Virus record (IMG/VR): IMGVR_UViG_3300032278_002366
Span: 1 to 29,962 of that record
Strand: one strand, 5' to 3'
From: a virus
Length of the DNA stretch: 29,962 nt
Below are positions 1 through 29,962 of this stretch, piece after piece; within the stretch, counting starts at the first letter, position 1, and each line of letters begins with the position of its first letter. The position numbers and the translations under genes are program-made. Below the pieces are notes generated by a model that was given only the letters and a program-made list of their open reading frames with translations, was not told where the DNA came from and ran no database searches.

Positions 1-326
1 TCACTAGTATCTACATTAAGTGCTTTTAACCAAGTTTCATCTAAGGCGTTTTCTGAATCAATTAGTACAACAAATATACCTTGATCTTGTGCATGTTTTA
101 CAATGTTACCTGCACAAAAATAACTTTTCCCTGCACCCGACTCACCTGCAAATACAGTAACTTTACCTAGTGGTACACCTTTATGAAAGTCTCCACTAAT
201 AAGATGATTTAGTGCATAGGACCCTGTACTAATCCAATCAGTAGGATCATTAAATCCTGCACTCATACCTGTAATAGATTTTGTTAAGTCTCTACGAAAC
301 TTGCTTACATCAAATGGTTTGGCCAT
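1..326 (-). CDS. uvsX: UvsX RecA-like recombinase (3' end outside window)
   Basis: Only the N-terminal 108 codons are present; the gene runs off the left edge. UvsX is the T4-type strand-exchange ATPase that forms filaments on ssDNA coated with gp32 and drives recombination-dependent replication. The reading frame begins MAKPFDVSKF and contains a clear Walker A P-loop (GESGAGKS, residues 61-68). A following strand ends in a LIDSENALD segment that fits the RecA-type ATPase core. The ATG at 324-326 is preceded by a strong AAGGAG Shine-Dalgarno. It lies directly downstream of gp32 on the same strand, the functional partner in T4. A generic RecA or a gp41-type helicase is less likely given the short N-terminus before the P-loop and the gp32 linkage. 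Confidence 0.9.
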   Translation of the reverse strand, partial: MAKPFDVSKFRRDLTKSITGMSAGFNDPTDWISTGSYALNHLISGDFHKGVPLGKVTVFAGESGAGKSYFCAGNIVKHAQDQGIFVVLIDSENALDETWLKALNVDTS

Positions 327-345
327 AATTACTCCTTAATAAGTT

Positions 346-372
346 ATAATGGGGGAATAAATCCCCCATTAT
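346..372 (-). other. Perfect hairpin between gp32 and uvsX
   Basis: A 10-bp perfect inverted repeat (ATAATGGGGG and its complement) flanks a 7-nt loop. It sits just after the gp32 stop codon and before the uvsX Shine-Dalgarno. In the transcribed (minus) direction no T-run follows the stem; the T-rich side faces the plus direction. It is therefore not a textbook terminator for gp32. It may be a partial terminator/attenuator that sets the gp32:uvsX ratio, or an mRNA-stabilising 3' hairpin. The structure is directly visible; the role is inference. Confidence 0.6.
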
Positions 373-379
373 TATTTTT

Positions 380-1354
380 TTAATTAGACTGTCTTGCACG
401 AATCATTGCAAGAATGTCTTGTGCATTACTGCCGTTTGCCGGCTCTTCTGCAGGAGTAGTTGTTGAAGTTTCTTCTGCAGGTTTAGATTCTGCAGGTTTA
501 GATTCTGCAACTGATTCAGTTACAGGTCGAACAGTTGATGCGGGTTTGTTAGGATCACCTGTACGTGCTGATACACCAGCCGGACGATAATATTGACTCC
601 AACGATCTGCATCATATGCTTCTCCATCAACCGATGCTTCAAACATTTCTTGCATCGCTTTAATTGATACTTCGTCTGGCTTCTTAGGTAAGAAATCAGA
701 TAAAGTAAACAAATTATTAGAGTTTATTGCATTCATTTCTGAATCATCTAATGGACGCTCTCTACGAGCCCAATTTGATGTAGAATAATCAGCATATCCG
801 CCTTTAGATGTTTTATTAAGTCGAAAATCCACACCAGATGTATAATCTGTTGGAAGTTCTTCCATATCAGGATCCATTAATGCCGCTTTAATAATTTGAA
901 AAATTTGCGGACCAATAATAAATCTACGAATTGGATTTTCCGGTGTAGTGTCTTCTGCTAAGGGATTATTTGTAACAAATCCTTGAAAAATATAAGAACG
1001 CTTTTTCCAATACTTACGTCCCATGTCTTCTAAGTTAGAGTCCTTAAACCAACCTCTAACTTCAGCAAGGATTGAACAAGACTCTCCATACATTTCCATA
1101 CAAGGAACTTGAACTTGTACTGGACGAGAATCTGTTTCGTTTTTTATACCTTGGAAGGGTAATTTAATCATTAAACGCTCTTTCCAAAAGAATGTATTTT
1201 CTTCATCGCCATCAGGAAGAAAACGAAGCGTTGCTGATTCGCCTTCTTTAATATTCCAAAATGGGTAAATTGCGTTGTCGCCGCCTGTTAAATTACCACC
1301 TGAGCGGGATTCTTGTTCTTTGAGCTTCGCTCGAATTTCTGCTAATGTTGCCAT
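380..1354 (-). CDS. 32: gp32 single-stranded DNA-binding protein
   Basis: This 324-aa protein (T4 gp32 is about 300 aa) coats ssDNA and organises the replication and recombination machinery. It has a short basic N-terminal helix (LAEIRAKLKEQ) for cooperativity, an OB-fold core with the family-type segment around residues 80-120 (VQVPCMEMYG, then GWFKD), and a Ser/Pro/Ala/Glu-rich low-complexity tail from about residue 265. Only two cysteines (C85, C93) remain where T4 has a His/Cys3 zinc knuckle, so zinc binding is doubtful. The tail does not end in plain acidic residues: its last 12 residues form an amphipathic helix (DILAMIRARQ) that resembles the N-terminal helix. The start is supported by a strong AAAGGAGG Shine-Dalgarno 7-8 nt upstream. 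A sigma70-type promoter lies about 55 bp upstream. uvsX follows immediately. Confidence 0.93.
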   Translation of the reverse strand: MATLAEIRAKLKEQESRSGGNLTGGDNAIYPFWNIKEGESATLRFLPDGDEENTFFWKERLMIKLPFQGIKNETDSRPVQVQVPCMEMYGESCSILAEVRGWFKDSNLEDMGRKYWKKRSYIFQGFVTNNPLAEDTTPENPIRRFIIGPQIFQIIKAALMDPDMEELPTDYTSGVDFRLNKTSKGGYADYSTSNWARRERPLDDSEMNAINSNNLFTLSDFLPKKPDEVSIKAMQEMFEASVDGEAYDADRWSQYYRPAGVSARTGDPNKPASTVRPVTESVAESKPAESKPAEETSTTTPAEEPANGSNAQDILAMIRARQSN

Positions 1355-1400
1355 AGTTATGCCTCCTTTATGTTGCCTATGTGCCTATGCCTAGTTTGCA

Positions 1401-1419
1401 CAGTATAATAATTATACTG
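1401..1419. promoter_or_regulatory. 19-bp palindrome overlapping the gp32 -10 box
   Basis: CAGTATAAT and ATTATACTG are perfect complements around a single central base. The palindrome contains the whole -10 hexamer and reaches approximately the expected transcription start. It could be an operator for a dimeric repressor or activator, or a 5'-end mRNA hairpin. Part of the symmetry may simply come from the TATAAT box itself. Directly downstream, the leader has a repeated GCCTATG motif (about 1374-1392) of unknown meaning. Confidence 0.5.
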
Positions 1420-1439
1420 TCTTGTATTTAGTATGTCAA
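1411..1439 (-). promoter_or_regulatory. Sigma70-type promoter of gp32
   Basis: On the minus strand a perfect TTGACA (-35, 1434-1439) and a perfect TATAAT (-10, 1411-1416) are separated by exactly 17 bp, with an A/T tract just upstream of the -35 box. This matches the bacterial housekeeping consensus at all 12 positions. It differs from the late octamers used elsewhere in the window, which fits early or middle expression of gp32 and uvsX by unmodified host polymerase. The predicted start gives a leader of about 50 nt. Confidence 0.85.
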
Positions 1440-1473
1440 GTGTTTTTTTTAAAAAAAAGTGAAATTTACGAAA

Positions 1474-1683
1474 TTACTTTGTCGCTCTATCATATTTTGA
1501 TTTGTAACTAGTCATATGTCCGGATGGCAAGCGATATCTTGGACCGTCTAAAGTACCCACTGCATCGAGGTCAACCCTTCTCCAACTTCCTGTCCATTTA
1601 CCTGTGTGTCGATTGAGAGTTGGTTGTACTGGAGTATCGTCTGGATTAACTTTAACGGGCGATATATTGCCGTCGCTATCCAT
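1474..1683 (-). CDS. Small hypothetical protein (69 aa)
   Basis: I do not recognise this protein. It is hydrophilic, has no membrane segment and no cysteine. It has a Gly/Trp/Arg centre (GKWTGSWRRVDL) and a basic C-terminus ending KSKYDRATK. The ATG at 1681-1683 has no obvious Shine-Dalgarno, but an in-frame stop lies 10 codons upstream and no other ATG precedes it. It stands between the 493-aa gene and gp32, and its 3' end is followed by the A/T tract leading into the gp32 promoter. It could be a minor DNA-binding or regulatory protein, but nothing proves this. Its reality rests on tight packing with its neighbours. Confidence 0.55.
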   Translation of the reverse strand: MDSDGNISPVKVNPDDTPVQPTLNRHTGKWTGSWRRVDLDAVGTLDGPRYRLPSGHMTSYKSKYDRATK

Positions 1684-1709
1684 ATACTGAATATCTTGAC
1701 TAATTTCAG

Positions 1710-3191
1710 TTATGATGTTTTTTTTTTAGAATCTAAGCCTGCTAATTCACGTATTCTATCAAATTCTGTGTCTTGATTAAATCCATCTACTATTTGATTA
1801 TATTCTACTTCGGAATTAAACTCGCCCATTACTTGGTCATATGTAGGAAATTCTTGAGTTAAATCTACTTCGTCTTCCAAATCATTAAATGAATTAAAAT
1901 TTTCAAATGTTTGGTTTAATCTTTCTATAAATTGCTTAGAAGGTACAATATATTTGTCACCAAAATCTTTTTCAATTGTAGTTAATACAGCGGTTTCGCC
2001 TTTTGGAAAACTACCTGTTTCTCTATCATAGTGAGATAAAATAACTTCTGTGAACGGAAGTTCTGACTTTTTCATTACTACATCGTCAGTCGGTTCTTCG
2101 CTAAATTGCCCCATCATTTTTTCTAGTTCGCTTGCAAAAGATTCTTCAGCCCTATTTACTTTTTCTGTTTTTGTTTGAGAATCTGTATCTAATTCTGGGT
2201 TTACTAAATCTTCAAAATTAAGTTCTTCAGCTTTAGTGTGCTCTGCAATTAATCTATAAATGTAGGGAAATACATCTTTTAATTCCTCATTAAATTGACG
2301 TATTGTTAATTGATCGATCCAATTTTCTGCTACATCTTCAGGTACTTCTTCTAAGGTTACCTTTTCAAAGTTTTCAGACATTGTTTTATAGACTGCTTCT
2401 TTTTGGAGACCTTCTATTGTTTTCTTTACAGTTTGTATACGCTCATTTACAATTCCTACATATTCAGCAAGACTTTCTGCCATTACAGCATTTCGATTCA
2501 TATATCGTTTAAATTTCTTTAAGTTAGATAATTCTTCTGACAAAGAAACAATATGCTCGCCAAACTCATCAAATGGTTTGCCGCCTTCAGACACATGCAT
2601 AGCCATTGCTCTTGCACCATTCAAATGTTTATATGGATATTTAAATCTTTCGCCTTCTTTACTTTCAATATACAAAGCATTTACGTTTTGTGTTCTTCCT
2701 GCTGCTAATTCTTGATTAACAGGTTGAGAATGTCGTATTGCTATGCGAGCGTTTCCTATATTTTGATAACTAGTTCTAGTTGTTCCATACATCTTAGATT
2801 CCATTGTAATATCCTCGGGGCGGTTTGTAGCTAAAAATTTATAATCTCTTTTATCTAGATTATTTTTGGTTATGTCTCTTGTGTCAAAATTAAGCATTCT
2901 TTTCTTCGCAAATACCCGTATTTCCTTCAAAAAACTATACCATGAATTTTTAGTAAGGCTATCTTCGTTTGTAACAAAATCATTATTATACATAATAGAA
3001 ACGCTTTCATTAGATAACGTAATACTAACTTTTCCTAACTCCCTTTCACCTTCTTTAAAGCCAAAATCAAAAAATCGAGCTTCTTTCGGCTCATTTGTTA
3101 CCTCTCCCTTTTCATTACCAATAGTAATTGAAGGGAAACGCCCTCTAATCTTATTAAATAGTTCTTCTGCTATAAAATTTAGGTTTTTCAT
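1710..3191 (-). CDS. Conserved hypothetical protein of marine T4-like phages (493 aa)
   Basis: The function is not known to me, although the central region (MYGTTRTSYQNIGNARIAI, then ERFKYPYKHLNGARAMAMH) resembles a protein found repeatedly in marine T4-like phages. The sequence is soluble and mixed alpha/beta. It has charged helical stretches around residues 225-300 and an acidic Asp/Glu-rich C-terminus ending in LDSKKKTS. I start it at the ATG at 3189-3191 (MKNLNFIAEELF). A TTG seven codons upstream is in frame but lies inside the gp17 stop and late-promoter overlap. No Shine-Dalgarno precedes either start. A late-type octamer sits 8 nt upstream of the ATG, which argues for late expression and a virion or assembly role. 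It links the terminase gene to the gp32 region. Confidence 0.8.
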   Translation of the reverse strand: MKNLNFIAEELFNKIRGRFPSITIGNEKGEVTNEPKEARFFDFGFKEGERELGKVSITLSNESVSIMYNNDFVTNEDSLTKNSWYSFLKEIRVFAKKRMLNFDTRDITKNNLDKRDYKFLATNRPEDITMESKMYGTTRTSYQNIGNARIAIRHSQPVNQELAAGRTQNVNALYIESKEGERFKYPYKHLNGARAMAMHVSEGGKPFDEFGEHIVSLSEELSNLKKFKRYMNRNAVMAESLAEYVGIVNERIQTVKKTIEGLQKEAVYKTMSENFEKVTLEEVPEDVAENWIDQLTIRQFNEELKDVFPYIYRLIAEHTKAEELNFEDLVNPELDTDSQTKTEKVNRAEESFASELEKMMGQFSEEPTDDVVMKKSELPFTEVILSHYDRETGSFPKGETAVLTTIEKDFGDKYIVPSKQFIERLNQTFENFNSFNDLEDEVDLTQEFPTYDQVMGEFNSEVEYNQIVDGFNQDTEFDRIRELAGLDSKKKTS

Positions 3192-3199
3192 GGTACTAG

Positions 3200-3207
3200 T
3201 ATTTATC
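3200..3207 (-). promoter_or_regulatory. Late-promoter octamer GATAAATA before the 493-aa gene
   Basis: One mismatch from the T4 late consensus TATAAATA. It overlaps the gp17 stop codon (TGA-TAA-ATA) and ends 8 nt before the ATG of the next gene, which lacks a Shine-Dalgarno. T4-type late promoters lack a -35 box and start transcription a few bases after the octamer. The match is visible; promoter activity is inferred. Confidence 0.5.
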
Positions 3208-4786
3208 AATAGTTGCTGCTAATGAAGATAGGCATTGGTGGTTCATAATCTTCAGTAACTTCTGTTAAATTAAAAGTATTATAAACTTTAGGATCCCAGT
3301 CTTTTAGAACTGTCATCATTCGTATTGCTAAAAGAGTAGATGAAATTAAATCATCAGTTTGCCCTGATTTTGCTCTATAACTAGATCCTGTAGCCACAAA
3401 ACTTTTTAATTCACTAATTAAAGGTTTTGAATTTATTTTCATTCTATCAGTTTCTATCATTGTTTTTAATCGACTGCAAGCTGAAATTTTTGTAGAATGT
3501 GTTGTATTAAATCCTTTTCTAAATTTTCTAACATGCCCTTTACGCATAGGTTCGCTTATAAACAATCCTGGTATATTTTCTTCTAAAAAATCATTTATTA
3601 CAATAAGGGCTGCTTCTCCTATACCGTTGTTTTCAACCGACCAGTAAATAGAATTTGTTGTTTTTATTTCAGATTCTATATATTTACAAATGTCTGCAAG
3701 TACTCTAATTTGTCCTGGTATAGGTGTTGTATTGTGTTGCCATTCTGCTACTTGATCATATGTAGGTAATTCATAAACTTGTATTGCAGAAGAGTCGCCA
3801 CCTGTGCCCATGCTAGGATCTAAAGAAACAACATAACTATGTTCAGATGTGGGTTTTTTATACCATTTTGTTTGACCCATATTAATAATAGGTGATGTTC
3901 CCTCCATACTTGATAAGTAGATAGCATTAATTAATGTTTCATCATAAACTAGAAATTCGCATCCATACTCTCGTCGAAATCTTTCCTCACCAATTCTTTT
4001 AATTTCTTCAGTTGCCCAGTCTTCGTCTCTATCAGGATGTTCTTCCCAGCCTACTGTAAAAGAATGAAATCCGTTTATACCTATATCTTGTTCATTACCG
4101 TGACTATCATATTTTTGTTCTGCTTGTTTCCAAATAGTAGCAAATGTATCCTCATCAGAATTAGGAGTAGAAGTTATAATAGCACGACCACCTGTAGCAA
4201 GAGTGGGTGAAATAGAAGTCCAAAATTCATCTGCAATATTAGGTGCAACAAATGCAAACTCATCACAGTATAATAATGATATACTCATACCTCGTCCTGT
4301 ATTTCCAGTTGTTGTAGCACTTACAATTCTTGACCCATTTTCAAATTCTATACTTCCTTTATTATAGTTAATAACACCAGCACGTATATAGTCAGGACAA
4401 CATTCATAAACATAACGAATGCGTTGCATAATTTCTTGAGAACCAATATATTTGTGAGCAGCAATTAATATAGTTTGATCTGGATGAAACATTGCATACC
4501 AAGTCAAATATACTGCGGCACAAGTGGTTTTACCTGTTTGTCTAGGAAGCATATTAATATTAAAGCGGTAAGTATGCAGTCGATGCATTAATTCTTCTTG
4601 ATATTCATATGGTAAAAATAATAATTTGCCTTTAATAGGGTGTTGAATGTATGCAAAATTTTTAGAAAAATACAAATAACCAAATTCAGGATCCATACAA
4701 CTAGCAAGATGTTTAATTTGATCTTCAGTAAAAGTTTCTCTTTGATGTGCTTTTTTAGTAATGACACCATCTAATATCTTTGACAT
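3206..4786 (-). CDS. 17: gp17 terminase large subunit
   Basis: This 526-aa packaging motor ATPase/nuclease (T4 gp17 is 610 aa) pumps DNA into proheads and cuts concatemers. The ATPase domain has Walker A (PRQTGKTT, residues 81-88), Walker B with catalytic glutamate (LLYCDE, 171-176) and a coupling motif (TSTPN, 205-209). The C-terminal RNase H-like nuclease shows D323 in VVSLDPS, E385 in YWSVENNG and D478/D479 in GQTDDL, the expected acidic triad. It is shorter than T4 gp17 mainly at the N-terminus. The ATG lacks a Shine-Dalgarno but lies exactly 5 nt after a late-type octamer. gp16, its small-subunit partner, is not adjacent: three genes lie between them. Confidence 0.97.
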   Translation of the reverse strand: MSKILDGVITKKAHQRETFTEDQIKHLASCMDPEFGYLYFSKNFAYIQHPIKGKLLFLPYEYQEELMHRLHTYRFNINMLPRQTGKTTCAAVYLTWYAMFHPDQTILIAAHKYIGSQEIMQRIRYVYECCPDYIRAGVINYNKGSIEFENGSRIVSATTTGNTGRGMSISLLYCDEFAFVAPNIADEFWTSISPTLATGGRAIITSTPNSDEDTFATIWKQAEQKYDSHGNEQDIGINGFHSFTVGWEEHPDRDEDWATEEIKRIGEERFRREYGCEFLVYDETLINAIYLSSMEGTSPIINMGQTKWYKKPTSEHSYVVSLDPSMGTGGDSSAIQVYELPTYDQVAEWQHNTTPIPGQIRVLADICKYIESEIKTTNSIYWSVENNGIGEAALIVINDFLEENIPGLFISEPMRKGHVRKFRKGFNTTHSTKISACSRLKTMIETDRMKINSKPLISELKSFVATGSSYRAKSGQTDDLISSTLLAIRMMTVLKDWDPKVYNTFNLTEVTEDYEPPMPIFISSNY

Positions 4787-4791
4787 GTTGT

Positions 4792-4799
4792 TATTTACT
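4792..4799 (-). promoter_or_regulatory. Late-promoter octamer AGTAAATA before gp17
   Basis: Two mismatches from TATAAATA, with the TAAATA core intact. It ends exactly 5 nt before the gp17 ATG and no Shine-Dalgarno lies between, so the expected transcript would begin at or next to the start codon. It sits immediately after a terminator, as expected for the head of a new unit. Confidence 0.55.
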
Positions 4800-4800
4800 C

Positions 4801-4828
4801 AAAAAAATAGCGTCCAAAGACGCTATTT
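4801..4828 (-). terminator. Rho-independent terminator before gp17
   Basis: A perfect 10-bp stem (AAATAGCGTC and its complement) with a 4-nt loop is followed, on the minus strand, by a run of seven T. It lies 15 bp after the stop of the 90-aa membrane protein gene and just ahead of the gp17 late promoter. It would end upstream minus-strand transcription before gp17 begins its own unit. Confidence 0.85.
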
Positions 4829-4843
4829 GATTATGCTTAATTA

Positions 4844-5116
4844 TTATTTAAGCCACTTTCTTAATCCAATGGGTATATACCATAGTATCATAACGCCTAC
4901 AATACAACCAACTATCCATATATGTTTTGTATAGTCAAAGTATACTAACATACCTATAACTGCAATAAGATCTATAATGCTATGAATTACTTGATATTTT
5001 GTTTTCCCCAATTTATCAATTAACGTTTCACGTAATGATGCGGCAGATTCCCAATAATGCCGCAACATTGCAAAACCATCATTGACTATAAAAAGTGCTA
5101 CGAAAAGATAAAACAT
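4844..5116 (-). CDS. Small multi-pass membrane protein (90 aa)
   Basis: The protein is strongly hydrophobic, with a likely membrane segment at residues 2-18 and two clear ones at about 43-60 and 66-84. A charged linker (ESAASLRETLIDKLGK) lies between the first and second. The C-terminus is basic (RKWLK), which suggests a cytoplasmic end. The family is unknown. Size, topology and its place beside a protein with a peptidoglycan-binding domain make a holin-like or envelope-acting role possible, but no diagnostic motif is present. The ATG has no Shine-Dalgarno and lies 4 nt after a weak late-type octamer. A terminator follows the gene. Confidence 0.7.
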   Translation of the reverse strand: MFYLFVALFIVNDGFAMLRHYWESAASLRETLIDKLGKTKYQVIHSIIDLIAVIGMLVYFDYTKHIWIVGCIVGVMILWYIPIGLRKWLK

Positions 5117-5120
5117 ATAG

Positions 5121-5128
5121 TATTTAAA
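5121..5128 (-). promoter_or_regulatory. Possible late-promoter octamer TTTAAATA
   Basis: One mismatch from TATAAATA, ending 4 nt before the ATG of the 90-aa membrane protein, with no Shine-Dalgarno between. In an AT-rich genome such a match is weak alone. The repeated spacing to the ATG seen at other genes raises its credibility. Confidence 0.35.
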
Positions 5129-6961
5129 TTAAGAAGCTTTCTTTTTACCTAAGGCTTTTAGCAATTGAGATTTAATAGATTCTACTTTCATTGGGTTATC
5201 AGCACCTGCTGTAGCAGCATATGCTTTCTTAGGTCGATTAAGACCGCCAGCTAGATCATGAACCATAAAGTCGTCATCTTTATATTCTTCATCTGGTGAA
5301 TTATCCCACTCACCTGGTTCATCAGCTTCATATGCAGAATCATCACTTAAACCTCCACAAGGAGAAGATTTAGGACCTATTGCCGCCATCGCACCCCTGG
5401 GAGGACCTAATGGAGTTATGTGCTTCATTGCTACTGGTTCAGCATCATCCATTCCTGCATTCTTTAAAATTCCAATTAATTCTTTTACTTCATGTGCGCT
5501 TGCACCATTCATTGAAATATTCATAGAAGCTTCATCAACTTGATTAGAATTATTAAAATTAGCAGACTCTCTACCACCATCCTTATCAGGTCCAACATAA
5601 GTCTTCATCGGCTTGCCACCAGTACCACCACCACCTGATTCAGGACCACGTTCTGGTGGTCGATGATCTCGGTACGGTATCTCTTTGCCACCAGTACCAC
5701 CATCACCTGATTCAGGACCACCTTCTGGTGGTCGAAAATCTTTGTACGGTACATGTTTTCCAACGGTACTACCACCTGCAAGTGCTTTTTTAATTGCTTG
5801 CATTGTGTCTGGCCCGGCTTGTCCGTCAACTTTTAAACCATTTGCTTTTTGGAATGCTTGTACAGCAGCAAACGTACCTTTACCATACTTGCCGTCTGGT
5901 GCTGCTTTATGACCTAATTTTGTTAATGCAGCTTGCATATTTTTAACAGCTGGCAAAGCCTTTTGCCCGCCATCGTTATAAGCCTTCATTAAATTAGGTG
6001 TTTTTGTATCTAATGCTACACTACCACCGCTATCTTGAGGTTGATTATCTCTACCTGGAGGACCACCAGCAAGTTTTCCTGCTGCTGTTGGACCACTTGG
6101 AGCTGCTGCTGGTTGATTATCTCTACCTGGAGGACCACCAGTTGGACCACTTGGAGCTGCTGCTGGTTGACTATCTCTACCTGGAGGACCACCAGTTGGA
6201 CCACTTGGAGCTGCTGCTGGTTGACTATCTCTACCTGGAGGACCTGTATTTGGACCTGAAGGTTCTGCTGGTTGATTATCTCTACCTGGAGGACCTGTAT
6301 TTGGACCACTTGGTGCTTGATCATAATCACGTCCTGGAGGACCACTTGCACCTGTACCAGCTGCTACACCTGAATCTTGGTCATAGTCTCTACCTGGAGG
6401 ACCACTTGCACCTGTACCAGCTGCTACACCTGAATCTTGGTCATAGTCTCTACCTGGAGGACCACTTGCACCTGTACCTGGTGCTACGCCTTGGTCATAG
6501 TCTCTACCTGGAGGACCACTTGCACCTGTACCTGGTGCTACGCCTTGATCTGCGTCTGGCATACCACTAAAATCATCTACATTGGCAGCTGCATCTCTAT
6601 CTTTTCTTGCTGCATCAGCTGCACCCATACCACTAAAGTCATCAACGTATGCTGGATCACCTTGCTGTTGATCCGGCGCCACATATCCGCCTGCGCCTGC
6701 ATCCCTTTCAGCATCGGTTGCACCAGTTGGTTCTCCAGTTTTTTTATCAACAGCTTTTGCTTTTTCTGCTGCCTTGGCTGCTGCATCTGCAATAGGTTTT
6801 GCTTCAGCGTCTCCAATTCCTAATGTTTGTTTAACCCAATCTAATGCGTCATCAAACCAACCTTCTTGGATGTCCCTAGCTTCTTTGCCATAAACATCAG
6901 CAACTTTAATAAGTTCTTTAAAATCTTTTAAGTTGTCATTATAATCTTTATATTCGCTCAT
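5129..6961 (-). CDS. Repeat-rich putative virion protein with peptidoglycan-binding domain (610 aa)
   Basis: The domain order is clear. Residues 1-50 form a helical N-terminus (EYKDYNDNLKDFKELI). Residues 50-145 are Ala/Asp-rich with two VDDFSGM copies (106-112, 128-134). Residues 148-304 carry nine GPPGRD repeats in Pro/Gly-rich linkers. Residues 337-395 are a canonical PG_binding_1 fold (MQAALTKLG, then DGKYGKGTFAAVQAFQ). Residues 402-449 are two 24-aa copies around PYxDxRPPExGPESG. The conserved C-terminus (DDDFMVHDLAGGLNRPKKA) resembles proteins in marine T4-like phages. No hydrolase active site is visible, so it probably binds cell wall or acts as a spacer rather than cutting. Its AGGAG Shine-Dalgarno lies within the end of the preceding gene, implying co-translation. 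Its position in the packaging/structural block suggests a virion component. Confidence 0.85.
   Translation of the reverse strand: MSEYKDYNDNLKDFKELIKVADVYGKEARDIQEGWFDDALDWVKQTLGIGDAEAKPIADAAAKAAEKAKAVDKKTGEPTGATDAERDAGAGGYVAPDQQQGDPAYVDDFSGMGAADAARKDRDAAANVDDFSGMPDADQGVAPGTGASGPPGRDYDQGVAPGTGASGPPGRDYDQDSGVAAGTGASGPPGRDYDQDSGVAAGTGASGPPGRDYDQAPSGPNTGPPGRDNQPAEPSGPNTGPPGRDSQPAAAPSGPTGGPPGRDSQPAAAPSGPTGGPPGRDNQPAAAPSGPTAAGKLAGGPPGRDNQPQDSGGSVALDTKTPNLMKAYNDGGQKALPAVKNMQAALTKLGHKAAPDGKYGKGTFAAVQAFQKANGLKVDGQAGPDTMQAIKKALAGGSTVGKHVPYKDFRPPEGGPESGDGGTGGKEIPYRDHRPPERGPESGGGGTGGKPMKTYVGPDKDGGRESANFNNSNQVDEASMNISMNGASAHEVKELIGILKNAGMDDAEPVAMKHITPLGPPRGAMAAIGPKSSPCGGLSDDSAYEADEPGEWDNSPDEEYKDDDFMVHDLAGGLNRPKKAYAATAGADNPMKVESIKSQLLKALGKKKAS
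6050..6520 (-). repeat. Tandem GPPGRD-coding repeat array
   Basis: Nine copies of the GPPGRD codons lie in DNA units of mostly 54 or 60 bp. The blocks at 6361-6420 and 6421-6480 are identical except near the last bases, and 54-bp units recur at about 6100-6240. Near-identity at DNA level indicates recent expansion by slippage or unequal recombination. The array produces long open frames on other strands, which are artefacts. Confidence 0.9.
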
Positions 6962-6962
6962 G

Positions 6963-7520
6963 CTATGCTCCTATTACGCTTTTTGCATTTTCAACATTTT
7001 CAATGTCTTTACCATTACCTTGATGAACACCGGCTATAGGATCAACTTCCCTTTCTTTACGTGCAGTTTCTAATTCTTTAAGCAAATCCATTATTCGCTC
7101 GCCGCCTACATCTTTTTGTGCGCCGTCTCCGCCCATATCCTCTGTGTTTAATAATGATTCATAGGGTTTTTCATCTTCAGGTTTTTGTAGTTCGTCAATA
7201 GGATCATGTTCTCCTCGCACAACAATATAACTGTGATTAATATTGCATGCTTCTACTAGATAACGTTCTAATACATGACTAGTTGCAGGATAATTTAATT
7301 CTACTTCGTAATGGGTAACTTCAAGGTTTTGTAATTGAGGGAAGTCTAAAGGAGTTTCTTGTATTGGTGATTTTTTGCCTGCGGTAATATTTAAAACATC
7401 GTATTTTTGTAATACTGTTTCTAATGTATCTGCAAACCCTTCAGGTAAGTCACCTGCAACACGAACTTTAAACTTATACGTTTTTTTAGCTTCTGTTAAA
7501 TATTCTTTAAAAGATTTCAT
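6963..7520 (-). CDS. Conserved protein with T4-like capsid-targeting N-terminus (185 aa)
   Basis: The function is unknown. The N-terminus MKSFKEYLTEA closely matches the capsid-targeting sequence of T4 internal proteins (MKTYQEFIAEA), including the L/I-x-E-A prohead-protease site. The body is a soluble alpha/beta domain with a conserved central part (THYEVELNYPATSHVLERYL). A Gly/Asp-rich C-terminal region contains LLNTEDMGGDGAQKDVGG, found in related marine phage proteins as far as I recall. It is preceded by an exact TATAAATA late octamer and an AGGA Shine-Dalgarno, so it is probably a well-expressed late gene. The next gene's Shine-Dalgarno lies in its last codons. It may be packaged in the head or act in prohead assembly. 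Confidence 0.82.
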   Translation of the reverse strand: MKSFKEYLTEAKKTYKFKVRVAGDLPEGFADTLETVLQKYDVLNITAGKKSPIQETPLDFPQLQNLEVTHYEVELNYPATSHVLERYLVEACNINHSYIVVRGEHDPIDELQKPEDEKPYESLLNTEDMGGDGAQKDVGGERIMDLLKELETARKEREVDPIAGVHQGNGKDIENVENAKSVIGA

Positions 7521-7548
7521 TACGGTATAATCCTAATTTATTATATGT

Positions 7549-7556
7549 TATTTATA
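7549..7556 (-). promoter_or_regulatory. Exact T4 late-promoter octamer TATAAATA
   Basis: A perfect match to the T4 late consensus, directly after the gp16 stop codon. A 28-nt stretch with an AGGA Shine-Dalgarno follows before the ATG of the 185-aa protein. This is the best late promoter in the window and has a conventional leader. Confidence 0.75.
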
Positions 7557-8054
7557 TCATTTTTCCATTATTTTAAGTTTTTCTAAAAGACTGTTACGAT
7601 CTGTTACAACATAGCCTTCACCATCTACAATATCATTTTTATCAATCGATTCATGATCAAGTTTTTCCTTTTTTAGTTGTAATTCAACCATTTTTAGTTT
7701 TTTATCTAATTTAGCAACTCGAGCATCTAGCCCAGTTTTAAGCATAGATCCTGCAACTTCGAAAACTCTACCTGAATAACGACTTTCTACGTTCATACCT
7801 AAATCCATTAAATCGTCATAAGCAGACATGGCTTTATCTGCAACATCATTAAGTTCAGTATCAGCCATTTCTCCTAAACCTTTAACCGCAGGTAATGCAC
7901 TTGTAATTTTATCAAGTTCTGCTATATTACGAATTGTTTCTGATTGTTCTACAAGAGCTACTTCTTTTTTTTGCTTTTTATCTTCTTTTTTAGCATCATC
8001 TATAATTTCTTTAGCATCTGGTAAATTTAAGAGTTCTTCAAGTTTTTTAGTCAT
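7557..8054 (-). CDS. 16: gp16 terminase small subunit
   Basis: This 165-aa protein has the size of T4 gp16 (164 aa). An acidic, Lys-rich N-terminal segment leads to a helical hairpin core with a segment typical of the family (VFEVAGSMLKTGLDARVAKL, residues 98-117). That core is followed by a long amphipathic coiled-coil helix (KKLKMVELQLKKEKL) and a short C-terminal tail. gp16 oligomers recognise phage DNA and regulate the gp17 ATPase. The assignment rests on length, the central oligomerisation pattern and position in the packaging block; no catalytic motif is expected. It overlaps the upstream 68-aa gene by 8 bp, which suggests translational coupling. gp17 is three genes downstream rather than adjacent as in T4. 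Confidence 0.75.
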   Translation of the reverse strand: MTKKLEELLNLPDAKEIIDDAKKEDKKQKKEVALVEQSETIRNIAELDKITSALPAVKGLGEMADTELNDVADKAMSAYDDLMDLGMNVESRYSGRVFEVAGSMLKTGLDARVAKLDKKLKMVELQLKKEKLDHESIDKNDIVDGEGYVVTDRNSLLEKLKIMEK

Positions 8055-8253
8055 TATATTTTAATTCTTCTAGTTGCCATTCCATAGGCTCTACACTTTT
8101 TAATTCAAATTCTTTATTATCTAATGTAACACCACTAATTTTTTTAGGATTTTTAGATTTAAATTTTTTTACGTGTAGAATTTTCTCTTTGCCCATATGT
8201 TGTACAATGAGTTTATATTCCGGAGTAAACCACAATTTGATTTTCCTCCACAT
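8047..8253 (-). CDS. Small basic conserved protein (68 aa)
   Basis: I do not recognise a characterised family. It is Lys-rich and begins MWRKIKLWFTPEYKLIV. The rest looks like a small beta-barrel-like domain (KKISGVTLDNKEFELKSVEPMEW). There is no membrane segment. The ATG has a good GGAG Shine-Dalgarno about 9 nt upstream. The stop overlaps the gp16 start region by 8 bp, so the pair is probably translated together. Its position between gp4 and gp16 hints at a head or packaging accessory role, which is inference only. Confidence 0.7.
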   Translation of the reverse strand: MWRKIKLWFTPEYKLIVQHMGKEKILHVKKFKSKNPKKISGVTLDNKEFELKSVEPMEWQLEELKYND

Positions 8254-8265
8254 TGTTTTATCTCC

Positions 8266-8273
8266 TATTTAAT
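8266..8273 (-). promoter_or_regulatory. Weak late-promoter-like octamer ATTAAATA
   Basis: Two mismatches from TATAAATA. It runs directly into the GGAG Shine-Dalgarno of the 68-aa gene, which leaves almost no room for a normal leader. It may be a coincidence in AT-rich DNA. Confidence 0.25.
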
Positions 8274-8286
8274 GCGTTAATAATAC

Positions 8287-8727
8287 TTATCCTAGTCTAG
8301 ACCCTTGATGGAAAATATCTCCTTCGTTTACAACTCTAAAAAATATTCCTTTTTGCTTGCACCATGCTCTAGCTGCTGTCCATTTTGCTTGATTAAGTAT
8401 ATAATGTGCTTTATTAGAACGACTTCGTCCTAGTTTTTCTTTAACAGATTGATTTGCAGGTTTAACTTCTATAAGTTCAACTTTTTGTTTACCACTTTTA
8501 TCTGCATATGTAACAAAAAAATCAGGTACATAAATTGTGTATTTTCCTGTTAGAGGATTTCTATAAGGTATTTTTACAGCTTCACTAGCCCATGTTTCAA
8601 CATTTGGGTGCTCGTCGCAGAATCGCATAAATGCAAATTCCCAACTTGATCTATATGTGGGGGTTTTAGTTCCTATATACTTTGCTGGAAATTTTAATGA
8701 ATATTTCCCTTGAGCAAACCTGGCCAT
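8287..8727 (-). CDS. 4: gp4 head-completion nuclease
   Basis: The protein has 146 aa (T4 gp4 is about 150). The start MARFAQGKYSLKFPAKYIG, the RSSWEFAF motif (residues 26-33) and WASEA fit the gp4/gp50 head-completion family. A PD-(D/E)xK nuclease signature is visible: PD at 68-69 (YVPDFF) and E87-V-K89 (ELIEVKP), with E30 as a possible extra metal ligand. In T4 this protein is needed after DNA packaging to make heads competent for tail joining, probably by trimming DNA ends. It shares a strand with the packaging genes and follows the 122-aa gene by 3 bp, so it is likely translated in the same message. Confidence 0.92.
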   Translation of the reverse strand: MARFAQGKYSLKFPAKYIGTKTPTYRSSWEFAFMRFCDEHPNVETWASEAVKIPYRNPLTGKYTIYVPDFFVTYADKSGKQKVELIEVKPANQSVKEKLGRSRSNKAHYILNQAKWTAARAWCKQKGIFFRVVNEGDIFHQGSRLG

Positions 8728-8730
8728 AGT

Positions 8731-9099
8731 TTATACCACAACATTTCTGCGTTCAATTTTATCTACATTGTGTAAATTAGTATACCCTATAGAACTAGTT
8801 CTATTTCTCTCATAATTTAATATTTCTGCAACAACATTACTTATTTGTACTTCTTTCAATCCCTTTAAAGTATCTAGAATTTCAAATACCTTAACACCAT
8901 CTAATTTTGCTTGGGTTAATATAGCAGTAGCCGTAGATATTGCTGCGTCTTGATTAAAGCCATGCTTTTCAAAAAAACCAATAACAGCGTCTACTTCATT
9001 AGTAGGAAAACTAATAGATGCTGTATAATATTTGTCAAAGAATTGTGTAACTTCTTTATCACTTCCTTTTTTAACATTTTTTGAAGGTAAACTTGACAT
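8731..9099 (-). CDS. Conserved hypothetical protein (122 aa)
   Basis: The protein is all-helical and soluble. Its helices include DKEVTQFFDKYYT, EVDAVIGFFEKHGF and VKVFEILDTLKGL, followed by a conserved tail (EILNYERNRTSSIGYTN). I recognise the type from marine T4-like phages but know no function. The ATG overlaps the stop of the tail-tube-like gene (TAATG) and has GGAGG about 11 nt upstream, so it is coupled to that gene. The spacing to gp4 is 3 bp. Context suggests a tail or head-tail assembly factor. Confidence 0.75.
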   Translation of the reverse strand: MSSLPSKNVKKGSDKEVTQFFDKYYTASISFPTNEVDAVIGFFEKHGFNQDAAISTATAILTQAKLDGVKVFEILDTLKGLKEVQISNVVAEILNYERNRTSSIGYTNLHNVDKIERRNVVV

Positions 9100-10382
9100 T
9101 ATGTAAAAGTGCCTCCTAATACTTGAGATTCTAGTGCTGCACTATCATTAGTTCCTAAAGATTCAAAAGCGTCAACAGCTTCATTGACTCCTCCTGCATT
9201 TCCTGCTGCTTGAAAATTCTTTTGGAATTGTTGTTTTTTTGCTGAAGATAAAGCAGCTGGATTAGTTTTGAGTTGGGCATTACTAAGCCGCGAAGATAAT
9301 GCACTAATACCTACTACCGCAGCAGTTCCTAAGAGTAAATCTTTTCCTGCACCCCCAGTTCCTGCATTTTTTGGGAAAAATGTATTTGAAACACCACTTA
9401 CATCTACTCCTCCAGCAGCACCTATTGCACCTTTTAATAAATTAAATCCTTCTTGGCGCAAACCGTCTTTAGATAAATTTCGTACATTTTGAATTAATCC
9501 AGCGGCAGCAAGCCCTGCTTGTAAAGGATTATTAAATCCAGTTCCGTTTGTAATAAATCCGAAAAGATCCGATGCAGTACCTAATATTCCTCCTAATCCA
9601 CCTGTGTTTAAACCGCTTGGTGTTACATCATAATGATCAGGTGCACCAAATCCTGTAGGATCACCATTTACTCCTGCTGAAACATTCCCTCTGCTATAAA
9701 ATACAGCTTCGTACGCTACAGTTATTGAATTTTGCATAGTACCAGTACCATCAGCACTATCTACTTGGTCATGTGACCAATTTGTAATAATAGGATTTAC
9801 TAGTGTATATGTTGTATAAGATTTTCTCGCCATCTGAGAAATTTGTATACTTTTAAAGAATGGCGTGCCAATATCATTATCTAAGCCGTACTTAAAAGAA
9901 TTTAAACCAGGGCCTCTATATGTATTGTCACCTGTACCTGCTTTATTATAAGCTCCTGGCTGACCTTTATAATTACCATCTGCAAAATAATATCTATAAT
10001 ATGCTTCTAATAATGCAGTAGTTACACCAAAATTATCATCATGAAACGTTATTTCAACAGGTTGATATTGAATAGATGTTTGTACATTTTTTTTTCTATT
10101 ATATTTGTTTTTTACTTCTACATCAGCAGTATATTGAGGTAATTGGGCACTTTTAACAAGCAATCCTATTTCTAAATTATGCTTTGATTGTAAATCGGGT
10201 AATACACTTGCAGCAACTCTATCTAATTCAAAAAAACAATGATATAGGTATTTTTGTTTAGGTGCTAGACGTTGATTTTCATTTACAAATAGTCTACTAG
10301 CATGTGCATAGTCTCCTAAATTGCCTTTAGGACTTAGTGCTCCATTTGCTAAATTATTTAAAAAACCTGTGAACGTTGCCAT
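9099..10382 (-). CDS. Tail-tube-family virion structural protein (gp54-like candidate)
   Basis: This 427-aa protein combines a tail-tube-like beta domain with a long flexible C-terminus. The beta domain spans about residues 40-235 (QKYLYHCFFELD, LEIGLLVKSAQLP, VEITFHDDNFGVTTALLEAYYRYYF, then ITVAYEAVFYSRG). The Gly/Ala/Asn-rich C-terminus spans about 235-427. The pattern of LVKSAQLP, then VEITFHDD, then VAYEAVFY is typical of gp19/gp54-type tube proteins. Its place next to gp19 makes a tail-tube initiator (gp54-like) or tube-associated protein the best guess. T4 gp54 is 320 aa and I cannot separate these options. A GATAAATA octamer lies exactly 5 nt before the ATG with no Shine-Dalgarno. The stop overlaps the next start. 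Confidence 0.75.
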   Translation of the reverse strand: MATFTGFLNNLANGALSPKGNLGDYAHASRLFVNENQRLAPKQKYLYHCFFELDRVAASVLPDLQSKHNLEIGLLVKSAQLPQYTADVEVKNKYNRKKNVQTSIQYQPVEITFHDDNFGVTTALLEAYYRYYFADGNYKGQPGAYNKAGTGDNTYRGPGLNSFKYGLDNDIGTPFFKSIQISQMARKSYTTYTLVNPIITNWSHDQVDSADGTGTMQNSITVAYEAVFYSRGNVSAGVNGDPTGFGAPDHYDVTPSGLNTGGLGGILGTASDLFGFITNGTGFNNPLQAGLAAAGLIQNVRNLSKDGLRQEGFNLLKGAIGAAGGVDVSGVSNTFFPKNAGTGGAGKDLLLGTAAVVGISALSSRLSNAQLKTNPAALSSAKKQQFQKNFQAAGNAGGVNEAVDAFESLGTNDSAALESQVLGGTFT

Positions 10383-10387
10383 AATAA

Positions 10388-10395
10388 TATTTATC
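10388..10395 (-). promoter_or_regulatory. Late-promoter octamer GATAAATA before the tail-tube-like gene
   Basis: One mismatch from TATAAATA. It ends exactly 5 nt before the ATG, with no Shine-Dalgarno, and lies downstream of the hairpin that follows gp19. The predicted transcript is leaderless. Confidence 0.6.
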
Positions 10396-10421
10396 TATAG
10401 CTATTAAATGCGTATATAATA

Positions 10422-10447
10422 ATAAAGGGGGCCTAAGCCCCCTTTAT
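10422..10447 (-). terminator. Hairpin terminator after gp19
   Basis: A perfect 11-bp GC-rich stem (ATAAAGGGGGC and its complement) with a 4-nt loop lies 19 bp after the gp19 stop. In the minus direction it is followed by a T/A-rich stretch rather than a clean T-run, so termination may be partial. Its position between gp19 and a new late promoter supports the call. It may allow very high gp19 and gp18 expression relative to downstream genes. Confidence 0.7.
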
Positions 10448-10465
10448 AAAAGTTGTTAGTAAGTC

Positions 10466-11092
10466 TTATGTTCCGCCGCCAGTTATTAACGTATTAAGTG
10501 TACGTCCTACTGCTGTACCAATACCACTACCTTGTGGTGTTTGGATAGCGTTATCATATTGAACTTCTATTGTAACTCTTACAGGTTCGTTGTTAGCATA
10601 TGCCAATTCGTTATAGTTAGCATTTGTAATAAAACAACCATACAACTCAAATGTTTCTAATGTGGTAGGTGCATTTGCTCCGTTACCGCCATCTAAAATT
10701 TCAATTCTAGTTGTAAATTTGTAATCTTGTCCTGATGCTGCACTTGACTGTTCAAAAAAGTCAAATTGTTTTTGGATCTGCTCACCTACTATTTTTTGTA
10801 CGTTATTATTAACATCTTCACGTAAATTAATAGTAATAGGACTCCAAGTATGTTTGCCTGCTAAGTATGCCTTAGAGTTATAAACTGGAATCTCAATAGG
10901 TTCGAAAGCAACTGTAGGCCTTGTAACATCAACTACTTGTTTTGTTAATTCAGTAGTAGGTGTACTTACGCCAAAGTTTTCTAACGATAGCCTAAAGCGA
11001 TACTGCAACTTGGGCATTAACAGTCCTTGGTTACTTGCAGAATCTCCGCTAGCTAATGGAACTGTAATTTTCGATAATGTTGAAATTGACAT
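10466..11092 (-). CDS. 19: gp19 tail tube protein
   Basis: The 208-aa major tail tube subunit (T4 gp19 is 163 aa) forms the inner tube through which DNA is ejected. Recognisable family segments are an N-terminal strand pattern (KLQYRFRLSLENFG, residues 28-41), VTRPTVAFEPIEIPVYNSK (68-86) and HTWSPITINLRED (95-107). A late strand pair follows (FELYGCFITNANY, then VTIEVQYDNAIQ), with a Gly-rich C-terminal tail. It lies directly downstream of the sheath gene, as in T4. It has a conventional late signal: GATAAATA, a 23-nt leader and a TAGGAG Shine-Dalgarno, as expected for an abundant protein. A strong hairpin follows. Confidence 0.93.
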   Translation of the reverse strand: MSISTLSKITVPLASGDSASNQGLLMPKLQYRFRLSLENFGVSTPTTELTKQVVDVTRPTVAFEPIEIPVYNSKAYLAGKHTWSPITINLREDVNNNVQKIVGEQIQKQFDFFEQSSAASGQDYKFTTRIEILDGGNGANAPTTLETFELYGCFITNANYNELAYANNEPVRVTIEVQYDNAIQTPQGSGIGTAVGRTLNTLITGGGT

Positions 11093-11115
11093 TTAGTTTG
11101 CTCCTAGTATAATTG

Positions 11116-11123
11116 TATTTATC
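11116..11123 (-). promoter_or_regulatory. Late-promoter octamer GATAAATA before gp19
   Basis: One mismatch from TATAAATA, followed by a 23-nt stretch with a TAGGAG Shine-Dalgarno before the gp19 ATG. This is a conventional late unit that gives gp19 its own transcript in addition to read-through from gp18. Confidence 0.65.
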
Positions 11124-11126
11124 ATT

Positions 11127-14100
11127 TTAAAGTCCTGCAATTTCACCAGTATTTTTCAACCTTAGTGGAATGTAAATAAATTCAACAGCCTTAACTGGTT
11201 CTATAGCAATATCTAAATATAATTCGTTACGATCAATTCTTGCAGGTGTGTTGTTTGATTCATCACACACAACTAAGAAGTCGTAAAGTGCTCTTTGTCC
11301 AACTAATTCAAGCATCAAACTTTCTGTTGCTCCTTTAATCTCATCACGTGTAATTTTATCATTAGGTTCAAAGATATAAGGTTTAGCAAGTTGATTTAGT
11401 TGACTACGTAAGTAAATTACAAGCCTAGAAACATTAATTCTATCTAGTGCGCTTGCACCCTTTGCACGGGTTTTTTGACCATAAGCAACAAGTCCTGCAC
11501 CTGTAATAAAAGTTATTGGATTTACATTTTGTGCATATAATGTATCTCTTTGTCCTTCATTAAGTGCTACTGATACAAATTCGCCTTCAGCATCAATATA
11601 ACCTGTTGAACTTGCATTTGTTATTCCACCGCGTCGTATACCTGCTGGTGCAAACCATGGAAAACTAACTTGGTCACTTAACGCAATTGTACGCATCATC
11701 ATATGACTTGGTGGTACAACAACATTGTTACCAAAGTTATCACTTGTAAAGCCCCATGGGTAAAACATGCCCATATATTCGTCAGTACTAACAAGTCCTT
11801 CATCGTTGTCTTCTACTGCTATGTTAACATTAGTAGCCCAATCATTTAATGCAGTTGCATTAGATTTAAGTCTTGCTGGAGAATCTCCTACAATAAATGC
11901 ACTCAATCCTCTATCATGATTTAAGCTAATTAGTTCACCAATTAGTTCTGAATATCCTGGTGCAGCTACTAAATTAAATAGTCTTGCTTCGTCGTCTCGA
12001 ATGTCTTCATTTGAATTAACAAGTGCTTGAAGTGCTTGTACAACAACTTTACGTTGTGCATGCCGTCCAAAACTGCCTGCGCCATCTATTTGGTTACCAG
12101 ATTCTGTAACCCAACGATGTGGATAATAAAGTTCCATCTCTTCATCACCAAAACGTATATTTTCGTCATTAACATTAATATAATCACGTTCGAATTTTTT
12201 AACATTAAAACCGCTTCTACGTAAATTCCATAATAGCATACCTTTTGGATATAATGCTCCGTCTGGTGCATCTGGATCTAAATAGTTACTATCTAGTAAT
12301 ACATCAATGTCTTCTGGTGTTGAATCTGCGCCTGCTGAACTCCAGCGAGCATCTGCAAATAAAACTCCATTTTCAGTAGTTTGATCTGACTTATCTAGTA
12401 GTTGCCATCTATTAGCAATAGGTGTGTTTAGTAGATTTGCATCAAAGCGATAAATTTGTGGATAATTTTCTACATCAGCAGTACTAATCCAAACGTCACC
12501 ATTTTTAAGATCAGTTCCGTCACTCTGTAGTACTGGTGTTGATGCACTTACGATTGGTCCTGCTGGATCTGTTTTCTCAGCAGCTGATGCGTTAAAATAT
12601 GGACTTGTTGAATCTAAATATCCTACCCAAGTAGTACCATTATGTATCATAATATCTACTTCGTCTACTACTGAGTTATACCATAATGCATCTTGAGCTG
12701 TTAGTGATGTAATTTCATCATCACTAGCAGTATAACTTAGAACATGCCAATTAGATGCTTGTAAAGCAAGTGGAGTAGTTGATCCGTCTGTTCCTGGTGC
12801 ATAAAATAGATTTGGAGTTCCGCTAGTTGAGCTTGCATAAGCACCAAAACCCATTTCTGTTAATACACTTACGTCATCATAAAAACGTATTTCACCACTT
12901 TGTGAATGGCTAATTGTTACTCTATTTTGCGTATCAACTGATGCTGTAACGTTTTCAATGCTTGCAGAGTTAATAGCGCCTGCAATTGTATCAGCGTCAG
13001 CAGTAGTACCGTCAGTTGTAACTGAAACAGAAACTGCTGTGCCAAATGCTGCTGTAGCTGCATCTGTTGTTTGAACACGGAAAATACGTCCTGCGCCAAC
13101 TGTAAGTGAACCTGCAATAATTTTGCCACTTGTAACAGTTGTTGGTCCTACAGCATTTCGACGGAATATTTTAAATGTTCCTAATTGCTGTGAATCTCCT
13201 GCAACGTTAGTTTGTACATATAAATCACCTGCTGCAAGATTTGCGCCACCCCCAGTTCGATCTAAGTTAAATAATGCTTCTTCATTGGTTGCATATAATG
13301 GTGCAGAAATTGTATCAAATAACAATGTTCCTGAATTAAATGTTTTTACTTTCCATTTTGCGCCTAAATTAGGATCTGTTGTTTTAATCCAAAGACTCCC
13401 TGTAGGACGTTCGTTTGTATCAGTACTTTTAAATTCTGGTACTTGTGTGTGTTTACTAATTTGTAGTACTGGTGGCAAATACGTGTCAGCAGCCATTCCA
13501 ATTAAAAGTAATGTTGCGGCATCACCAGCAACTACAATAGGACCACCTAATGTAGAGTCGCCTGCGCCTGAAGATGAACCATCACTATAAAGTTCTAGTC
13601 TGCTATCTACAACATAAGCAGATACTCCTGGAATTGCTAGTCCGTTAATAGTAGTTGCAACATCTGCAATACCATCTGACGAAGTAATACTTACAGAAAC
13701 ACTATTTAAAGTAATAGCTGTAGTTCCTACAAATGTAGGATTAGCTTTAGTTCCTTTAGCAGTTGGCCAACTTTTAATCCAAGCTTCGCTTCCTACTTCA
13801 ACCCAAGCACCAGCTGTTACGCTAGGTGCATTACCTGGGGATTTATACCACATTGTGTTAAGAGTCGTAATAGCAACTATTGCATATTCGCCTATTGATC
13901 CTACAGATGCTTTAGGCGCACCTGGATTTTCTACTGTTCCAGTAACGTCTGAAATACTTGTAATTGCTAATGGTATTTTATTTGTAAAACTTTGTCCTCC
14001 AGTTTCAGTAATAGCTGCGCTATTCCATTCTTGAATACCAAATTTTGTAGTTGAGGTATCAAACCAATATGCGCCTGAGGCTGGATTATCTGCTGGAGCT

Positions 14101-14471
14101 GTTGCTGTTCCTATAAGCTCGTCTAAATCTAAATCTGCTCTGGTTACCCAAGCTCTATTACTAATACCTAAGTATGAATATGCAGCTTGTAAACCGTATT
14201 CGTTTAATTCTCCAGCATGTACTGGATTATTATTACTGTCTGTTTTAAATACAGGATCACCAAACGTATCAGCTAAATCTCTTTGAGATGTAAGCAAAAA
14301 TGGTTTACCTGCATTTGCTTTTGTCGTTCCTTGTGCTGTTCCATCACCTGCAGCATTTTTCTTGCCTGTAGCACTTACAACGAAAATCATTGGGGTTGTA
14401 CCTGGTTCAGCTGGAGTATAGAAACTTTCGTCTATAACGCTAACCTGTACGCCTGGTGATACTAATGCCAT
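11127..14471 (-). CDS. 18: gp18 tail sheath protein, greatly enlarged (1114 aa)
   Basis: The contractile sheath subunit of 1114 aa is far longer than T4 gp18 (659 aa). The N-terminus MALVSPGVQVSVIDES and the C-terminal half (YPHRWVTESGNQID, FYPWGFTSDNFG near residue 900, WFAPAGIRRGGI, and the closing KAVEFIYIPLRLKNTGEI) are clearly sheath. Between about residues 110 and 700 lies an expansion of beta-rich modules. Several have a Gly-x-x-Trp-(Ile/Phe/Tyr)-x-Thr/Ser pattern (GAYWFDTS, GSLWIKTT, DALWYNSV, GDVWISTA), and some continue into a short Trp hairpin. These probably decorate the outside of the tail and could bind surfaces; that role is inferred. A late octamer and a TTAGGAG Shine-Dalgarno precede it. 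Confidence 0.95.
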   Translation of the reverse strand: MALVSPGVQVSVIDESFYTPAEPGTTPMIFVVSATGKKNAAGDGTAQGTTKANAGKPFLLTSQRDLADTFGDPVFKTDSNNNPVHAGELNEYGLQAAYSYLGISNRAWVTRADLDLDELIGTATAPADNPASGAYWFDTSTTKFGIQEWNSAAITETGGQSFTNKIPLAITSISDVTGTVENPGAPKASVGSIGEYAIVAITTLNTMWYKSPGNAPSVTAGAWVEVGSEAWIKSWPTAKGTKANPTFVGTTAITLNSVSVSITSSDGIADVATTINGLAIPGVSAYVVDSRLELYSDGSSSGAGDSTLGGPIVVAGDAATLLLIGMAADTYLPPVLQISKHTQVPEFKSTDTNERPTGSLWIKTTDPNLGAKWKVKTFNSGTLLFDTISAPLYATNEEALFNLDRTGGGANLAAGDLYVQTNVAGDSQQLGTFKIFRRNAVGPTTVTSGKIIAGSLTVGAGRIFRVQTTDAATAAFGTAVSVSVTTDGTTADADTIAGAINSASIENVTASVDTQNRVTISHSQSGEIRFYDDVSVLTEMGFGAYASSTSGTPNLFYAPGTDGSTTPLALQASNWHVLSYTASDDEITSLTAQDALWYNSVVDEVDIMIHNGTTWVGYLDSTSPYFNASAAEKTDPAGPIVSASTPVLQSDGTDLKNGDVWISTADVENYPQIYRFDANLLNTPIANRWQLLDKSDQTTENGVLFADARWSSAGADSTPEDIDVLLDSNYLDPDAPDGALYPKGMLLWNLRRSGFNVKKFERDYINVNDENIRFGDEEMELYYPHRWVTESGNQIDGAGSFGRHAQRKVVVQALQALVNSNEDIRDDEARLFNLVAAPGYSELIGELISLNHDRGLSAFIVGDSPARLKSNATALNDWATNVNIAVEDNDEGLVSTDEYMGMFYPWGFTSDNFGNNVVVPPSHMMMRTIALSDQVSFPWFAPAGIRRGGITNASSTGYIDAEGEFVSVALNEGQRDTLYAQNVNPITFITGAGLVAYGQKTRAKGASALDRINVSRLVIYLRSQLNQLAKPYIFEPNDKITRDEIKGATESLMLELVGQRALYDFLVVCDESNNTPARIDRNELYLDIAIEPVKAVEFIYIPLRLKNTGEIAGL

Positions 14472-14518
14472 TTTATTTTTCTCCTAATGTATAATTCTCG
14501 GGATAAATCATCTACTTG

Positions 14519-14526
14519 TATTTACC
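14519..14526 (-). promoter_or_regulatory. Late-promoter octamer GGTAAATA before gp18
   Basis: Two mismatches from TATAAATA with the TAAATA core intact. A 47-nt leader with TTAGGAG ahead of the gp18 ATG follows. It lies about 55 bp from an oppositely directed octamer serving the HNH gene. Confidence 0.5.
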
Positions 14527-14581
14527 ATTATCGGAATAAAAAAGGTTATTAAACTCTAGTAAAAAGGGGCCATAAAGGGTA

Positions 14582-14589
14582 GGTAAATA
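14582..14589 (+). promoter_or_regulatory. Late-promoter octamer GGTAAATA before the HNH gene
   Basis: The same octamer as before gp18 but on the plus strand. It ends exactly 5 nt before the ATG at 14595, and no Shine-Dalgarno is present. It gives the isolated plus-strand gene its own likely leaderless transcript. Confidence 0.55.
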
Positions 14590-14594
14590 TCTAT

Positions 14595-14933
14595 ATGAGA
14601 CCTTTATGTATTTGTGGGTTAAAACCTGCTGCTATAAATTATAAAAAGAATGGAAAAACATATTTCCGTAAGAAATGCGAGACTTGTACTCGTTACGGAA
14701 GTACAGGTTATGGTTTTCCTAAATGGAAACAGTCAGGTTATAATAAAAAAGACTACTGTGAAAAATGTAATTTTAAAAGTAGTTATCAAGAACAGTTTAA
14801 TGTATTCCATATAGATGGAAGTTTAGCTAATTGTAAATTTAGTAATTTAAAAACAATATGTGCAAATTGTCAACGTATTATGCAGAAGGATGGTGTTCAG
14901 TGGAAGCAAGGAGATCTTTTACCTGATTTTTAA
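14595..14933 (+). CDS. HNH-type zinc-ribbon endonuclease-like protein (112 aa)
   Basis: Two metal-binding clusters are visible: C5/C7/C28/C31 and C55/C58/C89/C92. The second surrounds an HNH-like core with H72-x-D74-G (FHIDGSL) and N84 in SNLKTICANC. The final His of a classical HNH motif is replaced by Q93, so cleavage activity is uncertain. It ends with a conserved-looking GDLLPDF tail. Similar small proteins are scattered in marine T4-like phages. They could be homing-type nucleases, packaging-associated HNH proteins or zinc-finger regulators. It is the only plus-strand gene in an otherwise minus-strand block. Its last 56 bp overlap the end of the dNMP kinase gene tail-to-tail. Confidence 0.75.
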   Translation: MRPLCICGLKPAAINYKKNGKTYFRKKCETCTRYGSTGYGFPKWKQSGYNKKDYCEKCNFKSSYQEQFNVFHIDGSLANCKFSNLKTICANCQRIMQKDGVQWKQGDLLPDF

Positions 14934-15486
14934 GATCGCTTATTGTTCCAGAATTTTCAATATATACATCTTTAGGACCTTTAATCCAGTGCCATTCACT
15001 AGCATGTACTGAAGGTTCTATGTTATTATTTTCATATTCTATTCGCCATTTGGGATCAGGTCCTCTTTTAATTTCCCATACAAATCCACCTATATTTTTC
15101 ATCATTTTAACTTCGTTTTGGAAACGCACATCAGTAATAACATAATTATTATGTGGATTTTCTATTATTGTTTGTTTAACTAAACTAACCCAAATTCCAT
15201 CAAAAAATCCAACACGTAAACAATCTGTACCAAATTCTTGTAATACTAATCGTGGAGTAATAGTTCTATTAGTTTCGTTTGACCAAAATTCATCAGGTTT
15301 TTCGCGCCAAGTTCGACTAACATCGGTTGTACCTTCAAGCATCATTCGGTCCCAGCCAAATGTAGCTGCTACAGCATCTTTGAGTCTGTCTGCAAAACTT
15401 AATTTTTGAAAATTATGTTCTTGAATTAAAATATCAGCAACAGTGTTTTTACCAGATCCGATTAAACCACAGATACCAATAATCAT
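14878..15486 (-). CDS. 1: Deoxynucleoside monophosphate kinase (gp1-like)
   Basis: The 202-aa enzyme phosphorylates dNMPs to dNDPs for phage DNA synthesis. The N-terminal P-loop is GLIGSGKNT (residues 7-15). It is followed by a family-type segment (LSFADRLKDAVA), a lid/substrate region with WREKPDEFW and TPRLVLQEFGTD, and a conserved VITDVRFQNE (117-126) with Asp and Arg for nucleotide handling. Length and motifs match the T4 gene 1 family in marine phages. The start has a modest AGGA Shine-Dalgarno. The C-terminal 18 codons are overlapped by the convergent HNH gene. It is cotranscribed with the upstream 2OG oxygenase (9-bp gap), so a nucleotide-metabolism gene sits among tail genes. Confidence 0.88.
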   Translation of the reverse strand: MIIGICGLIGSGKNTVADILIQEHNFQKLSFADRLKDAVAATFGWDRMMLEGTTDVSRTWREKPDEFWSNETNRTITPRLVLQEFGTDCLRVGFFDGIWVSLVKQTIIENPHNNYVITDVRFQNEVKMMKNIGGFVWEIKRGPDPKWRIEYENNNIEPSVHASEWHWIKGPKDVYIENSGTISDLKNQVKDLLASTEHHPSA

Positions 15487-15495
15487 ATTATAGTC

Positions 15496-16164
15496 CTATA
15501 ATGTTAATAAAGAAGGTCCGTGACCTATTTCTCCTCTAATATAAGTATTAAATGCTAAACTATATCGATCCTGTTTTGTAGGATTAGGAGGTACACCATG
15601 ATGTAAAAATGAAGGAAATATAAGTACGTTTCCTGTCTCAGGAACTATTTCATATCCACTTAAATTATATTGGTTATTCTTTTTTCCTTTTGACTGAGGC
15701 ATTAACTGCATAGGAAATATATTATTATAAAGATTTGTTTTTGAAAAAGTAATATTTCCTGAATTGGGAGGGAAGTCTATATAATATACTCCACTTAATA
15801 TTGAATTAGTATGATTATGGAGCATATTGTGCTCACCTTGTTTATACTGATTTATCCAACTAGTTTCAATTGACACAGTTACATCATCAGTAATATCTAA
15901 TATGTCATGCACAAAATAATCAATAGCTTTTTGAATTTTTATTTTAAGAGATTTAAGTTGAGGATTATTTAAGATATGGAATCCTTGTTTAGTAGGATCT
16001 TCTTCAACTAAACCTATTCCTGCTGTTACTCCTACGCGACCTTGAGGATAATCTAAGTTTACAATCCATGCTTTAGTTATGGCGTCAGGTGGACCAATAT
16101 TTGTTTGAAATAAAGGAACAGAAAACATAGGGATAACTTTAACTGAATGTTCTTCTATAGTCAT
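15496..16164 (-). CDS. 2OG-Fe(II) oxygenase-like protein (222 aa)
   Basis: The protein is a putative non-haem iron, 2-oxoglutarate-dependent oxygenase of the marine-phage/cyanobacterial type. The jelly-roll core runs from WINQYKQGEHNML (103-115) through HNHTNSILSGVYYID (116-130) to VLIFPSFLHHGVPP (180-193) and RYSLAFNTYI (200-209). Likely iron ligands are H116 or H118 and H188 or H189, and R200 is the likely 2-oxoglutarate anchor. The substrate is unknown. A TTGACA-17-TATAGT promoter lies so close to the ATG at 16164 that the mRNA would be leaderless. A start at M13 (position 16128) is possible but also lacks a Shine-Dalgarno. A second, different oxygenase of the class lies at 20901. Confidence 0.85.
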   Translation of the reverse strand: MTIEEHSVKVIPMFSVPLFQTNIGPPDAITKAWIVNLDYPQGRVGVTAGIGLVEEDPTKQGFHILNNPQLKSLKIKIQKAIDYFVHDILDITDDVTVSIETSWINQYKQGEHNMLHNHTNSILSGVYYIDFPPNSGNITFSKTNLYNNIFPMQLMPQSKGKKNNQYNLSGYEIVPETGNVLIFPSFLHHGVPPNPTKQDRYSLAFNTYIRGEIGHGPSLLTL

Positions 16165-16170
16165 ATTATA

Positions 16171-16199
16171 ACTATATACTCTTAAAGAATAAATGTCAA
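16171..16199 (-). promoter_or_regulatory. Sigma70-type promoter of the 2OG oxygenase/dNMP kinase pair
   Basis: On the minus strand a perfect TTGACA (16194-16199) and TATAGT (16171-16176; 5 of 6 to consensus) are separated by 17 bp. The -10 box ends 6 nt before the ATG, so transcription would start at or next to the start codon. It resembles the gp32 promoter and not the late octamers. This suggests early/middle expression of the oxygenase and dNMP kinase. Confidence 0.72.
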
Positions 16200-16206
16200 G
16201 TAATTA

Positions 16207-16965
16207 TTAACCAATTAGAAAACCGTAACCTACACCACCCGAAACTGCTGAAGAAACTTCTGCTTCTAGTTTTTCAATTTCTGCTGCTGCTTCGGTTTTA
16301 AGGGTATCGCCATTTAATTGACTACCACCTTGAGGACCAGCTATTGTAGCAAATTTAGAACGTGCTTCTCCTAGCATAAATTTACAAGTAGCAACTGTAT
16401 AATCTCTTAGCCATTGGTTAGCTAGATAATCTGTTAAAAGTTCACTATCGGGTCTATAATTATAACAATATAATAATAAGTTTTCTTCTGTTCGTGGACG
16501 TTGTAAAAGTGTAAGTTTTTTATTAGCTGGATTCCATTTAAATTCAATAAATGAGCCAAACATTCTTCCTACTATTTCTTGAAATCCTGAAAATAATTCG
16601 TAAGTAGCTAATCCACCCATATTAGAGCTTGCTAATAAGTAAGTATTTGTGTATGCTAAATTAAATGGTTCAAAGAGTGTACCACCATCGCCGCCACCGC
16701 TTCGAGAACCAATAGACCGTCTAAATAATTTTCTTACTTCGACAATTTCATTTGGTAATATGTATTCGTTTTGATCTACTACTGTAGGAAGGAAAATATA
16801 AGATTCTTCTACAGAATTATCAGAACGCTGTCGAAATTTAGTTAATGCTTTGGTTAAAGCAGTATTATAGTGTACAGGATCTAGTTCAACATCGATCATC
16901 CCACCACCTAGCATAGCATAAGCATAGTCAAAAATTTCTTGTCTTTGAGTTTGCAATTCTGACAT
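16207..16965 (-). CDS. 13: gp13 neck protein
   Basis: The 252-aa protein (T4 gp13 is 309 aa) forms, with gp14, the neck that closes the filled head and receives the tail. Segments typical of marine gp13 are visible: DVELDPVHYNTALTKALTKF (25-44), SVEESYIFLPTV (51-62), EVRKLFRRSIGSRSGGGDGG (76-95) and ELFSGFQEIVGRMFG. A C-terminal helical part holds WLRDYTVATCKFMLGEARSKF and ends VGYGFLIG. The start is set by an AAGGAG Shine-Dalgarno and an 18-nt leader after a GATAAATA late octamer. Its partner gp14 is transcribed away from it on the other strand, an unusual split of a normally collinear neck block. Confidence 0.85.
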   Translation of the reverse strand: MSELQTQRQEIFDYAYAMLGGGMIDVELDPVHYNTALTKALTKFRQRSDNSVEESYIFLPTVVDQNEYILPNEIVEVRKLFRRSIGSRSGGGDGGTLFEPFNLAYTNTYLLASSNMGGLATYELFSGFQEIVGRMFGSFIEFKWNPANKKLTLLQRPRTEENLLLYCYNYRPDSELLTDYLANQWLRDYTVATCKFMLGEARSKFATIAGPQGGSQLNGDTLKTEAAAEIEKLEAEVSSAVSGGVGYGFLIG

Positions 16966-16983
16966 TTAAAGTTCTCCTTACTG

Positions 16984-16991
16984 TATTTATC
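16984..16991 (-). promoter_or_regulatory. Divergent late-promoter octamer GATAAATA (gp13 side)
   Basis: One mismatch from TATAAATA, with an 18-nt leader containing AAGGAG before the gp13 ATG. It forms one arm of a perfect 9-bp inverted repeat (16984-17004, 3-bp centre) whose other arm is the gp14 octamer. Confidence 0.68.
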
Positions 16992-16996
16992 GTTCC

Positions 16997-17004
16997 GATA
17001 AATA
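16997..17004 (+). promoter_or_regulatory. Divergent late-promoter octamer GATAAATA (gp14 side)
   Basis: The mirror copy of the gp13 octamer, ending exactly 5 nt before the gp14 ATG with no Shine-Dalgarno between. The two octamers are only 5 bp apart, so two polymerase-sigma complexes could hardly bind at once. Confidence 0.65.
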
Positions 17005-17009
17005 GTTAT

Positions 17010-18170
17010 ATGCCAAGACTATCTTTATATAAACCAGAAAAAGGTAACGATTTTGACTTTTTAGATAGACAAATTCTAGAAATGTTTACTGTGGGTGGTA
17101 CTGATTTATTTGTTCACAAATATTTAGGACCATCAAATCCTGATGAAACTGATGCTACAGCAGATCAACCACGTTATGACAGCGTAAAGGAAACTAATAT
17201 TCAAGACTTGCTGTTTATGGAAAACCGTGATAGAAAATATGATCCTGATGTTTATGCAATGCGAGGAGTTTATAATGTTCAAGATGTAGATTTTGATATG
17301 ACTCAATTTGGATTATTTTTACAAAATGATACGCTTATGTTAACTATTCATATTCGTAGTTCAGTAAAAACATTAGGAAGAAAAATAATGTCGGGTGATG
17401 TAATCGAATTGCCTCATTTAGTAGATGAATATGCACTTAACGATTATGCTACTGCACTTAAAAGATTTTATGTAGTAGAAGATGTTAATCGTGCTTCAGA
17501 AGGATTTACACAAACATGGTATCCACATTTGTATCGTGTAAAAATGAAGCAAATAGTAGATAGTCAAGAATTTAAAGAAATCTTAGATCTTCCAGCAGAA
17601 GAAGATGCACCAGGTGGCAATACATTAAGAGATTTGTTATCAACATACGAACAAGAAATGCAAATTAATGATGCAATTGTTAAACAAGCAGAAGAAGATG
17701 CTGCAAAGAGTGGTTATGATACAAGTCATCTTTTTACTTTAAGCGTAGATGACAATGGTGATACAGCATTAGTTACAGTAGATGCTTCGGATTTAGATGC
17801 AACTGATGGTATAACTGTTGATAAAGTAATGGTACCTCCTGAGAAAGAAGGTTATCAAGGATATTTAATAGGTGACGGTTTACCTCCTAATGGAGCAGAT
17901 TTTGGCCACGGTATAAGTTTTCCACTTGTACCATCAACTTATGATTATTTCTTAAGAACAGATTTCTTACCTAATAGATTATTTAGATTCGACGGAGCAA
18001 GGTGGGTAAAAATGGAAAATGCAGTGAGAATGTCATTAACAAATACAGATACAAGAGCTACTCAAAAGGGTACGTTTATTAATAATCCTACTACAAGCAC
18101 TATTGCTGGAGAAGTTGTACCAGAAAAACAAAGTTTGTCAAAAGCACTTAAACCAAAGGCAGATAACTAA
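17010..18170 (+). CDS. 14: gp14 neck protein
   Basis: The 386-aa protein is larger than T4 gp14 (256 aa). The N-terminal two-thirds carries segments typical of the marine gp14 family: RQILEMFTVGGTDLFVHKYLG, DLLFMENRDRKYD, DFDMTQFGLFLQNDTLMLTI (95-115), then GDVIELPHLVDEYALND and ALKRFYVVEDVNRASEGFT. Residues about 195-265 are an acidic helical linker. The C-terminus (YDYFLRT, then RLFRFDGARWVKME) is a short Trp hairpin similar to modules in gp18 and gp15. gp14 joins the head portal region to the tail together with gp13 and gp15. It opens the plus-strand operon from a likely leaderless late promoter, and its stop overlaps the gp15 start (TAATG). Confidence 0.85.
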   Translation: MPRLSLYKPEKGNDFDFLDRQILEMFTVGGTDLFVHKYLGPSNPDETDATADQPRYDSVKETNIQDLLFMENRDRKYDPDVYAMRGVYNVQDVDFDMTQFGLFLQNDTLMLTIHIRSSVKTLGRKIMSGDVIELPHLVDEYALNDYATALKRFYVVEDVNRASEGFTQTWYPHLYRVKMKQIVDSQEFKEILDLPAEEDAPGGNTLRDLLSTYEQEMQINDAIVKQAEEDAAKSGYDTSHLFTLSVDDNGDTALVTVDASDLDATDGITVDKVMVPPEKEGYQGYLIGDGLPPNGADFGHGISFPLVPSTYDYFLRTDFLPNRLFRFDGARWVKMENAVRMSLTNTDTRATQKGTFINNPTTSTIAGEVVPEKQSLSKALKPKADN

Positions 18171-19642
18171 TGGAGCATTTTTACGACGGGCAAGTTAGAC
18201 GATACTTAACCCAAATTATTAGATTAATGAGTAATTTTTCTTATAAAGATGGGAAAGGAGTTCTTACACAAGTTCCTGTAATGTATGGAGATATTACACG
18301 TCAAGTGGGAACTTTATTACGTGATAATTCTGAAAATAAACTTCCTAGTGCTCCGCGAATGGCGGTTTATGTAGGAGATCTTGAAATGAATACTGCTATG
18401 CTTGCTGATCCTACTTATGTAAGTAAACTCCATATTAGAGAAAGGGCATATGACGAAGAAGGTGAAGAATATCTTAATGAAGCAGGAAAGAACTTCACTG
18501 TGGAACGACTAATGCCTACTCCATATATGTTAGGAGTAAATTGTGATATTTGGACTACAAATACTGATCAAAAACTTCAAATATTAGAACAAATACTAAT
18601 GTTGTTTAATCCAAGTTTAGAAATTCAAACTACAGATAATTATATAGATTGGACTAGTTTGAGTGTAGTAAATTTAGAAAATATTAATTTTAGTAGTAGA
18701 AGTATTCCAACAGGAACTGAAAGCGAAATAGATGTTGCTACATTAGGATTTAAAACACCTATTTATATTTCGCCTCCTACAAAAGTTAAAAGATTAGGTA
18801 TTATTACTAGTATCCTTCAAAGTATTTTTGATGAAACAGGAAATATAAGTACTTTAAACTTTTCTACTTTTCCGTCTCCTTTAAGTACTATCAATGCTAC
18901 TACAGAAACTGGCATAACAACAAATGCTGAAGGAGATGTTGTGGCGACACCAACTCCTAGTAAATTAGCACGAGGTGGAGATCCTCCGTACACTGCTGGC
19001 GAAGCTCTAGCAACAATAGGAATATCACACAATCATCCTAATTTATTAGTATTAAATAATACAATACAATTAGTTAAAAGTGGTATTGTTGGAGGAGAAA
19101 CTTGGGAAGGATATTTAAAAGCATACCCCTTTACATATGAAGCAGGGTTAACACAAGTACGATTATCAAGAATAGACCTTACTAATGAAATTATAGGAAC
19201 ATTTGCTGTTGACCCCAATGATTTAACAGTGGCAGTAGTAAACTGGGACGAAGATAGTTTACCAACTGATACAGTTATAACTGGTCCTACAGGTGATAGT
19301 GCAAAAATTAATTATATTATAGATCCAGGTAAATCCAATCCCACAGATCTTAAAACAGTGGGTGGTAGAATATTATTATTAGGACCAATAGGTAGTACTG
19401 ATAATACAGACGGTCCTGATGCTTGGAAAAATACAAATGGATCTGATTTCATTGCAGGTGCTAATGATATAATTGAGTGGGACGGATCTAGTTGGACTAT
19501 AGTTTTTGATGCATCAACTTCTACTGCTGTAACTTATACTACTAATTTAAATACAGGTATTCAATATAAATGGAACTTAACTGAATGGGTATTATCGTTT
19601 GAAGGCGAATATCCAGACGGTAGTTGGCGCTTAGTATTTTAA
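18170..19642 (+). CDS. 15: gp15 tail terminator/sheath stabiliser with C-terminal extension
   Basis: The first 220 or so residues match gp15, the ring that caps the tail and connects it to the neck. MEHFYDGQVRRYLTQIIRLM, LTQVPVMYGDITRQ (34-47), RMAVYVGDLEMNTAML and MPTPYMLGVNCDIWTTNTDQ followed by QILEQILMLFNPSLEIQ are the expected tail-terminator pattern. T4 gp15 is 272 aa and this one is 490 aa. The extra C-terminal part is beta-rich and contains DIIEWDGSSWTIVFDAS and a closing EGEYPDGSWRLVF, which resemble Trp-hairpin modules in gp18 and gp14. The overlap with gp14 suggests coupled translation. The Nudix gene begins 13 bp after its stop. Confidence 0.85.
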   Translation: MEHFYDGQVRRYLTQIIRLMSNFSYKDGKGVLTQVPVMYGDITRQVGTLLRDNSENKLPSAPRMAVYVGDLEMNTAMLADPTYVSKLHIRERAYDEEGEEYLNEAGKNFTVERLMPTPYMLGVNCDIWTTNTDQKLQILEQILMLFNPSLEIQTTDNYIDWTSLSVVNLENINFSSRSIPTGTESEIDVATLGFKTPIYISPPTKVKRLGIITSILQSIFDETGNISTLNFSTFPSPLSTINATTETGITTNAEGDVVATPTPSKLARGGDPPYTAGEALATIGISHNHPNLLVLNNTIQLVKSGIVGGETWEGYLKAYPFTYEAGLTQVRLSRIDLTNEIIGTFAVDPNDLTVAVVNWDEDSLPTDTVITGPTGDSAKINYIIDPGKSNPTDLKTVGGRILLLGPIGSTDNTDGPDAWKNTNGSDFIAGANDIIEWDGSSWTIVFDASTSTAVTYTTNLNTGIQYKWNLTEWVLSFEGEYPDGSWRLVF

Positions 19643-19650
19643 GATAATTA
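19643..19650 (+). promoter_or_regulatory. Degenerate late octamer GATAATTA before the Nudix gene
   Basis: One mismatch from the GATAAATA form used at gp14, ending exactly 5 nt before the Nudix ATG, with no Shine-Dalgarno. The sequence alone is weak. The identical 5-nt spacing is the reason for listing it. If active, it would give the sugar cassette its own late transcript. Confidence 0.35.
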
Positions 19651-19655
19651 TTTGT

Positions 19656-20096
19656 ATGAGTGATATTGTTTGTAGTGGTGCTCTCTTTTATACCCTTGAC
19701 ACAAATAGATTTTTGTTTTTACATAGATCTAATGGAAAACAAGCAAATATGTGGGGTATAGTAGGTGGTACTAATCAAAATACTGAAACACCGTGGGAAG
19801 GTTTAAAAAGAGAAATTCAGGAAGAAATAGGTTCTCTTCCTAAAATTAAAAAAACCTTACCATTAGAAACATTTGTTTCTAATGATGCACAATTTGAATT
19901 TCATACTTATATAGTAGTTGTTCAGTCAGAATTTATTCCAGTACTTAATAGTGAGCATAGCGGATATTCATGGTGTAGTTTTGGTAAATGGCCAAAGCCA
20001 TTACATTTAGGCTTACGTAATACTTTACAAAATAAAGTAAATCTTTTAAAATTAGAAACAGTATTTAAAACAATTAGTTTATTAGACGAAAAATGA
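19656..20096 (+). CDS. Nudix hydrolase (GDP-mannose hydrolase-like size)
   Basis: A complete Nudix box is present at residues 38-60: G38, E44, R52-E53, E56-E57 and G59, in the spacing Gx5Ex7REUxEExGU. The enzyme should hydrolyse a nucleoside diphosphate linked to another group, with Mg2+ bound by the REUxEE glutamates. Length (146 aa), LFLHRSNGKQANMWGIVGG before the box and the late HSGYSWCSFGKWP segment fit a small MutT/nucleotide-sugar-type enzyme; the substrate cannot be read. The stop overlaps the HldD-like start (ATGA). Placement at the head of a sugar-gene cassette favours a nucleotide-sugar or a house-cleaning role. Confidence 0.92.
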   Translation: MSDIVCSGALFYTLDTNRFLFLHRSNGKQANMWGIVGGTNQNTETPWEGLKREIQEEIGSLPKIKKTLPLETFVSNDAQFEFHTYIVVVQSEFIPVLNSEHSGYSWCSFGKWPKPLHLGLRNTLQNKVNLLKLETVFKTISLLDEK

Positions 20097-20911
20097 AAGT
20101 ATTAGTAACCGGACATAAAGGTTTTATTGGACAGAATCTTACTTCTTATTTTATGCAACAAGGGCATCAAGTAGAGGGTTGGGAGTTTATGCCTAACACT
20201 ATTCCTGATCCTAGTAGTTATGATTGGGTAGTACATTTAGGAGCAATTAGTGATACTACTTTTTCTGATGTAGATCAGATTATAGAGCAAAATTATGAAT
20301 ACTCATTAAGATTGTTACAAGTTTGTAATACTTTAGGAATTAATTTTCAATATGCTTCGAGTGCTAGTGTTTATGGTCCTACACATCATTTTACAGAAGA
20401 TGGGTTGTTATTTCCTCAATCACCGTACGCTTGGTCAAAATATTTGTTTGATAGATTTGTAACTCAAAATTTAAGTGAATTTGATATTACTGTACAAGGA
20501 TTTAGATATTTTAATGTTTATGGTCCTTATGAAAATCATAAAAAAGAACAAGCAAGTCCTTATACAAAATTTATAAATCAAGCAAAAGAAAATAAAGTGA
20601 TTCAAATATTTGAAAATAGTGAAAATTATTTTAGAGATTTTATTTGTGTAGAAGATGTTTGTAAAGTTCATAAAAAAATGATGCAAACAACTTCAGAAGG
20701 TATATATAATATAGGAACCGGAAATCCTGTAAGTTTTTATGCTATTGCAAAAGCAGTAGCATCAAAATATCAAGTTGATATAGAATATATACCTATGCCA
20801 GATAATTTAAAATTACAATATCAAAAATATACTAATGCAGATTTGAGTAAATTAAATTCTATTATTGATATTAATTGGATTAATATTGAGGATTATATAA
20901 ATGAATATTGA
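20093..20911 (+). CDS. HldD-like ADP-glycero-manno-heptose 6-epimerase (SDR)
   Basis: This is an NAD(P)-dependent extended SDR of 272 aa (E. coli HldD is 310). The Rossmann motif is GHKGFIG (7-13), the catalytic set is S90/S92 (YASSASVYG) and Y112-x3-K116 (YAWSKYLFD), and GFRYFNVYGPYENHK (136-150) and YFRDFICVEDV (179-189) follow. The combination of LGAISDTT (49-56), YASSASVYG and RYFNVYGPYE.HK is diagnostic of the ADP-L-glycero-D-manno-heptose epimerase group. HldD makes the final ADP-heptose form for LPS inner core. A GmhB-like phosphatase of the same pathway lies in the same cassette. It may act on a related sugar nucleotide. It overlaps both neighbours. Confidence 0.85.
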   Translation: MKVLVTGHKGFIGQNLTSYFMQQGHQVEGWEFMPNTIPDPSSYDWVVHLGAISDTTFSDVDQIIEQNYEYSLRLLQVCNTLGINFQYASSASVYGPTHHFTEDGLLFPQSPYAWSKYLFDRFVTQNLSEFDITVQGFRYFNVYGPYENHKKEQASPYTKFINQAKENKVIQIFENSENYFRDFICVEDVCKVHKKMMQTTSEGIYNIGTGNPVSFYAIAKAVASKYQVDIEYIPMPDNLKLQYQKYTNADLSKLNSIIDINWINIEDYINEY

Positions 20912-21587
20912 AAATAAAAACGGTGAGTTTGTAAAAGAACATAGTATTTTATTACCATTTAGTCCACCAATATATGAAACTGTGTTAAACGCAAACGATT
21001 TAAAATTTATCCAAGAGTATGCAGAATTAAGCCGTACTGCTTTTCATGTAGGCGATATGTTATCAGGAAATATTGCAGAGCAAAGAGGATCTGATATTGA
21101 AAATGACGAAATGCGGGAAAAGATGATAGACATATTATTGCCTCACATACAAGAATATTTTAAAATTTGTCAAATACAGGAAAGACAGCAGCTTCCTCAA
21201 TTAGAGAAAGAAAAAAATAACCCCTTGCCAGATTATAGTAAAATTAAGTTTCATTTAGGAAATGGTACTTGGTTTAATTTTATGAGAGCAAACGAATTTA
21301 ATCCTTTACATTGCCATTCTGGTGTAATTAATGGAATTGTTATGGTACAAATTCCTGAAGAAATTTCTTCAGAAGTTAGAACAGTACCTATGGCGTCAAA
21401 TGCTCGTTGCCCGGGTCAATTAGAATGGGTACATGGTTCTTGGGGTGCAGGAGCATATAGAAAATATCCTGTAACAGGAGAACTTTATATGTTTCCAGCA
21501 CAACTTAGGCATCAAGTATATCCTTTTACCAGCGATGTTGAACGAATTACAATGAGTTGGAATGTATTTGATATAAAATTTGATTAA
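20901..21587 (+). CDS. Second 2OG-Fe(II) oxygenase-like protein (228 aa)
   Basis: A jelly-roll oxygenase of a different subfamily from the one at 15496. Key segments are TWFNFMRANEFNPLHCHSGV (123-142; H137 and H139 as likely iron ligands), GELYMFPAQLRHQVYPF (193-209; H204) and ERITMSWNVF (214-223; R215 as likely 2-oxoglutarate anchor). A long insertion (150-190) with WVHGSWGAG separates the halves. The substrate is unknown. The ATG follows GAGGA by 7 nt and overlaps the HldD-like gene by 11 bp. Sitting between sugar enzymes, it may hydroxylate a sugar, lipid or protein intermediate, which is inference. Confidence 0.83.
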   Translation: MNIENKNGEFVKEHSILLPFSPPIYETVLNANDLKFIQEYAELSRTAFHVGDMLSGNIAEQRGSDIENDEMREKMIDILLPHIQEYFKICQIQERQQLPQLEKEKNNPLPDYSKIKFHLGNGTWFNFMRANEFNPLHCHSGVINGIVMVQIPEEISSEVRTVPMASNARCPGQLEWVHGSWGAGAYRKYPVTGELYMFPAQLRHQVYPFTSDVERITMSWNVFDIKFD

Positions 21588-21606
21588 TTAAGTGTGGAGA
21601 TAGATT

Positions 21607-22008
21607 TTGGATAAAACTAGATTAGAAGGACACGTTAAAAAGGCCTGGGGTTATGAACTTATATGGGCAACTAATGATTTGTATTGTTGTAAAATAATGG
21701 TTTTTGAAAAAGCAGGAAGTAAGTTTTCTATGCATTTTCATAGTAAAAAAGATGAAACTTGGTTTGTTAATTCAGGAAAATTTCTTCTTAGATGGATAGA
21801 CACAACCAATGCCTCTCTTTATCAACAAGAACTTACAGAAGGACAAGTTTGGCATAACCCGCCCCTGCAACCACACCAGTTAGAAGCATTAGAAGATAAT
21901 AGTAGTATTACAGAAGTAAGTACTCCGGATTCAGTTGAAGACAATTATAGAGTAGTACCAGGAGATAGTCAAAATGCAGAAGTTAAAGAAGTTCCTAAAA
22001 CTGAGTGA
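21607..22008 (+). CDS. Cupin-domain protein, mannose-6-phosphate isomerase type II-like
   Basis: A single cupin of 133 aa. Motif 1 matches G(x5)HxH(x4)E(x6)G with G37, H43, H45, E50 and G57, and motif 2 has G79 and H90. These residues bind one divalent metal. The opening GHVKKAWGYELIWATNDLY is typical of small sugar-phosphate-isomerase/mannose-type cupins. The start is a TTG at 21607-21609 with a GGAG Shine-Dalgarno 8-9 nt upstream; no in-frame ATG precedes the first conserved residues. The 3' end overlaps the next gene by 35 bp. The likely role is isomerisation or epimerisation of a sugar or sugar phosphate in the cassette. Confidence 0.82.
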   Translation: MDKTRLEGHVKKAWGYELIWATNDLYCCKIMVFEKAGSKFSMHFHSKKDETWFVNSGKFLLRWIDTTNASLYQQELTEGQVWHNPPLQPHQLEALEDNSSITEVSTPDSVEDNYRVVPGDSQNAEVKEVPKTE

Positions 22009-22831
22009 AACGCCTCGATTTAATCGATTATTAATTACAGGAGCAGCAGGAAATCTAGGTAAAGAATTACGTAAAGGATTAGCACCTCTTGCAGAAGTAT
22101 GTCGTTTAACAGACCGAGAGTCGATGGCTTCGGCAAATGATAATGAAGAAGTCATTCAATGTGAATTAAGTGATTTTGATGCTGTAATGAAAGTGGTAGA
22201 AGGTTGTGATGCTATTGTTCATTTTGGAGCAGCTTCTGTAGAACGTCCTTGGAATGAAATTCTTAATTCTTCAATAAAGGGAGGTTATAATATTTACGAA
22301 GCAGCACGACAGCACGGTATTAGTCGAATCGTTTATGCAAGTTCTGTTCATGCTGTTGGATTTGTTCAACGTGAGGCAGGTGCTGATACAGATATAACAC
22401 ATAGACCCGATACTCTTTATGGATTATCTAAATGTTTTGTAGAAGATTTAGCTAAATTATATTTTGATAAATTTAATATAGAGTCAGCTTGCTTACGGAT
22501 TAATTCTTGTTTTCCAGAACCTAGTGATCGAAGACATTTAGCTACTTGGCTAAGTTATAGAGACCTTGTACAATTAGTAGAACGTTGTTTAACAGTAGAG
22601 AGAGTAGGATTTACTATAGTTTATGGTATATCTAATAATCAAGAAGCATTTTTCTCTAATCATAAAGTTTCGCATTTAGGTTATCAACCCGTAGATGATG
22701 CAGAAATTTTTAGAAATAATGTAGTAAGTAAAACCCTTCCAGGGAAGCCTTTTGAATCTGATATTGCACACGTAGGTGGAATTTTTTGTTCTTACCCGCA
22801 TCCAGACGATTCGATAGAAGGAGATAGCTAA
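21974..22831 (+). CDS. Uronate-dehydrogenase-like NAD-dependent SDR (285 aa)
   Basis: An extended SDR with GAAGNLG (23-29), DAIVHFGAASVERPW (79-93), S123/S124 (YASSVHAVGF) and the Y149-x3-K153 catalytic pair (TLYGLSKCFVEDLA). The downstream run LRINSCFPEPSDRRHLATWL (174-193), then SYRDLVQLVERCL, is strongly like bacterial uronate dehydrogenase (uronate to aldarolactone, NAD+). This group differs from UDP-glucose 4-epimerases in exactly this region. A simple epimerase/dehydratase cannot be fully excluded. Its AGGAG Shine-Dalgarno is well placed, and the 35-bp overlap with the cupin suggests coupling. No other gene of uronate catabolism is visible. Confidence 0.83.
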   Translation: MQKLKKFLKLSETPRFNRLLITGAAGNLGKELRKGLAPLAEVCRLTDRESMASANDNEEVIQCELSDFDAVMKVVEGCDAIVHFGAASVERPWNEILNSSIKGGYNIYEAARQHGISRIVYASSVHAVGFVQREAGADTDITHRPDTLYGLSKCFVEDLAKLYFDKFNIESACLRINSCFPEPSDRRHLATWLSYRDLVQLVERCLTVERVGFTIVYGISNNQEAFFSNHKVSHLGYQPVDDAEIFRNNVVSKTLPGKPFESDIAHVGGIFCSYPHPDDSIEGDS

Positions 22832-22832
22832 A

Positions 22833-23462
22833 ATGGTAGAATCCCCAATAATTAGATGGAGTTCAGATATTCCAGAATTAATATCTGACAAACAAAAAAA
22901 TTCTAATATTGTTATTGGTATAGATCGAGACGGTACTATTAATAAGGATTTAGGAACATATGTTATTAATCCTGAAGATTTTAATCCTATAGAAGGAAGT
23001 TTAGAAGCTATTTCTTCTCTTAGAAAATTAGGATTTCTAATAGTAATTATAACTAACCAGGGCGGAATAGAACAAGGCATAATGTCACAGCGTGATGTAG
23101 ATAGAATACATGATAAAATGTTTCAATTATTAGGTAATGCTGGCTGTACTAGTATTGATGCATTATATTATAGTTCTAGTAATAGAAAAGATGATGAATT
23201 TGCAAAACCTAATGTTGGTATGTTTAAACGTTGTGAAAAAGAAAATCCTAATATTAAATTTAATAAGGGATATTATGTAGGAGATAAACTTACAGATTTA
23301 AAAGCTGCAATAAAAATAGGTGCTAAACCTATTCTTGTTCGAACAGGTTACGGAAACGAAACTGAAGAAAAATTAAAAAGACATACGTATCAAAAAATAA
23401 AAAAGCAAACTAAAATATTTGATGATTTAAGTTCTTTTGCAAAATGGATGCAAAATAATTAA
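22833..23462 (+). CDS. GmhB-like HAD phosphatase (209 aa)
   Basis: A HAD-superfamily phosphatase closest to D-glycero-D-manno-heptose-1,7-bisphosphate phosphatase/HisB-N. The motifs are D31-R-D33-G-T35 (nucleophile and general acid), T74-N75 in ITNQGGIEQG, K125 in KPNVGMF and GDKLTDLKAA with D151 and D155. The Cys-rich zinc loop of classical GmhB is missing: the equivalent segment (YYSSSNRKDDEFAKP) has no cysteine or histidine. A 20-residue N-terminal extension precedes the fold. It has a strong AAGGAG Shine-Dalgarno in the end of the preceding gene. Its stop codon overlaps the stop of the convergent giant gene. Together with the HldD-like enzyme it covers two steps of ADP-heptose synthesis. 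Confidence 0.85.
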   Translation: MVESPIIRWSSDIPELISDKQKNSNIVIGIDRDGTINKDLGTYVINPEDFNPIEGSLEAISSLRKLGFLIVIITNQGGIEQGIMSQRDVDRIHDKMFQLLGNAGCTSIDALYYSSSNRKDDEFAKPNVGMFKRCEKENPNIKFNKGYYVGDKLTDLKAAIKIGAKPILVRTGYGNETEEKLKRHTYQKIKKQTKIFDDLSSFAKWMQNN

Positions 23463-26400
23463 GCCTGAGCTTCACCCCATTTAAGAACAATATTAGCTGT
23501 AACTGCCGCACCTGAAATTTTATAAATGTTAATTGCAAGCACGTCAGGTCCATTTGGAAATGTTCCACGACCTCCTATAGGAGTATTTGTTAATTCTTTC
23601 ATCTCTGCTAAGTCTAATGTAGAACGTTCGCCTGGAACAGCAATAAATGAAAATACAGTTTCTCCTGGTAGTGCATATGGAGGTTGTTCAAATGTAAATT
23701 CTACTGTTCCAGATCCATTAGCAAGCGTACCACTAAATGCATTATTAAATGTTACTTCATAATATTCAGTACCAGCCCATTCTTTAAGTGATATAGTATT
23801 AACAAAAGTAGATGGGGGGAAAGTTACACTGCCGCCATTTGTTACAGCAGTACCACCTGCTGCTCCACTAGCTAAGAACGAAGTAGTATCAAAGAATGCT
23901 TTGTTAGCATTTGTAAGTGCTGGATTGTTAGTAACAGTAAAAGCTGAAGCTGTATTTTGTGCAACCTGTGCTGTTGTTCTTAAGTTAAGATAAAAGTAAC
24001 CATAATTATCATAATCTGAAATATATCCACCATCAATGATAGTACCTGTTTGTATACCTGAACCAGATATGCTTTTACCTAATACAATATCTAAACTATT
24101 ACTTCCAAAAGTAGTCCGATAGTCAGTAGCACTTACATATACATAATATGATCCATTCCAGTTTGTATATTGACCCGAATCTAAAACTCCTGTAACAGTT
24201 GCAACTGCTGTTGCTGTTGAAGTTGTTGGAGTAGCACCTGTGCTCCATACTACTGAACCACCAGAAGCTACTTGTGCAAAACTAGGTTGTCCGCCTTGGG
24301 CAAGTCCTGATAAAGTTGACCAACCAATGTCTACTGGGTTGATAGGATAGTTTTGAGGGTTAATAACACCTTCAATAATAAACCCACCTGTTCCAGTATC
24401 AGAAGTAACCTCAATACCATATAGTAATAACTGCGCACGATTAAGTAACTCTCTTTCACCCAAGTCACCAACAATTGCATTTGATACACTAGGAGAAAGT
24501 CTTAATAGAAATGCTGTTTGTTTAACAGTTGTTACTGATATATTTGTTTCAGCGTATGAAAAGATATAACCGCGATCAAAATCAAAGCCGCCGTCCATTA
24601 AGTAAGATGAACCCCAGTGACTAATTAACGGTGTAATAGTATTAGATATTAAAACTATTCCTGTTTTATTTGAATGAGTAGTAGCTGCTGCCGCAGTATA
24701 ACTCCGACTAGCACCAGCTTGGAAATTTGTATATGTAGCACCTCTTACACAGTTTAATAATGAATTTTCAAATACTCCATCATAAGAAATTATCTCGTTG
24801 TCTATATATAAAACACCCGATGTAGGAAAGAAGCTAGCATCTTCTATTTTAATAGTAGTTTGCGAAGCATCTATTGCTTCAGAAAGTTTCCCTGGAGGTC
24901 CTTCATTTGTTACTTCATATCGAACTGGTAAGTTACCTGAACGCATATATGCTTCTGTGTTTATATTTGACCCACGTATACCATGAGCAGAAATCATTTT
25001 ACCACTTGCTTTTCTGGCCCAAAAATCAATTCTACCTGCACCATACCAGGCCCACTGTATTCCAATCATTTGCATTCTTGCAGGATCTAATTCAAAACCA
25101 CTAGCGCCTTTGCCGTCAAAGGTATCTAAGTTAAAATCTTTTTGTTTAATTCTTTTATCAGTAACTCGCATTGCTTTTGCGCCTGTTACATTTACTACAC
25201 CCCTAAAGTCTGGATTAATACACATTGCTGTTTGATTTTTAACATGAGTAACAACGTGCGTCATTCCTTTAATAATAATTCTATCACCAGTTGCTAATTG
25301 ATCTATAAATCTTGTACCTACACCTGTTACATAATTAGAGTCTGCATTTACAGCAACAGTTCCTGCTAATTGGAATGTGCCAGTTCTTTGTACAACACAA
25401 AGTTGTGTTCCATCATATTCCCAAAAAGTTCCATTTTGATCATCATATGTTCCTGCTCGGACAGTAGAACCATGCCAATGTACTACACTCATTTGAGCAT
25501 TAAAACCAAACACAGCTTCAACTGCTCCCAATCTACGTTGTGCTCTAATTTTAAATGTTCTTTCATCTGTAACATTAACTACTTCATAATCAAATTCAGG
25601 AGGAGTAGCAGTTTCTGGACCTGAATTATATCCAGGAGTGTCAATACCTTTAAGTCTTATTATACCACCTATTTGTACTCCGTGATCGTTATCATCTGTA
25701 ACTACGGTAATCAATGCATTAACTTCGAGGCTGTCTGCTGTTACAGATTTTAATTCATAACTTGGTGCAAACATTGCACCAGTAGTATACATAACACCTT
25801 TACCTGATTGATATCTAAGATATTTTTTACTTTGACGAATGGCTTGAGCAGCATGTTGGGGACCACCTGTTCCTAACATTACTCCTCCATCAAACGGTCT
25901 ATGTACAAAGAATGAATCTGGTCTTGGATATACGTATCCAATAATATCACCTCCTGATACATCTATTACGCCACCCGATCTAGCTTGATATGTTAATTGT
26001 TTTTCAGTTGGAATATTTGTTGCTCTTGTAGAACCGGCTGCAAGAGTATGATTGTTAGAAGCATCATCGGATGTAATAGTAGTAATAAAACTACTGCCTG
26101 GAACTAAGCCATGAGCATATGGAAAATCTATTGTGATGGAAGCTAATGCTTCAAATACAACACTAGCACCTTTTACTAATATACTACTTGATGCTTCTGT
26201 CATTGTAAAAGTACATATAAGATCAAAGATACTTCCTGGCGTACCGACACCAGATTCTATTGTTGCTCCATCAATTACATTTCCGCCAGCTACACTAGTT
26301 ACTCGCAGAATTAAATCGTGAGCAGGAGTACCACCTCCTAATAAAGTACCTGCAATTGATAACCTATCACCTATTGTATAACCTGTTGAATTTTCATATG

Positions 26401-29400
26401 CAGTAATTGAATATACAGTATTGGCTCTAGTAATTTGAAATAATGCGCCGCTTCCACTTCCAGGTACAGTACTTGGTTGAATACCTGTAAATGAACCAGT
26501 GTTTGTTACAGCAGATCCTGCACTAGTATAAGTAAGGACTTCGCCGCGTCCAGTGGAATCGTCAGCAACAACACTTGTAACAGTTATTGTTAAATCATTT
26601 GCTGGAGATGTTCCTAATAATAAATTTCCTGCTATGAGAAGTTCTTGACCAACACCGTAACCAACACCTCCATTTGGAGTAAATGGCCCTGTAACAGTAT
26701 AATTCCCCCCAGCTATATCAACAGTAAATTCAACTCCCGATCCAATTAATGCATTAGCATTAATATTTAATTTTGTATCGGTATTAACAGCAAGACCTAC
26801 AGGGGAATATGCTGTAATTGTTCCTGATCCATCAACACCAGTAACTGTAATTTCTAAATCATAAGTAGCAGAAGAATCGCCTCCTAATTCTACACCTGCT
26901 ATATCAATTGTATCTGAATTAGCAAAGCCTGTTCCATAATCTGTAAATTGAAGTGAATATATTCCAATTGAACTGCCAGCACTATCGCCTTGGCCTGTTC
27001 TTGTTACTTCGAAAAGAATTTGGCTGCCGCCGCCCGATGTTGTCCATTGTGGATTATTATATATTTGTTGTGCATGAGGAGCAAGACCACTAAAAGTAAA
27101 ACCAGTTATATCACCGCCACCACCTACACCTGTAACAAGTATAACTAAATCATTTACAAGATCTACACCAGCAGTACTTAATGTTGTTCCTGTAATAACA
27201 AGTCTATCATTAACTGTAAAGTTAACATCAACAGAACTTGCTGCTAGTGTTACAGAAGTAAAAACAGTATCTTCGTACACTACATCAAAAACAGCGCCAG
27301 TACCACTACCGCCTACATTTGCTGCTGGTACATCAGTAAAAGTATGAGTGCCATTAAATCCTGTATTTGGTGTAATAACATCTAAAGAAGCTATTCCACC
27401 GCTTGCCCCTGTAAGAGTTGCAACTCTTAATTTTAAATCATTAACAACGTTAATGCCACCTAATGCAGTACCTGGTATCTGTAAATTATCACCTACAGAA
27501 TAGTCATTACCTGGGGTAGTAATGCCTGTAACAGAATAAGTTGTTGCTGTATTATCAATACTAACTTCAACATTTGTACCAATAGGTGCTACGTTAGTTC
27601 CTGTAATACTAGAATATACAGTAGTATTTCCTATTAAAGAACTAGTTAATGGTGATGTAAGAGTAATAGTATTGCTAGGATGATTAACAGTTTCGACATA
27701 TGTAACTGTTCCGTTTCCTGAATCAGCTCCTAGGTTTACTAATATACCAGTTGAATCAACAAATGTTATAGAAGATGTTCCTGATATATAATCTCCTGAT
27801 ATTTCTGGAGTTAAATATGTTCCGCCACCTGCTGATTGTTCTATAGATCCTGTTACTTGTGAACCTGTTGGAATACTTGCACTAACTAATGGAGAACCTG
27901 TTCCTGGAGTTTGCCCATCATAAGGAATTATTGTATTACCAGAAGGAACATCTAATTCTACAGTCATTGTTCCACCACTACCTTGGGTTGCTACTGAAAA
28001 AGTTGGACTTCCAATTGATGCTCCTGTATAAAATGCTGCTTTTCTTAATTGTGTATAAGAAGTTAATAAGACATCGCCATTACTAGTACCTACTTTTGCT
28101 TTAGAATAATATGTAAATGAAGTTGATGTAGGAACAGTAGTTATTACAAAAGACCCTTCTGCTCTAGATGCACCTGCAACTGAATTTTCTAATGCTTTAA
28201 CAGTAACAGGATCTGTTTCTATAAATCCATGAGGACCTTGTGTTGTTACAGTAACTAAACTTTGTCCAACACCGCCTGTTCCCGAACTTGCATCAGATGT
28301 TATATTATAAACTTCTGTATTAGTGCCTGGTATTTCATATATGCTAGGATAACCTCTTAATACTCCAATAGCACTCCATTTAGTAGGCTGTAGGCCATAT
28401 TCAAAGTCAGCATCAAGCATAGCTAACGCTGTTGATACGCGATCACGTTCAATAGCGTCTGTTTTGATTGCACTTTCTTTTTCTTCTTCTACAAAGATTT
28501 GTAAATCGTCTGTTCCTGCTTGTGTAGATGTATCTGTATTAAGTGTTATTGTAGTTATAGTATCTGTAACTTGTAAATATCTTGGAAAATCTGTATCATC
28601 CCCACCCGCTTTATAACTACAGATTCCACCTAATTCAGGAGTAACAAAATTATAAATTGTGATATTATCTGTAGTATTAGTAATTAATAAAAGGTTGTCT
28701 TGATCCCAACGTCCTTGAATTCGTATTGTGCCTACACCTGTTGGTGTTATTCCTGGTAATGCAGTTAACCCATTTGTGATAACGTTAATTACAATTCCTG
28801 TTAAAGAAGTAATTCGAGAAGTTACATTGGCTTCTGTAGTTTTTGAAAGATCAATAACTTGAGACGCAGTTGATTGAGTTGTTGAATATGCTGTATTAGT
28901 AAGAACATAATTATTAATAAGATCTCGTATAAATTCATGAGTATTAATTTCTGGTAGACGGTTGCCATCTATTTGGGCTACTTCTTCGTCCCAATAAAAT
29001 CCTATAATTTTACATGTTTCGGCAGTACCTCCATATCGTAAATCATATAAGTATGCATCAAGAAGATATCCTACATCTCGTTCACATGTAGCAACAACAT
29101 AACTAAAATTTGACCAAGCAGACGAATCGCTTGTTATACAATTAGCAGTAGCACTTACAAATGTATGTACTGATGTATCACTTGATATACCAACATTTAC
29201 AGTAATTGTATCGCCATTTACTACTGAAATTTCAAGCGGCGCATTATATGCATAATCCTTTCCACCTGGCGCGGATGAACCTGTTGCTCTTGGATATGTA
29301 TGATTACTAGCATGACTATCTAAAGCACAAGTAAAAGTTAAACTTGCTGGAGCAATTCTAATAGAGCTACCAACTGTGTAACTGTGTGTTCCAATAGTTA

Positions 29401-29962
29401 ACTGCATTTCTCCTGTTGCTGGTGTATATGTTGCAGTTGATACACTATTAGTTGCGGGAGGTGATGTTATACAACCAGCAGTGGCACTTACAAATGTATG
29501 TGTTGATGTATCACTTGATATACCTACATCTACAGTAATAGTTGCTGCTCCAATGGCTGTAATAAACACTAGTGAATTATAGGCATAGTCAGCTCCACTT
29601 GGTGCGGTACTTCCAGAAGCTCTTGGATAGCTATGTTGAGTACCGTGGCCATCTTTGGCACAAGTGAATGTTAAACTTTCTGTAGCAATCCTAATAGTGT
29701 CACCAATTTGATAACCGTGTGACCCAATAGTTAATTGCATAGATCCTGTTGTAGGTGTATATGTTGCAGCCGATACACTATAAATTTGACCTGTAGGAAT
29801 AGCGTCTAAGCCATTTTCAGTAACATCATTAATAATTCCTATTAGATACTTTACTCTATCTGCTGCACTATTAGAATCGCTTTCTGATATACCACCAGCA
29901 GTAGCACTTACAAATGTATGTGTAGATGTATCACTTGATATACCAACATTTACAGTAATTGT
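23459..29962 (-). CDS. Giant repeated virion/tail-fibre-type protein (5' end outside window)
   Basis: At least 2167 residues, open to the right edge; the ATG at 29740 is internal, because the frame and the repeat pattern continue upstream of it. From the N-terminal side there are three copies of a roughly 111-aa domain (29117-29962) with TxTVxVGISSDTSxHTFVSA and SLTFTCAxDxH cores. Then comes a globular region (SAWSNFSYVVATCERDVGYL), at least five beta modules of the YxxGDxLxIxGxxLGG type (26250-27530) and a conserved core (MLGTGGPQHAAQAIRQSKKY, near 25830). The C-terminal part is rich in beta strands (RMQMIGIQWAWYGAGRIDFW). The C-terminal half resembles a very large structural protein in marine T4-like phages. 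A tail-fibre or baseplate-associated adhesin role is inferred. Confidence 0.88.
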   Translation of the reverse strand, partial: TITVNVGISSDTSTHTFVSATAGGISESDSNSAADRVKYLIGIINDVTENGLDAIPTGQIYSVSAATYTPTTGSMQLTIGSHGYQIGDTIRIATESLTFTCAKDGHGTQHSYPRASGSTAPSGADYAYNSLVFITAIGAATITVDVGISSDTSTHTFVSATAGCITSPPATNSVSTATYTPATGEMQLTIGTHSYTVGSSIRIAPASLTFTCALDSHASNHTYPRATGSSAPGGKDYAYNAPLEISVVNGDTITVNVGISSDTSVHTFVSATANCITSDSSAWSNFSYVVATCERDVGYLLDAYLYDLRYGGTAETCKIIGFYWDEEVAQIDGNRLPEINTHEFIRDLINNYVLTNTAYSTTQSTASQVIDLSKTTEANVTSRITSLTGIVINVITNGLTALPGITPTGVGTIRIQGRWDQDNLLLITNTTDNITIYNFVTPELGGICSYKAGGDDTDFPRYLQVTDTITTITLNTDTSTQAGTDDLQIFVEEEKESAIKTDAIERDRVSTALAMLDADFEYGLQPTKWSAIGVLRGYPSIYEIPGTNTEVYNITSDASSGTGGVGQSLVTVTTQGPHGFIETDPVTVKALENSVAGASRAEGSFVITTVPTSTSFTYYSKAKVGTSNGDVLLTSYTQLRKAAFYTGASIGSPTFSVATQGSGGTMTVELDVPSGNTIIPYDGQTPGTGSPLVSASIPTGSQVTGSIEQSAGGGTYLTPEISGDYISGTSSITFVDSTGILVNLGADSGNGTVTYVETVNHPSNTITLTSPLTSSLIGNTTVYSSITGTNVAPIGTNVEVSIDNTATTYSVTGITTPGNDYSVGDNLQIPGTALGGINVVNDLKLRVATLTGASGGIASLDVITPNTGFNGTHTFTDVPAANVGGSGTGAVFDVVYEDTVFTSVTLAASSVDVNFTVNDRLVITGTTLSTAGVDLVNDLVILVTGVGGGGDITGFTFSGLAPHAQQIYNNPQWTTSGGGSQILFEVTRTGQGDSAGSSIGIYSLQFTDYGTGFANSDTIDIAGVELGGDSSATYDLEITVTGVDGSGTITAYSPVGLAVNTDTKLNINANALIGSGVEFTVDIAGGNYTVTGPFTPNGGVGYGVGQELLIAGNLLLGTSPANDLTITVTSVVADDSTGRGEVLTYTSAGSAVTNTGSFTGIQPSTVPGSGSGALFQITRANTVYSITAYENSTGYTIGDRLSIAGTLLGGGTPAHDLILRVTSVAGGNVIDGATIESGVGTPGSIFDLICTFTMTEASSSILVKGASVVFEALASITIDFPYAHGLVPGSSFITTITSDDASNNHTLAAGSTRATNIPTEKQLTYQARSGGVIDVSGGDIIGYVYPRPDSFFVHRPFDGGVMLGTGGPQHAAQAIRQSKKYLRYQSGKGVMYTTGAMFAPSYELKSVTADSLEVNALITVVTDDNDHGVQIGGIIRLKGIDTPGYNSGPETATPPEFDYEVVNVTDERTFKIRAQRRLGAVEAVFGFNAQMSVVHWHGSTVRAGTYDDQNGTFWEYDGTQLCVVQRTGTFQLAGTVAVNADSNYVTGVGTRFIDQLATGDRIIIKGMTHVVTHVKNQTAMCINPDFRGVVNVTGAKAMRVTDKRIKQKDFNLDTFDGKGASGFELDPARMQMIGIQWAWYGAGRIDFWARKASGKMISAHGIRGSNINTEAYMRSGNLPVRYEVTNEGPPGKLSEAIDASQTTIKIEDASFFPTSGVLYIDNEIISYDGVFENSLLNCVRGATYTNFQAGASRSYTAAAATTHSNKTGIVLISNTITPLISHWGSSYLMDGGFDFDRGYIFSYAETNISVTTVKQTAFLLRLSPSVSNAIVGDLGERELLNRAQLLLYGIEVTSDTGTGGFIIEGVINPQNYPINPVDIGWSTLSGLAQGGQPSFAQVASGGSVVWSTGATPTTSTATAVATVTGVLDSGQYTNWNGSYYVYVSATDYRTTFGSNSLDIVLGKSISGSGIQTGTIIDGGYISDYDNYGYFYLNLRTTAQVAQNTASAFTVTNNPALTNANKAFFDTTSFLASGAAGGTAVTNGGSVTFPPSTFVNTISLKEWAGTEYYEVTFNNAFSGTLANGSGTVEFTFEQPPYALPGETVFSFIAVPGERSTLDLAEMKELTNTPIGGRGTFPNGPDVLAINIYKISGAAVTANIVLKWGEAQA
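26250..27530 (-). repeat. Five diverged beta-module repeats in the giant protein
   Basis: Protein-level tandem repeats of about 85-100 aa. Each starts with a YxxGDxLxIxGxxLGG-like motif (YSVGDNLQIPG, FTVNDRLVITG, FANSDTIDIAG, YGVGQELLIAG, YTIGDRLSIAG) followed by NDLxIxVTxV; most copies then have a GSGxxFxV strand. The copies are well diverged at DNA level, so this is an old expansion. Confidence 0.85.
29117..29962 (-). repeat. Three copies of a 111-aa domain in the giant protein
   Basis: The stretch encoding SSDTSxHTFVSATA recurs at about 29151, 29484 and 29904 (spacing 333 bp, then 420 bp with an inserted 29-aa segment). Stretches of over 30 bp are nearly identical between copies, so this expansion is younger than the module array further downstream. 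The array continues beyond the right edge. Confidence 0.88.

Follow-up and report, generated by a model that had tools for sequence, protein, structure and literature searches.

We propose that a late gene of the window, by which is meant the whole 29,962-nucleotide stretch of viral DNA analysed here (IMG/VR record IMGVR_UViG_3300032278_002366), encodes an internal head protein that is loaded through a T4-type N-terminal tag and would be cut after E10, its mature domain staying in the head. We put the probability of this reading at about 0.72. The protein itself is of a known kind; the more novel result is the breadth with which the tag appears on unrelated proteins of environmental phages.

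The gene and its N-terminal tag

The gene and its parts, all on the minus strand, are as follows.

7520..6963, minus strand: whole gene, a 185-aa ORF of the phrog_14802 family (virion structural protein)
7491..7520, minus strand: capsid-targeting sequence MKSFKEYLTE, ten residues, predicted to be removed by a prohead protease
7488..7493, minus strand: predicted cut site between E10 (7493-7491) and A11 (7490-7488), [L/I]xE being the gp21 motif
7200..7490, minus strand: ferredoxin-like domain, residues ~11-107, the predicted mature core (AlphaFold2; PDB alignments span 11-107)
7047..7121, minus strand: long helix, residues 134-158 (AlphaFold2 model)
6966..6983, minus strand: C-terminal KSVIGA, with the family motif KS[PTV][IV]G[SAG] seen in relatives
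7549..7556, minus strand: TATAAATA, a candidate late-promoter-like box upstream of the start codon

The minus strand from 7520 to 7488 reads ATGAAATCTTTTAAAGAATATTTAACAGAAGCT, which is translated as MKSFKEYLTEA and begins the 185-aa ORF, and AGGA lies upstream of this start at 7534-7531. When the peptide is set against MKTYQEFIAEA of T4 ipII and ipIII, taken from the T4 record, five of the 11 residues are identical (M1, K2, E6, E10 and A11) and positions 3, 4, 7 and 8 carry conservative swaps, which bears out the position-by-position likeness claimed in the sequence-only reading of this DNA. F4 and Y7 place aromatic or large residues at both tag positions, and the [L/I]xE processing motif is present as L8-T9-E10.

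The box TATAAATA is not enriched, with two occurrences in the window against 6.2 expected by chance, and its exact form was absent upstream of the gene in all 40 relatives checked. Nineteen of 20 relatives (among L002-L041), and the window as well, have the shorter ATAAATA at a distance of 25-45 nt upstream of the start codon; Phosso lacks it. Because the relatives have only this shorter form, which in several of them overlaps the end of the upstream ORF when inspected by eye, we claim no promoter use.

Conservation and gene order

A related-locus search of IMG/VR with six patterns, one of which contained E10-A11, found 34 related loci, and in all 34 F4 and L8-T9-E10 are kept, with A or S as the next residue. 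Codons 8-10, compared among 15 distinct relatives, show synonymous differences in 40% of codon pairs and non-synonymous differences in 0%, and at codons 12-107 29-42% of pairs are non-synonymous. Since codons 8-10 vary only synonymously, the L-T-E residues appear to be under selection; judged from these alignments, a likeness to the T4 tag by chance is ruled out, F4 and L8-T9-E10 being conserved. The window protein matches phrog_14802 'virion structural protein' (E 1.1e-8, model positions 1-145 of 179) and, over residues 1-48, phrog_2667 'internal head protein' (E 6e-4).

Farther homologues occur in jumbo phages. Twelve distant named relatives were compared, of which five keep E10 (121Q, GAP32, CBB, Vibrio 2.275 and Atu_ph07), three have D at this position (RaK2, K64-1 and BF) and four have A or S (PA5oct, XaC1, Munch and Phosso). 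Two counterparts have been reported from virions: the record of PA5oct gp282 carries an ESI-MS/MS note, and CBB_210 was detected by virion mass spectrometry with 13 unique peptides and 60.5% coverage, according to the accessible part of the source (PMC5259590). The earlier proposal of an internal or injected protein is supported in so far as homologues are found in virions; that only five of the 12 distant relatives have E10 speaks against cutting throughout the family. The accessible part of the RaK2 paper yielded no statement on ORF047, the MIJ3 paper names four structural proteins identified by mass spectrometry without the counterpart among them, and in the part available of the Atu_ph07 paper, which reports 131 virion proteins, the counterpart was not traced. 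A match in a Helicobacter prophage (H53) was dropped as a homologue, since it is antisense to an annotated gene.

Tails resembling KS[TPV][IV]G[SAG] also end an acidic core-type protein beside gp21 in two related contigs (G002, 82228-83241(-); G005, 30076-31110(+)), and no KSPxG-like C-terminal motif was found in the 116 other tagged groups described below.

The order of genes in the window is that of PA5oct, namely a gp13-like gene, dNMP kinase, sheath, tube proteins, gp4, an intermediate gene, the window gene, a large structural protein and terminase, and similar orders are seen in 121Q, GAP32, K64-1, Vibrio 2.275 and CBB. The gene has a conserved place between the gp16-like gene and terminase rather than in a variable accessory ip locus, and both the gene and its synteny are kept across a range that extends from marine contigs to jumbo phages infecting several hosts. 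It lies away from gp21-gp23 and amid tail and packaging genes (tail tube, gp4, gp16-like gene, terminase), a neighbourhood that would suit a neck, tail or packaging-machinery protein whose N-terminal likeness is irrelevant to head loading. Such a role seems distinctly improbable to us in view of the PHROG match to internal head proteins, the rule that tagged proteins carry E10 (see below) and the selection on residues 8-10. The neighbour at 5129-6961(-) encodes 610 aa with a peptidoglycan-binding domain and PSGPxxGPPGRD-type repeats. Between structural genes of the window there is also an island of sugar-nucleotide type (19656-23462(+)), in which a nudix hydrolase, two NAD-dependent epimerases, an oxygenase, a cupin and a HAD phosphatase were recognised by eye.

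Predicted cut site and protease

Neither Peptidase_S77 (gp21) nor Gp23 was found in the window, which is a fragment without head genes. Both are present in four of the eight related IMG/VR contigs (G002, G004, G005 and G007) and in all seven named phages searched. N-terminal sites in gp23, placed by eye before the conserved part, read YLSE|A (G002), WLNE|T (G005), FLVE|N (PA5oct) and MLTE|S (121Q), and the T4 gp23 sequence has FLTE|A at residue 65, which we take to be its cut position. Because the gp23 sites of the lineage share this form, YLTE|A of the window protein is of the kind that its own protease should cut. The earlier identification of a T4-type targeting peptide with an [L/I]xE site is strengthened by the 34/34 conservation and by the protease and the like gp23 site in close relatives.

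Experiments on T4, as summarised in the available part of a review (PMC9026906), indicate that gp21 cleaves after [L/I]-x-E, that a ten-residue piece of IPIII is enough for packaging and that within this tag residues 4 and 7 serve targeting and residues 8 and 10 processing. The pattern of conservation among relatives of the window protein fits this experimental map. The same partial source records that Asp at position 10 of IPIII blocks processing and leaves targeting intact (PMC9026906), and this, together with the loss of E10 in seven of the 12 distant relatives, favours a protein whose N-terminus targets the head or core and stays uncut, its helix being structural in the virion. Given those losses, cleavage is not fixed across the whole family, and since the PA5oct protein is still reported from virions without E10, targeting without cleavage is possible. 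In the window lineage itself L8-T9-E10 is kept in 34 of 34 relatives with only synonymous change and the gp23 site has the same form, which makes an uncut window protein improbable.

Occurrence of the tag within the lineage and in T4

Six-frame scans for start codons with at least 40 codons behind them and the pattern M[KRN]x[FYLI]xx[FYILMV][ILMFV]xE returned, from the window, the 185-aa gene and a Met (15102) that lies in frame inside a longer ORF; the search of the rest of the window for the same signal, proposed in the sequence-only reading, therefore turned up no other real gene start of that shape. In three related contigs (G001, G002 and G005) the sole match was the counterpart of this gene. 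The scan of 121Q found the relative of the window gene and three others, two of them short and one with a TTG start, and the scan of PA5oct did not recover the relative and matched a 44-aa GTG frame alone. In each of the eight related contigs a DNA pattern for MKx[FY]xx[FY][ILMF]xE matched exactly once, at this gene, and its reverse not at all. An earlier pattern with D or E fixed at position 6 was too strict for the family, finding three T4 genes only among 15 records.

In T4 the six-frame scan recovered ipII, ipIII and 61.1; ipI starts with MKTFKEF and its [I]xE comes later, at ITE-19. Gene 61.1 (NC_000866, 19130-18966(-)) lies beside 61.2, encodes 54 aa beginning MKTFKEFIKE and has no assigned function; it is possible that it represents an unrecognised fourth tagged T4 protein.

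The tag on unrelated viral proteins

Two IMG/VR scans for MKxFxx[FY][ILMF]xEA, each returning at least 120 stretches, gave at least 253 matches in at least 238 loci. Among the matches listed, 230 unique proteins were kept, nine rows having been dropped as shorter than 50 aa, eight for a frame running at least 30 codons upstream and the remainder as duplicates. The bodies of these 230 proteins, from residue 12 on, fall into at least 71 groups without a BLAST link at 1e-4. Across the 71 groups among the matches listed, T or S stands at position 3 in 54 and Q or E at position 6 in 48, although the pattern left both positions free; position 8, where the pattern allowed I, L, M and F, has I or L in 69; position 9 varies freely, and conservation ends at position 11.

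A third scan fixed only residues 1-8 and gave at least 130 matches in loci, from which 19 in loci fetched earlier were excluded, as these had been chosen with E10-A11. The 111 left include, among the matches listed, 101 that start ORFs of at least 40 aa, 96 of them unique and forming 67 groups. With only residues 1-8 fixed, E10 was present in 79 of these 96 proteins and in 54 of the 67 groups, again among the matches listed. As a control the same pattern was run over 84,980 bacterial and archaeal species, one genome each, where it found 49 stretches, 18 of them at ORF starts; in raw counts, E10 follows in four of these 18 cellular matches, compared with 54 of 67 viral groups among the matches listed. 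Controls with reversed patterns gave 0 or 1 match per record. All scans together yielded at least 324 tagged proteins of at least 50 aa in at least 117 groups without mutual BLAST similarity at 1e-3.

It could be supposed that the shared N-terminus is simply a favoured AT-rich translation start and no signal at all, and the start and following codons are indeed rich in A and T. This explanation is already disfavoured by the difference in E10 between viral groups and cellular start sites, and with position 9 free, nothing conserved beyond 11 and reversed patterns almost without matches we give it very little credence.

Among tagged contigs, 14 were chosen for length; all 14 have at least one tag and seven have an S77 protease. 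One 88-kb contig (G011, the source of L210) has ten tagged gene starts, with no S77 protease seen on this fragment, and possibly represents a large set of head-loaded proteins. In cultured cyanophages, two tagged proteins were found in P-SSM2, one in Syn9 and none in S-PM2. The large tagged proteins at 158143(+) of P-SSM2 (NC_006883) and 149735(+) of Syn9 (NC_008296) have an FGRFNPP motif and look cytidylyltransferase-like by eye. A match in HTVC008M is a 30-aa frame and probably spurious.

At least ten tagged proteins are reported in T-even phages in the available part of one paper (PMC12373910), and the review cited above, in the part available, suggests that the targeting signal may serve T4-like phages widely (PMC9026906). 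In the literature searched, which lacked most subscription journals, we found no account of environmental phages using the tag widely on proteins that are unrelated to one another.

What carries the tag

A Pfam search of the 117 tagged representatives matched 27 families, including cytidylyltransferase-like proteins, DUF6267, adenylate kinase, RNA ligase, lysozyme (two), glucosaminidase, lytic transglycosylase, GNAT, NUDIX, DnaJ, S-adenosylmethionine lyase and anti-CBASS Acb1. Two HK97-type capsid families among the 27 are probably chance matches to the start pattern and were taken as such. In the sequence-only reading, the same N-terminus on clearly cytoplasmic phage proteins was named as a point against a packaging signal, and in its wording this was found, for kinases and nucleotidyltransferases; these proteins are mutually unrelated and share the cut-site Glu, as would be expected of a packaging tag that is portable.

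Two tagged proteins (E 4e-17 and 3e-23) and a third, partial one were confirmed as Acb1 homologues, all on environmental contigs:

L401, 8640-9131, plus strand: tagged Acb1 homologue
L328, 2104-2574, plus strand: tagged Acb1 homologue
L325, 8054 to end: tagged Acb1 homologue, partial

In all three the tag forms an N-terminal stretch absent from 57B of T4 and of CC31. Both HxT/S motifs, which we take to be the catalytic motifs of Acb1, are kept in the two complete homologues. They are candidates for anti-CBASS proteins delivered with the DNA.

These homologues, and that of SAM lyase, in other phages lend some weight to the idea that the window protein is packaged and cut as we propose but in its mature form is injected and acts as an effector against a host defence. 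T4 Ip1-3 offer a precedent: the leader is all that they have in common, and every one of them inhibits a GmrSD enzyme, according to the accessible part of the source (PMC12373910). The T4 internal proteins are, however, variable accessory genes, whereas the window gene is conserved and syntenic, and a Pfam search of its product gave nothing useful and no match to a known inhibitor. We therefore regard an effector of this kind as unlikely, and the earlier association with a class often aimed at host defences is weakened for the window protein. Other tagged proteins could plausibly act against host defences; in the case of the window protein, whose gene belongs to the late structural module of a deep phage lineage, a conserved role in the head has at least the same likelihood.

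Predicted structure

The window protein was modelled with AlphaFold2 on a 32-row alignment, 17 rows of which had been fetched by tag patterns, so that in these rows tag conservation is there by construction. Confidence was modest (mean pLDDT 63, pTM 0.39). The modelled elements are a helix at 4-10, a strand at 15-22, a helix at 29-40, strands at 42-45, 49-54 and 66-75, a helix at 81-92 and a strand at 99-103, beside the long helix listed above, and the helix at 4-10 comes before the folded domain. The best PDB fold match has Z 7.5 and reflects a ferredoxin-like arrangement, which is common and so uninformative on function.

In BFVD the model matched Ip7 of phage MX01 (rank 13, E 8e-4, TMq 0.27). 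When the window family was aligned by hhalign with seven Ip7 sequences the probability was 95% with the tag and ~21% without it; because of the latter value kinship of the mature parts is unproven, and the tag alone is certainly shared. No solved homologue of the window family was found at E 1, and a search for one of Ip7 gave two rows, both weak and implausible. The T4 gp68 prohead core protein was considered as a relative and showed no similarity (hhalign probability 0.2%).

Proposed function and meaning

The evidence is consistent with the following course of events for the internal head protein we favour. Folded as a short helix, the first ten residues would bind the prohead core, chiefly through F4 and Y7, and this tag would load the protein during head assembly. 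A gp21-type prohead protease would then cleave after E10 (LTE|A) and free the ferredoxin-like domain with the long C-terminal helix, which would stay with the DNA in the mature head. Whether the protein also leaves with the DNA into the host is a guess that we would place near even. Action against a host defence is a doubtful guess, rated low in view of the conservation of the gene within the late structural module.

For the tag as a whole, we lean towards the view that environmental T4-like phages use the T4 capsid-targeting sequence generally, as an address label that can be carried from protein to protein. Ten N-terminal residues would then be enough to predict which proteins of an uncultured phage are head-loaded and probably delivered at time zero of infection. 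The label would sit on well over a hundred unrelated families (Acb1, SAM lyase, cytidylyltransferase-like, RNA-ligase-like, adenylate kinase, muramidases, acetyltransferases and many unknowns), with the window protein among its users as a conserved, structural one. The grammar of the tag, with aromatics at 4 and 7 and [I/L]xE at 8-10, is followed in environmental lineages whose hosts are unknown, and on unrelated proteins. Should cutting be confirmed, a stretch of ten residues would serve as a practical predictor of head-loaded and probably injected proteins of metagenomic phages, among them counter-defence proteins at work before the phage expresses any gene of its own. An unknown family of jumbo-phage virion proteins also gains a testable place in the head.

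Comparison with known systems

With the T4 internal proteins the window protein has in common MKx[FY]xx[FY][IL]xE, the gp21 motif at positions 8-10 and a head-type protease in the lineage. Its body is unrelated to theirs in sequence, and whereas they are variable accessory genes, the window gene is a conserved member of a late structural module, and for its product cutting is predicted and injection conjectural. T4 57B (Acb1) is a distinct protein without a tag and bears only on the modularity of the tag. A further comparison is with the phrog_14802 proteins of jumbo phages (121Q gp557, GAP32_204, CBB_210 and PA5oct gp282), which are homologous to the window protein over residues 1-140 and have the same gene order but a weaker tag, with L at position 4 and I at position 7 in the 121Q/CBB type. 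Ip7 (phrog_2667; T2, CC31, CkP1 and others) likewise has a tag followed by a strand-helix region, although it is of ~100 aa compared with the 185 aa of the window protein.
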